From Parolsenella catena (GTDB lineage Bacteria > Actinomycetota > Coriobacteriia > Coriobacteriales > Atopobiaceae), in the NCBI RefSeq assembly GCF_003966955.1, contig NZ_AP019367.1, forward strand, positions 620,001 through 684,000: a DNA stretch of 64,000 bases, read 5' to 3'. The notes beneath the pieces were generated by a model, which saw only the letters and a list, made by a program, of their open reading frames with translations, was not told the origin of the DNA and searched no databases. Positions 1 through 64,000 of this stretch are shown in pieces. Within the stretch, counting starts at the first letter, position 1. Each line of letters begins with the position of its first letter. The position numbers were made by a program, and so were the translations under genes.

Positions 1-1
1 G

Positions 2-232
2 GCGCTCTCCCGCAGCTACTTTGGCAAGCTCGTGCCCAAGGAGCGCAGCAACGAGTACTACGGCTTCTTTGACATCTTTGGCCGCTACGCCAGCGTGATG
101 GGCACCTTCCTCGTGAGCGTCATCACGGCGGCCACGGGCAGCGCCAACCTCGGCGTGCTGTCCATCGGCATCCTGCTCGTGGTGGGCCTCGTGCTGCTGC
201 TGACGCTGCCCGATGCCCGCTCCCGCGCGTGA
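2..232 (+). CDS. MFS transporter, UMF1/Atg22-like, C-terminal fragment
   Basis: The gene enters from outside the window; only the last 76 codons are visible, ending at TGA 230-232. The piece contains RSYFGKLVPKE, a GFFDIFGRYASVMG-type helix start and a final hydrophobic helix. This is the pattern of the last two transmembrane segments of UMF1-family (vacuole effluxer Atg22-like) major facilitator transporters. The substrate cannot be told from this end. The stop codon lies inside a short intergenic repeat that follows directly. Family call is fairly secure; the missing N-terminus prevents anything finer. Confidence 0.75.
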   Translation, partial: ALSRSYFGKLVPKERSNEYYGFFDIFGRYASVMGTFLVSVITAATGSANLGVLSIGILLVVGLVLLLTLPDARSRA

Positions 233-261
233 CACCTGGGGACGGGGGCCAAACTGTCACC
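229..261. repeat. Intergenic repeat starting at a stop codon (copy 1)
   Basis: The 33-nt unit starts GTGACACCTGGGGACGGGGG and ends in CAAACTGTCACC. Its ends (GTGACA/TGTCAC) are self-complementary. It is almost identical to 58915-58946. The TGA stop of the preceding transporter is formed by bases 2-4 of the repeat. Confidence 0.75.
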
Positions 262-342
262 GCAGTTCACCTGCGCTTACTGTGAGTGGACGGGGTATCA
301 TGGCGAAGTTTTGCGCGGTCGCTTGCGGGGAGGGCGTGGGCC

Positions 343-927
343 TTGGGGCTTCTTGAGATCATCGTGTTGGGTGTGGCCCTCTCGGCCGACGCGTTTGCCG
401 TGACCATCTCGAACACGTTCGTCTACGCCAGCGAGTCGCGCTCCCGGCTCATGCTCATGCCGCTCATGTTCGGCCTGTTCCAGGGCCTCATGCCCGTGGC
501 TGGCTATCTTCTGGGTGGCCTTGCCGCCGAGGAGATCGAGACCTACGCGGGCGTCATCACGCTCGTCATCCTCGGCCTCGTGGGCGGCAACATGATTCGC
601 GAGGGCGTCTGCGCGCTGCGCGGCGCGGGCGAGCAGGACGGCCCCGAGGAGCCCGGCGCGGGTCCCGTGGCACGCCGCCTCACCCTCGTCACCGTGCTTG
701 CCCAGGCCATCGCCACGGCCATCGACGCGTTCGCCGTGGGCGTGAGCCTGCGCGCGCAGGCCGTGAGCGTGGTCGTTGCCGCTCCCGTCATCGCGCTCAC
801 GACGTTTCTGTGCTGCGTCGCGGCCCTTGCGCTGGGCCGCAAGCTCGGCGAGGTGCTGGGAGACCGCGCCCAGGTCGCCGGCGGCATCGTCCTGGTGCTC
901 ATAGGCCTCAAGGCGTTCCTCGCGTAG
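343..927 (+). CDS. mntP: Manganese efflux pump MntP
   Basis: Exports Mn2+ across the cytoplasmic membrane. About 194 residues with six predicted helices and the internal duplication of the MntP (DUF204) family: SADAFAV near the N-terminus and IDAFAVGV in the second half. With the TTG start at 343 the first key aspartate is residue 16, as in E. coli MntP, and the second is about residue 128. TTG 343 has a GGGGAGGG ribosome site 8 nt upstream. A GTG at 286 would add 19 non-conserved residues and is less likely. A hydrophilic loop between the two halves (EQDGPEEPG) is typical. No Mn riboswitch is evident upstream. An Nramp-type importer lies about 10 kb downstream, so both directions of Mn transport are encoded nearby. 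Confidence 0.9.
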   Translation: MGLLEIIVLGVALSADAFAVTISNTFVYASESRSRLMLMPLMFGLFQGLMPVAGYLLGGLAAEEIETYAGVITLVILGLVGGNMIREGVCALRGAGEQDGPEEPGAGPVARRLTLVTVLAQAIATAIDAFAVGVSLRAQAVSVVVAAPVIALTTFLCCVAALALGRKLGEVLGDRAQVAGGIVLVLIGLKAFLA

Positions 928-930
928 GAA

Positions 931-991
931 CCAAAGGGGACGGGTTCATCTGGCACCCGCGAGACGCGCCAAAGGGGACGGGTTCATCTGG
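931..991. repeat. Two direct copies of a 23-nt repeat
   Basis: Identical 23-nt copies lie at 931-953 and 969-991 between mntP and the next gene. Their core is AAAGGGGACGGGTTCATC, with CC before and TGG after. Three further copies flank serB at 2993-3109, one direct and two inverted. There is no T-tract, so they are not ordinary terminators. Confidence 0.8.
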
Positions 992-1041
992 TGCCCGCGC
1001 GGGTACACCTCCAATGACAGAGTCGATCATTGGAGGCAACC

Positions 1042-1575
1042 ATGGACGTGTTCGAGAGGCTCTTCAGGCGCACGAAGGCCACCGTGATCCTCATGGGGGT
1101 GGCGCTGCTCGTGCTGGGCGTGGCGATGTTCGTGAGCCCCATCGGGGCCACGCTGCTCATCGTGCAGGTCGTGGGCTGGACGCTCGCCGTGGCGGGCGCC
1201 ATCACGCTGCTCAACTGCTGGCGGCACGCGTCCGAGGGCATGAGGCAGGCCGACCTGTTCATGGGCCTGCTCGAGGCCATCCCGGGCGTGTGCCTCATCG
1301 TGTGGCCCGACGCGTTCGTGGCCGTGGTCTACGTGATCATCGGCGTCATCGTGCTCGTGACGGGCGTGAACGACGTCATCGAGGCAAACGCCGTGCGCCT
1401 TGCGTTTGGCGCGGGCTGGGTGTGGCGCATGGCAATCGGCGTCATCACGCTGCTCGCCGGCGTGGCGGTCGTGGCGTCCCCGTTTGCGATGGCCGAGCTC
1501 GTGATGCTCGTCGCGGGCCTCGCGCTCATCTTCGATGGCATCACCGAGATCATCGCCGGCGTGTCGATGAGGTAG
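1042..1575 (+). CDS. HdeD/DUF308-family membrane protein
   Basis: A 177-residue protein made almost entirely of six hydrophobic helices arranged as three hairpins. Short polar links contain repeated VxG...IxEI-type signatures, for example GVNDVIEA and GITEIIAG. This is the layout of the DUF308/HdeD family, which in enteric bacteria is linked to acid resistance. The role here is not known. The ATG at 1042 has TTGGAGG just upstream; a TTG at 1030 is possible but sits on that ribosome site. The gene stands alone between repeats and a strong terminator. Confidence 0.75.
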   Translation: MDVFERLFRRTKATVILMGVALLVLGVAMFVSPIGATLLIVQVVGWTLAVAGAITLLNCWRHASEGMRQADLFMGLLEAIPGVCLIVWPDAFVAVVYVIIGVIVLVTGVNDVIEANAVRLAFGAGWVWRMAIGVITLLAGVAVVASPFAMAELVMLVAGLALIFDGITEIIAGVSMR

Positions 1576-1607
1576 GGGAGCGCTGGGCGCCCGGAGAAGC
1601 CACAAAG

Positions 1608-1658
1608 AGCGCGCCCGTCCTGGCATGGCGACAGGACGGGCGCGCTTCGCTGTTTTTT
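1608..1658 (+). terminator. Rho-independent terminator after the DUF308 gene
   Basis: A perfect 15-bp GC-rich stem (1608-1622 with 1632-1646) and a 9-nt loop are followed by a short spacer and six Ts at 1653-1658. Confidence 0.85.
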
Positions 1659-1674
1659 GGGACGAGAACGGCTT

Positions 1675-1783
1675 GGGCGAGAACTTCCGGGGCCGGCTGG
1701 TGCCTAGGTTTTGTGGGCGAGAACGGCTGGGGGCGGCTGGCGCCTGGGTTTATGGGGCGAGAACGGCTGGGGGCGCCCCGCGC
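1675..1783. repeat. Three tandem copies of a 40-nt unit
   Basis: GGGCGAGAAC starts at 1675, 1715 and 1755, an exact 40-nt period. Units contain a GGCTGG...GCGCCTGGGTTT-like body with scattered mismatches. The third unit runs into the stop codon of the serB gene on the other strand (1784-1786). Confidence 0.8.
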
Positions 1784-2947
1784 CTAGGCGTTCTCGACCT
1801 TGCCGTCGATGACGTCGAGGGCAAGCATGAGGTTGCGCTCGTCGATGGCGTGCGGCGCCGCGGCGCGCGTCTTGGGCTTGGCGCAGAAGGCGATGCCCGT
1901 GCCCGCCGCCAGGATCATGGGGATGTCGTTGGCGCCGTCTCCCATCGCGACGGTGCGCTCCATGGGGATGCCCAGCTCAGTGGCCCAGCGCTCGAGTGCC
2001 TCGAGCTTGCGCTGCTTGGTGACGACGTCGCTCGCGAGCCTGCCCGTGAGGCGTCCGTCCACAGCCTCCAGGCGGTTCGCGAGGCACAAGTCGATGTCCG
2101 CCGCCGCCACGATGCGGTCTGCCACCTCGTGGAAGCCGCCGGACACCACGCCGACCCTCCAGCCGCGGCGGTGCGCCTCTGCCACGAGCTCACGCGCGCC
2201 GGGCGTGAACGTCACGCGGGCGTAGGCGCGGTCGAACACGCCCGCGTCGAGACCCGCGAGCAGCCCCACGCGTTCCTCGAGCGCCCCGCGGAAGTCAAGC
2301 TCGCCGCGCATGGCGCGCTCCGTGATGGCGGCAACCTGCTCTCCTGCGCCGGCCTCGTCGCCGAGCAGGTCGATGACCTCCTCGTTGATGAGCGTGGAGT
2401 CGATGTCCATGACGATGAGGCGGGCGTCGGGGGCAAGCTGCGGCACACGCTTCTCCATGATGTAGTCGTCCATGACAAAGCCCTCTCCGATGCTCGTCTC
2501 CACGGCGTCGATGACCTCAAAGCCGTGGCCGCGGTAACAGCGGATGCCCAGCTCGTTGTGCTTGTTGACCGTGAGGTACATCGCGTCCAGGCCGCGCTCG
2601 CGGCACAGTGCCATGTAGTGGGCAACGACGTCGCTCGCCAGGTGCCGGCCGCGCTCGCTTGCCTTGAGGTAGATCTTGGAGATGAAGAAGCGGTTTGTCT
2701 CGGGCTCCACGTGGCCGCCCGTGTAGCCGCAGGTGCGGCCGTCGCCGTCCATGACAAACCAGTACTCGTAGGCGTGCTCGGCCATGTCGCGGCGGATGGC
2801 GCCCAGGCTCTGGAACTGCTCGACCATGTAGCGCGTCTGCGCCTCGCCGATGAGCGCCGGCCAGTACTCGCCCCAGATCTGGGCGGCAAGCCCTTCAAGC
2901 TCCTCCTGGTCCGCCTCGGTCCTCACGGGCCGCATCGTGGTTGCCAT
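1784..2947 (-). CDS. serB: GNAT acetyltransferase-phosphoserine phosphatase fusion (SerB-like)
   Basis: A 387-residue two-domain protein. Residues 1 to about 165 have a GNAT acetyltransferase pattern (VKIYL-like strand, LTVNKHNELGIRCYRGHGF acetyl-CoA region). Residues from about 175 to the end are a SerB-type HAD phosphatase: MDIDSTL with nucleophile Asp181, VVSGGF, and MGDGANDIPM. The SerB half should hydrolyse O-phosphoserine in serine synthesis; the substrate of the GNAT half is unknown. The ATG at 2947 has GAGAGGAG upstream on the minus strand; a start 13 codons earlier lacks one. No serA or serC is adjacent. SerB proteins usually carry an ACT or no N-terminal domain, so the acetyltransferase fusion is unusual. 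Confidence 0.85.
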   Translation of the reverse strand: MATTMRPVRTEADQEELEGLAAQIWGEYWPALIGEAQTRYMVEQFQSLGAIRRDMAEHAYEYWFVMDGDGRTCGYTGGHVEPETNRFFISKIYLKASERGRHLASDVVAHYMALCRERGLDAMYLTVNKHNELGIRCYRGHGFEVIDAVETSIGEGFVMDDYIMEKRVPQLAPDARLIVMDIDSTLINEEVIDLLGDEAGAGEQVAAITERAMRGELDFRGALEERVGLLAGLDAGVFDRAYARVTFTPGARELVAEAHRRGWRVGVVSGGFHEVADRIVAAADIDLCLANRLEAVDGRLTGRLASDVVTKQRKLEALERWATELGIPMERTVAMGDGANDIPMILAAGTGIAFCAKPKTRAAAPHAIDERNLMLALDVIDGKVENA

Positions 2948-2992
2948 GGCGTCTCCTCTCGGTCTTGTGAGCCAACTGTAGCGCAAGGGGCG

Positions 2993-3109
2993 CCAAAGGG
3001 GACGGGTTCATCTGGTCCCCAGCCCCAAGGGGTGGGACCAAACGAACCCGTCCCCTTTGGTCCCGGGCGCGCCGGGGGGTGTGGGACCAAACGAACCCGT
3101 CCCCTTTGG
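2993..3109. repeat. Inverted cluster of the 23-nt repeat (three copies)
   Basis: One copy at 2993-3015 matches the copies at 931-991. Two reverse-oriented copies lie at 3038-3060 and 3087-3109 with two or three base changes. The first inverted pair could fold into a long hairpin, with the extra arm GGTCCC/GGGACC. It occupies the gap between serB and glnN, both on the minus strand. Confidence 0.8.
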
Positions 3110-3117
3110 TCCGGCAA

Positions 3118-3151
3118 GAAAGGAGGCCTCGCCGAGTGGGCGGGGCCTCCT
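3118..3151 (-). terminator. Terminator of glnN
   Basis: Read on the minus strand, an AGGAGGCC...GGCCTCCT stem (3121-3128 with 3144-3151) with an internal GCC/GGC extension is followed by TTTCTT. It lies 26 nt past the glnN stop. Confidence 0.7.
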
Positions 3152-3177
3152 GGGGATGCGCGTGCTGTGCCGCGGCG

Positions 3178-5265
3178 CTACACGTAGAACAGGATCCTGT
3201 TGTAGCTCGGGACGGGCCAGTAGTCGTGGCCGCAGACCTTCTCCATCTCGTCGACGGAGACGCGCAGGGCGTCCATGGCCGGGATGACGGAGTCGCGGTA
3301 GGCGTTGTCCTGCTCGGTGGGGTCGTCGAGGGACTGGGCGGCTGCGTTCTTCTGCTCGAGGTCGGCGACGAGGTCCGTGATCTTGTCGATGGCGTCCGTG
3401 AGCGTCTGGACGAGGGCCTTCTCGGCCTTGGCGGCAATGCCAAGCTCGGCCTTCGTGGCCACGGTCGTGGCGATGTCACCGGAGTAGTCGAACAGCGCCG
3501 GCAGGTACATGTGCTTGGTCATGTACACCATCGTGTTGGCCTCGATGTTGAGGAGCTTGGCGTACTGCTCGGCCTTGGAGACGTAGCGGGCGTGCATCTC
3601 GTCGGGGGAGGCCACGTGGTACTTCTCGAACAGGTCGAGGTTCTTCTTGTCGATGAGGCACGGCAGGGCGTCGGGCGCGGTGCGCATGTTGAGCAGGCCG
3701 CGCTTCTCGGCCTCGGCGGGCCACTCGTCGGAGTAGCCGTTGCCGTTGAAGATGATGCGCTGGTGCGCGGTGAGCGTGGCCTTGACCCACTCGAGGGCCT
3801 TGACGATGAAGTCGCACTCGGCGACGTCGGCCATGTCGGTGGCAAAGCGGTCGAGCTGCTCGGCCACGGCCGTGTTCAGCACCATGTTCGGGTCGGAGAG
3901 GTTCTGCTGCGAGCCGCACATGCGGAACTCGAACTTGTTGCCCGTGAACGCGAACGGCGAGGTGCGGTTGCGGTCCGTGCTGTCCTTGGTGAGGTCGGCG
4001 AGCTGCGGGACGCCCAGGTCCATCTTCTCGCGCGGGTGGCTCGAGTAGGGCTTGTCGTTGATGAGGGCGTCCACGACGGCAGCAAGGTCGTCGCCCAGGA
4101 AGATGGAGACAATCGCGGGGGGAGCCTCGTTGGCGCCCAGACGGTGGTCGTTGCCGGCCGAGGCAACGCTTGCGCGCATGAGGTCCTGGTAGTCGTCGAC
4201 CGCGGCGATGACGCTGGAGAGGAAGACGAGGAACTGCAGGTTGTCCTCGGGCGTGTCGGACGGGTCGAGCAGGTTCTTGCCGTCTGCCGAGATGGACCAG
4301 TTGTTGTGCTTGCCCGAGCCGTTGACGTAGTCAAAGGGCTTCTCGTGCTGCAGGCAGGTGAGGCCGTGGTGGGAGGCGATGATCTTCATCTTCTCCATCG
4401 TGACCAGGTTGTGGTCGATGGCCTTGGAGCTCGTCTCGAAGATGGGCGCAAGCTCGTGCTGGCACGGGGCGACCTCGTTGTGCTTGGTCTTGGCCGGCAC
4501 GGCGAGCTTCCACAGCTCGTCGTCGAGCTCCTTCATGAACTCGTTGACCGTGGGGCGGATGGCGCCGAAGTAGTGCTCCTCGAGCTCCTGGCCCTTGACC
4601 GGCTCGCAGCCAAACAGCGTGCGGCCGCACATGATGAGGTCGGGACGCGCCGCGTAGTCCTCCTCCTTGATGAGGAAGTACTCCTGCTCGGGGCCAACGG
4701 TGGTCGTGACGCTCTTGATGTCCTTGCCAAAGAGCTTGAGCACGCGCTTGGCCTGGCCGTCGAGGGCCACGCAGGAGCGCAGCAGCGGGGTCTTCTTGTC
4801 AAGCGCCTCGCCGGTGTAGGAGATGAACGCGGTGGGGACGCACAGGACCTCGTCCTTGATGAAGGCCGGCGACGTCGGGTCCCAGGCGGTGTAGCCGCGG
4901 GCCTCGAACGTGGCGCGCAGACCGCCGGACGGGAAGCTCGAGGCGTCCGGCTCGCCCTGGATCAGTGCCTTGCCCGAGAAGGTCTCCAGGGCGCGGCCGT
5001 CTCCGGTGGGCTCCATGAAGGCGTCGTGCTTCTCGGACGTGATGCCCGTGAGCGGCTGGAACCAGTGGGTGTAGTGGGTTGCGCCCTTCTCGAGCGCCCA
5101 CTCCTTCATGGCGTGGGCAACCTCGTTGGCGATGGCGAGGTTGAGTGCCTTGCCCTCCTTGATGACACGGGAGAGCTCCTTGTACGTGGGCTTGGGCAGG
5201 CGCTCGCGCATGACGGAGTCGCTGAACACCAGGCTGCCGTACTCCTCGGTGACCTTAGAAGCCAT
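3178..5265 (-). CDS. glnN: Glutamine synthetase type III
   Basis: Makes glutamine from glutamate, ammonia and ATP in the cytoplasm. At 695 residues it has the size of GSIII enzymes (about 700), not GSI (about 450). Class-specific blocks are present: [27 protein letters not shown], the [12 protein letters not shown] metal/ammonia block, [10 protein letters not shown] and [16 protein letters not shown]. The C-terminal helical tail ends in YNRILFYV. The start [16 protein letters not shown] is the usual GSIII N-terminus. The gene is monocistronic with its own terminator. The AT-rich region upstream holds the imperfect palindrome GGCTAAATTAAGCC (5334-5347), which may be a control site, but no regulator can be named. 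Confidence 0.95.
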
Positions 5266-5333
5266 GTGGACTCGCTTTCTCTTTGTGAGAACTTGGATCC
5301 CTGACGTTGCATAACTCTAACGGGGCAATATTA

Positions 5334-5347
5334 CGGCTAAATTAAGC
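5334..5347. promoter_or_regulatory. Palindrome in the glnN promoter region
   Basis: GGCTAAATTAAGCC, a 14-bp near-perfect palindrome in the AT-rich stretch about 70 nt upstream of the glnN start. It could be an operator; I do not recognise the cognate regulator. Confidence 0.3.
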
Positions 5348-5515
5348 CTTTGATTCGCGGGGGCTTCCCGAATGAGACCAAAGTGCTTCCCACGTGCGAC
5401 CATTCCGAGAACCCCTCGCGCGCGTGCATGGCATTTTGGAAAGCGGGGACCTCATCTTTCTTGGGGCTGCTACGATGGAATACATCTGTACGTGCGAGAC
5501 GAACGGAGAGCCACG

Positions 5516-6988
5516 GTGGCCAAGCACTTCAAGAAGGATGGCGTGCTCCAGCAGGGGAGCCGCTTTGACGCGGCGGCGCGCCCCGGCCGCGAGGCTGGCG
5601 AGCCCGGCCCCTCGCGCCCCGGCCGCGAGGCTGGCGAGCCCACCGCGGCGCAGATGCCGCAGGACAACCCCTACGTGCCGCACACCCAGGACAACCCCTA
5701 CGCGGCCGGCCCCGCGTCGGGCGCCGTGGGCGTGACGCCCGAGCGCGCGGGCAAGGCGGGAGCCGGCCGCGGTGGCGCCGGCCAGGGCGTGCCCGGGGCG
5801 GCCAGGAAGCGTCACCGTCGCGTGCCGGTGGTCGCCGTGGTTCTCGTCGTGCTTGCGGTCCTGGTGGGCGCCGGCGCGCTGCTCTACCTCAACCCTCCCA
5901 TCTACCGTGTGAGCGTCAACGGCGTGGAGCACATGATCCACACGGGCATGACGCTGCAGGACCTCGTGGACGAGGGCTGGGCCACGCCTGCCGCCGGTGA
6001 CCTCATCGCCGTTGACGGCTCCGTTGCCCAGGAGGGCGGCGGCGACAAGTTCGAGGCCAACCTCAACGGTACGGTCACGAGCGACCCCGCGACCACCGTG
6101 CCGCGCCACTCCACCGTCGAGTTCTCGGACGGCAACGATGTGGACGAGGACTACACCGAGACCACCGAGGCCATCGCGCACGGCGAGGGCGGCCAGGACG
6201 TAAGCTCGCCGGCCACCTACTACGCCGGCCCCATCCACGTGCTGTCCGACGGCCAGGACGGCGAGCAGGTCACCAAGACCGGCAAGGTGTCCGGAAAGAC
6301 CGTGACCGAGGTCACGAAGCAGCCCGTGGACTCGGGCTACAGCGCCTACTCGGTCAACACGAACGGCGACAAGGTCATCGCCCTCACGTTCGACGACGGC
6401 CCCTGGCCCACGACGACCTCGGAGATCCTCGACGTGCTCAAGGAAAACGACGCCCATGCCACGTTCTTTGAGATTGGCAACCAGGTGGCCGAGAACGCCG
6501 ACGTCGTGAAGCGCATCGCGGCCGAGGGCAACCAGATCGGCTCGCACACGTGGGACCACGCGAGCGGCTCGGGCCAGGGCGTGAACCTCACGTTCATGAC
6601 GGCCGACGAGCAGCGCGATGAGGTCACGAAGGGCTTCAGCGCCATCGAGGACGTGCTGGGGACCTCCGTGCCCCACGTGCTGCGCGCCCCGGGCGGCAAC
6701 TACTACGGCTCGCTCGTGGAGAACCTCAAGGACCTCGTCGACGTCGAGGTGGGCTGGAACGTCGACACCGAGGACTGGAGGCGCCCGGGCGCCGACAAGA
6801 TCGCCGAGGCCATCATGAGCGCCCAGCCGGGCAACGTCGTGCTCATGCATGACGGTGGCGGCGACCGCTCCCAGACGGTCGAGGCGCTCAAGATCGCCCT
6901 GCCCAAGCTCAAGGCCGAGGGCTACAGCTTCGTCACGATCGACGAGCTCATGAGCACGTACGGCTCGTCGGGCTCGGGCAGCAACTAG
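5516..6988 (+). CDS. Membrane-anchored polysaccharide deacetylase (NodB domain)
   Basis: Probably removes N-acetyl groups from peptidoglycan or another envelope glycan outside the cell. About 490 residues. N-terminal cytoplasmic Pro/Gly-rich region 1-100 contains a duplicated RPGREAGEP; one transmembrane helix at about 103-126; a middle domain with GMTLQDLVDEG; then a NodB homology domain from about 285. Metal and catalytic residues are visible: TFDDGP (Asp293, Asp294), SHTWDH (His344, His348), RAPGGNY and LMHDGG. The GTG at 5516 has ACGGAG 5 nt upstream; an earlier in-frame ATG would add 48 unconserved residues. The exact substrate cannot be told. Confidence 0.85.
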   Translation: MAKHFKKDGVLQQGSRFDAAARPGREAGEPGPSRPGREAGEPTAAQMPQDNPYVPHTQDNPYAAGPASGAVGVTPERAGKAGAGRGGAGQGVPGAARKRHRRVPVVAVVLVVLAVLVGAGALLYLNPPIYRVSVNGVEHMIHTGMTLQDLVDEGWATPAAGDLIAVDGSVAQEGGGDKFEANLNGTVTSDPATTVPRHSTVEFSDGNDVDEDYTETTEAIAHGEGGQDVSSPATYYAGPIHVLSDGQDGEQVTKTGKVSGKTVTEVTKQPVDSGYSAYSVNTNGDKVIALTFDDGPWPTTTSEILDVLKENDAHATFFEIGNQVAENADVVKRIAAEGNQIGSHTWDHASGSGQGVNLTFMTADEQRDEVTKGFSAIEDVLGTSVPHVLRAPGGNYYGSLVENLKDLVDVEVGWNVDTEDWRRPGADKIAEAIMSAQPGNVVLMHDGGGDRSQTVEALKIALPKLKAEGYSFVTIDELMSTYGSSGSGSN

Positions 6989-6998
6989 CGGACGCGTT

Positions 6999-7035
6999 GG
7001 GGTCTCGGCCGCCATGGGCGCCGGGACCCCTCTTT
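6999..7035 (+). terminator. Terminator between the deacetylase gene and nth
   Basis: An 11-bp stem (6999-7009 with 7020-7030, one T-G wobble) of the GGGGTC...GACCCC type is followed by TCTTT. It ends just before the nth ribosome site. Confidence 0.65.
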
Positions 7036-7053
7036 GTTGGAGGGAGCGCCCAT

Positions 7054-7713
7054 ATGCCACGCGAGACGAACGCCGCCAAGCGCGCGCGGGCCATAGAGTT
7101 CTGCGAGCGCCTGGACGCGATGTACGGGCCGGTCGAGTGCTTCCTCGACCACGGGAGCCCCTTCAGGCTCGTCATCTCCGTGCTGCTCTCCGCCCAGACG
7201 ACGGACGCCCAGGTGAACAAGGTGACGCCCGAGCTGTTCGGGCGCTGGCCCACGCCGGCGGACCTCGCGACGGCGACGCCCGGGGAGGTGGCCGAGGTCA
7301 TCCGGAGCCTGGGCTTCTACAAGAGCAAGGCGCGCCATGCCGTCGAGGCCGCGCGGATGATCGTGAGCGAGTACGGCGGCGAGGTGCCCCACACGATGGA
7401 GGAGCTCACGCGCCTGCCGGGCGTGGGGAGAAAGACCGCCAACATCGTGCTCAACGTGAGCTTTGGCATCGTGGAGGGCATCGCGGTGGACACGCACGTG
7501 AACCGCATCGCCCACCGGCTGGCGCTGAGCCCCAAGACGCACGAGAGAGAGCCGCTCAAGACCGAGCAGGACCTGCTCAAGATTCTGCCGCGCGAGTACT
7601 GGAGAGACGTCAACCACCAGTGGATCCGCTTTGGCCGCGAGGTGTGCGGCGCCAAGGCCCCCAAGTGCGGCGAGTGCCCCATGGTCGACATCTGCCCGAG
7701 CGCGGGCAGATAG
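7054..7713 (+). CDS. nth: Endonuclease III
   Basis: Base-excision repair DNA glycosylase/AP lyase for oxidised pyrimidines. 219 residues, the usual family length. The helix-hairpin-helix LPGVGRKTANIVLN carries the catalytic lysine, and VDTHVNRIAHRL supplies the catalytic aspartate. The C-terminal [4Fe-4S] loop is complete with spacing C-x6-C-x2-C-x5-C. The ATG at 7054 has GGAGGG 9 nt upstream. It precedes polA, the natural partner in base-excision repair, although polA appears to have its own promoter region. Confidence 0.95.
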   Translation: MPRETNAAKRARAIEFCERLDAMYGPVECFLDHGSPFRLVISVLLSAQTTDAQVNKVTPELFGRWPTPADLATATPGEVAEVIRSLGFYKSKARHAVEAARMIVSEYGGEVPHTMEELTRLPGVGRKTANIVLNVSFGIVEGIAVDTHVNRIAHRLALSPKTHEREPLKTEQDLLKILPREYWRDVNHQWIRFGREVCGAKAPKCGECPMVDICPSAGR

Positions 7714-7805
7714 GGGCGGGCCCCGGCGTGCGGCCACGCCGGGGCCGTGCCGCACGCCGGCCGCGCCTGTGGCGCTTTTCGTGCCCGCGCCCGGACGTGT
7801 CCGCT

Positions 7806-7824
7806 ATCACACGTACAATGTGAT
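7806..7824. promoter_or_regulatory. Palindrome with -10-like core upstream of polA
   Basis: ATCACA-N7-TGTGAT encloses TACAAT (7814-7819), a good -10 sequence. No convincing -35 lies 17 nt upstream. It may be the polA promoter overlapped by an operator. Confidence 0.35.
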
Positions 7825-7853
7825 GCCGACACACATGACGAGGAGGCACCCAC

Positions 7854-10577
7854 ATGGCAGACGAGAGCAACGACCTGCAGCTTGAGGCACCGGCGGCAGA
7901 GACGGACGCGCCGCGGCGCACAATCGCGGTCGTGGACGGCAACTCGCTCATGCACCGCGCGTTCCATGCCATCCCGCCCACGATGACCGCGCCGGACGGC
8001 CGTCACACGAACGCCATCTTCGGCTTCGTCTCCATGTTCGTGAAGCTCGTGGAGACGTTTGCCCCCGACGGCGTCATCTGCGCGTTCGACAAGGGCAAGC
8101 CCCGTGTGCGCATGGAGATGCTGCCCCAGTACAAGGCGCAGCGCCCGCCCATGGACCCGATCCTGCACGAGCAGTTCCCCATGGTGAAGGACCTGCTGCG
8201 CACCATGGACGTCCCCGTCTGCGAGCTCGAGGGCTGGGAGGGCGACGACATCCTTGGCACGCTCGCGCGCCGCGGCGAGGCCGCGGGCTACGACATGCTG
8301 CTCGTCACCGGCGACCGCGACATGTACCAGCTCGTCACCGAGCACGTCAACGTCGTCTCCACGCGCAAGGGCGTCTCGGACGTCTCAATCATGACGCCGG
8401 AGAGCGTCGACGACCTCTACCACGGCGTCACGCCCGAGCTCGTGCCCGACTTCTACGGCCTCAAGGGAGACACCTCGGACAACATCCCCGGGGTTCCCGG
8501 CATCGGCCCCAAGAAGGCGAGCGCCCTCATCTGCCAGTACGGCTCGCTCGACGAGGTCATCGCCCACGCGGACGAGGTCAAGGGCAAGATGGGCGAGAAC
8601 CTGCGTGCCCACATCGATGACGCCCTGCTCTCTCGCAGGGTTGCCATCATCCGCACGGACGCCCCCATCGAGTGCGACCTCGCCAGCGCCAAGTTCCCCA
8701 CGTTTGACCCCGAGACGGTGCGCGCCGCCTTCTCCGAGCTGGGCTTCACGGGCATGACCGGGCGCGTGCTCGCCCTGGCCGGCGCCTCCGCGGCCGGTGC
8801 CGCTCCGGCACGGGCCTTCGAGCTTGATCGTCGCCTGGACGCGCCGGCGCTGCTCGAGGCGCTGCGCGACGCCGGCGAGGCTGGCGAGTGGGTGGGCCTG
8901 GCGCTTGTCGAGCCGGCGGACCAGGGTACCCTCTTTGAGCCGGAGCTTAGCGTCTGGGCGTCGTGCGAGGCCGGCGCGGGGCAGCTCGAGGGGGACGCCG
9001 CCCGCTCCCTTCTCGTCCACGCGCTCGAGAACTGGCGCGTGGCGTCTGGAGACGTCAAGGCGCTCATGCACGCCGTCTACCCCGTGGACTCCTCGCTTGC
9101 GGCCACGCCGGACGAGGACGGGCGTCCCTTCGACCCCGCCCGTTGCGACCCGGCGCACCTGTTCGACGCGGGTCTCGCCGCCTACCTTCTCGACTCCTCG
9201 AAGGGTGCCTACGGCATCGCCGACGTGGCCGCGCGCTACCTGTCCGGCGAGCTCCCCGAGCCCGCAGACGGCGAGCCCGCCGCGGCCGTGGCCGCCCAGG
9301 CCGCGCGCGTCCTCGTGCCCGTGCTCTCGGAGCTTCTCGAGAAGGACGGCTCTGCCGCGCTCATGACCAACATCGAGATGCCGCTCGTGGGCGTGCTCGC
9401 GCGCATGGAGCGCACGGGCATGCACGTGGACCCGGCGAAGCTCGCCGAGCAGTCCGCCGAGCTCGGCGTCGACATCGAGGCGAGCCGCAGCCGCATCTAT
9501 GAGGCCGCGGGCCGCGAGTTCAACATCGACAGCCCCATGCAGCTCTCCGGCGTGCTCTTCGACGACCTGGGCCTTCCCACGGCCGGCCTCAAGAAGACGC
9601 AGCGCGGCTACTACTCCACGAACGCCAAGGTCCTCGACGAGCTCGCCAAGCACAGCCCCGTCGTGGCCGAGGTGCTGAGCTACCGCGAGAAGGCCAAGAT
9701 CCGCTCCACCTACCTCGACGCCCTGCCCGACGACATCAGGGGAGACGGCCGCATCCACACGAGCCTCAACCAGACCGTGGCCGCCACGGGGCGCCTCTCG
9801 AGCTCAAACCCCAACCTGCAGAACATCCCCACGCGCTCCGAGCTGGGGCATCGCGTGCGCACGGCGTTCACCGTGGCACCGGGCAGCGTGTTTCTCGCGT
9901 GCGACTACTCCCAGATCGAGCTGCGCCTGCTTGCGCACCTCTCCGGTGACGAGCACCTCATCGAGGCCTTCTGCGAGGGCGAGGACTTCCACGCCGAGAC
10001 GGCCGCCCGCGTCTTTGGCGTGCCCGTCTCCGAGGTCACGCACGAGCTGCGCAGCCGCGCCAAGGCCGTGAACTTTGGCATCGTCTACGGCCAGCAGGCC
10101 TACGGCCTGTCCACATCGCTGGGCATCAGCCGCCGCGAGGCGCAGGAGATGATCGACCGCTACTTCGCCGCCTACCCGCAGGTGCGCAGCTACCTTGACG
10201 GCACGGTGGCCATGGCCAAGCGCAACGTCTGGGTGCAGACGATGTACGGCCGCAAGCGCCACGTGCCCGACATCCTCGCACGCAACGCCAACATGCGCAG
10301 CTTTGGCGAGCGCACGGCCATGAACCACCCCATGCAGGGCAGCGCGGCCGACATCATCAAGCTCGCGATGATCGCCGTGGACGAGCGCATGCGCGACGAG
10401 GGCCTTAAGAGCAAGCTCATCCTGCAGATCCACGACGAGCTCGACTTCGAGGTCCCCGAGGGCGAGCTTAAGGTCATGAGCAAGCTCGTTAAGGAGACGA
10501 TGGAGGGCGTCGTACGGCTGCGCGTGCCGCTCGTGGCCGAGGTCTCCTACGGCGCCGACTGGGCCGCCGCAAAGTAG
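7854..10577 (+). CDS. polA: DNA polymerase I
   Basis: Fills repair gaps and removes Okazaki primers. 907 residues. Residues about 20-320 form the 5'-3' nuclease (VVDGNSLMHRAFHA, GDRDMYQLV, GLKGDTSDNIPGVPGIG). The middle 3'-5' exonuclease-like domain lacks the DxE metal motif, so proofreading is expected to be absent, as in many actinobacterial and Thermus Pol I. The polymerase domain is complete: DYSQIELRLLAHLSGD (motif A), RAKAVNFGIVYG (motif B) and QIHDELDFEVP (motif C). The start MADESNDLQ follows GAGGAGGCACCCAC. Confidence 0.96.
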   Translation: MADESNDLQLEAPAAETDAPRRTIAVVDGNSLMHRAFHAIPPTMTAPDGRHTNAIFGFVSMFVKLVETFAPDGVICAFDKGKPRVRMEMLPQYKAQRPPMDPILHEQFPMVKDLLRTMDVPVCELEGWEGDDILGTLARRGEAAGYDMLLVTGDRDMYQLVTEHVNVVSTRKGVSDVSIMTPESVDDLYHGVTPELVPDFYGLKGDTSDNIPGVPGIGPKKASALICQYGSLDEVIAHADEVKGKMGENLRAHIDDALLSRRVAIIRTDAPIECDLASAKFPTFDPETVRAAFSELGFTGMTGRVLALAGASAAGAAPARAFELDRRLDAPALLEALRDAGEAGEWVGLALVEPADQGTLFEPELSVWASCEAGAGQLEGDAARSLLVHALENWRVASGDVKALMHAVYPVDSSLAATPDEDGRPFDPARCDPAHLFDAGLAAYLLDSSKGAYGIADVAARYLSGELPEPADGEPAAAVAAQAARVLVPVLSELLEKDGSAALMTNIEMPLVGVLARMERTGMHVDPAKLAEQSAELGVDIEASRSRIYEAAGREFNIDSPMQLSGVLFDDLGLPTAGLKKTQRGYYSTNAKVLDELAKHSPVVAEVLSYREKAKIRSTYLDALPDDIRGDGRIHTSLNQTVAATGRLSSSNPNLQNIPTRSELGHRVRTAFTVAPGSVFLACDYSQIELRLLAHLSGDEHLIEAFCEGEDFHAETAARVFGVPVSEVTHELRSRAKAVNFGIVYGQQAYGLSTSLGISRREAQEMIDRYFAAYPQVRSYLDGTVAMAKRNVWVQTMYGRKRHVPDILARNANMRSFGERTAMNHPMQGSAADIIKLAMIAVDERMRDEGLKSKLILQIHDELDFEVPEGELKVMSKLVKETMEGVVRLRVPLVAEVSYGADWAAAK

Positions 10578-10607
10578 GTGGGGGCGAGCCGCCCAGCCCC
10601 GCCGCGC

Positions 10608-11867
10608 TCACGCCCCGGCGAGCAGCACGGCGTTCAGCACCGTCACGATGAGGGCGATGAGCACGAGGACGGCCTTGAGTGCCGTCCCGTTGGCGTATGC
10701 GCCCATGACGCGCGGGCTGCTCGTGAGCCATATCTGGACGAACACCGTGACGGGCAGCTGCAGCGAGAGCAGCGCCTGGCTCCACACGAGCCCCTCGAAC
10801 GGGTCGCCCACGAACATGATGGCGACAAGCGCGCCGAGAAACGCGCCCACGACGCCCAGCGAGCTGTGGCGGTCGTGGATGTCATAGGGCTCGCCCGCGA
10901 TGCCGGCCGAGACCGTGACGGCGGCCATGCCCGCCGTCACCGAGCTCGCGAGCCCCGCAAGCAGCAGCGCGAGCGCAAAGATGTGGCGCGCCGCCAGCCC
11001 CAGCATGGGCTCGAGCGTGGCCGCCGCCTGCGCCAGGTCGTCCACGCGCACGCCCGCCGAGAAGAACGTCGAGGCGGCGAGGATGACCATGGCGCTGTTG
11101 ATCGCCCAGCCGATGCCCATGGACAGCAGCGTGTCCACGAACTCGTGGCCAAGCCGCTCGCGGATGACCGCGTCCCCCTTGCCCTCGAAGTGCTGGCTCT
11201 GGATGACCTCCGAGTGCAGGAACAGGTTGTGCGGCATCACCACGGCGCCCAGCACGGAGACTACGATGGCCGCCGATCCCGAGGGCATGGCGGGCACCAC
11301 CCAGCCCACCGCCGCGGACGCCCAGTCCACGCGCACCATCGCGATCTCCGCGAGAAACGAGACGCCGATGAGCGAGACGAACCCGATGATCCAGCGCTCG
11401 ACCTTGCCGTAGGAGTTCGTGAGCAGAAGCGCGGCCGACGCCGCCGCCACGAGGGCGCTGCCCACGCGCACGTCCAGTCCCAAGAGCATCTGCAGGGCGA
11501 TACCGCCTCCCAGGACCTCGGCCATCATCGTGGCCACGCAGGCGAGGTAGGCGCTTGCGAGCACGGGCCTTAAGACCGCGCGCGGCAGGTGGCGCGCGCA
11601 GCTCTCCGCGAGGCACTCGCCCGTGACGATGCCCAGGTGCGCCACGTTGTGCTGCAGGATGACGAGCATGACGGTCGAGAGCGTCACCACCCACAGGAGG
11701 CCGTAGCCGTACGTGGACCCCGCGGCCATGTTCGTGGCCCAGTTGCCGGGGTCGATGAACCCTACGGTCACGAGCAGGCCGGGACCTATCCAGTGAAGGA
11801 TCTCCAGGCCACCGCGGTGGCCGCTGTGGTTTGCGCCCAGCAGGCGACGCCTGAGTCCTGTAAGCAT
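10608..11867 (-). CDS. Nramp-family divalent metal transporter (MntH-like)
   Basis: Proton-coupled uptake of Mn2+ or Fe2+ at the membrane. 419 residues, 11 predicted helices. Both metal-binding signatures are intact: GFIDPGNWAT in helix 1 and GAVVMPHN in helix 6, the latter with the methionine that selects transition metals. It is convergent with polA, with only 30 nt between stops. A DtxR/MntR-like palindrome covers the region 20-40 nt upstream of the start, fitting metal-dependent repression. Mn versus Fe preference cannot be read from sequence; mntP nearby favours Mn. Confidence 0.9.
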   Translation of the reverse strand: MLTGLRRRLLGANHSGHRGGLEILHWIGPGLLVTVGFIDPGNWATNMAAGSTYGYGLLWVVTLSTVMLVILQHNVAHLGIVTGECLAESCARHLPRAVLRPVLASAYLACVATMMAEVLGGGIALQMLLGLDVRVGSALVAAASAALLLTNSYGKVERWIIGFVSLIGVSFLAEIAMVRVDWASAAVGWVVPAMPSGSAAIVVSVLGAVVMPHNLFLHSEVIQSQHFEGKGDAVIRERLGHEFVDTLLSMGIGWAINSAMVILAASTFFSAGVRVDDLAQAAATLEPMLGLAARHIFALALLLAGLASSVTAGMAAVTVSAGIAGEPYDIHDRHSSLGVVGAFLGALVAIMFVGDPFEGLVWSQALLSLQLPVTVFVQIWLTSSPRVMGAYANGTALKAVLVLIALIVTVLNAVLLAGA

Positions 11868-11886
11868 CGTGCTCCCTTCATAAATG

Positions 11887-11905
11887 TTAACTAAGGCTAA
11901 CTATA
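11887..11905. promoter_or_regulatory. DtxR/IdeR/MntR-like box upstream of the Nramp gene
   Basis: On the minus strand the 19-mer TATAGTTAGCCTTAGTTAA matches 13 of 19 positions of the DtxR/IdeR consensus as I recall it, including the central TTAGCCT. It sits immediately upstream of the transporter, where a metal-sensing repressor would act. Confidence 0.5.
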
Positions 11906-11995
11906 GGGCTGCGAGATGGCTTGCGCTAGACTCAGGGGCCGCAAATCACGATGGAGCGAGCGGTCGTTTGCCATGCTCGCAAGGATGGGGCGCCA

Positions 11996-12478
11996 ATGAA
12001 GGTCATTCTCTACACGGACGGCTCGAGCCGAGGAAACCCCGGCCCGGGCGGCTATGGCGCGGTGCTGCGCTGCACGGACGCGGCCGGAGCGCTGCATGAG
12101 CGCGAGCTGTCGGCCGGCTACGCGAGAACGACGAACAACCGCATGGAGCTCATGGGCGTCATCGCCGGCCTCGAGGCGCTCAGGCGCCCCTGCGAGGTGG
12201 AGGTCCACAGCGACTCGCAGTACGTGGTGAACGCCTTCAACAAGCACTGGGTGGACGGCTGGCGCCGCCGCGGCTGGAAGAACGCCAAGAAGGAGCCCGT
12301 GAAGAACCCCGACCTGTGGCAGCGCCTGCTCGCCGCCATGGAGCCGCACAGCGTGAGCTTCGTGTGGGTGCGGGGCCACAACGGCGCCGCGCTCAACGAG
12401 CGCTGCGACGAGCTTGCCGTGGCCGCTGCGACCGCTCCGCGTCGCACGCTGCTCGTCGATGAGGGCTTCGAGGGCTAG
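11996..12478 (+). CDS. rnhA: Ribonuclease HI
   Basis: Cleaves RNA in RNA-DNA hybrids. 160 residues with the type 1 fold and all four metal ligands: YTDGSSRGNPGPGGYG (first Asp), NNRMELMGVI (Glu), VHSDSQYVVN (Asp) and NERCDELA (last Asp). The basic handle WRRRGWKNAKKEPVKN is present. The ATG at 11996 follows AAGGATGGGG. An upstream in-frame ATG at 11951 would add 15 residues without family match. Confidence 0.95.
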   Translation: MKVILYTDGSSRGNPGPGGYGAVLRCTDAAGALHERELSAGYARTTNNRMELMGVIAGLEALRRPCEVEVHSDSQYVVNAFNKHWVDGWRRRGWKNAKKEPVKNPDLWQRLLAAMEPHSVSFVWVRGHNGAALNERCDELAVAAATAPRRTLLVDEGFEG

Positions 12479-12531
12479 GGGAGCGTCGGGCCTCGCCCCC
12501 GGAGAAGCCGCGCGGACGACCCCCGCATGGG

Positions 12532-12537
12532 TAGAAT
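12532..12537 (+). promoter_or_regulatory. Putative -10 element TAGAAT
   Basis: GGGTAGAAT lies 29 nt before the HAD gene start. The same GG(T)AGAAT string occurs before the genes at 14916 and 63315, suggesting a shared extended -10. No clear -35 is seen. Confidence 0.4.
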
Positions 12538-12565
12538 GAGCTCTTGGACACTTCAAGGGGGAAAC

Positions 12566-13300
12566 ATGATCAAGGCCGTTCTGTTCGACATGGACGCCAC
12601 GCTGCTCGACATCAACCTCACGGCCTTCATGGGCGCCTACGTCGCCGATGTCTCGCGCATCCTGGCGCGCATCTCCGGCAAGCCCACGCTTGCCTTTGGC
12701 GGAGCCTGGGCACGTGGGTATCTCGCCATCGCCAACGAGGTCCGCACGGACGGCCTCACGAACCTGGAGCTGTTCTCGGCCACGGTCGAGCGCCTCACGG
12801 GCGTGCCTGTGGCAGACCCGGCCATTGCGGACGCCATCAGCTGCTACGAGCGCACGGTCCTGCCGCGCCGTCGCGGCGGCCTCGTGGGGGCGCGACCCAT
12901 GGAGGGTGGCATCGCCGCCATCGAGCGGGCCCGGGAGATGGGCCTTGCCGTGGCGCTCGCCACCAACCCGAGCTTCTCGCAAGACTGCATTCGCGCGCGC
13001 ATGGGCTGGGCCGGCATCGCCGACATGCCGTTCGCGCGCGTGAGCCACATGGGCAACTCCACGCGCCTCAAGCCGCGCGCCCGCTACTACGAGGAGTTCG
13101 TCTCGGCGCTTGGCCTTGCGCCCGAGGAGTGCATCATGGTGGGCAACGACGCCCGCCGCGACTTCCCGCACCCCGACATCGGCATGCCCACGGCCTACGT
13201 TGGCCACGCGCGTCCCGGGCGCGCGGCCTGGAGCGGCCGGATGAGCGAGCTGGCAGACGCCCTGCCGGCCCTCGTGGACCGTCTGAACCTCGCCGGTTGA
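12566..13300 (+). CDS. HAD-superfamily hydrolase
   Basis: A 244-residue soluble phosphatase-like protein. Motif I is FDMDATLLD (Ala where Gly is usual), motif II lies in ALATNPSF, the lysine in RLKPRARYY, and the acidic motif IV is VGNDARRDFPHPDIGM. The helical cap lies between about 20 and 115. The substrate is unknown. The ATG at 12566 follows AAGGGGG. The stop TGA (13298-13300) is the first part of a GGGGAC repeat of the kind seen after other genes here. Confidence 0.75.
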   Translation: MIKAVLFDMDATLLDINLTAFMGAYVADVSRILARISGKPTLAFGGAWARGYLAIANEVRTDGLTNLELFSATVERLTGVPVADPAIADAISCYERTVLPRRRGGLVGARPMEGGIAAIERAREMGLAVALATNPSFSQDCIRARMGWAGIADMPFARVSHMGNSTRLKPRARYYEEFVSALGLAPEECIMVGNDARRDFPHPDIGMPTAYVGHARPGRAAWSGRMSELADALPALVDRLNLAG

Positions 13301-13318
13301 CACGGGGACCGTCCCCAG
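13298..13318. repeat. Partial GGGGAC repeat at the HAD stop codon
   Basis: TGACACGGGGACCGTCCCC begins at the stop codon. It resembles the copies at 229 and 58882 but is short. Confidence 0.5.
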
Positions 13319-13374
13319 GCGGCTACGCGTCTTGTTACGGCTATGAAAAAAGCCCACGAAAGCTGCAAAATGTC

Positions 13375-13404
13375 TTGAAATGTGGTAGCTGGGGCAGGTA
13401 TCCT
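13375..13404 (+). promoter_or_regulatory. Sigma-70-type promoter for rpsA
   Basis: TTGAAA (13375-13380), 18-nt spacer, TATCCT (13399-13404). Transcription from here gives a leader of about 150 nt that contains the hairpin GTGTGAG...CTCGCACAC and others. Confidence 0.55.
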
Positions 13405-13559
13405 ATCAAAACGTGTGAGTTCGGACGCTCGCACACCATATCTGTCGGCCCCCGAGCGATGTAAATCCAAGCCGGTGGCTGTGGGCGAGCATCTGGCCCG
13501 GAGCTGCTGCAGGCGATGCGCATGAGCATCGGGGCCCCGTTTTCGAAAGGGGTCCACCT

Positions 13560-14723
13560 TTGAGTGAGATTCAGAACTCGTCCGTTTTCTCGCTGGATGA
13601 CGTGTCCAACGAGGAGATGAACAACCTCATCGACGGTACCATTACCGATTTCGACGAGGGCGATCTTGTCACGGGTACCGTTGTCAAGATTGAGCGCGAT
13701 GAGGTCCTGCTTGACATCGGCTTCAAGTCTGAGGGCGTTATTCCCGTCCGCGAGCTGTCCATCCGCAAGGACGCCAACCCCGCTGACATCGTGAACCTGG
13801 GCGACACCATTGAGGCCCTCGTTCTCCAGAAGGAGGACAAGGACGGCCGTCTGGTCCTCTCCAAGAAGCGTGCCGAGTACGAGCGTGCTTGGAACCGCAT
13901 CGAGGAGAAGTTCAACGCTGGCGAGAACGTCGAGGGCGAGGTCATCGAGGTCGTCAAGGGCGGCCTTATCCTCGACATCGGCCTGCGCGGCTTCCTGCCC
14001 GCCTCCCTCGTCGACCTCCGTCGCGTCAAGGATCTCAACGCTTACATGGGCACCCGCATCGAGGCCCGCGTCATCGAGATGGACCGCAACCGCAACAACG
14101 TCGTCCTCTCCCGTCGCGTTGTCCTCGAGGAGGCTCGCAAGGCCGAGCGCTCCGAGATCCTCTCGAAGCTCCAGCCGGGCATGCGCCTCAAGGGCACGGT
14201 CTCCTCGATCGTCGACTTCGGCGCCTTCGTCGACCTCGGCGGCATCGACGGCCTGATCCACATCTCCGAGCTCTCCTGGAACCACGTCAACCACCCCTCC
14301 GAGGTCGTCAAGGTCGGCCAGGAGGTCGAGGTTCAGGTTCTCGACGTCGACCTCAACCGCGAGCGCATCTCCCTCGGCCTCAAGCAGACCACCGAGGATC
14401 CTTGGCGCACGCTCGTCAAGAAGTACCCGGTCGACGCCATCGTTGAGGGCACCGTCACGAAGCTCGTGCCGTTCGGCGCCTTCGTCGACCTTGGTGACGG
14501 CATCGAGGGCCTGGTCCACATCTCCGAGATGGCCAAGCAGCACGTCGACGCCCCCGCGCAGGTTTGCAAGGTTGGCGACAAGGTGCAGGTCAAGGTCATG
14601 GAGATTGACCTCGACCGTCGTCGCATCTCCCTGTCCATGAAGGCTGCTGCCGAGACCCTCGGCTTCGAGGTTGAGGTCACGCCGATGGACAAGCCCGAGG
14701 ACGAGGCCGCTGACGCCGAGTAG
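13560..14723 (+). CDS. rpsA: 30S ribosomal protein S1
   Basis: Binds mRNA on the small ribosomal subunit. 387 residues with four S1 RNA-binding repeats at roughly 35-105, 120-185, 205-275 and 290-360. Repeats three and four are the best conserved (VDFGAFVDLGG.DGLIHISEL and VPFGAFVDLGDGIEGLVHI). Four domains are typical for Gram-positive S1; E. coli has six. The start is TTG at 13560 (MSEIQNSSVFSLDD), with AAAGGGG 8-14 nt upstream; no ATG fits the family N-terminus. The gene uses more GTC/CGT-type codons than its neighbours, typical of high expression, and is monocistronic. Confidence 0.95.
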   Translation: MSEIQNSSVFSLDDVSNEEMNNLIDGTITDFDEGDLVTGTVVKIERDEVLLDIGFKSEGVIPVRELSIRKDANPADIVNLGDTIEALVLQKEDKDGRLVLSKKRAEYERAWNRIEEKFNAGENVEGEVIEVVKGGLILDIGLRGFLPASLVDLRRVKDLNAYMGTRIEARVIEMDRNRNNVVLSRRVVLEEARKAERSEILSKLQPGMRLKGTVSSIVDFGAFVDLGGIDGLIHISELSWNHVNHPSEVVKVGQEVEVQVLDVDLNRERISLGLKQTTEDPWRTLVKKYPVDAIVEGTVTKLVPFGAFVDLGDGIEGLVHISEMAKQHVDAPAQVCKVGDKVQVKVMEIDLDRRRISLSMKAAAETLGFEVEVTPMDKPEDEAADAE

Positions 14724-14748
14724 TCCTCTCGCTTCATAGCGTGTGAGA

Positions 14749-14780
14749 CGGGGTCGCCCACGTGGGCGACCCCGTTTTTT
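14749..14780 (+). terminator. rpsA terminator
   Basis: A perfect 13-bp palindrome (14749-14774) is followed by six Ts at 14775-14780. Confidence 0.9.
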
Positions 14781-14874
14781 GTCGGCGTGCTCGCGCGGCC
14801 GGCCGCGGGGCGAACATCGTGTCACGTCTTGGTGTCGGGATTGCGCCCGGCGGTGTAGCGCGCGCCTCGGTGGG

Positions 14875-14880
14875 TAGAAT
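14875..14880 (+). promoter_or_regulatory. Putative -10 element TAGAAT
   Basis: TGGGTAGAAT lies 36 nt before the next start codon and resembles the copies at 12532 and 63258. Confidence 0.4.
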
Positions 14881-14915
14881 CTCCAATCAGCAACATCGAT
14901 AGCAGTGGGGGAGAC

Positions 14916-15347
14916 ATGGCAAGGGGAGACTTCAAGAGGCGCATGGAGGCGTCACAGAGGCAGATGCTCGAGTGGGCGAGGGGCCGCAACGGCGCTGACG
15001 AGCTCTCGGGGGCCTGCACGAACGTGGCCGTCGCGCTCGTCATCGTGGACCTGTTCGCGCACACGACGTGGCTCTCCATCCTCGCCCTGGTCCTGCTCGG
15101 CTACTCGTGGTTTCGCATCACGTCCAAGAGGGTGGGGGCCCGTAGCCTCGAGAACGCCCGTGTGCTCAAGGCAACCGGTCCCATCGTGCCTTTTCTCGCC
15201 AATCCTGTGGGCGCGCTGCGCGAGGCCCGCGCCTACGTGCACCTGACGTGTCCCTCGTGCGGCCAGCGCGTCCGTATCCCGCGCGGCAAGGGCAAGGTGC
15301 GCATCACCTGCCCCAAGTGCCACGCACGCTTCGAGGGAAAGGCGTAG
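14916..15347 (+). CDS. Small membrane protein with C-terminal zinc ribbon
   Basis: 143 residues. A charged N-terminal helix is followed by one or two hydrophobic helices (about 35-68), a linker, and a C-terminal CPSCG...CPKCH zinc ribbon (about 112-140) of the type found in zinc-ribbon-domain proteins. I cannot assign a function. The start follows GGGGGAGAC. The stop is 6 nt before coaE, so the two are probably one transcript. Confidence 0.6.
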   Translation: MARGDFKRRMEASQRQMLEWARGRNGADELSGACTNVAVALVIVDLFAHTTWLSILALVLLGYSWFRITSKRVGARSLENARVLKATGPIVPFLANPVGALREARAYVHLTCPSCGQRVRIPRGKGKVRITCPKCHARFEGKA

Positions 15348-15353
15348 GTTCCC

Positions 15354-15974
15354 ATGCACACGACGTTTCTCGCCGGGGGCATCGCGTCGGGCAAGTCCAC
15401 CGTGGCGCGCATGCTCCACGAGCGCGGTGCCTGGCTGTGCGACCTTGACCAGGTCTCGCGCGACGTGCTCGAGAGTGGCGGCCCCGTCCTTGCCCAGATA
15501 GCCAGTGAGTTCGGTGATGACCTCATCGACCCCGAGACGGGTGAGCTCGACCGCCTGGGGCTTGCCGTGCGCGCGTTTGCGTCGCCGGAGGCCACGGAGC
15601 GTCTCGAGGCGATCGAGATGCCCGCCATCCGCGAGCGCATGTCCCATATTCTCACGAACACGTGCTGCGCGGCCACCGAGCCCGCGCTCACGGTCGTGGA
15701 GGTCCCGCTGCTCGACCGCGTCGAGGACCTGCTGCCCCTCGCTGACGACGTGCTCGTCGTCACGGCGCCGCTCGAGCTGCGCCGTGCGCGCGCCGTGGGG
15801 CGCGGCATGGACGCCGAGGACTTCGACGCCCGCGTTGCCCGCCAGGCCAGCGACGAGTACCTGCGTGCCCACGCCACCCACGTGATCGAGAACACGGCCG
15901 ACGTAGAGGCCCTCGAGCGCGCGGTGGAGGCGTGGTGGCAGGCCGTGCTTGGGAGCTCCCATGGTTGCGAGTAA
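15354..15974 (+). CDS. coaE: Dephospho-CoA kinase
   Basis: Last step of coenzyme A synthesis, phosphorylating the ribose 3'-OH of dephospho-CoA with ATP. 206 residues. The P-loop is GGIASGKST (Ala replaces the usual Gly), followed by [10 protein letters not shown] substrate motif, a [19 protein letters not shown] strand and the [10 protein letters not shown] lid region. The stop overlaps the uvrB start by 14 nt. Confidence 0.93.
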
Positions 15975-18225
15975 AACGGCGGACGGCAATGCATCGCAGG
16001 TCACAGGCCACGTGGGCGCCGAGCTTCGTCGCTTCGGCGTCCAGGGCGAGGGGGCGCCTCTCAAGGTCGTCTCGCGCTTCGAACCTGCGGGAGACCAGCC
16101 GCAGGCCATCGAGAAGCTCGCCCGCGGCGTGCGCGAGGGCCTTCGCTACCAGACGCTCATGGGCGTCACGGGCTCGGGCAAGACGTTCACCATGGCCAAG
16201 ACCATCGAGGCCGTGAACAAGCCCACGCTCATCCTCGAGCCCAACAAGACGCTCGCCGCCCAGGTTGCCAGCGAGATGCGCGAGCTGTTCCCCAACAACG
16301 CGGTGGTCTACTTCGTCTCCTACTACGACTACTACCAGCCCGAGGCCTACGTCCCGCAGTCGGACACCTACATCGAGAAGGACTCCTCCATCAACGAGGA
16401 GGTCGAGAAGCTGCGCCACCAGGCTACGGCGAGCCTGCTGTCCCGCCGCGACGTCATCTGCGTGGCATCGGTGAGCTGCATATACGGCATCGGCAGCCCG
16501 GAGGACTACGCCGGCCTTGCCCCCAATGTCTCCAAGGACGAGCCCCTCGAGCGCGACGACCTCATCCACGCCCTCATCGACATTCAGTACGACCGCAACG
16601 ACGTTGACCTCGCGCGCGGGTGCTTCCGCGTGCGCGGAGAGCGCGTGGACGTGTTCCCGCCGTACGCCGAGCACCCCCTGCGCATCGAGTTCTTTGGCGA
16701 CGAGGTGGAGCTCATCGCAGAGATCGACGAGGTCACCGGGGAGATCATCCGCGAGTACGACGCCGTCCCCATCTGGCCGGCGAGCCACTATGTCACCGAA
16801 CGCCCCAAGATTAACCACGCGCTCGACACGATCAACTCCGAGCTCACGGAGCGCCTGGCGCAGCTCAAGGCCTCCGACAAGCTCCTGGAGGCGCAGCGCC
16901 TGCGCGAGCGCACGGCCTATGACCTCGAGATGCTCGAGACGATGGGCTTCTGCAACGGCATCGAGAACTACTCGCGCCACCTGGACGGACGCAAGCCCGG
17001 CGAGCCGCCCTACACGCTCATCGACTACTTCCCCAAGGACATGCTCTGCATCATCGACGAGTCCCACGTCACGGTGCCGCAGATTCGTGGCATGCACGAG
17101 GGGGACCGCTCACGCAAGATCACGCTCGTGGAGCACGGCTTCCGCCTGCCGAGCGCCCTGGACAACCGCCCGCTGCGCTTCGACGAGTTCGAGGCCCGCG
17201 TGCCGCAGTTCCTCTACGTCTCGGCCACGCCCGGTGACTACGAGGAGCAGGTGAGCCAGCAGACGGTGGAGCAGATCATCCGCCCCACGGGCCTTCTCGA
17301 CCCCAAGATTGACGTGCGGCCCATCCGCGGCCAGATCGACGACCTCACCGAGGAGATCCGCGCGCGCGTGGCCAAGCACGAGCGCGTGCTCGTGACCACG
17401 CTCACCAAGCGCATGGCCGAGGACCTCACGGACCACCTGCTCGACGGGGGCTTCAAGGTCAACTACATGCATTCGGACACCGCCACGCTCGACCGCGTGG
17501 ACATCATCCGCGACCTGCGCACGGGAAAGATCGACGTGCTCGTGGGCATCAACCTCTTGCGTGAGGGCCTCGACATCCCGGAGGTGTCGCTTGTGGCGAT
17601 CCTCGACGCGGACAAGGAGGGATTCCTGCGCAACCGTCGCTCGCTCATCCAGACGATGGGCCGCGCGGCGAGAAACGCCCATGGCGAGGTCGTCATGTAC
17701 GCCGACGCCGTCACCGACTCCATGCGCGTGGCCATCGACGAGACGCGCCGGCGCCGCGAGCTGCAGGAGCGATACAACGCCGAGCACGGCATCGTGCCCA
17801 AGACGGTGAGCAAGTCCATCGCCGACATCTCGAGCTTCATCGCCGAGGCCGAGGATACCGTGGGCGACAAGACGCGCGACCGCCATGGCACGGGCAGCCA
17901 CGGCGCGTTCGAGAGCCTGTCGGGCGTGGAGAGCGACGCGCGGGCCCGCAGCGAGGCCACGGCGCGCTCCGTCGCCAACGAGCTCGCGAGCAAGCTGCCG
18001 CACGAGGAGCTCGCGAGGCTCATGGAGACTCTCGAGGCGGACATGAACGCCGCGAGCGAGGCCATGGACTTCGAGCGCGCCGCCGAGCTGCGAGACCAGC
18101 TCGTGGAGCTGAGGAGCCGCGTCGAGGGCAGCACGGAGGACGAGGTCATGGCCCGCCTCAAGGCCGGTGCGCGCAAGGGCAGCGCCCACGCCACGCGCAG
18201 ACGCTACAGGCCCAGGAAGAAGTAG
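15961..18225 (+). CDS. uvrB: Excinuclease ABC subunit B
   Basis: Damage-verifying helicase-like core of nucleotide excision repair, loaded by UvrA and cut by UvrC. 754 residues. Walker A is GVTGSGKTF (Lys74); the beta-hairpin region reads [25 protein letters not shown] is in the Walker B block; helicase motifs V and VI are [10 protein letters not shown] and QTMGRAARN; the UVR motif that contacts UvrC is near the end (about 680-715). The ATG at 15961 has GGGAG 7 nt upstream; an ATG 12 nt earlier is possible. The overlap with coaE implies translational coupling. Confidence 0.97.
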
Positions 18226-18277
18226 GACGGCGGGCGTGGGCCTGGTGCCCCGCGCCGCGGCATCCAAGGAGAATCGC

Positions 18278-18634
18278 ATGGCATTCATCGCAAAGTGGCT
18301 CGTGGGATCGATCGCCGTGGGCGTGGCCGTCTGGCTCGTCCCGGGCATCGAGGTCGTGGGCGGCACGTGGGCCGCGCCCATCTTCACGGCGCTGTTTCTC
18401 GCCATCGTGAACGCGCTCGTCAAGCCCGTGCTCAAGGTGCTCGGGTTCCCGCTCACCGTCATCTCGCTGGGGCTGTTCTTGCTCGTCATCAACGCGTTCA
18501 TGCTCGAGCTCGCGGGCTACCTCTCGAGAAACATCACGCATGCCGGCATCCTCGTGGACGGCTTTGGCGCGGCGCTTCTCGGCGCGGTCATCGTGTCTGT
18601 CGTCTCCATGATGCTCGGCGGCGTCATCAGGTAG
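18278..18634 (+). CDS. Phage-holin-superfamily IV membrane protein
   Basis: 118 residues, four hydrophobic helices, with the PxFTALFLAIVNALVKPVL and PLTVISLGLFLLVINA blocks of the DUF360/'mycobacterial 4TMS phage holin' family. Despite the name, chromosomal members are widespread and no lysis function is implied; no phage gene is nearby. The ATG at 18278 has AAGGAG 6 nt upstream. Confidence 0.8.
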   Translation: MAFIAKWLVGSIAVGVAVWLVPGIEVVGGTWAAPIFTALFLAIVNALVKPVLKVLGFPLTVISLGLFLLVINAFMLELAGYLSRNITHAGILVDGFGAALLGAVIVSVVSMMLGGVIR

Positions 18635-18680
18635 CGACGCCGGGCTCTTGGGTGGCGTCGCCACGCTCGTCCCCGCACGC

Positions 18681-18704
18681 ATCACTTTAATGCGCTAAAG
18701 TGAT
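18681..18704. promoter_or_regulatory. 9-bp inverted repeat upstream of the YerC-like gene
   Basis: ATCACTTTA (18681-18689) and TAAAGTGAT (18696-18704) form a perfect inverted repeat around ATGCGC, 35 nt before the start. It is a plausible operator for the TrpR-type regulator encoded directly downstream. Confidence 0.5.
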
Positions 18705-18739
18705 TTAAGAACCTATGGACGTCACGCTTGGAGGGGCGC

Positions 18740-19036
18740 ATGGAAGCTCGGAAAGTCTTGGACACGGAGGCCGCACGGACGCTCGTGAGCGCGATCGGCC
18801 AGCTCTCGGCCCCCTCCGAGGTCGAGGCGTTCCTCACGGACCTGTGCACCCCGCGTGAGATCGAGGACCTCTCGCAGCGCCTCGAAGTGGCACAGCTCCT
18901 CGACGCCGGCAAGCCCTACCTCTCCGTGCAGGAGCAGACGGGCGCCTCGTCCACGACGGTCAGCCGCGTCTCCAAGTGCCTGAACGGCGCCGCCGGCGGC
19001 TATCGCGTGGTCCTCGACCGCCTGGCTGGGAAGTAG
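18740..19036 (+). CDS. YerC/YecD-type TrpR-like regulator
   Basis: 98 residues, all helical, matching the TrpR-related YerC/YecD family: LCTPREIEDLSQRLEVAQLL, then the helix-turn-helix YLSVQEQTGASSTTVSRVSK. DNA-binding regulator of unknown ligand. The ATG at 18740 has GGAGGGG 3-9 nt upstream. A perfect inverted repeat directly upstream suggests autoregulation. No trp gene is nearby. Confidence 0.85.
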   Translation: MEARKVLDTEAARTLVSAIGQLSAPSEVEAFLTDLCTPREIEDLSQRLEVAQLLDAGKPYLSVQEQTGASSTTVSRVSKCLNGAAGGYRVVLDRLAGK

Positions 19037-19070
19037 GTGCGAGCCTCATAATGGGTGCGTTTGGCACGAT

Positions 19071-19117
19071 TTGGGTCCGAGAAGTGACGGAGCCCTTGGG
19101 CCCGAGAAGTGACGGAG
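19071..19117. repeat. Tandem 22-nt direct repeat
   Basis: TTGGGTCCGAGAAGTGACGG at 19071 recurs at 19096 with one mismatch, period 25 nt, between the YerC-like gene and the convergent IclR gene. The preceding 12-mer CGTTTGGCACGA (19058-19069) recurs near folD at 52826-52837. Confidence 0.7.
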
Positions 19118-19124
19118 ACGGGCC

Positions 19125-19886
19125 CTACGCCAGCGCGCGCTCCATGTGGCGCTTGGCGCGCACGAGCGCCTCCTTGATTCGCAGCTGCTTCTCCTCGCCC
19201 ATACGATAGGAGGGCGTCGTCACGGACAGGCCGTACTCGATGACGCCGTGCCTGCGGATGCCCACGCCGATGCACTGGACTGCCTCGGTGGCCTCCTCGC
19301 GGTCATAGGCAAAGCCCTCGCGCCTCACCTTGTCGAGCTGGGCGATGAACTCGTCGGCGCTGCGGACGGTCGCCTGCGTGGGGCGCTCGAGCGGCTCGTG
19401 GAGCATCGCGCGCACGTCCGCCTCGCCCATCTCGCTCACGAGCACCTTGCCGATGGCCGTGTAGTGGATCGGCAGCGTCTTGCCGATGCTCGAGGTGAGC
19501 CGCACGGGCTGGGGCGAGTCGACCTTGGCGATGTAGAGCACGCGCCCGTGGTCGAGGACGCCGAGCTGGCAGGTCTCGCCGCAGGCGTTCGTGACGCCTC
19601 GCATCGCGGCCATGAACAGGCTCATCGAGGTGCTCTCGCGGTCGAACGACTTGCCAAGCAGATAGGTCTTGAGGCCGATGGAGTAGCGCTTCGTGGCGTC
19701 GTCGTAGGCAACGTAGCTGGTGTCCGCCATCGTGTGGAGGATGGGGGAGAGGCTGCCCTTTGGCGCCCCCACCTCGCGGCAGATCTCCGCCATCGTGAGG
19801 CCGCCGGAGGCGTTCGCGAGCGTCTCGAGGATGTCGAGGACGCGCATCGTCGAGCGGTGCTGGGGCTTTTCTGTAGCTGTTGCCAT
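19125..19886 (-). CDS. IclR-family regulator of the fucose operon
   Basis: 253 residues. An N-terminal winged helix-turn-helix (about 12-75: RVLDILETLANASGGLTMAEI...GAPKGSLSPIL) is followed by the IclR effector domain (CQLGVLDHGRVLYIAKVDS, LPIHYTAIGKVLVSEM, YDREEATEAVQCIGVGI). It is transcribed divergently from uxaA. Two GTTCG-N6-CGAAC palindromes in the shared promoter region are its likely operators. The C. jejuni fucose locus also has an IclR regulator (Cj0480c) at its edge. The ATG at 19886 follows AAGGGAG; a TTG eight codons earlier is less likely. The effector, perhaps fucose or a pathway intermediate, is inferred only. Confidence 0.85.
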   Translation of the reverse strand: MATATEKPQHRSTMRVLDILETLANASGGLTMAEICREVGAPKGSLSPILHTMADTSYVAYDDATKRYSIGLKTYLLGKSFDRESTSMSLFMAAMRGVTNACGETCQLGVLDHGRVLYIAKVDSPQPVRLTSSIGKTLPIHYTAIGKVLVSEMGEADVRAMLHEPLERPTQATVRSADEFIAQLDKVRREGFAYDREEATEAVQCIGVGIRRHGVIEYGLSVTTPSYRMGEEKQLRIKEALVRAKRHMERALA

Positions 19887-20007
19887 CTCTTCTGTGCTCC
19901 CTTGGGACAAAGTCCCAGTTCAAAGGCCATGTGGCCGTGGTCGAGAGGCGCGGCTGCCGCCTTGACCGCATCAAGTTCCGAACGTATTCTTACCACTGGC
20001 GGTATAA

Positions 20008-20023
20008 GTTCGCAAATACGAAC
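20008..20023. promoter_or_regulatory. Candidate IclR operator 1
   Basis: GTTCGCAAATACGAAC: perfect 5-bp arms with a 6-nt AT-rich spacer. Same arms and spacing as 20125-20140. Confidence 0.6.
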
Positions 20024-20124
20024 ACCGTTCGCAGAGAAAAACCTACCGTCCACGGATGCCGAGCGGGTCCCACGCCCACGCGACGCCCGTGAGAATTACC
20101 GTACAGCTGCAATTTGGGAACGAG

Positions 20125-20140
20125 GTTCGCATATCCGAAC
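20125..20140. promoter_or_regulatory. Candidate IclR operator 2
   Basis: GTTCGCATATCCGAAC, the second GTTCG-N6-CGAAC palindrome, exactly 117 bp downstream of the first and 91 nt before the uxaA start. Confidence 0.6.
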
Positions 20141-20230
20141 AAACGGAACCAAGGCAACCCCAACGGGCGCCAGCCGCCCGTGCCTGGCCCTGCGGGTGGC
20201 GAGCCGTCCCAGAACGAGGGAGGACCGTTC

Positions 20231-21745
20231 ATGAGAAACGGCGTCATCATTGACGAGAAGGACAACGTCGTCGTCGCCATCCACGAGCTCGAGGCCGGCA
20301 CCGACGTCGCCTACCCGCTGCCCGGCGGCGGCGAGGGCCATGTCATCACGACCGAGCACATCCCGCTGTTCCACAAGATTGCCCGCACCGACATCAAGCG
20401 CGGCGAGAAGGTCGTGAAGTACGGCGAGTACATCGGCGTCGCCACGGCAGACATCGCGGCGGGCGAGCACGTTCACACGCACAACTGCGCGAGCTCCGAT
20501 GACCTCAAGGACACCGACGCCAACGACGTGGCCTCTGCCGCATCCGACGTCGTTGCCCCCGCGGCCGCGCCCAAGTCCACGCGCACGTTCCGCGGATATC
20601 GCAGGGCAGACGGCCAGGTGGGCATCCGCAACCACGTTCTCGTCCTTCCCACGAGCATCTGCGCCTCCGACACCACCGAGCGCATCGCCCGTGCCGTCAG
20701 CGGCTGCGTGACGTTCCACAACCAGAACGGCTGCAGCCAGGTGAACGTGGACCAGCAGCTCACGGTTGACACGCTCGCCGGCCTTGCCGCCAGCCCCAAC
20801 GTCTACGCCGTGCTGGCCGTGTCGCTGGGCTGCGAGGGCTGCCAGAACGACCTCGTCATCGACGCCATCCGCAAGCGTTGCGACAAGCCCATCCGCTCAC
20901 TCATCATCCAGAGGGTCGGCGGCTCCATCAAGGCCGTGGAGGAGGGCACGCGCATCGCCCGCGAGCTCGTCCGCGAGGCGAGCCTGTGCGAGCGCGAGGA
21001 CGTGCCCGTCTCCGAGCTCATCTTTGGCACCAACTGCGGCGGCTCGGACACCTCGAGTGGCCTTGGCTCCAACCCGCTCATCGGCGAGGTCTCCGACTGG
21101 ATGGTCTCGCAGGGCGCCACGACCGTCCTGTGCGAGACGCCCGAGCTGTTCGGCGGCGAGCACATCCTGGCTCGCCGCGCCGCCACGCCCGAGGTGGGCG
21201 AGCAGGTGCTCAAGATCGTGCGCGACTACGAGAAGTACGTGCAGATGTTCGGCGCCGAGATGCGCGAGGGCAACCCCAGCCCCGGCAACATGGCCGGTGG
21301 CCTCACCACGCTCGAGGAGAAGTCGCTCGGCTGCATCCACAAGGCCGGCCACAGCCCCATCAACGCGGTGTACCCCTATGCTGCGCCGCTCAAGAGCCAC
21401 GAGGGCCTCGTGATCATGGACACCCCGGGCAACGACCCCTCCAGCGTGGGCGGCATCATCGCCGGCGGCTGCCAGCTCGTGGTCTTCTCGACGGGCCTTG
21501 GCACGCCCACGGGCAACGCGATCGCCCCGGTGCTGCGCATCACGGCCAACGGCCGCACGGCCAAGACCATGGCTGACAACATCGACTTCGACGCGCAGGC
21601 CACGATCTATGGGCCGCAGTCCATGGAGGAGCTGCGCGACCGTCTCATCGACCAGATCATCGCCGTGTGCAACGGCGAGCCCACGTGCGCCGAGGCGCTC
21701 GGCTACACGGAGACGGCGCTGCCGCACCTGTGCAACTACATGTAG
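20231..21745 (+). CDS. UxaA-family sugar-acid dehydratase (probable fuconate dehydratase)
   Basis: 504 residues combining the N-terminal SAF/UxaA small domain (about 1-95, ending HTHNCASS) and the large altronate/galactarate dehydratase domain (GYRRADGQVGIRNHVLVLP, CxxGCEGCQ, FGTNCGGSDTSSGL, NPSPGNMAGGLTTLEEKSLG). The family eliminates water from altronate-type acids using Fe2+. In this operon the expected substrate is L-fuconate, giving 2-keto-3-deoxy-L-fuconate. In C. jejuni the same two domains are encoded by two genes (Cj0482/Cj0483); here they are one. The ATG at 20231 follows GGGAGGA. First gene of the operon. Confidence 0.85.
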   Translation: MRNGVIIDEKDNVVVAIHELEAGTDVAYPLPGGGEGHVITTEHIPLFHKIARTDIKRGEKVVKYGEYIGVATADIAAGEHVHTHNCASSDDLKDTDANDVASAASDVVAPAAAPKSTRTFRGYRRADGQVGIRNHVLVLPTSICASDTTERIARAVSGCVTFHNQNGCSQVNVDQQLTVDTLAGLAASPNVYAVLAVSLGCEGCQNDLVIDAIRKRCDKPIRSLIIQRVGGSIKAVEEGTRIARELVREASLCEREDVPVSELIFGTNCGGSDTSSGLGSNPLIGEVSDWMVSQGATTVLCETPELFGGEHILARRAATPEVGEQVLKIVRDYEKYVQMFGAEMREGNPSPGNMAGGLTTLEEKSLGCIHKAGHSPINAVYPYAAPLKSHEGLVIMDTPGNDPSSVGGIIAGGCQLVVFSTGLGTPTGNAIAPVLRITANGRTAKTMADNIDFDAQATIYGPQSMEELRDRLIDQIIAVCNGEPTCAEALGYTETALPHLCNYM

Positions 21746-21963
21746 GCGAAACCTCACGGGGCCCGGCCCCCAACCCCTTCCAGGGGACCGGGCCTCACCA
21801 ACCTGCCCAGGAGCGGCCCAAAGGGCTTTGACACCTTTGGGCATGGGCACCAAGCAAGGCATCACCGCGGGCAACCCGCGTGATACATACGGCGCAGACC
21901 CCCAACTGCGTCAAAGGCAAACCCCGGGAAGGGACACCCGGGACAATCAAGAAGGAGTGCATC
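21746..21963. other. Four consecutive hairpins between uxaA and the SDR gene
   Basis: Within 218 nt: a GGCCCGG/CCGGGCC stem (about 21760-21795), GCCCAAAGG/CCTTTGGGC (21816-21842), CGCGGG/CCCGCG (around 21870) and CCCGGG/CCCGGG (around 21927-21946). None has a T-tract. They could stabilise or process the mRNA and uncouple expression within the operon. Confidence 0.5.
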
Positions 21964-22755
21964 ATGGATCTTCATCTCGAGGGCAAGGTCATCTTCGTCA
22001 CCGGCGGCTTCAAGGGCATCGGTAAGGGCATCGCGCTGCAGCTCGCTCGCGAGGGCGCTATCCCCGTGGTCCTGAACCGCAAGGACGGTGTCGAGGACGA
22101 GTTCCGCGCCGAGATCTCTGAGATCACCAAGACGTTCGAGATGTACTACATCGACCTCAACGACACCGACGCCATCAAGCCCATCGTCGAGGAGGTCTAC
22201 AAGAAGTACGGCCACATCGACGGCGTGGTGAACAACGCTGGCCGCAACGACAACCTCGAGCTCGAGACCCTCGACTGGCACGACTTCGAGAAGTCCCTGC
22301 ACGGCAACCTCACGCACTACTTCGAGCTCGTCCACTGCTGCTGCCCGTACCTCAAGGAGTCCAAGGGCTCCATCGTGAACATCGCCTCCAAGGTCGCCCT
22401 CACCGGCCAGGGCAAGACGACGGCCTACGCCGCCGCCAAGGGCGCCATCCTCGGCCTCACCCGTGAGTGGGCCGCCGCTCTCGTCCACGACTCCGTGCGT
22501 GTCAACGCCATCGTCGTCGCCGAGGCCTGGACGCCGCTGTACGCCAACTGGATCAAGACCTTCGGTGACGAGGAGGCCCAGCAGAAGCGTCTGTCCCTCA
22601 TCACGGACCGCATCCCGCTGGAGCACCGTATGACCACCTGCGAGGAGATCGCCGACACCGCGGCCTTCCTGCTCTCCGACCGCGCCTCCCACACCACCGG
22701 CCAGTGGTGCAGCGTCGACGGCGGCTACGTCAACCTCGATCGCGCCCTCGACTAG
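21964..22755 (+). CDS. SDR-family L-fucose dehydrogenase (FucX-like)
   Basis: 263-residue classical short-chain dehydrogenase. The Rossmann motif is TGGFKGIG (13-20), NNAG follows, and the active site is Tyr155-x3-Lys159 (TAYAAAKGA) with the serine in NIASKVAL. In context it should oxidise L-fucose at C1 to the fuconolactone, the role of FucX (Cj0485) in C. jejuni. The NAD versus NADP preference cannot be fixed from sequence. ATG 21964 has AAGGAG 8 nt upstream. Confidence 0.85.
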   Translation: MDLHLEGKVIFVTGGFKGIGKGIALQLAREGAIPVVLNRKDGVEDEFRAEISEITKTFEMYYIDLNDTDAIKPIVEEVYKKYGHIDGVVNNAGRNDNLELETLDWHDFEKSLHGNLTHYFELVHCCCPYLKESKGSIVNIASKVALTGQGKTTAYAAAKGAILGLTREWAAALVHDSVRVNAIVVAEAWTPLYANWIKTFGDEEAQQKRLSLITDRIPLEHRMTTCEEIADTAAFLLSDRASHTTGQWCSVDGGYVNLDRALD

Positions 22756-22782
22756 CTCTGGCCTGGAAAGAGGATTTAACGC

Positions 22783-24039
22783 ATGTCTGATTCCGCCAAG
22801 AAGGCGAGCACCAAGGGCGCTGCGGCAACCATCGCCATCGTTCTCGTGACCTCGCTGTTTTTCGTCTGGGGCCTGGCCATGAACCTGGTCAGCTCGCTGA
22901 ACGCCCCGATCGCCAACTACCTTGAGCTGACGACCACCCAGACGTCGCTCATGCAGGTGGCCTACTACGGTGCCTACTTCGTCATGGCCATCCCGGCCGG
23001 CGCCATCGCCAAGAAGTTCGGCTACAAGGGTGGCGTCATCGCCGGCCTCGCCCTGTTCGTGATTGGCTCCATCATCACGGTGCCCGCCACGAACGCCGCC
23101 TCGTTCGCCCTGTTCCTGGTCTCCACGTTCGTCGTTGCCGCTGGCGCCACCACGCTCGAGGCCAACTGCAACCCCTACATCACCAAGCTCGGTGACGAGA
23201 AGCACGAGTCCATGCGACTCAACCTCGCCCAGTCGTTCAACGGCGTCGGTTCCATCGTGGGCCCGCTCATCATGGCCCAGATCCTGAGCACGACGGTCGC
23301 CGCCGGCCAGCCCGGCTTCGCCGAGGCCAAGACGGCCTTCCTGGGCAGCACCCGTGGCATCTACATCGTGATCGCCATCGTGCTCGCCATCATGCTCGCC
23401 GTGTTCGTCTTCGTGAAGCTCCCCACGCCGCCGAACGACGTCGAGGAGGCCGGCTCCGAGAAGGCCGCCAAGGGCGGTGCCCTCAAGAAGCCCTACTTCA
23501 AGCTTGGCGTCGTCGCCGAGTTCTTCTACGTGGGCATCCAGACGGTTGGCTTCTCCCTGTTCGCCACGTATGCGACGAAGGTCGCCGGCCTTGAGATGAG
23601 CCTCGCCACGGGCCTCGTGAGCGCCCTGTCGCTGCTGTTCACCATCGGCCGCTTCGGCTCTACGCCGCTTCTGGCCAAGAAGGACCCGGGCAAGCTGCTC
23701 GGCATCTACATGACGGGTGCCGCCGTCTGCTTCTTCCTCGTCTTCCTGAACCTTGGCGTGGTCTCGGTCGCCGCGTTCGTCGTGGCCTACCTGTTCATGT
23801 CCATCGGCTACCCGACGATCTTCTCGCTGTCGCTGCGCGGCATGAGCGGCGACGAGACCAAGACCGGCTCGTCCATCATCACGATGTCGATCGTGGGCGG
23901 CGCCATCATCCCGGTCGTCGTGAGCGCCATCGGCGATGCCTGCGGCCTGTCCGTCGCCATGCTCGTCGCCGTTCCCTGCCTGGCCTTCTGCGCCTGGTAC
24001 GGCTTCGCCGGCTCCAAGATCGGCTTTGGGGAGGAGTAA
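22783..24039 (+). CDS. fucP: L-fucose:H+ symporter FucP
   Basis: 418 residues, 12 predicted helices, FHS/FucP branch of the major facilitator superfamily. Family features are VTSLFFVWGLAMNL in helix 1 and GATTLEANCNPYI in helix 4, whose glutamate corresponds to the proton-coupled acidic residue region of E. coli FucP. Imports L-fucose, possibly also related sugars such as D-arabinose or galactose. It follows the dehydrogenase by 27 nt; GAGGA lies upstream of the ATG. Confidence 0.88.
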   Translation: MSDSAKKASTKGAAATIAIVLVTSLFFVWGLAMNLVSSLNAPIANYLELTTTQTSLMQVAYYGAYFVMAIPAGAIAKKFGYKGGVIAGLALFVIGSIITVPATNAASFALFLVSTFVVAAGATTLEANCNPYITKLGDEKHESMRLNLAQSFNGVGSIVGPLIMAQILSTTVAAGQPGFAEAKTAFLGSTRGIYIVIAIVLAIMLAVFVFVKLPTPPNDVEEAGSEKAAKGGALKKPYFKLGVVAEFFYVGIQTVGFSLFATYATKVAGLEMSLATGLVSALSLLFTIGRFGSTPLLAKKDPGKLLGIYMTGAAVCFFLVFLNLGVVSVAAFVVAYLFMSIGYPTIFSLSLRGMSGDETKTGSSIITMSIVGGAIIPVVVSAIGDACGLSVAMLVAVPCLAFCAWYGFAGSKIGFGEE

Positions 24040-24044
24040 CCATC

Positions 24045-24842
24045 ATGTCTGATCTCAAGGTTGTCGATTCTCACTTCCACGTGTGGAACCTCGATACGCA
24101 GAGCCTTCCCTGGCTCGACGGCACCGACGGCACCATCACGCACACCTACAAGGTGGAGGACCTCGAGGCCGAGTACGCCCGCCAGGCCGGTGTTGAGTTC
24201 GTCGGCGGCGTGTACGTCGAGGTTGACTGCGCCGACCACGAGGCCGAGGACAAGATCGCCTACGACCTCAAGGCGGCCCACCCCAAGATGCTCGCCTGCA
24301 TGCTTCGCAGCGACGTCTCTCCGTGGATGCGCGTCCCCGCGTTTGCCGCCGGCATCCGCGAGCCGCTCCACATCGACTCCGAGCCCAAGGGTCGTTGCCT
24401 TGAGCCCAGCTTTGTCGAGGGCCTTCACACGCTGGCCAAGAAGGGCCTGCCCTTCGAGTCCTGCAACCGCGTGAACGAGCTCGAGGACGCCTACGAGGCG
24501 TTCGCCCAGGCGCCCGAGGAGACCGTCATCCTGAACCACCTCGGCAACGTCGAGGCGCTCACGTCGGAGTGGTGCGCGGTCATGAAGAAGTTCGCGACCC
24601 TGCCGAACCTCTACGTGAAGGTCTCGGGCTTCCCGACGGCCGACAAGCAGTTCGTCTCCGAGCTGCTCAAGTTCACGCGCGACACGTTCGACCCCAAGAA
24701 GCTCCTGTACGCGTCCAACTGGCCCGTCGTGAAGCTCTACAGCTCCTTCGACGAGCACTTCCAGACGCTTCGCGACGCCTTTGGCGACGACGAGGACTTC
24801 TTCATGAACAACGCCGTGCGTGCCTACGGCCTTACGCTCTAA
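24045..24842 (+). CDS. Amidohydrolase-2 family lactonase (probable fuconolactonase)
   Basis: 265-residue TIM-barrel hydrolase of the amidohydrolase-2/fuconolactonase group. Metal-site pattern: VDSHFHVWN at the N-terminus, LNHLGN in the middle and YASNWPV near the C-terminus. The last motif usually reads SDWPV, so the Asp is Asn here. In this operon it should open L-fuconolactone to L-fuconate; the C. jejuni counterpart is Cj0487. The start is 5 nt after fucP with GGGGAGGAG overlapping the fucP stop, so translation is coupled. Confidence 0.82.
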   Translation: MSDLKVVDSHFHVWNLDTQSLPWLDGTDGTITHTYKVEDLEAEYARQAGVEFVGGVYVEVDCADHEAEDKIAYDLKAAHPKMLACMLRSDVSPWMRVPAFAAGIREPLHIDSEPKGRCLEPSFVEGLHTLAKKGLPFESCNRVNELEDAYEAFAQAPEETVILNHLGNVEALTSEWCAVMKKFATLPNLYVKVSGFPTADKQFVSELLKFTRDTFDPKKLLYASNWPVVKLYSSFDEHFQTLRDAFGDDEDFFMNNAVRAYGLTL

Positions 24843-24917
24843 CGTCTGAAGTCGGCCCGCGCGTCCAGTCGGCGCGCGGGCCGCTCCATCGGTCCCATCA
24901 AAGTAAGGGAGTGCATT

Positions 24918-25373
24918 ATGCTCAAGGGTATCTCTCCGGTGCTTCCGCCCGAGCTCCTCTCGATCCTGTGCGAGATGGGCCACGGCGACACGCTCGTCAT
25001 CGCCGACGGCAACTTCCCGGCGGCCTCCATCGCCAAGGACTGCAAGCTCGTCCGCTGCGACGGCCACGGCGTGCCCGAGATCCTCAAGGCCATCCTCAAG
25101 CTCGTCCCGCTCGACCAGTACGTCGAGAAGCCCGTCACGCTCATGGACGTCGTGCCGGGTGACGATTGCGAGACCCCGATCTGGGACACGTACAAGCAGC
25201 TCGTCTCCGAGGTGGACGACCGCGGCGCCGACGTCATCGGCACCATCGACCGCTTCCCGTTCTACGACGAGGCCAAGAAGGCCTACGTCGTGATCGCCAC
25301 GAGCGAGCGCGCCCAGTATGCTAACGTCATTCTGCAGAAGGGCGTCGTGTACGAGAACGAGCAGATCGACTAG
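24918..25373 (+). CDS. fucU: RbsD/FucU-family L-fucose mutarotase
   Basis: 151 residues. The FucU pattern is clear: LPPELLSILCEMGHGDTLVIAD with the catalytic-site histidine, then ATSERAQYANVILQKGVV at the C-terminus. It interconverts alpha and beta anomers of L-fucose, feeding the dehydrogenase. It counterpart in C. jejuni is Cj0488. The GGCCCGCGCG/CGCGCGGGCC hairpin in the 75-nt gap before it has no T-tract. Confidence 0.87.
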   Translation: MLKGISPVLPPELLSILCEMGHGDTLVIADGNFPAASIAKDCKLVRCDGHGVPEILKAILKLVPLDQYVEKPVTLMDVVPGDDCETPIWDTYKQLVSEVDDRGADVIGTIDRFPFYDEAKKAYVVIATSERAQYANVILQKGVVYENEQID

Positions 25374-25390
25374 CTTCGTTCGCATTGCCC

Positions 25391-25421
25391 ATGGGACCGG
25401 CCCGCTTGCGGCCGGTCCCAT
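25391..25421 (+). other. 12-bp hairpin between fucU and the aldolase gene
   Basis: A perfect stem (25391-25402 with 25410-25421, ATGGGACCGGCC arm) with a 7-nt loop and no T-tract. It may be an RNA stabiliser or partial attenuator. Confidence 0.55.
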
Positions 25422-25487
25422 GTTGCGTCAAAGGGAAACAAATGGGGGATAGCCTGGAGCTGGTCGTCCCCAGAAAGCGAGAAAGTC

Positions 25488-26369
25488 ATGTTCAAGGGCA
25501 TCTTCTGCCCGTCCATCACCATTACGGACGACGAGGGCAAAATCGACTACGACCTCTGGGGCAAGCACCTCGACCACCTTGCCGACGCCGGCGTGAACGG
25601 CGTTTTGCTGTTCGGCAGCATCGGCGAGTTCTACAGCGTCTCGCTTGCCGACAAGGAGGCCGCGCTCGAGTTTGCCGTCAAGCGCGTTGGTGAGCGCATG
25701 AAGGTGTTTGCCGGCGTGGGCGACACGACGTACGCCAACGTCATCGAGTTCACGAAGTTCGCCGAGAAGGCCGGTGCCGATGCGGTGCTCGCCGTCTCGC
25801 CGTACTACTTTGGCCCGAGCCCTCTGACCGCCGAGAACTACTTTGGCGGCATCGCCGAGGCCACGAAGCTGCCCGTGATCCTCTACAACTTCCCGGCGCG
25901 CACCGGCACCGACCTCACGCCCGAGCTCGTGGCCTCTCTTGCCGCCAAGCACCCCAACATCTGCGGCATCAAGGACACCGTGGACACGATCAGCCACACG
26001 CGCAAGGTCATCCGCGCCGCGCGTGCCGTGAACCCCGACTTCACCGTGTTCTCCGGCTTTGACGAGTATTACCTGGTCAACCGCGTGAGTGGCGGCAACG
26101 GCGTGCTGTGCGGCCTCACGAACGTGGAGCCCGAGACGTTCGTCAAGATGCACGCGGCCTACGAGGAGGGCGACTTCGCGACCGCCGTGGCGTGCGCCGA
26201 GCGCATCTCCAAGCTCATGGCCGTCTATGACGTCTGCGACCTGTTCGTCTCTGCCATCAAGGCTGCCGTGAAGGTCAAGGGCCTGCCCATCTCCACGAAG
26301 ATCTTCGAGCCGGCCGTCCAGGCCACCGAGGCCGATGAGGCCGCCATCGCGGAGCTGCTCGCGGAGTAG
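25488..26369 (+). CDS. DapA-family aldolase (probable 2-keto-3-deoxy-L-fuconate aldolase)
   Basis: 293-residue class I aldolase of the DHDPS/NAL family. Phosphate/carboxylate loop GSIGEFYS, the conserved tyrosine in LYNFPARTG and the Schiff-base lysine Lys162 in CGIKDT are present. In this operon it should cleave 2-keto-3-deoxy-L-fuconate to pyruvate and L-lactaldehyde; C. jejuni has a dapA-like gene (Cj0481) in the same place. No lysine-biosynthesis gene is nearby, which argues against true DapA. Last gene of the operon. Confidence 0.82.
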   Translation: MFKGIFCPSITITDDEGKIDYDLWGKHLDHLADAGVNGVLLFGSIGEFYSVSLADKEAALEFAVKRVGERMKVFAGVGDTTYANVIEFTKFAEKAGADAVLAVSPYYFGPSPLTAENYFGGIAEATKLPVILYNFPARTGTDLTPELVASLAAKHPNICGIKDTVDTISHTRKVIRAARAVNPDFTVFSGFDEYYLVNRVSGGNGVLCGLTNVEPETFVKMHAAYEEGDFATAVACAERISKLMAVYDVCDLFVSAIKAAVKVKGLPISTKIFEPAVQATEADEAAIAELLAE

Positions 26370-26395
26370 CGAACCTAACGCATCTGGTCTTTGCT

Positions 26396-26434
26396 GGGAC
26401 CCGTCCGCCCGCGTGGGTGGCCGGGTCCCTTTTT
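26396..26434 (+). terminator. Terminator of the fucose operon
   Basis: GGGACCCG (26396-26403) pairs with CGGGTCCC (26422-26429), followed by TTTTT at 26430-26434. Confidence 0.8.
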
Positions 26435-26485
26435 GTCCGCAAGGCGCGGTAGGATTGGTGCAGTGGAATTCGACCGTGGAGGAAC

Positions 26486-29400
26486 ATGGGACTCACCGTC
26501 ATACAGACGAGCGACGAGCGGCGCGTGGGCACGTGCGTGGAGCGTGCGCTGCGCGAGGCGTGCGGACGCGCTCGCTCGGTCAACCCGCTCGTGCTCGCAC
26601 CGAGCCTCTCGGTGTCTCTCGAGGTGCAGCGCGCGCTCGAGCGCATCGATGGCCTCTCCCTGGGCGTTGACTGCGCCACGCCGGCTACGTGGTGCGAGCT
26701 TCGCTGGGCGCTTTACGGCGATGGCCGCGCGCTCGTGACGCCGGCGGCGCGCGCCGTGCTCATGCAGCGCGTGGTTGCCCAGGCGTCCGCCGACGGCACC
26801 CTTGAGCCGCTCGACGCTGGCGCCGGCACGGTGCAGCTGCTGTGCCAGGCGGCCCAGAGGGGGCTGCCCTGGCTGCCTGCCGCGGATGCCGCCTCGCTTT
26901 CTGTTGGCGAGGCCCGCGCCCTCGAGCTGCTCGGGCGCTATGCGCGCGTGCTGTGCCAGCGCCGGCTTGTGGAGCCCGCCGAGGCTGCCGCCGCGCTTCC
27001 CGGCCTCATGGCCGAGGAGGGCGCGGGGCTTTCCCCGTGCGTGCTCGTGGGCTTTGGCGAGTTGCCTCGCGCTACTCGTGAGCTCGCTCTTTGCTATGCC
27101 GCGGCGGGGGAGTGCACGTTTGTGTGCCAGGCCGGGGAAGGGCCCGCCGGTGACGTTGCCCGCGCCTCGGCGCACAAGCTCGAGGACGAGGCTCGCTCGC
27201 GGGGCATCGAGGTCGCGCACGTGGGCGACGCCCCCGCCGCGCCCGTCGAGCGCACCGCCGAGCTGTCGGAGCTGCTCTCGTGCCTGTTCGAGACGGGCAA
27301 GGAGGGCATGGTCCCCACGGGCGCAGTGAGCCTGCTCGAGCCCGCGGGCCCGCTCGCCGTTGCCTCGTCCGTGTGCGCCCACGTCTGCGAGCTTGCGGAT
27401 GGGGGAGCGCAACGCGTCGTCATCGTGGCCCCGGACGTGGCGGCAGCCTGGCGCGAGCTTTCGCCCAAGCTGCACGCCCACGGTATCACGGTGCGCGCGC
27501 AGCTTGGCGCTCCCGCCTCCCAGACGCGTGCCGGTGCGGGCTTTCTCGGCCTCGCCCGGAGCGTGGTTGCGCTCGACGCTCTCGCTACGACGTGGCCCGA
27601 TGACCCTGGGGCCGAGCTTCCCGACATGAGCTGGTGGCCCCCGCGCGAGGTCTCCGACTTCCTGCTGCTGGACGTCACGGGCGTGGGCGCCAACCGCGCC
27701 TGGCGCCGCGACGTGGCCTGGCGAGGCAACCGCATCCTCACGCCTGCCGAGGTGCTGCGTACGCTCCAGAACCACTCGGCAACGTCTCCGCAGGTGGCCG
27801 GTGCCGTGCGCGAGCTCCTGCGCGGGCACGTTGCCGCTGCGGCCATGCGCCTTGCGGCGTCGCCTCAGCCTGATGCCGCTGCCGCGGACGCCGTGGCCGC
27901 GGCCGAGAAGCCCGAGACTGGCGCCGAGGAGCGCCTGTCCGCCCTTCTCGACGCGGGAGCCATCGGCGCCGTCGCCGAGGCCGGCCGCACGCTGCGTGCC
28001 TGCGGCGTCTCCGCGGACGAGGGCGCCACGCTCGAGGAGCTCGTCGACCTTGCTGGCACGGCGCTCGAGCGTCTGCGCGTCACGTGCCGTCCCGAGCTTG
28101 CGTGCGAGGGTTCGCCGTGCACCGTGGAGCTCATGAGCCCCAAGATGGCCGCCGCGCTCGCGCCCGCCTCGGCCGATGCCGTGGTCTACCTGGGGCTCGA
28201 TTCCGCGAGCTCTCCCATTCCCGTGCCAGACTCTGCGCTTGACAGGCTTCTCGAGCACTGCGGCGTCGATGTGCCCGCGGACGGCCTCGCGAGCTCGCGT
28301 GCCTCGTTTGCCGCGGTGGCCGCGGCGGCACGGCGGCACCTGTCGCTCGTGCGTCCCAGCCATGACGCGGGCGCGAGCGAGACGTTCCCCGCCGTCATGC
28401 TCTCCGAGGTCCTCTCGTGCTACGCCGTGGGCGAGGACGGAAGGCCGCTGCTCAAGTCAGACCCCGCGTCACGCGTGGACGAGGGGCACATAGGGGAGAA
28501 CCTCTCCGCGAGTGGCACCGTGCCGCAGGCCGTCGAGGTGGCGCCCGCCGCTTCGGCGGGGCAGCTCGACCCGGCGCTGCGCAGGCTCGTCATCGTCCCG
28601 CGCGACGGCCAGCCCGAGCTGCCGCAGGGCCGCCCGTCGCTCTCCGCCTCACAGGTGGAGACCTACCTCGAGTGCCCCTACAAGTGGCTCACGCTGCGCC
28701 GCCTGGGCCTGGACGACTGTGACGCCGAGTTCTCGAACATGCAGGTGGGAACCTTTGTCCACCGCGTGCTCGAGCTCACGCACCGAGACCTGTTCCTGGA
28801 TGCCGCGCGCGAGGCCGGCCTCGTGGGGCAGGACTGCGGCGAGTCGCCGGAGGGCAGGCTGTTCTGGTTCGACCCTGCCGTGCGCGTGGCTGGGTCGCGC
28901 GTGGACGAGCGAACGCTTCCGCGCGCCACCAGGCTCATGCACGCCCACTTCGCCGAGCACCTGGCGCACCAGCGGCTCGAGGGCTCCACGCGCAACAAGC
29001 AGGCGCTCATCGCCCACACGCCCTCGGAACGCCGCCGCCTCGCCGAGGTCGAGCGTGACATCGAGGCGACCCTCGAGTACGAGGCAACCCGCTTCGCCGG
29101 CTTCGAGCCGCGTCTGTTCGAGGGGCGCTTCGGCGGCTCGACCGGCCTTCCGGCAGACTACGCCGGCGCGGACTTCGTGGGCACGATCGACCGCATCGAC
29201 GTGGACGAGCACGGGCGGGCGCTCGTCATCGACTACAAGCACAAGAGCCGCCTGTTTGAGGAGTACGCGTTGAGTGGCCGCGACGAGGCGGACTGGGATG
29301 CTGGCTTTGCGCTGCCCGGACGCGTCCAGACCCTCATCTACGCGGGCATCGCGCGCCGGCTGCTGAGTGACGCGGGCGTGGAGCTTGTGGGTGCCGTCTA

Positions 29401-29674
29401 CCTGGGCACGAAGGGCATCCACGAGATCGCTGGCGCCCTCACGGCGCACGACGCCGCGGCGGTGCTCGGGTCAGACGTGGGCGAGAAGCGCCTCGAGCGC
29501 GTCTGCGTGCCGGTGCCGGGCGCGCGCTCGTTCGACGAGCTGCTCGACCGCACGGAGGAGGCCGTGGCAGCCGTCATCGAGCGCATGCTCGCCGGCGAGG
29601 TGGACGCGAGGCCCTCCTCGCCCAAGGCGTGCGCGTGGTGTCCGGTGCTGAGCTGCGAGAGGAGGCAGTCATGA
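26486..29674 (+). CDS. addB: AddB-type nuclease subunit of the helicase-exonuclease
   Basis: 1062 residues. With AddA it processes double-strand breaks for RecA-mediated repair. The C-terminal PD-(D/E)XK nuclease domain starts near LSASQVETYLECPYKWL; the catalytic block is FVGTIDRIDVDEHGRALVIDYKH. Cys730 and the C-terminal C1049-x2-C1052-x4-C1057 match the [4Fe-4S] staple of AddB (the family spacing is usually C-x2-C-x5-C). The N-terminal region is an inactivated helicase fold rich in Ala. The stop overlaps the addA start (ATGA). It could also be called a generic PD-(D/E)XK family protein, but the partner gene makes AddB likely. Confidence 0.85.
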   Translation: MGLTVIQTSDERRVGTCVERALREACGRARSVNPLVLAPSLSVSLEVQRALERIDGLSLGVDCATPATWCELRWALYGDGRALVTPAARAVLMQRVVAQASADGTLEPLDAGAGTVQLLCQAAQRGLPWLPAADAASLSVGEARALELLGRYARVLCQRRLVEPAEAAAALPGLMAEEGAGLSPCVLVGFGELPRATRELALCYAAAGECTFVCQAGEGPAGDVARASAHKLEDEARSRGIEVAHVGDAPAAPVERTAELSELLSCLFETGKEGMVPTGAVSLLEPAGPLAVASSVCAHVCELADGGAQRVVIVAPDVAAAWRELSPKLHAHGITVRAQLGAPASQTRAGAGFLGLARSVVALDALATTWPDDPGAELPDMSWWPPREVSDFLLLDVTGVGANRAWRRDVAWRGNRILTPAEVLRTLQNHSATSPQVAGAVRELLRGHVAAAAMRLAASPQPDAAAADAVAAAEKPETGAEERLSALLDAGAIGAVAEAGRTLRACGVSADEGATLEELVDLAGTALERLRVTCRPELACEGSPCTVELMSPKMAAALAPASADAVVYLGLDSASSPIPVPDSALDRLLEHCGVDVPADGLASSRASFAAVAAAARRHLSLVRPSHDAGASETFPAVMLSEVLSCYAVGEDGRPLLKSDPASRVDEGHIGENLSASGTVPQAVEVAPAASAGQLDPALRRLVIVPRDGQPELPQGRPSLSASQVETYLECPYKWLTLRRLGLDDCDAEFSNMQVGTFVHRVLELTHRDLFLDAAREAGLVGQDCGESPEGRLFWFDPAVRVAGSRVDERTLPRATRLMHAHFAEHLAHQRLEGSTRNKQALIAHTPSERRRLAEVERDIEATLEYEATRFAGFEPRLFEGRFGGSTGLPADYAGADFVGTIDRIDVDEHGRALVIDYKHKSRLFEEYALSGRDEADWDAGFALPGRVQTLIYAGIARRLLSDAGVELVGAVYLGTKGIHEIAGALTAHDAAAVLGSDVGEKRLERVCVPVPGARSFDELLDRTEEAVAAVIERMLAGEVDARPSSPKACAWCPVLSCERRQS

Positions 29675-32600
29675 GCGATATCAAGCTGAGTACGGCGGAA
29701 GGCCGCGAGGAAGGGACGGCGCAGGTGCCGCCCGAGGTCGCCGCCCTGCTCAAGGGGCTGCTTCCCGAGCAGCGCCGCATCGTGACGACGCTTGACCGCC
29801 CGGTGTTCGTGGCGGCGGGCGCGGGCTCCGGCAAGACGTTCACACTCACGCGGCGCATCGTGTGGGCGCTGTGCCCCGGCTCGGGCGAGGGCGGCAGGCC
29901 CTTCCTCGACAGCCTGGACCAGGCGCTCGTCATCACGTTTACGGAGAAGGCAGCCGGGGAGATCAAGGAGCGCGTGCGCTCGGCGCTGCGCCAGGCGGGG
30001 CTTGGCGAGGAGGCGCTCAAGGTTGACTCGGCCTGGGTGAGCACGATCCACCACATGTGCGCCCGCATCCTGCGCGCGCACGCCCTGGACCTGGGGCTCG
30101 ACCCCGAGTTTGCCATGATCGGCGAGCAGGAGGCGCGCCTCTTGCGCTCGCAGGCCACCGAGCAGGCCCTGCGCGAGCAGCAGGGCTCCGCCGGCCTCGA
30201 CGCGCTCTACGCCGAGTTCGGCACCGGCACCGGCTCGGGCCGCGACGGCGTGCCCGGCCTTCTCGCCACGCTCATCTCCAAGGCGGGCTCTGCCGAGCGC
30301 GGCCTCGAGTCGCTCTCGTTCGTCGAGGCGGGCGCGGACGTCTCGGGCACCATGGCATCGCTGACGCTTGCCTACGGGGCTCTGTGCGCCTGCGACCTCA
30401 AGCACGCAGACGAGCTCGCGCGGGTCCGCGGCGAGCTGGCACGGCTCGAGGAGTTCGGGCAGCTGCCGCCCAGCCAGCGCACGCCGCAGGCCGCACGCGA
30501 GCTGCTCGGCTCCATCAAGGGGCCCGATGGCCGCAAGTGGCGCGCCAAGAACGTCAAGGACCTCTGGGCAGAGACGAAGTCCTCCCTGGAGGTGGCCCGT
30601 GGCGAGGTGGACCTTGCCTGCGTCATGCCGCTCCAGGAGCCCCTCATGGCGCTCGCCGGCCGCGTCGAGCAGCTCTACGCGGCCGCAAAGCGCTCGCGCG
30701 GCGTGCTGGACAACGACGACCTGCTCCAGCTCACGGCCCGTGCCTTTCGCGAGCGCGCAGGCATTGCGGACGAGTACGCGCACAAGTTCCGCCTCGTCAT
30801 GGTCGACGAGTTCCAGGACACGAACGCCCAGCAGGTGGGCATGGTCAAGAGCCTGTCGGGCGAGGGGGCGTGCCACCTCACGACCGTGGGTGACGCCCAG
30901 CAGGCCATCTACGGCTTCCGCGGGGCAGACGTGAGCGTGTTCGAGGACCGCGGCGAGGAGGTCCGCGAGGCCGCCAAGCAGGGACGTGCCGCCACGGTGG
31001 AGCTCGCCTACAACTTCAGGAGCGACGACGCGATCCTTCGCTTCGTGGCCCGAGCCTGCGGAAGCTCCGGCATTGTGCCGCGCTTCATGGACCTGCGCCC
31101 GGACCCGGCCCGCAAGAGCGACTGGCCCGAGAGGCGCTGCCCGCGCGTCGTCGTGGAGCTCACGCGCGCCCACAGGCTGGGGGTGCGCGCCGTTCCCAAG
31201 GAGACGCGCGCCCGGCTCGCTGCCGCGCAGCTCGCCGACCGCCTCGCACGCATCCGCGACGACGTCGGCGTGGAGCCGCGACGCATGGCCGTGCTCATGC
31301 GCAGCCTCACGCAGGCGCCCGTCTACATCGACGCCCTGCGCGAGCGCGGGCTCGAGAGCGTCGTGGTGGGCGGCTCCACGTTCGCCCAGGCGAGCGAGGT
31401 CCGCGTGGTCGAGGCACTTCTGCGCTGCCTCGCCTGTCCGCAGGACACAAAGAGCGGCCTGTTCGGCGTGCTCGAGAGCGACATGTTCGAGCTTGACGGC
31501 AACGACATGCTCATGCTCGCCACGCGCCCGCAGGACGTGTTCGACGCCCCCGCCAAGCGCCGCATCAACGTGGGCGTTCGCGAGGGTGCCCCGGACTTTG
31601 GCAACGCGGCGCCCTCCGAGCGCCTCTCCCACGCCCGTCGCGTGATCACGCGCGCGTGGGACCGCGTGGGAAAGATTCCCGTGGCAGACGTTCTGCTCAT
31701 GGCCATCCGCGAGTCCGGCTGGCTTTTGCGCCTCGAGCGCGGGGGCGTCGCGGGCCGTGCCGTGGCCGCCAACGTGCTTGCCGCCGTGCGTCACGTCCGC
31801 GAGCTCTCCGAGCCCAACCAGCTCGACGCCATCCTCGCCGCAGACGAGTTCTCGCGCTGGCTCGAGGCGGCCAAGGAGGGCCCGGCGTCGCTTTCCGGCG
31901 AGGGCCTCAACGCCGTGAGCCTCATGACGGCGCACGCCTCGAAGGGCCTCGAGTTCGATGTCGTGGCCGTCGTGGGGTGCTGCGGGTCCGAGTCGTCCCA
32001 CAAGGTGGGGCGCCTGCTGTCTCTGCGCGATGGCGCCCGCGAGCTGCTTTCGCTGGCACCGGCCGGCTTCAAGGTGCCTGACCTCGGCGAGGACGCGCCG
32101 GCAGACGCCCGCGACTGCGACAGCGCGCTCGAGTGGCGCGCGCTCATGGAGCAGACGAGGACGGACGCCGAGTCTCGCGAGGACGGACGTTTGCTCTACG
32201 TGGCGCTCACGCGCGCCCGCGAGTGCGTCATCTTGTGCCTCTCGGCCACCGAGAAGAAGGGCGGCGAGCTGTCGCCCGTCATGACGCAGCAGGTCGCGGG
32301 CGCGCTCTTTGGCGAGCGCCCGGTCGCCGGCGAGGGCTCGTTCGGCTACGGCGGGCGCGCCGAGGGCCTCGTGCGCTGCGTTGACGCATCGCTTTTGCCA
32401 GATGGCTCCGTCGAGGTCGAGGCTGGCGGCACGCTCGATGCCTCCGCACTTACGCCTGCGCCCGCCGCCGGCGAAGGGGCGAAGGAGACGTCCCGCGAGC
32501 CCTTCCTCGTCTTTGACATCGATGCCGAGACGCGCGCGCCGCTCGGGGGGTGGCGTCCGCGGCAGGACGTGTTCAGCTACTCGAGCGCCCACGCCGCGCT

Positions 32601-33303
32601 CGCGGCGGAGGCTGGCGCCTCGTCTCTCGACGACGTGCTCGAGCTGCCCGCGTGCCTGCCCGTCTCGGAGGCGCAGAGAGCCCGCGCGGGCGTCGTGCCC
32701 GCCGGCGAGGCGCCTGCGGCCCCGAGCCCCCGCCGTGCCGAGACCGTGCTCGTCGACGACGACGGCGAGCCGGCCGATGCCGACGACGCTGACCGCGCCA
32801 CCTGCCTGGGCAGCGCGTTCCACGAGCTTGCGCGTCTCATGGTCGAGACGGGGCACGCGCCCGGTGAGCGGCGCGTCTCGGTCGTGGCCGCCTCCTACGG
32901 CGTCTCGCGCCGGGACCGCGCCCGCCTGGACGCCGCGCTCGCGCGCTGGGAGAGAAGCGACATCCGCTCCGAGGCCCTTTCCCATGCGTGCGTGCGCGCC
33001 GAGGTGCCGTTCTTCTGCGGCGTGAGCTCGCCGCTCGGGCATGACCTCGAGGGCGCCATCGACCTGCTCGCCACGGATGCGCCCGTGGCAAGGGAGGATG
33101 CCTCGGCGCTGCTCGTCGACTACAAGACGGGTGACCACGGCCTCACGCTTGGGCAGATTCGCGAGCGCCACGAGATGCAGGCGCGCTTCTACGCCTCCGT
33201 CCTGCGCCAGCAGGGCTGGCGCCACGTCACGTGCGCCTTCGTCTGCGTCGAGCTTTCCGATGAGCTCGGCCAGCCCGTCGTCACCCGCTACGAGTTTGGT
33301 TGA
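29671..33303 (+). CDS. addA: AddA-type UvrD-family helicase-nuclease
   Basis: 1210-residue motor and nuclease subunit. Walker A is AAGAGSGKTFTLTRRI (Lys55); the DEFQDTN Walker B is near residue 380; GDAQQAIYGFRGAD (motif III), TAHASKGLEFD (motif V) and LLYVALTRARE (motif VI) follow. The C-terminal nuclease domain has LLVDYKTGDHG (Asp1150, Lys1152) and the helix with HEMQARFYASVL. ATG 29671 overlaps the addB stop and has GAGAGGAGG upstream; a GTG 14 codons earlier lies within addB. Confidence 0.92.
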   Translation: MSDIKLSTAEGREEGTAQVPPEVAALLKGLLPEQRRIVTTLDRPVFVAAGAGSGKTFTLTRRIVWALCPGSGEGGRPFLDSLDQALVITFTEKAAGEIKERVRSALRQAGLGEEALKVDSAWVSTIHHMCARILRAHALDLGLDPEFAMIGEQEARLLRSQATEQALREQQGSAGLDALYAEFGTGTGSGRDGVPGLLATLISKAGSAERGLESLSFVEAGADVSGTMASLTLAYGALCACDLKHADELARVRGELARLEEFGQLPPSQRTPQAARELLGSIKGPDGRKWRAKNVKDLWAETKSSLEVARGEVDLACVMPLQEPLMALAGRVEQLYAAAKRSRGVLDNDDLLQLTARAFRERAGIADEYAHKFRLVMVDEFQDTNAQQVGMVKSLSGEGACHLTTVGDAQQAIYGFRGADVSVFEDRGEEVREAAKQGRAATVELAYNFRSDDAILRFVARACGSSGIVPRFMDLRPDPARKSDWPERRCPRVVVELTRAHRLGVRAVPKETRARLAAAQLADRLARIRDDVGVEPRRMAVLMRSLTQAPVYIDALRERGLESVVVGGSTFAQASEVRVVEALLRCLACPQDTKSGLFGVLESDMFELDGNDMLMLATRPQDVFDAPAKRRINVGVREGAPDFGNAAPSERLSHARRVITRAWDRVGKIPVADVLLMAIRESGWLLRLERGGVAGRAVAANVLAAVRHVRELSEPNQLDAILAADEFSRWLEAAKEGPASLSGEGLNAVSLMTAHASKGLEFDVVAVVGCCGSESSHKVGRLLSLRDGARELLSLAPAGFKVPDLGEDAPADARDCDSALEWRALMEQTRTDAESREDGRLLYVALTRARECVILCLSATEKKGGELSPVMTQQVAGALFGERPVAGEGSFGYGGRAEGLVRCVDASLLPDGSVEVEAGGTLDASALTPAPAAGEGAKETSREPFLVFDIDAETRAPLGGWRPRQDVFSYSSAHAALAAEAGASSLDDVLELPACLPVSEAQRARAGVVPAGEAPAAPSPRRAETVLVDDDGEPADADDADRATCLGSAFHELARLMVETGHAPGERRVSVVAASYGVSRRDRARLDAALARWERSDIRSEALSHACVRAEVPFFCGVSSPLGHDLEGAIDLLATDAPVAREDASALLVDYKTGDHGLTLGQIRERHEMQARFYASVLRQQGWRHVTCAFVCVELSDELGQPVVTRYEFG

Positions 33304-33345
33304 CGAGCGACAGCCCCTCGTCAACTCGTCTGAGGAGAGATGCAC

Positions 33346-34614
33346 ATGAGTCCCATCGAGCTGGTCTCAATCGTGGTGGCGGCCGTGGCCGTTGTCGTGG
33401 CCGCCGTGGCCGTCATGCGTGCGGGCGGGGCCGCGCCCGGCGCCCCCGCCGCCGTGGACGAGCAGACCCTCGCGTCGTACCTCGAGCGTACGAACGCCGA
33501 GGTCGCCTCGCTCAAGACGCAGCAGGCTGCCGACGCCGCGTCCACGAGGGCCTCCCTCGACGCGGCGGCCCGCAGCATCGAGCAGGCGGGAAACCGCGTG
33601 GACGGCATGCGCCGCGACGTCACCTCGCAGCTTGCCGCGAGCGCCCAGGCCACCACGCAGCACCTCCAGGGCCTCTCGCAAACCACGACCGAGCAGCTGC
33701 GCCTCATCCGGCAGGACACAAACCGCCAGCTCGACGAGATGCGCGCCACGGTGGACGACCGCCTCACCAAGACGCTCAACGACCGCCTGTCCTCCTCGTT
33801 CAAGCAGATCAACGAGAGCCTCGAGGCCGTCTATCGCGGCCTTGGCGACATGAAGTCGCTCGCCGCCGGCGTGGGAGACCTCAAGAAGACGCTCTCCAAC
33901 GTCAAGACGCGCGGCATCCTGGGAGAGGTGCAGCTCGGCGCCATCCTGTCCGAGGTCCTCGCGCCCGCCCAGTACGCCGAGAACGTCGCCACGAAGCCCG
34001 GCAGCGCGGACCGCGTCGAGTTTGCCGTAAAGCTGCCGGTCGAGGAGGGCGAGCCCGTGTGGCTGCCCATCGACGCCAAGTTCCCCGGCGACACCTACGC
34101 CCAGCTGCGTGACGCGCTCGACTCCGGCGACCGCGAGGCCATCGTCGCCGCGCGCAAGCAGCTCGAGACGCGCATCAAGGCAGAGGCCAGAGACATCTCC
34201 ACCAAGTACGTGAGCGTGCCGGCCACGACCAACTTCGGCATCATGTTCCTGCCGTTCGAGGGCCTGTATGCCGAGGTCGTGAGCATGCCCGGGCTCATCG
34301 AGTCGCTGCAGCGCGACTGGCACGTGAACGTGGCCGGCCCCTCCACCATGGCGGCGCTGCTCAGCAGCCTTGAGATGGCCTACCAGACGTTCAACCTGCA
34401 GCGCCGGACCGACGAGGTGCTGCGCGTGCTGCAGGCCGTGAAGGCCGAGCTGCCCAAGTACCAGGCCGAGCTGCGCCGCGCCAAGCAGCAGATCGACCTC
34501 GCCGGCCGCACGGTGGACGGCATCATCACGACGCGCACGAACGTCATGGAGCGCAAGCTCAAGGACATCTCCCTCAACGAGGACGAGACCCCCACCCTGG
34601 ACGGCGAGGAGTAA
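33346..34614 (+). CDS. rmuC: RmuC-family DNA recombination protein
   Basis: 422 residues. One N-terminal hydrophobic helix (about 5-26) is followed by a long coiled coil (about 40-190) and the RmuC nuclease-like domain (SNVKTRGILGEVQLGAIL, VWLPIDAKFPGD, IMFLPFEGLYAEV, VAGPSTMAALL). RmuC limits inversions at short inverted repeats in E. coli. It follows addA by 42 nt, probably in one transcript. ATG 33346 has GAGGAG 8 nt upstream; the ATG at 33340 is too close to it. Confidence 0.9.
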   Translation: MSPIELVSIVVAAVAVVVAAVAVMRAGGAAPGAPAAVDEQTLASYLERTNAEVASLKTQQAADAASTRASLDAAARSIEQAGNRVDGMRRDVTSQLAASAQATTQHLQGLSQTTTEQLRLIRQDTNRQLDEMRATVDDRLTKTLNDRLSSSFKQINESLEAVYRGLGDMKSLAAGVGDLKKTLSNVKTRGILGEVQLGAILSEVLAPAQYAENVATKPGSADRVEFAVKLPVEEGEPVWLPIDAKFPGDTYAQLRDALDSGDREAIVAARKQLETRIKAEARDISTKYVSVPATTNFGIMFLPFEGLYAEVVSMPGLIESLQRDWHVNVAGPSTMAALLSSLEMAYQTFNLQRRTDEVLRVLQAVKAELPKYQAELRRAKQQIDLAGRTVDGIITTRTNVMERKLKDISLNEDETPTLDGEE

Positions 34615-34625
34615 CCCCACTTCGC

Positions 34626-34702
34626 CGAGAATGAATATTGGGACATGGGCGCAATCGCCAACTGCGGTTTTGCTGCTTGGTTTGTCCCGATTTTCATTCT
34701 CG
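34626..34702. repeat. 77-bp inverted-repeat element, left copy
   Basis: 20-bp terminal inverted repeats (34626-34645 CGAGAATGAATATTGGGACA; 34683-34702) enclose a core with CGCAATCGCCAACTGCGG and TTTTGCTG. 67 of 77 positions agree with the right copy at 35803-35879, in the same orientation. No target-site duplication is evident. Confidence 0.85.
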
Positions 34703-34837
34703 CGGGGCAGTTGACGTGCCCGGGTATGGCGTGCCGTCTCTGTGGGTAGAAGGGGCGTACTGAGGACGAGCCATGAGGCCGTGGGCCGGCTCCCATCGAG
34801 ACCGTGTCCTCCCCGCGAGATCGCACGGAGGGCGGCC

Positions 34838-35788
34838 ATGGCAACCCGTATCCCCGCTTCAATTGCATCGACGCTGAAGACATGCGAGGAGAGGGGAGTC
34901 TTGCTCGCACGGGCAGACGTCGCGGATGCTCGGCCCCTCTCGAGGCTCGCGGTTGCCGGGCTTCTCGTGTCCCCTCATCCGGGGCTCTATGCTCGATCGG
35001 ACCTCTGGCGCGAGCTAACTCCCGACGCTCGCAACCTTTGTGTGGCGAAGACCCTTGCCGCGCTTCATCCTGCCTGGGTCTTCTCGCACCAGACGGCCGC
35101 GTTGTTTTACGGTCTGTCGGTCTCCTATTCCTGCCTTGGCAAGGTCCACTACACAACTCCGTGCAGGGCGGGCGGACAGGATAAGGGCTACACGTGCCAC
35201 CACCAGGCGAAGGCCGCCGAGTGGAGGATGATCGACGGCGTTAGGGTGAGCTCGTCGGAGCGAATGCTCTACGACTGCCTTCGGAGCCTCCCGTTCGCCG
35301 ATGCCCTTGTGATTGCGGATGGTGCCTTGCGAGAGGGTGTGTCCACGCGCGAGAAGCTCGAGCGCTACCTGGGCTGGCATGCGGGAGGGCGCGGCATTCG
35401 GTACGTTCGTCAGGTGCTCGAATCGGCGGATGGACGTGCCGAGAGCGGTGCCGAGTCCATAGCGCGGGCCACGGTCATCAGCCTGGGCGTTCCCATCTAC
35501 GATTTGCAGCTCGTGGTGGCAGACCTTGAGAGGCCCGGCAAGACGTATCGGCTGGACATCGTCCTGCGCCGTTCGGACGACACGCTTGTCGACCTTGAGG
35601 TCGATGGTCGCCAGAAGTACGAGCTGCTAAATGGTCCAGACGGTGCCGTGACCGCCATGATGGCCGAGCGCCAGCGTGAGGCCGCCATTACCGCGCACGG
35701 GATTCTCGTGGCGAGAATAGCAGCCGCAGACGCAGGCAACCGCCCCGTCATGGAGCGCAAGCTGCGTGCCTACGGCGTCATTCCCTAG
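34838..35788 (+). CDS. AbiEi-like/DUF559-like protein, orphan
   Basis: 316 residues. The N-terminal part resembles the AbiEi antitoxin winged helix (LLARADVADARPLSRLAVAG...GLYARSDLW), followed by the AbiEi-type core (HPAWVFSHQTAALFYGL, VSSSERMLYDCLRSL, ADGALREG). The C-terminus has a Vsr/DUF559-like nuclease pattern: YRLDIVL (Asp240) and DLEVDGRQKY (Glu254, Asp256). No AbiEii-type nucleotidyltransferase toxin is next to it. Base use looks somewhat less GC-rich than its neighbours. Two 77-bp repeat elements bracket the gene; the stop is 14 nt before the right one. ATG 34838 has CGGAGGG upstream. Function is unknown; an accessory defence role is a guess. Confidence 0.65.
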   Translation: MATRIPASIASTLKTCEERGVLLARADVADARPLSRLAVAGLLVSPHPGLYARSDLWRELTPDARNLCVAKTLAALHPAWVFSHQTAALFYGLSVSYSCLGKVHYTTPCRAGGQDKGYTCHHQAKAAEWRMIDGVRVSSSERMLYDCLRSLPFADALVIADGALREGVSTREKLERYLGWHAGGRGIRYVRQVLESADGRAESGAESIARATVISLGVPIYDLQLVVADLERPGKTYRLDIVLRRSDDTLVDLEVDGRQKYELLNGPDGAVTAMMAERQREAAITAHGILVARIAAADAGNRPVMERKLRAYGVIP

Positions 35789-35802
35789 CCTCTTGCGGTC
35801 GC

Positions 35803-35879
35803 CGAGAATGAAACTTGGGACAATTTCGCAATCGCCAACTGCGGTTTTGCTGACCGGTTTGTCCCGATATTCATTCTCG
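35803..35879. repeat. 77-bp inverted-repeat element, right copy
   Basis: 20-bp terminal repeats at 35803-35822 (CGAGAATGAAACTTGGGACA) and 35860-35879. The central 26 nt are identical to the left copy at 34626-34702. It ends 28 nt before the stop of the convergent DeoR gene. Confidence 0.85.
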
Positions 35880-35906
35880 GTGAGGACGACGGCGGGTGAC
35901 TCGCCG

Positions 35907-36662
35907 CTACAGGACGTCCACGCCCAGAGAGCGGACGCGGTCGACGCCGGTGCCCGTCTCGGCGTCACAGACGAGTGCGTCGAAGTCTGCGAGGCTCGCG
36001 AAGCGGTACGTGCCGAACGCACTGAACTTGGCGGACTCGCACAGCAGGTACGCCTGGCTCGCCCTCGCCATGGCGGCGGCCTTGAGCGCGCCGTCGTCGG
36101 CGTCGAACGTGCTGACCTCGCCCGTCTCGGCATCCATGCCGTACGCGCCCATGAACGCGGCGTCAAAGCGGAAGCGCCCCACCACGTCGAGCGCGATCGA
36201 GCCCGTGAGGCCCGAGAGGTCGGCCCGCATCGTGCCACCGCAGCACAGCGTGGTGACGCCGGGCGCGCCGGCCAGCGCCACGAGCACGTCGACCATGGGC
36301 GTCACGACCGTGCACCCCACGCCCGAGCTGGCGATAAGGCGGGCGAGCTGGACGCACGTGCTCGACATGTCGAGGTAGACGGTCTGGCCGGGCCCTACGA
36401 GCGGCAGCGCCTTGCACGCGATGGCGAGCTTCTCGCCGGCGTGCTGGTCGATGCGGGCGCTCATGGGCCGCTCGCGCACGTTCTCCACGCGCGTGGCCCC
36501 GCCGTAGACCTTCTGGCAACGGCCCTCCTCGGCAAGCTGCTTGAGGTCGCGGCGCATGAGGTCCTCCGTGACGCCGAAGCGCCTCGCAAGCTCCGAGACG
36601 GTGACGCGGCCCGTCTCGTCGATGATGCGCGCAACCTGCGCGCGGCGCTCCTCTGGAAACAT
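35907..36662 (-). CDS. DeoR-family regulator next to the glycyl radical enzyme
   Basis: 251 residues. N-terminal DeoR helix-turn-helix (MFPEERRAQVARIIDETGRVTVSELARRFGVTEDLMRRDLKQL) and C-terminal sugar-isomerase-like effector domain (KVYGGA, YLDMSSTCVQLARLI, GGTMRADLSGLTGSIAL, DAAFMGAYGMD). DeoR regulators usually sense phosphorylated sugars, a hint about the pathway next door. It is divergent from the glycyl radical enzyme gene with about 200 nt between. The ATG at 36662 has CAAGGAGGA upstream on the minus strand. Confidence 0.87.
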   Translation of the reverse strand: MFPEERRAQVARIIDETGRVTVSELARRFGVTEDLMRRDLKQLAEEGRCQKVYGGATRVENVRERPMSARIDQHAGEKLAIACKALPLVGPGQTVYLDMSSTCVQLARLIASSGVGCTVVTPMVDVLVALAGAPGVTTLCCGGTMRADLSGLTGSIALDVVGRFRFDAAFMGAYGMDAETGEVSTFDADDGALKAAAMARASQAYLLCESAKFSAFGTYRFASLADFDALVCDAETGTGVDRVRSLGVDVL

Positions 36663-36700
36663 CGATCCTCCTTGGCGGTCGCTCCTTGTCCGTAAGTATA

Positions 36701-36708
36701 CCAATTGG
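36701..36708. promoter_or_regulatory. CCAATTGG palindrome 1
   Basis: An 8-bp perfect palindrome 39 nt upstream of the DeoR start, repeated at 36784. Candidate operator pair for the divergent DeoR/GRE promoters. Confidence 0.4.
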
Positions 36709-36783
36709 GGATAAATACGCATAACTACGCCGAGAATCGCGCCTAACGGCTTGCAAACTAGGAGAAAACAGACTACTTTGGGG

Positions 36784-36791
36784 CCAATTGG
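36784..36791. promoter_or_regulatory. CCAATTGG palindrome 2
   Basis: Second CCAATTGG, 83 bp from the first and 71 nt before the glycyl radical enzyme start. Confidence 0.4.
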
Positions 36792-36828
36792 GAGGGCGCC
36801 GCGCCAACCGGGAAGGTGCCACGCCAAC
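36791..36828. repeat. 20-bp direct repeat upstream of the glycyl radical enzyme gene
   Basis: GGAGGGCGCCGCGCCAAC and GGAAGGTGCCACGCCAAC lie in tandem with a 20-bp period (36791 and 36811). They follow the second CCAATTGG and may be further regulator contacts. Confidence 0.5.
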
Positions 36829-36861
36829 TCAGCCCCACAACCACGTCTGATGGGAGAGCCC

Positions 36862-39180
36862 ATGCTCACGGACCGCATGCAAGCGATGAAGGACAAGATC
36901 TTCTCGACCCCGCGCGTCATCTCGCTCGAGCGCGCGCGACTCTACACCCAGAGCTGGAGGCAGACGGAGGGGCAGCCCGTCGTCGTCCGTCGCGCCCGAG
37001 CCGTGGCAAGCGTGCTTGCCGGCCACAGGATCGTCATCGACGACACGGACCTCATCGTGGGCAACCGCAGCGAGACCCCGCGCGCCGGCGTCGTGTCACC
37101 CGAGATGAGCCCATACTGGATTGCCGAGGAGCTCGACGCGTTCCCCACGCGACCCCAGGACCCCTTCGACATCTCCGAGCGGGACAAGGCGGAGCTTCGC
37201 GAGGAGCTGCTGCCCTACTGGAGCGGGCGTTCGCTCAACGACTGGTATCGCGCCCACCTCGATGCGGACGTGGCGGCGGCCGAGGCGGACAAGGTCTTCT
37301 CCGTGGCGCAGACTGACAAGGGCCAGGGCCACATCATCTGCGACTTCCCGCTCGTGCTCGCCTGCGGCTACGGCACCATCCTCGAGCGCGCCCGCGCACG
37401 TGCCGCCGCAGAGCCCGACAACGCCTTCCTGAGCGCGGCCGTCATCTCGCTCGAGGCCATGATTGCCTACATCGGCCGCTACGAGCGCGCCGCTCGCGAG
37501 CTCATCGTGCGCTCGACGCCCGAGCGTGCCGCCGAGCTCGAGCGCATTGCCGGCATTCTCGCGCACATCGCCACCGAGCCCGCCCGCGACCTCTACGACG
37601 CCATCCAGCTCGTGTGGCTCACGGAGGTCGCCCTCATGCACGAGAGCAACGCCTCGTCGCTGTCGCTGGGCCGCGTCGACCAGTACTTGTGGCCCTACTT
37701 TGAGGCGAGCATGGCAGCCGGCGAGAGCCCCGAGGCCATCCGCGAGCTCATCCAGTGCTTCTACCTCAAGCTCAATACGATCATCGCCGTGCGATCCACG
37801 GAGAGCGCCCGCTTCTTCGCGGGCTTCCCCATCGGCTTCAACCTCGTGGTCGGCGGCGTGGACGAGACGGGCGCGGACGCCACGAACGAGCTGAGCCTGC
37901 TGCTGCTCGACGTCCAGCGCGACACCCGCCTGCCGCAGCCCAACCTGTCCATGCGCGTGCATGCCGGCACGCCGGACGTGCTGCTCCGCGAGGCCTGCGA
38001 GATCATCCGCCTGGGAGACGGCCTGCCGCAGCTGTTCAACGACGAGGTCAACGTCCGCGCGTTCATGAACCGCGGCGTGTCCGAGGCCGACGCGCGCGAC
38101 TACGCCGTCGTGGGCTGCGTGGAGCTGTCCATCCCGGGGTGCATGTATGGCCTGCACGACATCTCGATGTTCAACATGCTCCGTTGCCTCGAGCTTGCGC
38201 TGGCCGCCCACCCGCAGGGCTTTGCGAACTACGCCGAGCTCGAGCGTGCGGTGGAGGCCACGATATCCCGCTACGTCTCGCTCATGGTGCGCGGCTGCGA
38301 CACGTGTGACCTCGCACATCGCGTGACCTCGCCCACGCCGCTGCTGTCGTGCCTCGTCGCCGACTGCCTCGCGCAGGGCAAGGACGTCACGCAGGGAGGG
38401 GCGCGCTACAACCCCTCGGGCGTGCAGGGCGTGGGCACGGCAAACCTCGCCGACTCGCTCGTGACCCTGCGCCGCGGCGTGCTGGGAGACGACGGGCGTG
38501 GTGGTCACGTGACGCCCCTCGCGAGCTGGGAGCGGCTCAAGGGGGCGCTTGGCCGCGACTGGTCGGGCGAGGGCGACGAGCTGCTGCGCCAGACGATTCT
38601 CAATCGCATGCCCAAGTACGGAAACGACGTGGACGAGGTCGACCTCCTCGGCCGGCACTTCCTCGAGTTCTACGCCCATGAGGTCGAGCGCTACGAGAAC
38701 GTGCGAGGCGGGCACTTCCAGCCGGGCAGCTACACGGTCTCGGCGCACGTGCCGCTGGGGGCCGCCTGCGGCGCCACGCCTGACGGCCGCCATGCTCACG
38801 AGCAACTCGCCGACGGCGGCCTGTCGCCCATGACGGGCAGGGACGCCCACGGCCCTACGGCGAGCCTCATGAGCGTGAGCAAGCTCAACAACGTGCTCGA
38901 GAGCAACGGCAGCCTGCTCAACGTCAAGTTCTCGCCGTCTGCCCTGGCGGGCGAGGCGGGCCTGGCAAAGCTCATGGGCTACGTCAGGGCCTTCTCGCGC
39001 CTGGGGATCCAGCACATCCAGTTCAACGTCGTGGACCGCGCTACGCTCATCGACGCGCAGGAGCATCCCGAGCGCCATCGTGACCTCGTCGTGCGCGTGG
39101 CCGGCTACAGCGCGTTGTTCGTCGAGCTGTCGCGCACGCTGCAAGACGACATCATCAACAGGACCGAGCATGTGCTGTAG
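36862..39180 (+). CDS. Glycyl radical enzyme of the dehydratase/PflD-YbiW type
   Basis: 772 residues, PFL-like fold. The radical glycine is Gly748 in VRVAGYSALF and the thiyl cysteine is Cys419 in VVGCVELS, with Glu421 two residues on. A single cysteine followed by Val-Glu is the pattern of dehydratase/lyase-type enzymes; true pyruvate formate-lyase has two adjacent cysteines. The following IPGCMYGLHDISMFNM looks closest to E. coli PflD/YbiW-type proteins, from memory. No microcompartment, propanediol, choline or hydroxyproline genes are near, so the substrate is not assignable. The protein is active only without oxygen. ATG 36862 has GGGAG 8 nt upstream. The activase gene overlaps the 3' end. 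Confidence 0.87.
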   Translation: MLTDRMQAMKDKIFSTPRVISLERARLYTQSWRQTEGQPVVVRRARAVASVLAGHRIVIDDTDLIVGNRSETPRAGVVSPEMSPYWIAEELDAFPTRPQDPFDISERDKAELREELLPYWSGRSLNDWYRAHLDADVAAAEADKVFSVAQTDKGQGHIICDFPLVLACGYGTILERARARAAAEPDNAFLSAAVISLEAMIAYIGRYERAARELIVRSTPERAAELERIAGILAHIATEPARDLYDAIQLVWLTEVALMHESNASSLSLGRVDQYLWPYFEASMAAGESPEAIRELIQCFYLKLNTIIAVRSTESARFFAGFPIGFNLVVGGVDETGADATNELSLLLLDVQRDTRLPQPNLSMRVHAGTPDVLLREACEIIRLGDGLPQLFNDEVNVRAFMNRGVSEADARDYAVVGCVELSIPGCMYGLHDISMFNMLRCLELALAAHPQGFANYAELERAVEATISRYVSLMVRGCDTCDLAHRVTSPTPLLSCLVADCLAQGKDVTQGGARYNPSGVQGVGTANLADSLVTLRRGVLGDDGRGGHVTPLASWERLKGALGRDWSGEGDELLRQTILNRMPKYGNDVDEVDLLGRHFLEFYAHEVERYENVRGGHFQPGSYTVSAHVPLGAACGATPDGRHAHEQLADGGLSPMTGRDAHGPTASLMSVSKLNNVLESNGSLLNVKFSPSALAGEAGLAKLMGYVRAFSRLGIQHIQFNVVDRATLIDAQEHPERHRDLVVRVAGYSALFVELSRTLQDDIINRTEHVL

Positions 39181-40111
39181 GGCGGCCGGCGAGCGGGCGG
39201 GCGAGGAGCGCGCGGGCGAGTGCGTCGCGTCCGCGCGGCACCGGCTGTGCGTCACGAACGTCCAGCGCTTCTCGCTGCATGACGGTGGCGGCATCCGCTC
39301 CGTGGCGTTCACGAAGGGCTGCCCGTTCCGATGCCCGTGGTGCTGCAACCCCGAGAACCTCTCGTTCGAGCCCGAGGAGTGCTGGCACGAGAAGCTGTGC
39401 TGCGGTTGCTCGGCGCGCCCGGACGGCTCGCGTGACGCAAACGGCGCCCCGTGCGACACCCCGCCCGAGCGCTGTCCCATGGCTGCCAAGGAGCTGCTCG
39501 GCACCTGGCGGGAGGTGGACGGGCTCGCCGACGAGCTGCTGCGCGACCTTCCGTTCTTCGAGGAGAGCGGCGGCGGCGTCACCGTGAGCGGCGGCGAGTG
39601 CCTCGCGGGGGCCGCCCGGCAGCGCGCCGTCATCGCGTTGCTCGAGCGCTGCCATGCCGCCGGAGCCGCCACGGCGCTCGAGACGACGCTCGCGGTGCCG
39701 TTGGCCGTGCCGCTCGATCGCCTCGTGGGCGCCTGCGACGCCTTCCTCGTTGATTTCAAGATCGCCGACCGTGCGAGAAGCCTCGCGGTCACGGGCATCG
39801 ACCCGCTCGTGCGCGACGCCAACGTCGCGCGCGTTGTCGCTGCTGGCGGCCGCGTCGTGGCACGCATGCCCGTCATCCCCGGCTTCACCGATGGCGACGC
39901 CTGCATCCGCGCCAACGCCCGCCGCGCGCGCGAGCTGGGCATCCGGCGTGCCGACGTTCTGCCGTTCCACCAGCTGGGGGAGAGCAAGTACGCCTCGGTG
40001 GGGCGCGCGTACGGAATGGGTGGTGTGGCCCAGCTATCCGAGGAGGACGTCGAGCGCGCCCTCGAGCTGGTCCGGGCCGAGGGCCTTCTCGCCACGCTGC
40101 GTGGCGAGTGA
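39170..40111 (+). CDS. Glycyl-radical enzyme activase (radical SAM)
   Basis: 313 residues. Installs the glycyl radical on the upstream enzyme using S-adenosylmethionine. The radical SAM cluster motif is C-x3-C-x2-C in KGCPFRCPWCCNPE. A short cysteine-rich insert follows (CCGC and two more cysteines within about 30 residues), where many activases hold extra [4Fe-4S] clusters; here it is compact and may hold one at most. Other activase blocks are GGGVTVSGGE, DFKIAD and RMPVIPGFTD. It overlaps the enzyme gene by 11 nt. The N-terminal 20 residues (rich in GEERAGE) are unusual and the true start may be later. Confidence 0.87.
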   Translation: MCCRAAGERAGEERAGECVASARHRLCVTNVQRFSLHDGGGIRSVAFTKGCPFRCPWCCNPENLSFEPEECWHEKLCCGCSARPDGSRDANGAPCDTPPERCPMAAKELLGTWREVDGLADELLRDLPFFEESGGGVTVSGGECLAGAARQRAVIALLERCHAAGAATALETTLAVPLAVPLDRLVGACDAFLVDFKIADRARSLAVTGIDPLVRDANVARVVAAGGRVVARMPVIPGFTDGDACIRANARRARELGIRRADVLPFHQLGESKYASVGRAYGMGGVAQLSEEDVERALELVRAEGLLATLRGE

Positions 40112-40179
40112 CAGGGTGTTCGATGGCCGAATGCTTCCCATCCAGCTCGCGCCGCCGTGCCCCTCTCGTGCTTCCCTCC

Positions 40180-40185
40180 TATAAT
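40180..40185 (+). promoter_or_regulatory. -10 element TATAAT upstream of the M18 aminopeptidase
   Basis: A perfect TATAAT lies 52 nt before the ATG; the -35 region is weak. Confidence 0.5.
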
Positions 40186-40236
40186 TGACGCGTTTGCATA
40201 CGTGCGCCGGCCGCGTGCCGGCCGAGGGGAGGATCC

Positions 40237-41646
40237 ATGGAGCGCCCAAGCGCCTGGAAGAAGTACACGAGCGAGCAGAGCGAGGAGCTTGAGGCCCTGA
40301 GTGGCCGCTACCGCTCCTTCATCAGCGAGAACAAGACGGAGCGCGAGTGCGTTGCCGCGGGCGTGGCCCTGGCCGAGGCCGCGGGCTACGTGAGCCTCGA
40401 TGCGGCCATCGCCGCCGGCAAGCCGCTCAAGGCGGGCGACAAGGTCTACGTCAACACGCGCGGCAAGGCCCTCACGCTGTTCAACATCGGCACGGCCCCG
40501 CTCGCGGCCGGCCTGAACATCCTGGGCGCCCACGTTGACTCGCCGCGCCTCGACGTCAAGCAGAATCCCGCCTACGAGAAGGCCGACCTCGCGTTTCTCG
40601 ACACGCACTACTACGGTGGCCTCAAGAGCTCGCTGTGGGTCGCCACGCCGCTCGCCATCCACGGCGTCGTGGCCAAGAAGGACGGTAGCGTCGTGCCCGT
40701 CGTGGTGGGCGAGGACCCGGCAGACCCGGTCTTCTGCATCTCAGACATCCTCATCCACCTCGCCGGCGAGCAGATGAAGAAGACGCACGCCGAGGCCGTG
40801 GATCCCGAGAGCCTCGACGTCATCGTGGGCGGCAAGCCCGTCGTCATCACGGGCGACGAGAACGCCAAGGACGCCGACGCGCCCAAGGAACCCGTGAAGC
40901 AGATGCTGCTCGGCCTTCTCGCCGAGCGCTATGGCATCGAGGAGGAGGACCTGCTCTCCGCCGAGCTGGAGATCGTGCCGGCCGGCCCCGCGCGTGACAT
41001 GGGCCTCGACCGCTCCATGGTGCTGGGATACGGCCAGGACGACCGCGTGTGCGCCTACACCTCGCTCGAGGCCATGCTCGAGGTCACGGACGTGGAGCGC
41101 ACGAGCGTCTGCCTGCTCGTCGACAAGGAGGAGATTGGCTCGGTGGGTGCCACGGGCATGCAGGCCCACTACTTCGAGAACGCGCTCGCCGAGGTCATGG
41201 AGCTCGCAGGCGAGGGCGGAGACCTGGCACTGCGCCGAGCGCTCGCCAACTCCCGCATGCTGTCGAGTGACGTCTCCGCCGGCTTCGACCCGGCCTACGC
41301 CGGCCAGTTCGAGGAGAAGAACAGCGCCTACCTTGGCCACGGCCTGTGCTTCAACAAGTATACGGGCGCGCGCGGCAAGAGCGGCTCCAACGACGCGGAC
41401 GCCGAGTACATGGCCTACGTGCGCAACGTCATGGACGAGGCGAGCGTGAGCTTCCAGACCTGCGAGCTCGGCCGCGTGAACGCCGGTGGTGGCGGCACGA
41501 TCGCCTACATCATGGCGCGCTATGGCATGGACGTCATCGACTCGGGCGTGGCCGTGCTCTCCATGCACTCGCTGTGGGAGGTCACGAGCAAGGCCGACAT
41601 CTATGAGGCCTACCGCGGCTATAAGGCGTTCATCGAGCGTCCGTAG
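40237..41646 (+). CDS. M18-family zinc aminopeptidase
   Basis: Cytoplasmic metallo-aminopeptidase, 469 residues, the normal length. Zinc ligands and catalytic residues are visible in GAHVDSPRLD, DKEEIGSVGATGMQ, SSDVSAGFDP and SMHSLWEV. It releases N-terminal amino acids, in this family often acidic or hydrophobic. The start MERPSAWKKY follows GAGGGGAGGATCC. Monocistronic, with its own -10 and a hairpin after it. Confidence 0.92.
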   Translation: MERPSAWKKYTSEQSEELEALSGRYRSFISENKTERECVAAGVALAEAAGYVSLDAAIAAGKPLKAGDKVYVNTRGKALTLFNIGTAPLAAGLNILGAHVDSPRLDVKQNPAYEKADLAFLDTHYYGGLKSSLWVATPLAIHGVVAKKDGSVVPVVVGEDPADPVFCISDILIHLAGEQMKKTHAEAVDPESLDVIVGGKPVVITGDENAKDADAPKEPVKQMLLGLLAERYGIEEEDLLSAELEIVPAGPARDMGLDRSMVLGYGQDDRVCAYTSLEAMLEVTDVERTSVCLLVDKEEIGSVGATGMQAHYFENALAEVMELAGEGGDLALRRALANSRMLSSDVSAGFDPAYAGQFEEKNSAYLGHGLCFNKYTGARGKSGSNDADAEYMAYVRNVMDEASVSFQTCELGRVNAGGGGTIAYIMARYGMDVIDSGVAVLSMHSLWEVTSKADIYEAYRGYKAFIERP

Positions 41647-41659
41647 CGCTTATGGCCTC

Positions 41660-41698
41660 GGCGCGTCCCAAAGGGGTCTGACAGCTTTGGGACGCGCC
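41660..41698. terminator. Shared hairpin between the M18 gene and the convergent small gene
   Basis: A perfect 14-bp inverted repeat (41660-41673 with 41685-41698) and 11-nt loop, without a T-tract. Its inner CCCAAAG/CTTTGGG matches hairpins at 21816 and 51189. Confidence 0.55.
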
Positions 41699-41700
41699 CC

Positions 41701-42006
41701 CTAGAACGGGACGTTGCCAAAGAACGTGCTCGTGGAGCCGTCCGGCCCATGGACCGTGTGGATGTTGCCGCTGCCCATGACGGTGCTCATGCCCTCGGGG
41801 CCAAAGACGGTCTTTATCGGGCCGCTGCCCATGACGGTCGAGACCCCGTTGGGCCCAAAGACGGTGTTGCCCACCCTCGTGTACATCCCGTCGTGGCCGT
41901 TCGTGCCGCTGACCCAGGCCGTGTTGCCGCTGCTGAACACGCTGCCCGAGCCTCTCGGTCCGCTGAACGTTCCAAATCCGTTGCGGTTCTCGCTCGATCC
42001 GAACAT
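41701..42006 (-). CDS. Small Gly/Ser/Thr-rich 18-residue repeat protein
   Basis: 101 residues. Two and a half tandem repeats of 18 residues, starting TVFGPNGVSTVMGSGPIK (48-65), then 66-83, then a shortened 84-98. A looser related segment lies at 13-28 (FSGPRGSGSVFSSGN). No signal peptide, helix or cysteine. The even spacing of Gly and beta-branched residues suggests a small beta-solenoid or similar. I do not recognise a named family. ATG 42006 has GAGGAGGG 5 nt upstream, strong support for translation. It is divergent from the gene at 42108. Confidence 0.6.
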   Translation of the reverse strand: MFGSSENRNGFGTFSGPRGSGSVFSSGNTAWVSGTNGHDGMYTRVGNTVFGPNGVSTVMGSGPIKTVFGPEGMSTVMGSGNIHTVHGPDGSTSTFFGNVPF

Positions 42007-42107
42007 CGAACCCTCCTCATCCCAGCTGTTTGCCCTGATAATCGTGAGGATACCCGCGTTTGCGGACAATAAGGCCGCACACCCAAAGAAGACGGAACGG
42101 AGGCCCC

Positions 42108-42647
42108 GTGACAAGGACGTCTACCCAGCGCTACGAGAGCGGCGCCGAACCAGACCGCCCAGACCAGCGCGTCACGCGCGAGGGCCGCGCGGAGCGTCGC
42201 GAGCGGGAGCGCCGCCGCGAGCGGCTCGAGCGCGAGGGCATGTGGCAGGTCGTGAGCTCTTGCGCAAAGAAGCGCAGGTACGTGACGTACGACCAGGCCC
42301 GCGCCGTGGTCCGCCACCGCGAGCGGGAGGGCGGCGAGCCCCTGTTCATCTATCGCTGCGAGCACTGCGGCGGCTGGCACATCACCCACCAGGCAGACCA
42401 GCAGCGCTACGGCCGCGAGGCCGGCAGGGCCGCCGAGGAGCGCCTTGCCCGGCAGGCCGCGCAGCAGGCCGTGGGCCCGGCCCCGCGCTTTGCCGTCGAC
42501 GACCTCGTCATCGACGTCGCAAGCGGCATGCCCTGCGTCGTCGTTGCCGTGGGCGAGCAAGGCGGCGAGCCCGCCTACGAGCTCTCCAGCGCAGATGGCG
42601 CCTCCGAGCTTGGCTGGGTCCGCGAGTCAGGCGTGTCGGAGGCGTGA
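42108..42647 (+). CDS. Hypothetical charged protein with zinc-finger-like CEHC motif
   Basis: 179 residues. The N-terminal third is extremely Arg/Glu-rich (REGRAERRERERRRERLERE). The middle has SSCAKKRRYVTYDQARAVV followed by YRCEHCGGWHITH, a compact CxxC...H zinc-finger-like motif often seen in phage and mobile-element proteins. The C-terminus looks like a small beta domain (VDDLVIDVASGMPCVVVAV). The GTG at 42108 has CGGAGG upstream. Function unknown. Confidence 0.6.
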   Translation: MTRTSTQRYESGAEPDRPDQRVTREGRAERRERERRRERLEREGMWQVVSSCAKKRRYVTYDQARAVVRHREREGGEPLFIYRCEHCGGWHITHQADQQRYGREAGRAAEERLARQAAQQAVGPAPRFAVDDLVIDVASGMPCVVVAVGEQGGEPAYELSSADGASELGWVRESGVSEA

Positions 42648-42764
42648 CGTTCCTGCTCTTGGCGGCCCTGTCGCTCTTGTGAAGCAAATGGCCGTGGGGC
42701 ATGGCGTGGGTATATATCCCCTACGAACACGTCGCGCCCGCCGGCGCGCATCCAGGGAGGCCCC

Positions 42765-43712
42765 ATGCAGACCGCCACGCTCACCTATCCCAGCCATGAC
42801 GGCACCTCGACCATACGCGCCCTCGTGTGGGAGCCCGACGACGCGGCCCGGCCGGACCTCTCGCCCCGCGCCATCGTCCAGCTCGTCCACGGCATGTCCG
42901 AGCACGTCGAGCGCTACGCGCCGTTCGCGGAGTTTCTCGTGTCCCATGGGTTTGTCGTGTGTGCCAACGACCACGTGGGCCATGGCAAGACGGCCTGCTC
43001 GGCAGACGACCTGGGCCACATGCCGCTCGAGGCGGGGGAGGATGCGCTCGTCGAGGACGTCCACGCCCTGCGCGAGAGGGTCCGCGAGCGCTATCCGGGG
43101 ACGCGTCACGTGATGTTTGGCCACTCGATGGGCAGCTTCGTCACGCGCGTCTACCTCACGCGGCATGCCGAGGGCCTCTCGGCCGCCATCCTGTGCGGCA
43201 CGGGCCAGCAGCCGCGCACCCAGACCATGGCGGGCCGCGTGCTCACGCGCCTGCTTGCCGCGCTGCGCGGCGAGCGCCATCGCAGCCGCCTCATCGACTC
43301 CATGGGCGCCGGCGCCTACGGCCGCGCCATCAAGGACGCGCGGACGAGCGTGGACTGGATCGCGACGGATCCGGACGTCGTGGACGAGTACATCGCCGAC
43401 CCCCTGTGTGGCCAGACGTTCACGGTGGGCGCCTATGGCGTGCTCGCCTCGCTCGTCGCGGACGCAACGGATGCTCGTCTTGCGCGGCGTGTGCCCCGTG
43501 ACCTGCCGCTTCTGTTCATCGCCGGCGCCGAGGACCCCGTGGGGGAGTGCGGCCGGGGCGTGAGCCGCGCCGTCGACGAGTACAGAAACGCCGGCTTGCG
43601 CCTCGTGGAGAAGACCATCTACCCTGGTGCCCGCCACGAGATCTTGAACGAGCCCATCCGCGAGACGGTCTGGGCAGACGTGGAGGCATTCCTCGCGCGC
43701 CAGGGCGTGTAG
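42765..43712 (+). CDS. Alpha/beta hydrolase, monoacylglycerol lipase-like
   Basis: 315 residues of the serine aminopeptidase S33/lysophospholipase group. The oxyanion region is LVHGMSEHVERY, the nucleophile elbow GHSMGSF, the acid GAEDPVGE and the histidine PGARHEIL. Substrate probably an acyl ester such as a monoacylglycerol; not certain. No signal peptide. The start follows GGGAGGCCCC. Confidence 0.8.
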   Translation: MQTATLTYPSHDGTSTIRALVWEPDDAARPDLSPRAIVQLVHGMSEHVERYAPFAEFLVSHGFVVCANDHVGHGKTACSADDLGHMPLEAGEDALVEDVHALRERVRERYPGTRHVMFGHSMGSFVTRVYLTRHAEGLSAAILCGTGQQPRTQTMAGRVLTRLLAALRGERHRSRLIDSMGAGAYGRAIKDARTSVDWIATDPDVVDEYIADPLCGQTFTVGAYGVLASLVADATDARLARRVPRDLPLLFIAGAEDPVGECGRGVSRAVDEYRNAGLRLVEKTIYPGARHEILNEPIRETVWADVEAFLARQGV

Positions 43713-43741
43713 GGGTCGTTTCTGTTACCCGGGCAGAAGTG

Positions 43742-43798
43742 ACGCAGGCTTTGACTCGCTGGCGCCCGCAAGGGGCCTCTTGGAGTCAAAGCCTGCGT
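43742..43798. terminator. Long inverted repeat between the hydrolase gene and mscL
   Basis: A 16-bp perfect inverted repeat (43742-43757 with 43783-43798) and a 25-nt loop lie between convergent genes; no T-tract follows, only GTTTCGC. Confidence 0.5.
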
Positions 43799-43800
43799 AG

Positions 43801-43839
43801 TTTCGCGCCCTGGTTTCGCGCCCTGGTTTCGCGCCCTGA
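43801..43839. repeat. Three tandem 13-nt repeats
   Basis: TTTCGCGCCCTGG occurs at 43801, 43814 and 43827 (last base changed), directly after the long inverted repeat. Confidence 0.75.
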
Positions 43840-43870
43840 TTCTCGCGTGGCCGCGCGGCGGCCCGTCCGT

Positions 43871-44350
43871 CTACTCCGCGCCGTTCTCGTAGCCCTCGAG
43901 CTTGCTCGTGCAGTGCGGGCAGCGCGTGGCGTCGTCGGCGATCTGCTGCTTGCAGAACGGGCACACGCGTGGCTCGGGCGCGGCGTCCTGCTCGGCCTTC
44001 TTGGCCAGGCCCGCCTTCTCGGCGGCAAGGTCCCTGAGGCGGTTGACCTCGTTCATCGCCTTGACGATGGCGAACACCGCCGCGGCCGTGATGAGGAAGT
44101 TGATGACGGCCGATATGAACGCGCTGAAGTCGATAACCGAGCCGTTCAGGTTAATCGACAGACCCGGCACGCCCGGTGCGCCGCCCGTGACGAACGAGAT
44201 GAGCGGCTGGATGACGTTCGTGACCAGGGCGTTCACCACGGCGGTGAACGCGCCGCCGATGATGACGCCAACTGCCATGTCCATCACGTTGCCCCTGTTG
44301 ATGAACTCGGCGAACTCGGCGATGACGCCCTTCTTGCCGTCCTTGGCCAT
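43871..44350 (-). CDS. mscL: Large-conductance mechanosensitive channel with zinc-ribbon tail
   Basis: 159 residues. Opens under membrane tension to release solutes in osmotic downshock. Residues 1-105 are a normal MscL: FAEFINRGNVMDMAVGVIIGGAF in TM1, then PLISFV, and TM2 about 77-97. After a Lys/Glu/Ala-rich linker a C2-C2 zinc ribbon follows (Cys130-x2-Cys133 and Cys144-x2-Cys147) where ordinary MscL ends in a short helix. The extra domain would sit in the cytoplasm. ATG 44350 has GGAGG 5 nt upstream on the minus strand. Confidence 0.92.
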   Translation of the reverse strand: MAKDGKKGVIAEFAEFINRGNVMDMAVGVIIGGAFTAVVNALVTNVIQPLISFVTGGAPGVPGLSINLNGSVIDFSAFISAVINFLITAAAVFAIVKAMNEVNRLRDLAAEKAGLAKKAEQDAAPEPRVCPFCKQQIADDATRCPHCTSKLEGYENGAE

Positions 44351-44534
44351 GCGTGCCTCCATGTGGTCTGGTCCCCGCGACCCCCTGATTATGTGCGACT
44401 GCCCCGCGCTGGGCAAACGCCTCTGCCGTTCGCTCATCGTGGTATTCTGGACTGCTAGTTGTACGTGCATGGGGAGCACGTTGCGGCCTATGCCGGGCGT
44501 GCGTCCCACAGCCTTGCGAGAGGATGGTTCTTCC

Positions 44535-47273
44535 GTGGCAGAGAACACGCCCGCGGCCGGCGCCGCCGACATGCCCAAGACCTACGACCCGGCAACCGCC
44601 GAGCCCCAGCTCATCGACGAGTGGATCGATGCCGGCTGCTACCAGCGCAGTAAGGGCGTCGGCGACTGCACCGTCGTCATCCCCCCGCCCAACGTCACCG
44701 GCGTGCTGCACATGGGCCACGCCATGGACGACTCCATCCAGGACACCATCATCCGCTACAACCGCATGCGCGGCCGCTCCACGCGCTGGATCGTGGGCAC
44801 GGACCACGCCGGCATCGCCACGCAGACCAAGGTGGACAAGAAGCTCAAGAGCGAGGGCATCTCGCGCCTGGAGATCGGCCGCGAGAAGTTCATCGACGCG
44901 TGCTGGGACTGGAGGCGCGAGTACGGCGGCACCATCATCAAGCAGATCCGCCGCATGGGCTGCTCGGTGGACTTCTCCGACGAGCGCTTCACGATGGACC
45001 CCGAGTACGCCAAGGCCGTGCGCAAGGTCTTCTGCGACTGGTACCACGACGGCCTCATCTACCGTGGCAAGCGCATCGTCAACTGGTGCCCCTCCTGCAC
45101 CACGGCCATCTCCGACGACGAGGCCGAGTACAAGGACGAGAAGGGCCACCTGTGGCACCTGCGCTACCCGCTCACCGAGCCGGTGAACGGGCAGGACTAC
45201 ATCGTTGTCGCCACGACGCGCCCCGAGACGATGCTCGGCGACACGGGCGTTGCCGTGAGCCCCTCTGACCCCGAGAAGGCCGCGTTCGTGGGCAAGACGG
45301 TCATGCTGCCCATCGTGAACCGCGAGATCCCCATCTTCTCCGACTACCACGTCGACAAGGACTTTGGCTCGGGCTTCGTGAAGGTCACGCCCGCGCACGA
45401 CCCCAACGACTACGCCATGGGCCAGGCCCACGACCTGCCGCAGATCAACATCTTCGACGAGCACGCCGTCGTCGTGGACGGCTACGACGAGTTCTCCGGC
45501 ATGAACCGCGACGAGTGCCGCAAGGCCGTCGTCGACTGGTTCGACGAGCATGGTCTGCTCGACCACGTCGACGAGCTCGACCACTCCGTCATGCACTGCT
45601 ACCGCTGTGACTCCGCGCTCGAGCCGTGGCTGTCCGAGCAGTGGTTCGTGGCCGTCGACAAGCTCAAGGGCCCGGCGCTCGACGTCGTGACCTCGGGCAA
45701 GATCAAGTTCCACCCGGCCCGCTGGACCGATACCTACACCACCTGGATGGAGAACCTCAAGGACTGGTGCATCTCGCGCCAGCTGTGGTGGGGACACCGC
45801 ATCCCGGTCTTTTATTGCGAGGACTGCGGCTGGGAGGACGCGTGCATGGACGACGTGCACGAGTGCCCGCACTGCCACGGCCACCACGTCCACCAGGACG
45901 AGAACGTGCTGGACACCTGGTTCAGCTCCCAGCTGTGGACGTTCGCCACGCAGGGCTGGCCCGACCACCCCGAGCAGATGGAGGGCCACCACCCCACGAA
46001 GGCGCTCGTCACCGCGCGTGACATCATCGCGCTGTGGGTCGCCCGCATGATCATGAGCTCGCTGTACTTCACCAAGGAGATCCCGTTCCAGGACGTGGTC
46101 ATCTACGCCACGATCCTGGCCAAGGACGGCAGCCGCATGTCCAAGTCCAAGGGCAACGGCGTGAACCCCATGGACCTCATCGCCAAGTACGGCGCGGACG
46201 CCATGCGCTACAACATGCTCACGCTCATCACGAACAACCAGGACGTCAAGTTCGACGCCAACATCGACAGGAAGACCAAGGAGCTCATCGACAGCCCGCG
46301 CACCGAGCAGGCCCGTGGCTTCGTCACCAAGATCTGGAACGCGAGCCGCTTCGTGCTCATGAACATGGACGGCTACACGCCCGGCCCTGCCAAGGCCGCC
46401 ACGCCCGAGGACGCCTGGATGCTCTCGCGCCTCGCCAAGATGGTCGCCGCCTCCACGGAGCGCCTCGAGGCCTACGAGCTGGGTGACTACGCCCGCGACC
46501 TGCAGAGCTTCTTCTGGGGCGAGGTGTGCGACTGGTACATCGAGCTGTGCAAGGGCCGCCTGCTGGACGGCGAGGGCGCCGAGCGCCTGCAGGTGCAGCG
46601 TAACCTCGTCTACGTGCTCGACGCGTCGCTGCGCATGCTGCACCCCGTCATGCCGTTCGTGACGGAGAGCGTGTGGGACGCTATGCCCGCCAGCGAGCTC
46701 GACGCCAACGGCCAGGGCGGCTATGACGAGCACGTCGGCCGCTTCCTCATGATGGCCGCCTGGCCCGAGCCGGACGCCTTCGCCCCATTCGTGAACGACG
46801 AGGCCGAGTCCACGTTCGACATCGCCCGCCGCCTCGTGGCCGACGTCCGCTCCGCGCGCGCCCGCTACAAGCTCTCGCCCAAGACCGAGCTCGCGGTCGT
46901 CGTGTCCGCCGGCGCGGACGCCGTGGCCAAGCTCACGAGCCAGGCCGAGTTCGTCAAGAGCGTGGGCCGCGTGAGCGAGCTCGCCGTTGCCGAGGGTGCC
47001 GAGAAGCCCGCCGCGTCCGTGACCCTCGTCGAGCCCGACTTCGAGGCGTTCGTCGTCATGGGCGACCTCGTGGACTTCGCTGCCGAGGGCAAGAAGCTCG
47101 AGAAGGACCTCGCCAAGGCCGAGAAGGAGCTTGCGGGCGTCGAGCGCACGCTTGCCAACGAGGGCTTCCTCGCCAAGGCCACGCCCGAGGTCATCGCCTC
47201 CAAGCGCGACCGCGCCGCCGAGCTCACGGCAACGGTCGAGCGGCTCCGCGCCCAGCTCGCCGACCTCGCGTAA
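44535..47273 (+). CDS. valS: Valine-tRNA ligase
   Basis: 912 residues, class Ia synthetase. PPPNVTGVLHMGHA (HIGH motif, about 51-63), the CP1 editing domain (TTRPETMLGDTGVAV), RMSKSKGNGV (KMSKS, about 534-543), the anticodon-binding domain and the C-terminal coiled coil (AEGKKLEKDLAKAEKEL). The GTG at 44535 follows AGAGGATGG; the ATG at MPKTYDP would also keep all motifs. No T-box was recognised upstream. Confidence 0.96.
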   Translation: MAENTPAAGAADMPKTYDPATAEPQLIDEWIDAGCYQRSKGVGDCTVVIPPPNVTGVLHMGHAMDDSIQDTIIRYNRMRGRSTRWIVGTDHAGIATQTKVDKKLKSEGISRLEIGREKFIDACWDWRREYGGTIIKQIRRMGCSVDFSDERFTMDPEYAKAVRKVFCDWYHDGLIYRGKRIVNWCPSCTTAISDDEAEYKDEKGHLWHLRYPLTEPVNGQDYIVVATTRPETMLGDTGVAVSPSDPEKAAFVGKTVMLPIVNREIPIFSDYHVDKDFGSGFVKVTPAHDPNDYAMGQAHDLPQINIFDEHAVVVDGYDEFSGMNRDECRKAVVDWFDEHGLLDHVDELDHSVMHCYRCDSALEPWLSEQWFVAVDKLKGPALDVVTSGKIKFHPARWTDTYTTWMENLKDWCISRQLWWGHRIPVFYCEDCGWEDACMDDVHECPHCHGHHVHQDENVLDTWFSSQLWTFATQGWPDHPEQMEGHHPTKALVTARDIIALWVARMIMSSLYFTKEIPFQDVVIYATILAKDGSRMSKSKGNGVNPMDLIAKYGADAMRYNMLTLITNNQDVKFDANIDRKTKELIDSPRTEQARGFVTKIWNASRFVLMNMDGYTPGPAKAATPEDAWMLSRLAKMVAASTERLEAYELGDYARDLQSFFWGEVCDWYIELCKGRLLDGEGAERLQVQRNLVYVLDASLRMLHPVMPFVTESVWDAMPASELDANGQGGYDEHVGRFLMMAAWPEPDAFAPFVNDEAESTFDIARRLVADVRSARARYKLSPKTELAVVVSAGADAVAKLTSQAEFVKSVGRVSELAVAEGAEKPAASVTLVEPDFEAFVVMGDLVDFAAEGKKLEKDLAKAEKELAGVERTLANEGFLAKATPEVIASKRDRAAELTATVERLRAQLADLA

Positions 47274-47281
47274 GGCGATCC

Positions 47282-47878
47282 GTGGCTACCGGGCCACTCG
47301 ATAAGAAGCATCTGAGGACCCAGCTCAAGGCGGTGCGCCGGGGGCTGGGTCCCTCCGTTCGCGCCGAGGCCGACGCCGCCGTGGCCGCGCGCGTGCGCGC
47401 CCTGTCCGAGTGGGACGCGGCGCCCGTTGTCCTCGCATACCTCTCCGTCCGAGACGAGGTGGACACGCGCTCGCTCGTACGGTCGGCCTGGGAGGCTGGA
47501 AAGCTCGTGGCGGCCCCGCGCGTCACGGGCCCGCGGGCGCTCGCGTGGTACCGCGTGGAGCCGGGGGAGACGCTCGAGACGAGCCGCATGGGCATCGAGG
47601 AGCCGCCGGCGGACGCAACCCGCCTGGTGGACGTGGCGCGGCTGCGGGGCGATGCGCTCGCCCTCGTCCCCGCGCTCGCCCTCGACGAGCGGGGCTACCG
47701 CCTGGGCTACGGCGGTGGCTTCTATGACGCGCTTCTTGCGAGCTTTCCCGGCGTGTCGGTGGGTCTTGCGCGCGAGGCCTCGCTCGTGCCCAGCCTGGGC
47801 GCGCTCGGGGTCCTCGAGCCGCATGACCGTGCGGTCGACCTCGTCGTGAGCGATGCTCGCGTCATTCGCTGCCGCTAG
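47282..47878 (+). CDS. 5-formyltetrahydrofolate cyclo-ligase
   Basis: Converts 5-formyl-THF to 5,10-methenyl-THF with ATP. 198 residues; the family glycine-rich motif GYRLGYGGGFYDALL and the VPALALDERG strand are clear, as is the N-terminal KKHLRTQLKAVRRGL. GTG start 8 nt after valS stop, with AAGGCGA as a weak ribosome site, so likely coupled to valS. Fits the folate gene cluster 2 kb downstream. Confidence 0.9.
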   Translation: MATGPLDKKHLRTQLKAVRRGLGPSVRAEADAAVAARVRALSEWDAAPVVLAYLSVRDEVDTRSLVRSAWEAGKLVAAPRVTGPRALAWYRVEPGETLETSRMGIEEPPADATRLVDVARLRGDALALVPALALDERGYRLGYGGGFYDALLASFPGVSVGLAREASLVPSLGALGVLEPHDRAVDLVVSDARVIRCR

Positions 47879-47926
47879 CTGCGGAATCGTATCCGTGGCG
47901 AGCGTCATCCGCGCTGTCCGCGCCCG

Positions 47927-49042
47927 CTAGCGGCCTTGGAGCCTCAGCGCCACCGAGCAGGCGAGGCGGACGTCGGCATCGTCGAGGTCAAGTCCGCTTA
48001 TCTCGCGGACCTGCTCGAGGTGGCGGATGCAGGTGCTTCTCGTGAGGAACAGGTCGCGGGCGGTACGCGTCACGTTGCGGTCGCGGTCGAGGTAGCCCCT
48101 CAGCAGGCGCGTGAGCTCGGTGCCGTGCGTGCGGTCGTGCTCCATGAGGGCGAGGAGTCCGGTCGGGGTGAGCGCGTCGGGGATCTGACGCAGGCGCACG
48201 CGGCGCAGCATGTCGTCGAGCAGGTAGTCCCCGTAGCGCCAGCACGCCTCGCCCGGTGCCCTTAGGCTGCCGAGTCGGGCCGCGGCGAGCGTTTGGTTGT
48301 AGTAGTAGAACGTGTTCTTGAGGTCGGCGTAGCCGGTGCTTGCGCCCACGGCGAGCAGCCCGGGCACGAACACGCCGCTGATGCGGCGCAGCATCCCCTC
48401 CTCGTCCGTCCCCGCCCTCGTGAGGTTGCACACCACGACGAGGTGCTCGCCGTGCAGCACGCACGCGAGCTGGCCCACGAGCGCCGAGAGCGAGGCCGCC
48501 GTGGCCCCGAGGCGCTCCTGGCTCTGCCCTCGCTGCACCGACGCAACCGAGACGCACAGGTAGTGGTCGTGGACTGCCCAGCCAAACGCCGCAGACGCCG
48601 CCTCGATGCGTCGCTCGTCAAGCAGCCGGTGCGCGAGAAGCCCCTCGAGCACGAGCTCGAGCTCCCGTGGCTGACCCTCCTCGGCAAGCTGGCCGCGCAT
48701 GGAGCGCTCCCACTCGTCGTGTCGGGCAAACGAGCGCGTCACGCGGGCGAGCAGCGACCGCGCGTCGACGGCGCGCTCGTCGCACCACAGCACGTCGAGG
48801 TTGCCGTGTCGCCAGGCGGCCGGGGGCTCGCCCACGCATATGACCGAGGCTACGCCCCGCGCGGCCGGATGCTCGGGAAGCTCGCCTGCCTGCGCCACGT
48901 AGACCGGCCCCTCCTCGAGCGGCTCTGCGGGCACGTAGGGTAGCGCGAACGTGCACGAGCGCGTCGCCGCGCCAGGCGCGAGGTGGCTCGAGAACTCGAG
49001 CGGCGCGAGTTCGTCTCGCAGGATCTGCAGGTTGAGTCTCAT
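47927..49042 (-). CDS. PucR-type transcriptional regulator
   Basis: 371 residues. The C-terminus carries the PucR/CdaR helix-turn-helix (LLRGYLDRDRNVTRTARDLF, TRSTCIRHLEQVREISGLDL), preceded by a GGDEF-like CdaR region (FGWAVHDHYLCVSVAS to VPGLLAVGAS). The N-terminal half is poorly conserved. Such proteins activate catabolic genes in response to an unknown ligand. Divergent from fhs; a cluster of repeated motifs lies between them. Confidence 0.8.
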   Translation of the reverse strand: MRLNLQILRDELAPLEFSSHLAPGAATRSCTFALPYVPAEPLEEGPVYVAQAGELPEHPAARGVASVICVGEPPAAWRHGNLDVLWCDERAVDARSLLARVTRSFARHDEWERSMRGQLAEEGQPRELELVLEGLLAHRLLDERRIEAASAAFGWAVHDHYLCVSVASVQRGQSQERLGATAASLSALVGQLACVLHGEHLVVVCNLTRAGTDEEGMLRRISGVFVPGLLAVGASTGYADLKNTFYYYNQTLAAARLGSLRAPGEACWRYGDYLLDDMLRRVRLRQIPDALTPTGLLALMEHDRTHGTELTRLLRGYLDRDRNVTRTARDLFLTRSTCIRHLEQVREISGLDLDDADVRLACSVALRLQGR

Positions 49043-49177
49043 GGGAGCCTCCCGTCCCTACGTGGGGTTCATGCACGGGGCCAGCGCATGACCCGCACGC
49101 AGCCAGTCGATTGCCGTGGCGTTTTGTCACGCCCCGAGCGTTGGCGGAGCGTTTCTGCACGCTCGGGCGCCTCGCAG

Positions 49178-49265
49178 CGTGCAAAAGCGCCGCGCGAGTG
49201 ACACCGCCGTGCAAAAGCGCCGCACGAGTGACGCCGTCGTGCGGAAACGCCGCGCGAAGTGTGAC
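49178..49265. repeat. Three 30-nt tandem repeats upstream of fhs/pucR-like gene
   Basis: CGTGCAAAAGCGCCGCGCGA at 49178 recurs at 49208 and 49238 with a few changes, exact 30-nt period. Two inverted relatives lie upstream (near 49118-49135 and 49158-49172, reading CGTGACAAAACGC and CGTGCAGAAACGCT on the minus strand). The rest of the 49043-49514 gap holds an AT-richer segment and the palindrome at 49430. Confidence 0.7.
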
Positions 49266-49429
49266 ACAAACTGTTCCATCATGCTGACACATTTGCCGCG
49301 CTCTGGGGTTTGTCTCGCGCGCCTGCCTCTCTAGAATTCACTTCGTTGAGATAAACGGCCCGATTCTGCACGGAAGCCCGCCAGCTCTCTCGTCCATGCG
49401 CAGAGAATCGGTTGGGCAGACTGTTGCAG

Positions 49430-49448
49430 TTGGCATTCCGCGTGCCAA
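49430..49448. promoter_or_regulatory. Palindrome and -10-like element upstream of fhs
   Basis: TTGGCA-N7-TGCCAA is a perfect 6-bp-arm palindrome. 18 nt further on is GATAAT (49466-49471), a good -10, so the palindrome could overlap the -35 region of the fhs promoter. Confidence 0.45.
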
Positions 49449-49514
49449 GGCGCCACCCAGCGGCGGATAATGGCCATGGCGGGCCCATGCGAGCGAATGG
49501 AGACGGAAATGCCC

Positions 49515-51173
49515 ATGTCAGACATCGAGATCGCGCAGCAGGCGGAGCTGTGGCCCATCGCCAAGGTCGCCGACACGCTCGGCATCACCGACGACGAGCT
49601 CATCCCCTACGGCCGCCACATGGCCAAGGTCGACGTCACCAGGCTCGCGGACCGTCCGCGCAAGGCCAAGGTTGTGCTCGTCACCGCCATCAACCCCACG
49701 CCGGCGGGCGAGGGCAAGACCACGACCTCCGTGGGCCTGGCAGACGCCCTGCGCCGCATGGGCAAGTCCAGCGTGCTCGCCCTGCGCGAGCCCAGCCTGG
49801 GCCCCGTCTTTGGCATCAAGGGCGGTGCTGCGGGCGGCGGCTACGCGCAGGTCGTGCCCATGGAGAACATCAACCTGCACTTCACGGGTGACTTCCACGC
49901 CATCGGCGCGGCGAACAACCTGCTCGCCGCCATGCTCGACAACCACATCAAGCAGGGAAACGAGCTTGGCATCGACCCCAGGCGCATCACGTGGAAGCGC
50001 GTCGTTGACATGAACGACCGCCAGCTGCGCAGCATCGTGTGCGGCCTGGGCGGCGTGGCCAACGGCATGCCGCGCGAGGATGGCTTCGACATCACCGTGG
50101 CCTCCGAGGTCATGGCCTGCTTCTGCCTGGCCACCTCCATCCGCGACCTCAAGGAGCGCCTGGGGCGCATCGTCGTGGGCTACACGTATGACCGTGCGCC
50201 CGTCACGGCCCATGACCTGCATGCCGAGGGAGCCATGGCCGCCCTGCTCAAGGACGCCATCTCGCCCAACCTCGTCCAGACGCTCGAGCACACGCCGGCG
50301 CTCGTCCACGGTGGCCCGTTCGCCAACATCGCGCACGGCTGCAACTCGGTCATGGCCACCGACGTGGCGGCCAAGCTCGGCGACTACGTCGTGACCGAGG
50401 CGGGCTTTGGCGCAGACCTCGGTGCCGAGAAGTTCTGCGACATCAAGTGCCGCATGTCTGGCATCCGTCCCGACGCGTGCGTGGTCGTGGCCACGGTGCG
50501 CGCGCTCAAGCACAACGGCGGCGTGCCCAAGGCCGCGCTTTCCGAGGAGAACCTCGAGGCGCTCGAGGCGGGCATGCCCAACCTCCTGCGTCACGTAGGG
50601 AACATGCGCGACGTCTTTGGCCTGCCCGTTGTGGTGGCCATCAACGCCTTCCCCACGGACACCCCCGCGGAGCTCGCCCTGGTCGAGCGCAGGTGCCAGG
50701 AGCTGGGCGTGAACGTGGCCCTGTCCGAGGTGTGGGCCAAGGGCGGCGAGGGCGGCCTGGCGCTGGCCGAGGAGGTCGTGCGCCTGTGCGAGCAGCCCAG
50801 CGAGCTGCGCTTTGCCTATGAGCTCGGCGGCATCCGCGAGAGCGTCGAGGCCATCGCGCGGCGCGTCTACCACGCAGACGGCGCCGACTTCACGCCCGCG
50901 GCGGCCAAGCAGGTGGCGCAGCTCGAGGAGCAGGGCTTCACGAACATGCCCGTCTGCATGGCCAAGACCCAGTACTCCTTCACTGACGACGCCAAGAGGC
51001 TCGGTGCGCCCGAGCACTTCCGCATCACGGTGCGCAGCGTGAAGGTGGCCGCCGGCGCCGGCTTCATCGTGGCGCTCACGGGCAACATCATGACGATGCC
51101 GGGCCTGCCCAGGCACCCGGCCGCCGAGAGCATCGACGTCACCGACGACGGCCGCATCACCGGCCTGTTCTAA
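49515..51173 (+). CDS. fhs: Formate-tetrahydrofolate ligase
   Basis: Makes 10-formyl-THF from formate, THF and ATP. 552 residues, family length. The P-loop-like [16 protein letters not shown] (Lys68), [19 protein letters not shown] and [14 protein letters not shown] are diagnostic. An ATG at 49509 is an equally possible start; GGAGACGG lies at 49499-49506. Followed by fchA- and folD-like genes, giving the whole path from formate to methylene-THF. Confidence 0.96.
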
Positions 51174-51188
51174 CTGCGACGTCCCGGC

Positions 51189-51217
51189 GTCCCAAAGGTG
51201 CCAGACCCCTTTGGGAC
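51189..51217. other. Hairpin between fhs and the cyclodeaminase-family gene
   Basis: GTCCCAAAGG pairs perfectly with CCTTTGGGAC around a 9-nt loop; no T-tract. A second small hairpin CGGGCACC/GGTGCCCG follows. Same class as 21816 and 41660. Confidence 0.6.
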
Positions 51218-51265
51218 GCTTCGGGCACCTGGTGCCCGCCGGGACATGAGAGGTATGAGAACCGC

Positions 51266-51907
51266 ATGCAAGACCCCCTGATAGACAGGAGCTGCCGAGG
51301 CTTCGCCGAGGCGCTCGCCTCGCGCCAGCCCGTTCCCGGCGGTGGTGGCGCGGCCGCCTATGCCGGCGCGCTCGGCTCTGCCCTGTGCGCCATGGTGGCG
51401 CGCTTCGACGAGGGCAAGCCCTCAATGGCCGAGAGGGGAGACGAGCTCGCCCGCGCCGTGGCCGAGGCGGACGTCATCCGCACGGAGCTGCTCGGGCTCG
51501 TTGACGAGGACGCCCGCGCCTATGCGACCGTCTCGCGCGCCTACGCCATCGACCGCGACGACCCTTCGCGCGCCGATGCCGTCGAGGCGGCGCTTCACGA
51601 GGCGGTCCGGCCGCCCTACCAGATCATGGGGGCCTGCGCCCGCGCGATCGAGCTTCTCGAGGGGCTCTCGCGCTCCTGCTCGCGCCTGCTGCTGTCAGAC
51701 GTTGGCTGCGGCGCCATGCTCTGCCGCGGCGCGCTCGACGCCGCAAACCTCACCGTCTGCGTCAACACCGCCTCGATGCGCGATCGCGCCTACGCGCGCG
51801 AGATAGACGAGCGCTGCGTGGCGCTGCTCTCGGAGTGGGAGCCGCGCGCCCAGGCCATCGCCGACCACGCCATCGGCGTCATGAAGAGGGGGCAGAGCCA
51901 TGGCTGA
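51266..51907 (+). CDS. FTCD_C/FchA-family methenyl-THF cyclohydrolase or cyclodeaminase
   Basis: 213 helical residues of the formiminotransferase-cyclodeaminase C-terminal family: FAEALASRQPVPGGGGAAAYAGALGSAL at the N-terminus, then the helical bundle with NLTVCVNTASM. Standalone members include FchA of Methylobacterium, a methenyl-THF cyclohydrolase. It overlaps folD by 8 nt. As that FolD seems to lack cyclohydrolase residues, the cyclohydrolase role is the best inference. No histidine-degradation gene is nearby to favour the deaminase role. Confidence 0.82.
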   Translation: MQDPLIDRSCRGFAEALASRQPVPGGGGAAAYAGALGSALCAMVARFDEGKPSMAERGDELARAVAEADVIRTELLGLVDEDARAYATVSRAYAIDRDDPSRADAVEAALHEAVRPPYQIMGACARAIELLEGLSRSCSRLLLSDVGCGAMLCRGALDAANLTVCVNTASMRDRAYAREIDERCVALLSEWEPRAQAIADHAIGVMKRGQSHG

Positions 51908-52811
51908 GCTGCTTCGCGGCGCGCCGGTCGCCAACGCCATCATCGACTCGTGCGCCGGGCGCTCCCGTGCGCTCGCGGATGCCGGCGTGGCGCCCACGCT
52001 TGCCGTCGTGCGCGTGGGCGAGCGGCCCGACGACCTCTCCTACGAGCGCGGGCTGCTCAAGCGTGCCGAGCGCGCCGGCGTCACCGTGCGCCGCGTGGTC
52101 CTTGCCGAGGACTGCTCGCAGGCAGACCTCATGCGGGCGGTCGCGGATATCAACGCCGACGCGTCCGCCCACGGCTGCCTCGTGTTCCGCCCGCTTCCAG
52201 CACACTTGGACGAGCGGGCCGTGGCAGCCGCGCTCGCGCCGTCCAAGGACGTGGACTGCCTCACGCCCGCCTCGCTTGCGCACGTCTTCTCGGGCGCGGG
52301 TGCGGGCTTTGCCCCCTGCACGGCCGAGGCCGTGGTGCGCGTGCTTGGGCACTACGGCGTGCCCCTTGCCGGCGCCGACGTCACGGTCGTGGGGCGCTCG
52401 CTCGTCATCGGGCGTCCCGTCGCCATGCTGCTGCAGCGCGCGGACGCCACGGTGACGATGTGTCACAGCAAGACGGCCGACCTCGCGCGTCGCTGCCGCG
52501 AGGCGGACGTGCTCGTCGTGGCGGTGGGTCATGCCCGCGCGATCGGCGCGGACGCCCTGCGCGCCGGGCAGGTCGTGGTGGACGTGGGCATCAACTGGGA
52601 CGACGGGGCACAGCGCCTCGTGGGCGACGTGGACGAGCGGGCGGCGGATGCCGTCGCGGCCACCTTAACGCCCGTGCCCGGTGGCGTGGGCGCGGTCACG
52701 ACGGCCGTGCTCATGGACCACGTCGTCACGGCCGCCGAGCGCACGGTTGGGCCCAAGGCGGACGGCGCCGGGGCTTATCGTGCCAAACGCGCTCAAGCCT
52801 CGGCCTTCTAG
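51900..52811 (+). CDS. folD: FolD-family methylene-THF dehydrogenase, probably without cyclohydrolase activity
   Basis: 303 residues. Substrate domain about 1-130, then the NAD(P)-binding domain (VTVVGRSLVIGRPVAML, ATVTMCHSKT, DVGIN) and the closing PVPGGVGAVTTAVLM. In the usual bifunctional enzyme a lysine lies four residues after the conserved tyrosine and a glutamine lies in VQLPLP. Here, after Tyr48 (LSYERGLLKR), position 52 is Leu, and the second block reads VFRPLP, with Phe96 in place of Gln. The second aspartate of KDVD (Asp119) is kept. These changes predict loss of cyclohydrolase but retained dehydrogenase activity. Confidence 0.88.
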   Translation: MAELLRGAPVANAIIDSCAGRSRALADAGVAPTLAVVRVGERPDDLSYERGLLKRAERAGVTVRRVVLAEDCSQADLMRAVADINADASAHGCLVFRPLPAHLDERAVAAALAPSKDVDCLTPASLAHVFSGAGAGFAPCTAEAVVRVLGHYGVPLAGADVTVVGRSLVIGRPVAMLLQRADATVTMCHSKTADLARRCREADVLVVAVGHARAIGADALRAGQVVVDVGINWDDGAQRLVGDVDERAADAVAATLTPVPGGVGAVTTAVLMDHVVTAAERTVGPKADGAGAYRAKRAQASAF

Positions 52812-52837
52812 CCCCGTTTTAGGTTCGTTTGGCACGA
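52778..52837. repeat. 12-bp inverted repeat spanning the folD 3' end
   Basis: TCGTGCCAAACG (52778-52789, inside the last folD codons) and CGTTTGGCACGA (52826-52837) form a perfect inverted repeat with a 36-nt loop. The same 12-mer occurs after the YerC-like gene at 19058-19069. Confidence 0.6.
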
Positions 52838-52882
52838 AGTATCGGCCGCAGGTGCCTGCCTGCGGCATTCGAGGAGGAAACC

Positions 52883-53470
52883 ATGGAAAACGAGAACCTC
52901 GGCGTCGACCGACCGCGCGTGGAGGCCGCCGTCCGCGAGCTTCTCATCGGCATCGGCGAGGACCCGGACCGCCCGGGGCTCGTCGGCACGCCGGACCGCG
53001 TGGCGCGCGCGTGCGAGGAGCTGTTCGGAGGCATCGCCGACGACCCGGCCCGTCACCTGCGCAAGCAGTTCCACGAGCCGGGCAACGAGGAGCTCGTCGT
53101 CGTGCGAGACATCCCGTTTCACTCCATGTGCGAGCACCACCTGCTGCCGTTCATCGGCCGCGCGCACGTGGCCTACATCCCGCGTGACGGCCGCATCACG
53201 GGCCTGTCCAAGATCGCCCGCTGCGTGGCGGGCTACGCCGCCCGCCCCCAGCTCCAGGAGAGGCTCACGGCCCAGGTCGCGGACGCCATGGTCGACGAGC
53301 TCGACCCCCTGGGCGTGCTCGTCGTGATAGAGGCCGAGCACACGTGCATGACCATGCGCGGCATCCGAGCGGCAGGTGCCATGACCGTGACGAGCGCCGT
53401 GCGCGGCTCGCTGAGAAGCGACGCGCGCAGCCGCGAAGAGGCCCTGAGTCTGCTGCACGTAAGCGCGTAA
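52883..53470 (+). CDS. folE: GTP cyclohydrolase I
   Basis: First step of folate synthesis, GTP to dihydroneopterin triphosphate. 195 residues. Zinc and catalytic residues are in [12 protein letters not shown] and [24 protein letters not shown] and [13 protein letters not shown] are also family blocks. The ATG at 52883 has GAGGAGG 5 nt upstream. Other pterin genes (folB, folK, folP) are not in the window. Confidence 0.95.
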
Positions 53471-53498
53471 GGTCCGTGCGAGAAGGAATCGAGACCGC

Positions 53499-54935
53499 AT
53501 GACACTATCAACACGCAAGGCGTGGAGGGCCCCGTTCGAGGCCGCCGCGCTCACATACGACGAGGCCCAGGCGATGGCCCATGACACGGGGTTCTTCGGC
53601 AGCACCGACGACCCGCTGCTCGAGACGGTCGTCGAGATGCTCGACGAGCTGGGACGCCCCGACGAGAGCTTTGACGTCATCCAGGTCGCCGGCACGAACG
53701 GCAAGACGTCCACGAGCCGCTACACTGCCGCCATCCTCTCGGGACAGGGGCTCTCATGCGCCCTGTACACCTCGCCCGAGCTCGTCGAGATGCGCGAGCG
53801 CATGGAGGTCGCGGGTGCGCCCGTCTCGCGCGAGGCATTCGCGCGCGGCATCTCCCTCGCGGCCGAGGCAGGCCGGCGCGTGAACGCCTGCCGCGAGCGC
53901 TCTGGCGAGCGTCGCTTTCGCGTCACGGAGTTCGACCTGCTCACGGTGGCCGCCTGCGTCGTCTTCGCCGAGGCGGGCGTCGACGCCGCGGTGCTCGAGG
54001 TTGGACTCGGCGGCCGCTGGGACGCCACGAGCGCCACGAGGCCCGTCATCACGTGCGTCACGGGCATCGGACTGGACCACTGCCGCATCCTCGGCGACAC
54101 CCTCGAGCAGATCGCCGCCGAGAAGGCCGCCGTCATCAAGGCGGGCCAGCGCGGCTGCGTGCTAGGCGTGGGCACCTGGGCCCCCTCGAGCGTGGAGGAC
54201 GTGTTTCTCGCGCGCTGCGCCGAGCAGGGCGTGGAGCCGGTGCTGCTGCGCCCGGCAAGTGCCGCCGACGCCCCCGGCGAGGTCGAGGAGGGCACCACGG
54301 CCGAGCGCCCGGGGCTGCCGCATGCCGGCTACGCCGTGACGCACCGCCCGTCCGCGCTCACAGACCCCCTCGCCCTCGACGTCGCGACGCCGCGGGCCGC
54401 CTACGAGGGCCTCACGGCCGCAAAGCCGCTCTACCAGGCGGCAAACATCGCCTGCGCCGTGACGCTTGCCGAGGGCTACCTCGGCCGCAGGCTCGACGAG
54501 GCGGCTCTCGTGCGCAGCGTCCTCGCCTGCCCCACGCCCGGCCGCTTCGACGCGCTGTCCGCGCGTCCGCTGCACCTCATCGACGCCGCTCACAACCCGC
54601 AGTCGATCCGCACCTTCCTCGACTCGCTCGCCGAGGCGGCCCCGGACGTGGAGGCCCGTCCGACGCTTCTGTGCGCCGTGCTTGCCGACAAGGACGTCGA
54701 CGGCATCGTGGGGCTTCTCGCGCCGGCGTTCCCGCGCGTTGTCGTGACGGCGACGTCGAGCCCGCGGGCGCTCCCGGCGCCCAAGCTCGCCGACGCCTTC
54801 CGCTCACGCGGCGTGGAGCCGGCGGCGACGTATCCCGCCGTTGCCGAGGCGGTGGGCGCGCTCGCTGGCGTCGCCTACGTGGCTGTGGGTTCGATCACGC
54901 TGGCCGGCGAGGTGGCCGGCCTTCTCGGCCGCTAG
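53499..54935 (+). CDS. folC: Folylpolyglutamate/dihydrofolate synthase
   Basis: 478 residues, Mur-ligase-like. Adds glutamate to dihydropteroate or folates using ATP. P-loop VAGTNGKTSTSRYTAAIL, then EVGLGGRWDATSA, GLDHCRILGDTLEQIAAEKA and the C-terminal DAAHNPQSIRTF domain start. It lies 28 nt after folE and shares its transcript by arrangement. An inserted stretch about 245-275 (ASAADAPGEVEEGTTAE) lengthens the protein. Confidence 0.93.
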   Translation: MTLSTRKAWRAPFEAAALTYDEAQAMAHDTGFFGSTDDPLLETVVEMLDELGRPDESFDVIQVAGTNGKTSTSRYTAAILSGQGLSCALYTSPELVEMRERMEVAGAPVSREAFARGISLAAEAGRRVNACRERSGERRFRVTEFDLLTVAACVVFAEAGVDAAVLEVGLGGRWDATSATRPVITCVTGIGLDHCRILGDTLEQIAAEKAAVIKAGQRGCVLGVGTWAPSSVEDVFLARCAEQGVEPVLLRPASAADAPGEVEEGTTAERPGLPHAGYAVTHRPSALTDPLALDVATPRAAYEGLTAAKPLYQAANIACAVTLAEGYLGRRLDEAALVRSVLACPTPGRFDALSARPLHLIDAAHNPQSIRTFLDSLAEAAPDVEARPTLLCAVLADKDVDGIVGLLAPAFPRVVVTATSSPRALPAPKLADAFRSRGVEPAATYPAVAEAVGALAGVAYVAVGSITLAGEVAGLLGR

Positions 54936-55056
54936 GCTCGCCGCTGTGGGCTTGGGATGGCGATTCTTGTCGCGCACTCCCGAGCTGCTACAATCCATTG
55001 AGTTGACTCTTCCGTGGCACCCCAGGCGCCGCTCGACGCAAAGGAGCTCGTCTCAC

Positions 55057-55488
55057 ATGTCGAATCTCATCGACCAGATTCTCACCCCCGAGGTACGCAT
55101 GGTGCTCTACCTCATGCTTGCCTGCGTCGTGATGCTGTACGTGCTGTCCATCGTCTACGTCATCCGTGACGCGCAGCGCCGTGGCGCCGAGCCCTGGTGG
55201 CTGTGGGCCATCATCTCGGTGATCCCCATCGTGGGCCTTCTCGCCTACGTCATCCTTCGCCCGAGCTCCTACCTCGTGGACCGCGAGGAGCAGGACCTCG
55301 ACATCGCGCTTCGTGAGCACCAGCTGTCCCACTACGGCATCTGCCCCAAGTGCGGCACGCCCATCGACAAGGACTTCATCGTGTGCCCCAACTGCAACAC
55401 GCAGGTCCGCAACGTCTGCCCCACGTGCCACCGTCCGCTCAACGCGGACTGGAAGGTCTGCCCCTACTGCCGCACGCGCATCCAGTAG
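55057..55488 (+). CDS. PLDc_N-type membrane protein with double zinc ribbon
   Basis: 143 residues. Two transmembrane helices (about 12-35 and 47-68) with VYVIRDAQRRGAEPWWLWAI and YVILRPSSYL between and after, as in the phospholipase D N-terminal (PLDc_N) membrane module. The C-terminal half has four CxxC pairs (CPKC, CPNC, CPTC, CPYC), forming two zinc ribbons. No catalytic domain, so probably a regulatory or scaffolding membrane protein. ATG 55057 has AAGGAG 10 nt upstream. Confidence 0.7.
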   Translation: MSNLIDQILTPEVRMVLYLMLACVVMLYVLSIVYVIRDAQRRGAEPWWLWAIISVIPIVGLLAYVILRPSSYLVDREEQDLDIALREHQLSHYGICPKCGTPIDKDFIVCPNCNTQVRNVCPTCHRPLNADWKVCPYCRTRIQ

Positions 55489-55512
55489 CGCTCCTGCCCA
55501 AGAGTGATTCCA

Positions 55513-55545
55513 CGAGGCCCCGTCTTCTGGACGGGGCCTCGTTTC
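55513..55545 (+). terminator. Terminator after the zinc-ribbon membrane protein gene
   Basis: An 11-bp stem of GAGGCCCCGTC and GACGGGGCCTC (55514-55524 with 55530-55540) is followed by GTTTCGT, a broken T-tract. Confidence 0.65.
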
Positions 55546-55612
55546 GTACTCGTCAGGCCCGTGCGTTTGTCTCCCGCACGCGCACGCCCGCTTTGTGGTA
55601 AACCATAGGCAT

Positions 55613-55796
55613 GCAAATCGCGTCGGCGAACGGTTCCGGCGCTTCGCCGAAAGGGCCTAGTCAGATGCAGCGCAAGCTCGCATACATGGTTCGAACTCAG
55701 ACAATCTAGGCGTCTGTCCCTTCACAGGCCGCGAGGTCGCGTGACAGGCGCCGCATAATCGCTCGTTGCCGCCGGGTGGTGGCCGCGGGCGTTTTT
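55613..55796 (+). promoter_or_regulatory. Structured leader upstream of thrS, possible T-box relative
   Basis: The region carries a CGGCGAA/TTCGCCG hairpin (55624-55649), a 9-bp stem (55710-55718 with 55743-55751, one G-U pair) and, near its end, GGGTGGTGGCCGCGGGC plus five Ts (55774-55796). That string resembles the T-box consensus but with one extra base, and no specifier loop could be identified. The thrS start is 49 nt after the T-run. Treat as a candidate leader only. Confidence 0.35.
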
Positions 55797-55844
55797 CATG
55801 TCTAGTACACTTACCTGAGCTCAAGCAACCGAAAGAGGTTTCCC

Positions 55845-57608
55845 ATGAAGGTTCTCTACAACGACGGTCACGTGGACGAGTGCCCGGCAGACGAGGTCAC
55901 CCACGTCATCCGCCACTCCGCGGCCCACATTCTGGCCCAGGCCATCAAGCGCCTGTACCCCGAGGCGGACTTCGCCTACGGCCCGGCCACCGAGAAGGGC
56001 TTCTACTACGACGTCGACCTTGGCGACAAGAAGATCGGCGAGGACGACCTGCCCGCCATCGAGGCCGAGATGAAGAAGATCTGCAAGGAGAACCTCAAGT
56101 TCTCCGTGTTCGAGCTTCCGCGCGCCGAGGCCATCAAGCTCATGGAGGAGCGTGGCGAGAAGTACAAGGTCGAGCACATCGGCGACCTTGCCGAGGACGC
56201 CCGCATCACGTTCTACCAGCAGGGCGACTACATCGACATGTGCGTTGGCCCCCACGTCTGCTACACCAAGGCCGTGAAGGCCTTCAAGCTGACGGCCGTC
56301 TCGGGCGCCTACTGGAAGAACGACAAGAACAACAAGATGCTCACGCGCATCAACGGCGTCGCCTTTGCCAGCAAGGACGAGCTCGACGAGCACCTGCGCA
56401 TCGTCGAGGAGGCCAAGAAGCGCGACCACCGCAAGATCGGCGCCGAGATGGACCTGTTCATGATGCGTGATGAGGCCCCGGGCTTCCCGTTCTTCCTGCC
56501 CAACGGCATGATCCTCAAGAACGCCCTGCTCGACTACTGGCGCGAGATTCACCACAAGGCCGGCTACGTTGAGATCTCCACGCCGCTCATCATGAACAAG
56601 CAGCTGTGGAAGACCTCCGGCCACTGGGACCACTACAAGGACAACATGTACTCCACCGTCATCGATGACGAGGAGTACTGCATCAAGCCCATGAACTGCC
56701 CGGGCGGCGTGCTCGTCTACGCCTCCAAGCCGCACTCCTACCGCGAGCTGCCCATCCGCGCCGGCGAGATCGGCCTCGTGCACCGTCACGAGCTGCGCGG
56801 CGCCCTGCACGGCCTGTTCCGCGTCCGCTGCTTCAACCAGGACGACGCCCACCTGTTCGTGCGCCCCGACCAGCTCACCGACGAGATCGTGGGCGTCGTG
56901 AACCTCATCGACTCCGTGTACCAGAAGTTCGGCTTCAAGTACCACGTCGAGCTCTCCACGCGCCCCGAGGACTCCATGGGCTCTGACGAGGACTGGGCCC
57001 GCGCCGAGGAGGGCCTCAAGACCGCCCTCGAGCAGCTCCACATGGACTACGAGGTCAACGAGGGCGACGGCGCCTTCTACGGCCCCAAGATCGACTTCCA
57101 CCTGGAGGACTCGCTCGGCCGCACCTGGCAGTGCGGCACCGTCCAGCTCGACTTCCAGATGCCGCTGAACTTCAACCTCGAGTACGTTGACGCCGACGGC
57201 TCCAAGAAGCGCCCCATCATGCTGCACCGCGTGTGCTTCGGCTCCATCGAGCGCTTCATCGGCATCCTCATCGAGCACTACGCCGGCAAGTTCCCGACGT
57301 GGCTCGCTCCCGTCCAGGTCAAGGTCCTTCCCGTCTCCGAGAAGAGTCGCGCCTACGCCGACGAGGTGGCCGCCAAGCTCGAGGCTGCCGGCATCCGCGT
57401 CGTGTGCGATGACCGCGACGAGAAGATCGGCTACAAGATCCGCGAGGCCCGCTCCATCGACCGCGTACCCTACATGCTCATTCTGGGCGAGAAGGAGGTC
57501 GAGGCCGGCAACGTCTCCGTGCGCGACCGCTCCAACGAGACGGTCCAGAAGAGCCTCGACGAGTTCATCTCCGAGGTCTCCGCGGAGATCGCCGAGCGTC
57601 GCAGCTAG
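55845..57608 (+). CDS. thrS: Threonine-tRNA ligase, TGS-less form
   Basis: 587 residues, shorter than the roughly 640 of E. coli ThrRS because the N-terminal TGS domain is absent; the protein begins almost directly with the editing domain. Editing-site residues are present (RHSAAHILAQAI with HxxxH; MCVGPHV with Cys and His). The class II core has the MNCPGG zinc-site block, RVRCFNQDDAHLF, FYGPKIDFHLEDSLGR and LHRVCFGSIERFIGILIEHYAG. The anticodon-binding domain is complete. The start MKVLYNDGHVDE follows GAAAGAGG. Confidence 0.95.
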   Translation: MKVLYNDGHVDECPADEVTHVIRHSAAHILAQAIKRLYPEADFAYGPATEKGFYYDVDLGDKKIGEDDLPAIEAEMKKICKENLKFSVFELPRAEAIKLMEERGEKYKVEHIGDLAEDARITFYQQGDYIDMCVGPHVCYTKAVKAFKLTAVSGAYWKNDKNNKMLTRINGVAFASKDELDEHLRIVEEAKKRDHRKIGAEMDLFMMRDEAPGFPFFLPNGMILKNALLDYWREIHHKAGYVEISTPLIMNKQLWKTSGHWDHYKDNMYSTVIDDEEYCIKPMNCPGGVLVYASKPHSYRELPIRAGEIGLVHRHELRGALHGLFRVRCFNQDDAHLFVRPDQLTDEIVGVVNLIDSVYQKFGFKYHVELSTRPEDSMGSDEDWARAEEGLKTALEQLHMDYEVNEGDGAFYGPKIDFHLEDSLGRTWQCGTVQLDFQMPLNFNLEYVDADGSKKRPIMLHRVCFGSIERFIGILIEHYAGKFPTWLAPVQVKVLPVSEKSRAYADEVAAKLEAAGIRVVCDDRDEKIGYKIREARSIDRVPYMLILGEKEVEAGNVSVRDRSNETVQKSLDEFISEVSAEIAERRS

Positions 57609-57617
57609 TCTCGCGTC

Positions 57618-57980
57618 GTGACTGCCAACGAGAACATCTTTTGGGGGCCTCTCTCGCCGTGCGGCGGGGGAGGCCCCTGCCTGTCTGATCTTCTCGAGAT
57701 GCAGGCGGGCATGGACGCCGAGGCGTGGCGCCGCGTCTCGGACACGGCGCAGGTCGTCGCGAGCTACCTCGCGTGCCACCCGGCCGTTGAGGCCGTGCGC
57801 TATCCGGGACTCACGGGCGATGCCAGCTATCACGAGGCCTCGTGCACGCTGCGCGGCGGCTTTGGCCCCTTCGTGGACGTGCTGCTCGCGAGTGGCGCGT
57901 GGATGCGCTATGACGCGCGCCGCGCGGCCGGCGACGCCCGCGACGAGGTCTTGCGCCTCGAGCGCGTCCTTGCACGGTGA
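57618..57980 (+). CDS. Mini-protein resembling the C-terminal part of Cys/Met PLP-dependent enzymes
   Basis: About 120 residues. VASYLACHPAVEAVRYPGL followed by GGFGPFVDVLL parallels the region after the PLP site in cystathionine gamma-synthase/O-acetylhomoserine sulfhydrylase proteins (AxxLxxHPxVxxVxYPGL...GFGG). The PLP lysine domain is absent, so it cannot be a complete enzyme. It is open from GTG 57618, only 9 nt after thrS. A strong hairpin at 57644-57677 lies inside its 5' end, and no good ribosome site precedes the GTG; ATG 57699 is an alternative start. It may be a small derived protein or a truncated remnant. Confidence 0.5.
   Translation: MTANENIFWGPLSPCGGGGPCLSDLLEMQAGMDAEAWRRVSDTAQVVASYLACHPAVEAVRYPGLTGDASYHEASCTLRGGFGPFVDVLLASGAWMRYDARRAAGDARDEVLRLERVLAR
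57644..57677 (+). terminator. Strong hairpin after thrS
   Basis: GGGGCCTCTCTCGCCG pairs with CGGCGGGGGAGGCCCC apart from two T-G wobbles. No T-tract follows. It overlaps the start region of the small downstream gene. Confidence 0.5.
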
Positions 57981-57981
57981 C

Positions 57982-58034
57982 AAACGGTCCCTTCCCTAAC
58001 TGTCATAGTTCGTCAGTTAGGGAAGGGACCGTTT
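57982..58034. repeat. 21-bp perfect inverted repeat after the PLP-like mini-gene
   Basis: Arms 57982-58002 and 58014-58034 are perfectly complementary with an 11-nt loop and end in TTTT on the plus strand, so it can act as a terminator. The element starts at the TGA stop (57978-57980) with GGTGACAAACGG, as does the element at 58882. Confidence 0.8.
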
Positions 58035-58436
58035 TGCAGTCTTTGAATTGCCGGCCGGCTCAACAGCGTCAAATAATCCAGCGGTTTGTGGCCGATTTGA
58101 GCATTGCGGGTGCTTTGGAATTTGGTTCAGGAAGTAAACCGGGAATTAAAAATGTCTTTAGTGGTGCTGACCGAAATATAAATGCCGCTCGGCGGGTGTC
58201 CTCGTGCGAGCCAACCTCTTTTTCGGTAGATAGGAGTTGTGGGTAATTAAAGGACTCGAAATTAGATTGTGAGCTCATTAAAGGCCCCAACCCTTCTCGG
58301 GACAAAGACCTACGACATCGGACAGGCATACATACCTGGTTATGGATCTGCATCGGGCTATGCAGAGGTGTGGCAATACAGCTACGAGGTCCACTGATCG
58401 TTGCGTTAGCCCTCTATAGCAAGGGAGACTAGTGCT
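58035..58436. other. AT-richer stretch with no clear gene
   Basis: About 400 nt of clearly lower GC than the surroundings. I see no conserved gene. One short open frame, GTG 58269 to TGA 58395-58397 (42 codons, ending YAEVWQYSYEVH), reads like the Gly/Tyr-rich tail of a protein. Upstream frames are broken, consistent with decayed foreign DNA. Confidence 0.5.
58269..58397 (+). CDS. Possible 42-residue peptide or gene remnant
   Basis: Frame open from GTG 58269; the residues include KTYDIGQAYIPGYG and SGYAEVWQYSYEVH. No ribosome site is seen. Aromatic and glycine rich; may be the C-terminal tail of a lost gene or a small secreted-type peptide without visible leader. Lies 39 nt before the membrane protein gene. 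Confidence 0.25.
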   Translation: MSSLKAPTLLGTKTYDIGQAYIPGYGSASGYAEVWQYSYEVH

Positions 58437-58886
58437 ATGAGAAGGCCGAGGCTTGCAGCTATTCTGTTTGTCCTTGCGTTGCTGGCGGCGTTCGTCTGGA
58501 GGCGGCTGCCGTCGTTGGGACCGGTCTGGGGTGCCGCACTCGTGGAGGCGTATGGTCTTATCACTGGAGTTCCAAATACCATCACGGGAGTCAATGAGGC
58601 AACTCTAGCCGCGGTTATTCTGTCTCGTCCGCTTATGTGGTTGCTCTTTGGCTATACGGTTGCCGCGGTCGTTGGGTGCGGCCGCCGCGCTCTGCTCGTC
58701 TCGCTTTTCGTCCTGGTCGGCCTATCCATTGTCTGCGTCGTCGCAAACCAGACCGCTGGCTCGTTCCTCTTGGGATTCACTGACATCTCCTTACGGGGTG
58801 GAGCTGCCCTCTCCTTGCTGGGAGGAATCGCCTTCGTCCTTCCCGGGCTCATCTGCGTCGCCACTCGCTTCATCTTCGAACGGTGA
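58437..58886 (+). CDS. Small hydrophobic membrane protein
   Basis: 149 residues, four predicted transmembrane helices (about 5-22, 55-78, 83-105, 118-142) with basic residues after helices 1 and 3. No family recognised. Less GC-rich codons than neighbours, like the stretch before it, suggesting recent acquisition. AAGGGAG lies about 11 nt before the ATG. Its stop TGA starts a long repeat element. Confidence 0.55.
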   Translation: MRRPRLAAILFVLALLAAFVWRRLPSLGPVWGAALVEAYGLITGVPNTITGVNEATLAAVILSRPLMWLLFGYTVAAVVGCGRRALLVSLFVLVGLSIVCVVANQTAGSFLLGFTDISLRGGAALSLLGGIAFVLPGLICVATRFIFER

Positions 58887-58946
58887 CAAAACGGCCCCGT
58901 CCCCAGCTGTCACGGTGACACTTGGGGACGGGGTCAAACTGTCACC
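58882..58946. repeat. Paired inverted intergenic repeat at a stop codon
   Basis: Two arms, 58882-58912 (GGTGACAAAACGGCCCCGTC...) and 58914-58946 (GGTGACACTTGGGGACGGGG...), are imperfect inverted copies and can fold into a hairpin of about 30 bp. The second arm nearly equals the copy at 229-261. The preceding gene's stop is within the first bases. Confidence 0.8.
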
Positions 58947-59457
58947 GCCGTCTGCCGCTCGCGGATGGGCAGATGCTCACCACAGGGGCGGGCGGTCGAA
59001 AATGACCCGCGAGTGGTATCCCTCCATACCGCTCGGCAGGTTTATGGCCAGCGACTGGTTTTAACCTGTGGCTTACGCCTGTATGCAATTTCGCTTTTTG
59101 CCGCGTGGCGCCTATACAGCGCTAAATTGCCGCCATGATTCACGTCGTATGCAATACATAACAAGCATTATGCATTCCATACCTGCGTTGCCCATAAAAC
59201 CATGGTCAACCACCTTGTGCGAGCCATCGTGCAAATGACCATAGGCTGCTGCTCAACCGCAGGTAGACGGCCAACCGCTCACCCAACTGGGCATAGAGTC
59301 GGGCAATTCTCAAGTATCATAGAGACCGTTCGGAGCCTTTCGCTTTTATGCATGACCAAAGGCCACTGGTCATTTGCGCCACAGCCTGGGCGCCATCGTG
59401 ACCAACCGTCAACCTGGGCGGGCCTGCGCCCGTCCGCGAACCGATCTGGAGGTAGCT
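58947..59457. promoter_or_regulatory. Long AT-richer adhE upstream region
   Basis: About 510 nt without a gene. Repeated TATGCA strings occur near 59082, 59150, 59168 and 59347. ATGACCA occurs near 59216 and 59352, with its complement TGGTCAT at 59367. No clear Rex site (TTGTGAA-N4-TTCACAA type) was found. Confidence 0.45.
59352..59373. promoter_or_regulatory. Inverted repeat upstream of adhE
   Basis: ATGACCA-N8-TGGTCAT, perfect 7-bp arms, 85 nt before the adhE start. Candidate operator for an unknown regulator. Confidence 0.4.
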
Positions 59458-62079
59458 ATGGCAAAGGCGGAGAAGGCCATCGATAGTCTCGATGCCCTCA
59501 CCTCGCGAATCGCGTCCATGCGCAAGGCGCAGGCCGAGTTCGCCACGTTCTCCCAGGAGCAGGTCGACAAGATCTTCCACGCGGCGGCCATCGCGGCCAA
59601 CAAGGCGCGCATCCCGCTTGCCAAGATGGCGGTCGAGGAGACCGGCATGGGCATCGTGGAGGACAAGGTCATCAAGAACCACTACGCGGCCGAGTACATC
59701 TACAACAAGTACAAGGACATGAAGACCTGCGGCGTCATCGAGGACGACCCCTCGTTTGGCTACAAGCGCATCGCCGAGCCCATTGGCATCGTGGCCGCGG
59801 TCATCCCCACGACCAACCCCACGTCCACGGCCATCTTCAAGACGCTCATCTGCCTGAAGACCCGCAACGCCATCATCATCAGCCCACATCCGCGCGCCAA
59901 GGCCTGCACCATCGAGGCCGCACGCATCGTGCGTGACGCCGCCGTGGCCGCCGGCGCCCCCGAGGGCATCATCGACTGGATTGCCCAGCCCTCCCTCGAG
60001 CTCACCAACGAGCTCATGCGCTCCGCGGACATCATCCTGGCCACCGGTGGCCCGGGCATGGTCCAGGCCGCCTACTCCTCCGGCAAGCCCGCCCTGGGCG
60101 TTGGCCCCGGCAACACGCCCGCCATCATCGACTCCACGGCAGACGTAAAGCTCGCCGTGAACTCGATCATCCACTCCAAGACCTTCGACAACGGCATGAT
60201 CTGCGCCTCCGAGCAGTCCGTCACGGTGCTCGAGGACGTCTACGACGCCGTCAAGGCCGAGTTCAAGGCCCGCGGCTGCTACTTCCTCAAGGGCGCCGAG
60301 CTCGACAAGGTCCGCAAGACCGTCATCATCAACGGCTCGGTCAACGCCAAGATCGTGGGCCAGAGCGCCCACACCATCGCCCAGATGGCTGGCGTGGACG
60401 TGCCCGAGAAGACCAAGATCCTCATCGGCGAGGTCACGAGCGTGGAGCCCTCCGAGGAGATGGCCCACGAGAAGCTCTCGCCGGTCCTGGGCATGTACAA
60501 GGCCAAGACGTTCGACGAGGCCATCGCCAAGGCCGAGCGCCTCGTGGCGGACGGCGGCTACGGCCACACCTCCTCGCTGTTCATCTCCACGACGGAGAAG
60601 GAGAAGATGGCCAAGCACGCCGAGGCCATGAAGACCTGCCGCATCCTCATCAACACCCCGTCCTCCCAGGGCGGCATCGGCGACCTCTACAACTTCAAGA
60701 CCGCCCCGTCCCTCACGCTGGGCTGCGGCTCCTGGGGCGGCAACTCCGTCTCCGAGAACGTGGGCCCCAAGCACCTGCTCAACATCAAGACGGTCGCAGA
60801 GAGGCGGGAGAACATGCTCTGGTTCCGCGCACCCGAGAAGGTCTACTTCAAGAGGGGCTGCCAGCCCGTGGCCCTCGACGAGCTCGGCCGTGTCATGCAC
60901 AAGAAGCGCGCGTTCATCGTCACGGACCAGTTCCTGTTCAAGAACGGCTTCATCAAGCCCATCGAGCAGAAGCTCGACGAGCTGGGCATCGAGCACGCCT
61001 GCTTCTGGGACGTCGCCCCTGACCCCACGCTGCAGTGCGCGCGCAAGGGTGCGGAGATCCTCACGAGCTTTGAGCCCGACGTGATCATCGCCTTCGGCGG
61101 CGGCTCGGCTATGGACGCCGGCAAGATCATGTGGGTCCTCTACGAGCACCCCGAGGCCAACTTCGAGGATATGGCCATGGACTTCATGGACATCCGCAAG
61201 AGGGTCTACACCTACCCGGAGATGGGCTCGAAGGCCTACTTCGTGGCCATCCCGACCTCCTCGGGCACCGGCTCCGAGTGCACGCCGTTCTCCGTCATCA
61301 CGGACGCCGAGACGGGCATCAAGTGGCCGCTCGCAGACTACGCTCTGCTGCCCAACATGGCAATCGTTGACGCCAACAACATGGACACCCAGCCCAAGGG
61401 CCTCACGAGCGCCTCTGGCGTGGACGTCCTCACGCACGCCCTCGAGGCCTACGTCTCTGTCATGGCCAGCGACTGGAGCGACTCCATGGCGCTGCGCGCG
61501 ATGAAGCTTGTCTTCGACTATCTGCCGCGCGCCTACGACAACGGTGCGTCTGACCCCGAGGCCCGCGAGCGCATGGCCAACGCCTCCTGCCTTGCCGGCA
61601 TGGCCTTCGCCAACGCGTTCCTCGGCCTCAACCACTCCATGGCCCACAAGCTCGGCGCCTATCACCACATCCCGCACGGCCTTGCCAACGCCGTCATCCT
61701 CACGCGCGTCATGCGCTACAACGCCGCCGACGTCCCCACCAAGATGGGCACGTTCCCGCAGTACGCCTACCCGCACGCGAAGGCCCGCTACGCCGAGGCC
61801 GCCCGCTACTGCGGCGTTACCGGCAAGAACGACGACGAGGTGTTCGAGAACTTCGTCAAGAAGATCAACGAGCTGTGCGACCACGTGGGCGTGAAGCACA
61901 CGATCGCCGAGTACGGCGTTGACGAGAAGTACTTCCTCGACACGCTCGACGAGATGACCGAGAACGCCTTCAACGACCAGTGCACGCCGGCCAACCCGCG
62001 CTACCCGCTCATGAGCGAGATCAAGGAGCTCTACCTCGACGCCTACTACGGTCGCGAGCCCAAGAGCTACGAGGACTAG
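59458..62079 (+). CDS. adhE: Bifunctional aldehyde-alcohol dehydrogenase
   Basis: 873 residues. The N-terminal acetylating aldehyde dehydrogenase domain (about 1-445) has its catalytic Cys249 in GMICASEQS; the C-terminal iron-dependent alcohol dehydrogenase domain (about 455-873) has [10 protein letters not shown], the metal-binding [25 protein letters not shown]. It reduces acetyl-CoA to ethanol with two NADH in fermentation and forms spirosomes. ATG 59458 has CTGGAGG 6 nt upstream. The long upstream region suggests layered control. Confidence 0.96.
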
Positions 62080-62091
62080 TTTTTCGCTGAT

Positions 62092-62123
62092 GCGCCGGGC
62101 GCACGCGATGCCGCGCCCGGCGC
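62092..62123 (+). terminator. Hairpin after adhE
   Basis: A perfect 11-bp stem GCGCCGGGCGC/GCGCCCGGCGC with a 10-nt loop, 13 nt after the stop. No T-run follows. Confidence 0.5.
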
Positions 62124-62209
62124 CGAAGCATAGGGGGGAGGGGAGTGACCGCCAGGGGCTGGCGGCCTCCCCACCATCACTCACCAAGACCCTTTAGGGA
62201 GGGCTTAGC

Positions 62210-62971
62210 ATGGAGCTTCCTCAGAACAAGGTGGAGCTTGTCCGTCGCGGCAACAAGGTGGTCTATGACACGGGCGACCGCATCGTCAAGGTCTTCAACG
62301 TCTCCAAGGCCGAGAGCGACGTCTTCAACGAGGCGCTCAACCTCGCCCGCATCCAGGAGACCGGCATCCGCGTGCCCAAGATCCTCGAGGTGTCGAAGTC
62401 CGAGGAGGGCTGGGCGCTTGCCACCGAGAAGGTGCAGGGCACCACGCTCGCCGAGCGCATGAAGGCCGACAAGAAGAACGTCGACGAGTACCTCGAGCAG
62501 TTCGTTCGTCTGCAGCTCGAGGTCAACGGCCACACGGCGCCGCTGCTCAACCGTCAGCGCGACAAGTACGCCCGCATGATCAACGGCCTCACCGAGATCG
62601 ACGCCACGACGCGCTACGAGCTGCTCATCCGCCTCGACGGCATGAAGGTCGAGAACCGCGTCTGCCACGGCGACTTCAACCCGTCCAACGTCATCGTGGG
62701 CGATGACGGCCTGCTGTACGTCTGCGACTGGGCACACGCCACGCAGGGCTCTCCGGCCGCCGACGCCGCCATGACTTACCTGCTGTTTGCCCTTGAGGAC
62801 CTGGCGCTTGCCGACAAGTACCTCATCATGTTCTGCAAGATGGCCGACATGCCCATGCAGGTCGTCCGTCGCTGGACGAGCATCGTGGCGGCGAGCGAGC
62901 TTGCCCGTCACCGCGACGCCAAGGAGGAGGAGTTCCTCCGCGGGTGGATTGACGTGGCTGAGTACCAGTAG
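62210..62971 (+). CDS. Kinase-like phosphotransferase (APH/choline-kinase fold)
   Basis: 253 residues of the aminoglycoside phosphotransferase/protein-kinase-like fold. VKVFNVSKAESDVFNEALNL gives the ATP-site lysine region; the catalytic loop is VCHGDFNPSNVIV and the metal aspartate lies in YVCDWAHA. The substrate is unknown: small molecule or protein. Resistance should not be assumed. Follows adhE by 130 nt with AGGGAGGG before its ATG. Confidence 0.75.
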   Translation: MELPQNKVELVRRGNKVVYDTGDRIVKVFNVSKAESDVFNEALNLARIQETGIRVPKILEVSKSEEGWALATEKVQGTTLAERMKADKKNVDEYLEQFVRLQLEVNGHTAPLLNRQRDKYARMINGLTEIDATTRYELLIRLDGMKVENRVCHGDFNPSNVIVGDDGLLYVCDWAHATQGSPAADAAMTYLLFALEDLALADKYLIMFCKMADMPMQVVRRWTSIVAASELARHRDAKEEEFLRGWIDVAEYQ

Positions 62972-62993
62972 GACCTGCTGACGGATACCCGTC

Positions 62994-63095
62994 GGGCCCG
63001 GGAGGTTCCTCGCGGACGTCCTCGCGGCCGGGGGTCTCGTGACAAACGAGGCGCCCGGCTGCTGCGGAATGTACGCTACGGAACCTCCCGGGCCC
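62994..63095. repeat. 16-bp inverted repeat with long spacer
   Basis: GGGCCCGGGAGGTTCC (62994-63009) and GGAACCTCCCGGGCCC (63080-63095) are perfectly complementary, 70 nt apart, in the gap before nadK. Within and after it are two near-identical 22-nt units (63119-63140 and 63215-63236, GCCGTTCGGCCT core). The 343-nt gap holds no gene that I can see. Confidence 0.7.
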
Positions 63096-63257
63096 TTGCT
63101 GTCTCGCGGCTGGGGGGTGCCGTTCGGCCTGGCGGCCGGCATTCTTGCCATCCCCGGGCGGCGCGGGGGCCGGGCCCTGCTCTTCCCTGAGGCTGACGGA
63201 TCCGTCGCGGGGCGGCCGTTCGGCCTGACGGCCGGCGTGCTATCTGTCTCCTGGTGG

Positions 63258-63263
63258 TAGAAT
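63258..63263 (+). promoter_or_regulatory. Putative nadK -10 element
   Basis: TGGTAGAAT, third example of the GGTAGAAT string before a gene, 52 nt before the GTG start. Confidence 0.4.
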
Positions 63264-63314
63264 CATCGAACGAATGTTTTCTCGGCCAGGCGGCCGCAGA
63301 AAGGGGAGTGCCGC

Positions 63315-64000
63315 GTGAAGGTCCTGCTCGTTCCCAACTACTCGCGCGCCGATGCCGTGCAGGCGGCGGCGACGCTCGAGGTGTGGCTTGCCCACGAGGG
63401 CGTCGAGGTCGTGTGGGCGCACGACAAGAAGCGCGAGCCCAACCGCGTCTGCGACCCGGTGGGCGCCTGTCTCGTGGTGTCGCTCGGCGGTGACGGCACG
63501 CTGCTGCGCGCGGCGAGCATCGTGGGCTATCGCGAGATTCCCATCCTCGGCCTGTCCTTCGGGCACCTCGGGTTTCTCACGGGTGCCGGCTCTAAGAACA
63601 TCGTGGAGTCCGTCTCGCGCGCGCTTGCAGGAGAGATGCACCAGAGCAGACGCGCCACGCTCGACGTGGACGTCACGTTTTGCTGCGGCGGCGGCCTCAT
63701 GAGGGACACCCACCACTTTGCGCTCAACGAGCTCGCGCTCACGCGCGGCGCGCTCGGTGACATGATCGAGTTCGACGTGAGCGTCTCGGGCAATCGCATC
63801 GACCGCCTGCGCGGCGACGGATTCGTCGTGGCCACGGCCACCGGCTCCACGGGCTACGCGCTCTCCTCGGGAGGCCCCATCGTGACGCCCGAGTTCAACG
63901 GCATGGTCTGCGTGCCCATAGCGCCCCACACGATCCTCGCCCGCGCGTTTCTCACGTCCTCGGCAGACATCGTGGAGCTCGAGCTGTCAGACGAGCGACC
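63315..64000 (+). CDS. nadK: NAD kinase, N-terminal part (runs off the window)
   Basis: Makes NADP from NAD with ATP or polyphosphate. 228 residues visible without a stop. The catalytic GGDGTLLRA, the FGHLGFLTGAG block, LNELALTRG and TGSTGYALSSGGPIV are all present. The GTG at 63315 follows AAGGGGAG. About 60 more residues are expected beyond the edge. Confidence 0.93.
   Translation, partial: MKVLLVPNYSRADAVQAAATLEVWLAHEGVEVVWAHDKKREPNRVCDPVGACLVVSLGGDGTLLRAASIVGYREIPILGLSFGHLGFLTGAGSKNIVESVSRALAGEMHQSRRATLDVDVTFCCGGGLMRDTHHFALNELALTRGALGDMIEFDVSVSGNRIDRLRGDGFVVATATGSTGYALSSGGPIVTPEFNGMVCVPIAPHTILARAFLTSSADIVELELSDER

Follow-up and report, generated by a model that had tools for sequence, protein, structure and literature searches.

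The known bacterial transposable elements rely on a handful of enzyme classes. Among described systems, the REPIN-RAYT arrangement comes closest to the locus reported here: a single-copy, vertically inherited gene sits at a fixed locus among dispersed palindromic repeats that are specific to the protein and mostly intergenic (PMC3116915). A second point of comparison is provided by the AbiEi antitoxins and Rv2827c, which bind 23-bp inverted repeats (PMC7319586). We found no prior link of AbiEi, DUF559 or Vsr proteins with palindromes or REPs in the open-licence papers that were searched. The window analysed here is a stretch of 64,000 nucleotides from Parolsenella catena (contig NZ_AP019367.1, positions 620,001 to 684,000), in which the gene for a predicted DNA-binding nuclease lies between two palindromic elements (Table 1).

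Table 1. Features of the nuclease gene and its flanking elements (window coordinates)
Feature	Position	Strand	Remarks
Palindromic element, copy 1	34626..34702	+	77 bp, 20-bp inverted arms; starts after rmuC stop codon
Unit (gene and one element), 1177 bp	34703..35879	+	Present here; absent from the congener's orthologous locus
Predicted winged-helix and PD-(D/E)xK nuclease gene	34838..35788	+	316 aa from ATG 34838
Predicted N-terminal winged-helix part of AbiEi-like portion, residues 1-60	34838..35017	+	AF2 secondary structure; Foldseek Rv2827c; PADLOC AbiEi
Predicted C-terminal nuclease-fold domain	35432..35785	+	Conservation and fold
Palindromic element, copy 2	35803..35879	+	67/77 identical to copy 1; starts after nuclease gene stop codon

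The locus and its filled and empty sites

An earlier note on this DNA had described two near-identical inverted-repeat elements in the same orientation with one gene between them, and this arrangement was reproduced in full. The copies are spaced 1177 bp apart, align with 88% identity over 81 bp and, by eye, have an identical 26-nt core; the 20-bp arms of copy 1 are 90% complementary, and folding z-scores of the elements range from -4.8 to -7.1 relative to shuffled sequence. Each element starts 8-15 bp after the preceding stop codon (rmuC, 34614; nuclease gene, 35788). An alternative GTG start at 34742 would give a 348-aa product of the nuclease gene. When the whole 1.8-Mb genome was searched, two copies of the element were found, both flanking the gene; a repeat unrelated to the gene was not seen. 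The neighbours are rmuC upstream and deoR downstream, which bears out the reported lack of an adjacent toxin. The proximity of addAB-rmuC, to which the note had attached some meaning, is incidental: homologs adjoin unrelated genes at other loci.

At the orthologous rmuC/deoR site of a congener (G059) there is one element and no gene, the difference being 1177 bp inside a patch of about 97% identity. Over 80 bp this single copy is identical to copy 1. The congener, which lacks the window gene at rmuC/deoR, carries five solo copies of the 77-bp element, and the window genome holds the flanking pair alone. We note that the rmuC-deoR segment (window 33300-37000) matches the congener at about 97% within a wider region of about 85-89% identity, indicating a recent recombination patch. 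Selection on copy 1 was considered from its identity with the congener and rejected, the flanks being also about 97% identical.

Empty one-element sites are present in a second genus as well, at a locus that we term Collinsella-type. Seven genomes have the gene there and eight have the empty site. Arrays of 47-bp units with a 61-62 bp period lie on both sides of the filled sites, one or two of the 47-bp palindromic units remain at the empty sites, and the junction between the two states falls inside the element. These arrays (L139-L142, L282) are CRISPR-like in their regularity, and their period corresponds to about six DNA helical turns. Filled and empty states are scattered over the tree of the flanks, with six changes, of which at least three are forced by supported branches. 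The gene type of this locus is single-copy and was always there wherever the flank shared its contig. Thus the gene type stays single-copy at a fixed locus, where it is gained or lost; the palindromes disperse. Gene presence therefore differs among relatives, and fixation in all of them, the outcome that would have spoken against the earlier proposal, was not seen.

We attribute presence or absence of the gene to recombination between the flanking copies, which gives loss or exchange. The earlier suggestion of a mobile or exchangeable cassette holds to this extent; hopping of the gene between loci was dropped, since each gene type is single-copy and at one locus. A homing-endonuclease cassette, in which the one-element empty site is cut and the gene copied in by repair from a filled allele, would also leave a conserved locus with filled and empty alleles scattered on the flank tree, and the nuclease domain has Foldseek similarity to the homing endonuclease I-Bth0305I. 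Filled sites, however, have intact elements on both sides, so that a target within the element would not be destroyed; the flank tree is fitted equally well by loss plus recombination, and homing alone leaves the scattered solo elements unexplained. We therefore consider homing highly improbable.

The protein and its bracketed homologs

The AlphaFold model of the window protein (pLDDT 93.3) has as its best solved-structure match Rv2827c (1zel), over the whole length (Foldseek E 3.9e-4, prob 1.00). Together with a PADLOC match to the AbiEi profile (E=2.6e-10, residues 31-193), this backs the AbiEi-like part proposed from the sequence. The C-terminal domain resembles XisH, Card1, I-Bth0305I, TnsA and DUF559-type structures, its Foldseek neighbours (3hrl, 3r3p, 2okf, 6xl1 and 2inb) having prob 0.89-0.99 and none an E below 0.001. 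E202, E206, S207, Q224, D240, E254, D256, G257, K260 and R280 are invariant in 49 homologs. Our assignment relies on the invariance of D240, E254, D256 and K260 along with the fold matches: the domain is predicted to adopt a PD-(D/E)xK nuclease fold, none of the matches singling out a subfamily. A nuclease end had been anticipated and stands; the Vsr/DUF559 label is reasonable, though as one among several similar PD-(D/E)xK families it is no unique match. In Pfam the window protein has no match, HUH Y1 (PF01797) included, and AbiEi_4 was alone in matching the family, in two of the 49 homologs. The search for an AbiEii/DUF1814 toxin partner was negative at all seven loci considered (the window locus, and 10 neighbours at six further loci).

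The window genome encodes two paralogs, 41% and 33% identical to the window gene product; within-genome paralogs generally show 33-57% identity. Genome contigs were searched with an alignment as query, a single-protein query having given no matches. Of 140 genomes in the taxonomic family, 92 have homologs; for the class the figure is 122 of 298, strong matches being confined to the same order; named records include Olsenella, Collinsella, Atopobium, Gordonibacter, Enorma and Thermophilibacter. This is apparently a large, undescribed family of gut and oral bacteria.

A repeat is present on both flanks of 78 of 114 non-redundant homologs, 73 of them as direct copies. The corresponding figure for control genes is 3 of 318 (0/100 for other genes on the same contigs, 3/218 in a second set; Fisher p ~ 2e-53), and these controls rule out chance as the source of the bracketing. 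The view that gene and repeats belong together is upheld accordingly. Of the 73 direct flank repeats, 58 are palindromic, a property shown by 9% of random 90-mers. The palindrome sequence differs lineage by lineage, and the downstream copy starts a median of 35 bp past the stop codon. About a third of the homologs have no flank repeat. Two of the more distant actinobacterial homologs (L267, L273) are bracketed and others are not. The three bracketed control genes (L230:2415-3480, L190:2963-3686 and L184:2071-3400) may be passenger genes or may lie next to element arrays.

Pairing, symmetry and dispersal of the palindromes

Protein and element similarity were compared in bins of identity. Protein pairs had an element in common in 12 of 16 cases at 80% identity or more, in 8 of 19 at 60-80% and in 0 of 1190 below 60%, so that 20 of the 35 pairs at or above 60% share their element. 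A rank correlation over all pairs was null because both similarities saturate. When 12 elements were searched against 12 genomes, all matches among those listed were in the element's own genome, even with the congener included. One paralog in the window genome (L004, family 2) has its own 69-bp palindrome, with about eight solo copies there. We consider it very probable that gene and palindrome are a functional pair.

The outer 12-13 bp hardly vary within the 69-bp family, whereas the centre does; total length is almost constant. Its arms covary (17 doubly changed cells versus 8.6 in shuffled data; 0/500 shuffles), and symmetric substitutions are seen by eye in the families of two further genomes (G341 and G020). 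From the sequences, such covariation would be compatible with a dimer on two inverted half-sites or with an extruded hairpin. Rfam gave no match. In the congener G059, the ortholog of the family-2 gene L004 (L077:3141-4092) is frameshifted around codon 235. The palindrome that follows this ortholog belongs to a variant type, its arms being CGCGAGTGTAG...CTACACTCGCG. This subfamily (L070 right flank, L077, L092) has the inner bases GGTCACTAT in common with the 69-bp family and may represent a shifted specificity of the same system. A pairing of the frameshifted gene with decayed elements was unsupported, element identity in the genus being 0.71 where the family-2 gene is frameshifted versus 0.72, a comparison that gives no sign of current activity.

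Arm covariation would equally be seen at dimer sites if the elements were duplicated AbiEi-type operators, the protein being an autoregulator at its own gene, the scattered copies its regulon sites, and the nuclease serving another task (DNA repair or defence). AbiEi-family proteins bind 23-bp inverted repeats at their own promoters, spaced by 3 or 13 bp (PMC7319586); a 23+13+23 layout amounts to 59 bp, the length of the G341 element, and both the upstream copy and the arm symmetry would be explained. The downstream copy, typically no more than 35 bp from the stop codon, is however in an unexpected place for an operator. Moreover, copies are near-identical over 47-140 bp, the arrays have their regular 61-62 bp period, and dispersal and presence or absence at orthologous sites of congeners are left unexplained. 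We judge operators unlikely as the whole account; the flanking copies could in part act as such.

Solo copies were located in the own genome for at least 11 of the 12 elements searched in 12 genomes. With strands merged, solo counts are at least 15 in G341, at least 7 and at least 4 for two families in G020, and at least 5 in each of G058 and G317; cognate palindromes range from at least 3 to at least 15 copies per genome. Between two congeners many solo elements at intergenic sites are species-specific and some are shared. Elements missing at the orthologous site were seen at five pairs of loci (L065/L089, L072/L093, L066/L090, L076/L096 and L048/L095), and with one genome per species this turnover is between species, not strains. 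The tRNA-diacylglycerol kinase intergenic region is occupied by different families in the two species, a 69-bp element of family 2 in the window genome (L069:1528-1596) and a 77-bp element of family 1 in the congener (L049:5335-5414). No target-site duplication was detected at 33 solo elements, the shared end words being no longer than in shuffled sequence. Two solo elements of G341, separated by 1.8 kb (L239:3362-5190), enclose what by eye is a LuxR-like regulator gene, there by chance or as a passenger.

The repeats might instead be MITE- or REP-like and moved by an unrelated transposase such as an HUH Y1 enzyme, the nuclease being a defence gene that became trapped between two copies and is exchanged through homologous recombination. 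Y1 transposases are indeed present in 9 of the 12 genomes tested, including that of the window, and recombination between direct copies accounts for presence or absence of the gene. Three genomes with dispersed elements nevertheless lack Y1, the transposase class searched, and HUH transposases are therefore not required. Bracketing is very rare among control genes from the same contigs, and each protein type has its own palindrome; both count against this account, which appears decidedly unlikely. Of the Y1 proteins in the window genome (G000:C1 at 123848, 1230614 and 473524), two are IS200-like with equal scores and one is of RAYT length (257 aa); the latter is near none of the palindromes described.

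A proposed nuclease-palindrome system and its relation to known systems

The reading we favour, and hold to be reasonably likely, is a two-component system in which the nuclease spreads its elements, REPIN-RAYT-like and built on an unrelated enzyme. Its components would be a single-copy gene for a DNA-binding nuclease and a private family of short palindromic elements. By analogy with AbiEi and Rv2827c, the winged-helix part would bind the two inverted half-sites of the element, and the nuclease part would cut or nick the element DNA, perhaps as an extruded hairpin. Further element copies, chiefly intergenic, could then be seeded by copying or repair after the cut. The gene would be deleted when its two flanking copies recombine, one element staying behind, and could be restored through homologous exchange spanning the flanks. 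Against this reading stand the homologs, about a third, that have no flank repeat, the absence of target-site duplications, and the window family, whose solo copies are confined to a congener without the gene.

Whether this amounts to a new class of mobile DNA we regard as evenly balanced. In such a class, a nuclease of restriction-endonuclease fold, joined to a DNA-binding part of AbiEi type, would recognise and propagate its private palindrome, with several pairs per genome co-diverging across an order of Actinobacteria. Joined to that reading, and given the same even chance, is the proposal that the enzyme is none of DDE, HUH, tyrosine, serine or Cas1. If true, the REPIN-RAYT way of life would have been invented independently on a winged-helix nuclease, and a function would be provided for a Pfam-less protein family that is easily filed as orphan AbiEi antitoxins. 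Such a system would also account for the palindromic repeats found scattered through common genera of the gut and mouth, Olsenella and Collinsella among them. With many natural protein-palindrome pairs available, recognition and mechanism can be tested directly.

Several known systems share single features with this family. As in MITEs of DDE insertion sequences, the palindromes are short and non-autonomous and turn over between species; unlike MITEs, they show no target-site duplication here, and the associated gene is single-copy and not a transposase. With homing endonuclease genes the family shares a nuclease gene that is present or absent at a fixed site. Its predicted C-terminal fold is that of Vsr/DUF559/I-Bth0305I, XisH, Card1 and TnsA, from which, as from other PD-(D/E)xK proteins, it differs in being fused to an AbiEi-like winged helix and paired with palindromes. 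AbiEi antitoxins and Rv2827c (MenA4), whose known activity is inverted-repeat binding, are related through the whole-length 1zel match and the AbiEi profile matches; the new family, however, has an invariant nuclease-type active site and dispersed repeats, also on both sides of the gene, and differs from AbiE type IV toxin-antitoxin systems in having no AbiEii/DUF1814 partner at the seven loci.

The likeness to REPIN-RAYT extends to the gene lying beside cognate palindromic repeats (78/114 homologs), to the dispersal of these repeats in their own genome (at least 11/12 elements; for the window element, solo copies in the congener), and to a single-copy, non-hopping gene whose palindromes disperse, unlike insertion sequences. 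The differences lie in the enzyme and in the repeat. RAYTs are HUH Y1 proteins (PF01797), whereas the new family combines a predicted winged helix and PD-(D/E)xK domain with no Y1 match; REPINs are paired short REPs, whereas each new element consists of one 47-77 bp palindrome or of an array.

Follow-up and report, generated by a model that had tools for sequence, protein, structure and literature searches.

In the 64,000-nucleotide stretch of Parolsenella catena DNA analyzed here (the window), fhs, fchA, folD, folE, and folC all lie on one strand, the forward. The first of them, fhs (49470..51173), encodes a formate–tetrahydrofolate ligase (PF01268, E 3.8e-266; NF010030 above its cut-off); its start is uncertain, with 49509 the likely one. 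It is followed by fchA (51266..51907), whose 213-residue FTCD_C-family product (PF04961, E 3.9e-50) is predicted to be a methenyl-tetrahydrofolate (THF) cyclohydrolase, and by folD (51900..52811), whose 303-residue product bears PF00763 and PF02882 and is predicted, from alignments and fold, to be an NADP-dependent dehydrogenase only. Next downstream comes folE (52883..53470), coding for GTP cyclohydrolase I, with a start picked by eye after GAGGAGGAAACC and a PF01227 match (E 5e-70) obtained on the longer frame 52829-53467, and then folC (53499..54935), a folylpolyglutamate/dihydrofolate synthase gene (TIGR01499 above cut-off). The ATG of folD (51900-51902) precedes the TGA of fchA (51905-51907), so that the two genes have 8 nt in common (51900..51907); a purine-rich AGAGGGGG run lies 5′ of the folD start codon. 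The first-pass annotation of this DNA had described just such an FTCD_C/FchA-family gene overlapping folD by 8 nt and following fhs, and the positions of these codons, the PF04961 match, and the end of fhs at 51173 bear it out. Judging from the overlap, translation of the two genes may well be coupled. The genome, a single contig of 1.80 Mb, has no PF00763 or PF04961 protein other than the two of this cluster, and the nearest named relatives of its FolD belong to Coriobacteriaceae and Atopobiaceae.

Upstream of fhs, a divergent gene on the reverse strand (47927-49042) encodes a PucR-type regulator (HTH_30 + GGDEF_2). Neither an Rfam match nor a forward-strand terminator was found in 49000-55600. 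The gap between fhs and fchA contains a strong hairpin at 51181-51245 (−45.9 kcal/mol for 51174-51265, z −4.35), which includes the near-palindrome CCAAAGGTGCCAGACCCCTTTGG. This sequence is a dispersed palindromic repeat: it has 17 matches in the genome with at most three mismatches (8 forward and 9 reverse, some places being scored on both strands), as against none for its reversed control, and other copies lie in the window at 21818-21840 (3 mismatches) and 41668-41690 (2 mismatches).

Residues and folds of FolD and FchA

The FolD motif DDLSYERGLLKRAERAG aligns without gaps with the canonical (A)SxxYVxxKxK. Because the catalytic helix aligns in this ungapped manner, Leu52 (codon 52053..52055, numbered from 51900) falls on the position of the YxxxK lysine, such that Y48 corresponds to Y52, L52 to K56, and K54 to K58 of human MTHFD1. 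Likewise, VFRPLP aligns with VQLPLP and places F96 (codon 52185..52187, same numbering) at human Q100, while D119, R166, and S190 correspond to human D125, R173, and S197 and are all kept. The first-pass annotation had named the replacement of the lysine by Leu52 and of the VQLPLP glutamine by Phe96, as well as the retention of the KDVD aspartate, and all three readings agree with these alignments; an additional change that it lacked is Asp45 in place of human Ser49. It had also considered that Lys54 might fill the catalytic position; as the equivalent of human Lys58 in an ungapped helix, this residue would instead lie two residues beyond it. Thus, both marks of a bifunctional dehydrogenase/cyclohydrolase, the YxxxK lysine and the VQxPxP glutamine, are replaced (L52, F96), and the folate and cofactor residues of a monofunctional FolD-type dehydrogenase are present (Y48, D119, R166, and S190). 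Human Arg173, the equivalent of Arg166, is taken to be a cofactor residue. The human cyclohydrolase and folate residues and their roles follow PMC6443876 and PMC3368264, and the part that Ser197 plays in binding NADP follows PMC9173628.

The protein is a full-length FolD by fold, with 99.2 bits to PF00763 (cut-off 32.8) and 176.6 bits to PF02882 (cut-off 27). Its AlphaFold model has a mean pLDDT of 91.7, and residues 43–59 form one helix. Superposition on human MTHFD1, suggested in the first-pass annotation as a check, gave a close match (1a4i; Z 38.7, rmsd 1.6 over 279 residues), as did that on Campylobacter jejuni FolD (3p2o; Z 40.3, rmsd 1.5 over 282 residues), and Z lies at 36–40 for most FolD structures. 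Canonical FolD, human MTHFD1 (1a4i), and MTHFD2 share the fold of the window protein over the full chain at 34–36% identity; it differs from them in being devoid of equivalents of Lys56, Gln100, and Ser49. Yeast MTD1, whose structure 1edz is titled as an NAD-dependent dehydrogenase, also shares the FolD fold, but is distant (21% identity, Z 29.2); we take it to be the eukaryotic NAD enzyme that is called monofunctional. Among the best 25 of 30 NCBIfam matches, none of the bifunctional FolD models was above its cut-off, the top one reaching 262.6 of 411 bits. Since the closest models are nonetheless named “bifunctional,” annotation by nearest name would mislead.

Substitutions in Escherichia coli FolD speak to what these two residues do. 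According to PMC5688156, K54N leaves cyclohydrolase activity undetectable and dehydrogenase activity at ~19%, and Q98H leaves ~1% and ~8%, respectively, in line with the first-pass statement that the lysine and glutamine are needed for the cyclohydrolase step. These mutants therefore support loss of the second activity in a FolD that has neither residue. As both substitutions also cut the dehydrogenase activity of the E. coli enzyme, FolD proteins of the Lys-less clade have presumably adapted, by compensation, to keep it.

FchA is a stand-alone FTCD_C domain, with PF04961 its only domain. Its nearest solved relative is Methylobacterium extorquens FchA (7vg4; E 1.6e-22, 30% identity), onto which it folds with Z 28.1 and rmsd 1.3 over 202 residues; the Thermotoga maritima cyclodeaminase 1o5h ties with it at Z 27.5, so that the fold is undecisive in a family that also takes in true cyclodeaminases. 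The match to the FchA equivalog NF045657 (127.3 of 275 bits) is below the curated cut-off, which is also missed by the scanned proteins of genus g16 (see below) and by two clostridial FTCD_C proteins beside fhs (212.4 and 213.8). In view of this shortfall and of the tie in fold, the activity of FchA is assigned by context. The M. extorquens and window proteins have PGGGGAAA in common. The dehydrogenase partner of the former is presumably MtdA, which is not a FolD. PGGGG versus PGGGS was considered as a marker of cyclohydrolase versus cyclodeaminase and rejected, in that g16 partners of Lys-less FolD carry PGGGS.

Co-occurrence and linkage across genomes

The census drew on 149 sampled Coriobacteriia genomes, with searches for PF04961, PF00763, PF02971, and PF01268; every listed FolD place was fetched. 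FTCD_C is found in 58 of the 149, all within the order of the window, 10 other genomes of which are devoid of it; six of the 149 have no FolD match. All 59 FolD copies from FTCD_C genomes (58 loci and the window) have neither the lysine nor the glutamine, whereas all 90 copies from the 91 genomes without FTCD_C keep both, the 90 being composed of 89 loci full enough for alignment and one partial locus (L183) in which the two residues are readable. In the 58 loci, the lysine is replaced by Ala (54), Ile (3), or Leu (1), and the glutamine by Phe (40), Leu (15), or Met (3); the window has Leu and Phe. The loss of these residues is tied to FTCD_C in the class and is no chance pattern (59/59 versus 0/90), which is the outcome anticipated by the first-pass suggestion to follow FchA and Lys-less FolD across genomes. 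All 58 FTCD_C genomes also carry fhs, yet so do 116 of the 149 overall, and Fhs alone is therefore no explanation of the split.

The two genes are also physically linked. In 56 of the 58 fetched loci fchA adjoins folD; in one (L053) the two are fused, and in one genome (G096) they occupy separate contigs, its locus L094 holding only fchA. The distance from the end of fchA to the start of the folD domain is −16 to +59 nt in 55 of the 58 and 204 nt in L084, and fhs lies upstream on the same strand, inside the fetched stretch, in 39 of the 58. The fusion (L053, 4866-6551; contig C9 of G102) is a single 562-codon frame in which FolD precedes FTCD_C and each of the three Pfam domains is matched, in a genome that carries a separate fchA–folD pair (L040) as well. 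The FchA and FolD trees also agree in their distances (Mantel test over 75 pairs, r 0.76, p 0.001), as expected of a pair inherited together, although shared species history contributes too.

One genus, g16, contains both arrangements: 10 sampled genomes have fchA–folD, and nine have a canonical fhs–folD. The same peptidase gene (C69-type by a reading of its protein start, and up to ~3.3 kb from folD) recurs on the downstream side of folD: in 8 of the 10 fchA loci, the contigs of the other two ending first, and in 9 of the 9 loci without fchA. When a tree was built from a gene further downstream, with the related genus g27 as root, the seven fchA genomes fell inside the canonical group as a clade of their own (support 100/100). 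The canonical FolD proteins of g16 and g27 cluster together (support 99), within a 74-row FolD set (support 99) that presumably represents canonical FolD for the class. The simplest reading is that in g16 the canonical folD was replaced by the fchA–folD pair at one site. The pair also occurs in other genera of the family, so that it was likely acquired by transfer between relatives.

Beyond the class, we analyzed 196 genomes, taken as Clostridia since the set is centred on G149, from which a Butyrivibrio locus comes. FTCD_C is above cut-off in 69 of them (70 at E 0.001) and PF00763 is present in 183. FolD was read in 32 of the 69, and 28 of these have no lysine, counting among them G168, which has one FolD of each type; the remaining 37 were judged by score only or have no FolD. 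Three FTCD_C genomes (G219, G231, and G331) have FolD with both residues only. In L208, the lysine codon is unreadable and the glutamine absent, and it was counted as Lys-less in the tally below. Among Clostridia without FTCD_C above cut-off, 45 of 46 FolD proteins keep both residues, these 46 being a nonrandom draw (the 30 with the best scores, 12 with low scores, and 4 that score lower still); the exception, L261, from a 1.2 Mb genome (G197), has neither. PF00763 bit score was discarded as a proxy for the residues, as the low-scoring FolD proteins of G166, G202, and G258 nonetheless keep both. A second type of lysine loss, to Gln with the second glutamine kept, was seen in six clostridial loci (L274, L275, L280, L282, L283, and L284), and FTCD_C is present in 6 of their 6 genomes. 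Separately, an Oligoflexia locus (L024, 3111-5786) encodes a FolD with Ala at the lysine position and the glutamine kept, divergent from an adjoining full formiminotransferase–cyclodeaminase gene.

In a FolD tree of 254 rows, the 101 rows without both residues form one clade with support of 97 (96 when the motif columns are removed). Eight more are without the lysine only: the six clostridial ones with Gln instead, that of Oligoflexia beside a full FTCD, and one on a long branch. For the 251 rows with both traits known, 108 combine FTCD_C with no lysine and 135 have neither change; the exceptions are seven with FTCD_C and the lysine and one Lys-less without FTCD_C. In this tally, the FTCD_C state of L003–L012 and L019–L022 was set from the gene adjoining folD, and some genomes are represented twice, at a minimum by the row pairs L005/L058 and L008/L062. 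The lysine state changes two or three times on the trees (twice on that without the motif columns), and an independent-pairs test was not significant, with on average 0.5 agreeing of 6 pairs; a claim of formal significance for the co-occurrence was accordingly dropped. With so few independent events, the genome counts overstate the statistics, and the linkage is best described as consistent, over few separate events.

Proposed division of the two activities

Taken together, the overlapping fchA and folD very probably replace the usual bifunctional enzyme with a split one. In this arrangement, FolD would be a methylene-THF dehydrogenase that binds folate through Tyr48 and Asp119 and NADP through Arg166 and Ser190. 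Having neither the lysine nor the glutamine required for the cyclohydrolase step, it would leave the interconversion of methenyl-THF and 10-formyl-THF to FchA. Formate would enter as 10-formyl-THF via Fhs, FchA would close this to methenyl-THF, and FolD would reduce the latter to methylene-THF, or the path may run in reverse; we infer the two activities, the NADP cofactor, and the direction of flux. Several lines of evidence support this partition, already proposed in the first-pass annotation: FTCD_C and Lys-less FolD co-occur exclusively in the sampled class, fchA adjoins folD in 56 of 58 loci and is fused to it in one genome, formiminotransferase is absent (see below), the two arrangements exchange at the same site in g16, and E. 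coli mutants have been reported for both positions.

Could FolD still be bifunctional, with Arg97, Glu49, or Lys54 standing in for Lys56 and FchA as an extra or booster? Glu49 and Arg97 do occur together in 81 of 100 rows without both residues, and modelling of MTHFD2 leaves the catalytic base unsettled (PMC9173628). However, both positions vary, with Ser, Met, or Gln instead of Arg97 in 8 of the 100 rows and Gln, Val, Leu, or Arg instead of Glu49 in 11, and a FolD of this kind should occur without FchA, which only one of 109 Lys-less rows does; we regard this possibility as very unlikely. Still less probable is that FchA is a formimino-THF cyclodeaminase and that the cyclohydrolase step proceeds nonenzymatically. 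PF04961 is named after the cyclodeaminase, and spontaneous hydrolysis is thought sufficient in E. coli mutants, according to PMC5688156. Moreover, the FTCD_C gene of the clostridial genome G231 sits amid a histidine-degradation-like set, its neighbours reading, from their protein starts, as formiminotransferase, imidazolonepropionase, and histidine ammonia-lyase; this neighbourhood fits a cyclodeaminase and would explain the canonical FolD there. In the Coriobacteriia, by contrast, formiminotransferase (PF02971) was found in 0 of 149 genomes, that of the window included, with T. maritima matched as a positive control, which makes a histidine-pathway cyclodeaminase an unlikely identity for FchA, and the regular juxtaposition with folD, together with the fusion, argues against it as well. 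Least probable of all is that FolD has decayed or moonlights and no longer serves as a dehydrogenase, as its low PF00763 score might suggest (canonical copies of the class score 122.8 to 159 bits). It is the sole FolD of its genome, the equivalents of Tyr52, Asp125, and Arg173 are kept by all 58 FolD loci of this type in the class, and the clade is maintained over most of an order.

The split replacement may, more tentatively, be extended: fchA–folD could be a self-contained module that displaced canonical folD in place within one genus, whose proteins are physically coupled and possibly channel their intermediate, and whose hosts are insensitive to carolacton-type inhibitors. Physical coupling is suggested by the natural FolD–FchA fusion; the combined proposal is possible rather than probable.

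Known systems and implications

The split itself is already known from acetogens and some clostridia, and is not new in kind. FolD, FchA, and Fhs of Clostridium perfringens, the same three enzymes as here by study title alone, were reportedly studied in E. coli by Aluri et al. in 2016, with FolD said to be monofunctional and FchA the cyclohydrolase. A separate FchA in some microorganisms is mentioned in PMC7219735, which cites that study. A review describes the Clostridium formicoaceticum and Acetobacterium woodii proteins as monofunctional and that of Moorella thermoacetica as bifunctional (PMC9124964), and fchA and a partial folD are listed among three open reading frames downstream of fhs1 in Tepidanaerobacter acetatoxydans (PMC3584212). 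Closest in arrangement is A. woodii, in which fhs1, fchA, and folD bear consecutive locus tags (Awo_c09260–c09280); it shares with the window both the fhs–fchA–folD order and a separate cyclohydrolase and dehydrogenase (PMC10472528; PMC9124964). This likeness is one of gene order and reported monofunctionality, and the A. woodii genes, as those sources present them, differ in clustering with rnfC2–metV–metF of the Wood–Ljungdahl methyl branch, whereas here folE and folC follow.

New here are the exclusive residue rule in the sampled Coriobacteriia, the FolD–FchA fusion, and the exchange in place. The literature search found no report joining FchA, Lys-less FolD, and Coriobacteria, and none with Collinsella and methenyltetrahydrofolate cyclohydrolase together; a single paper mentions Eggerthella lenta alongside formyltetrahydrofolate and cyclohydrolase. 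Judged by gene content, the FchA and FolD split would prevail across most of a single bacterial order. For the reading of genomes, a Lys-less FolD predicts an FchA partner in the same genome. The exchange within a single genus is a natural experiment that bears on what leads cells to separate or combine this step. Finally, carolacton is anchored by K54 of E. coli FolD, and the K54N enzyme is insensitive to it (PMC5688156); most Coriobacteriales are therefore predicted to have insensitive enzymes. If the module proposal is true, organisms that carry fchA–folD would show natural insensitivity to FolD inhibitors anchored on the catalytic lysine, such as carolacton.
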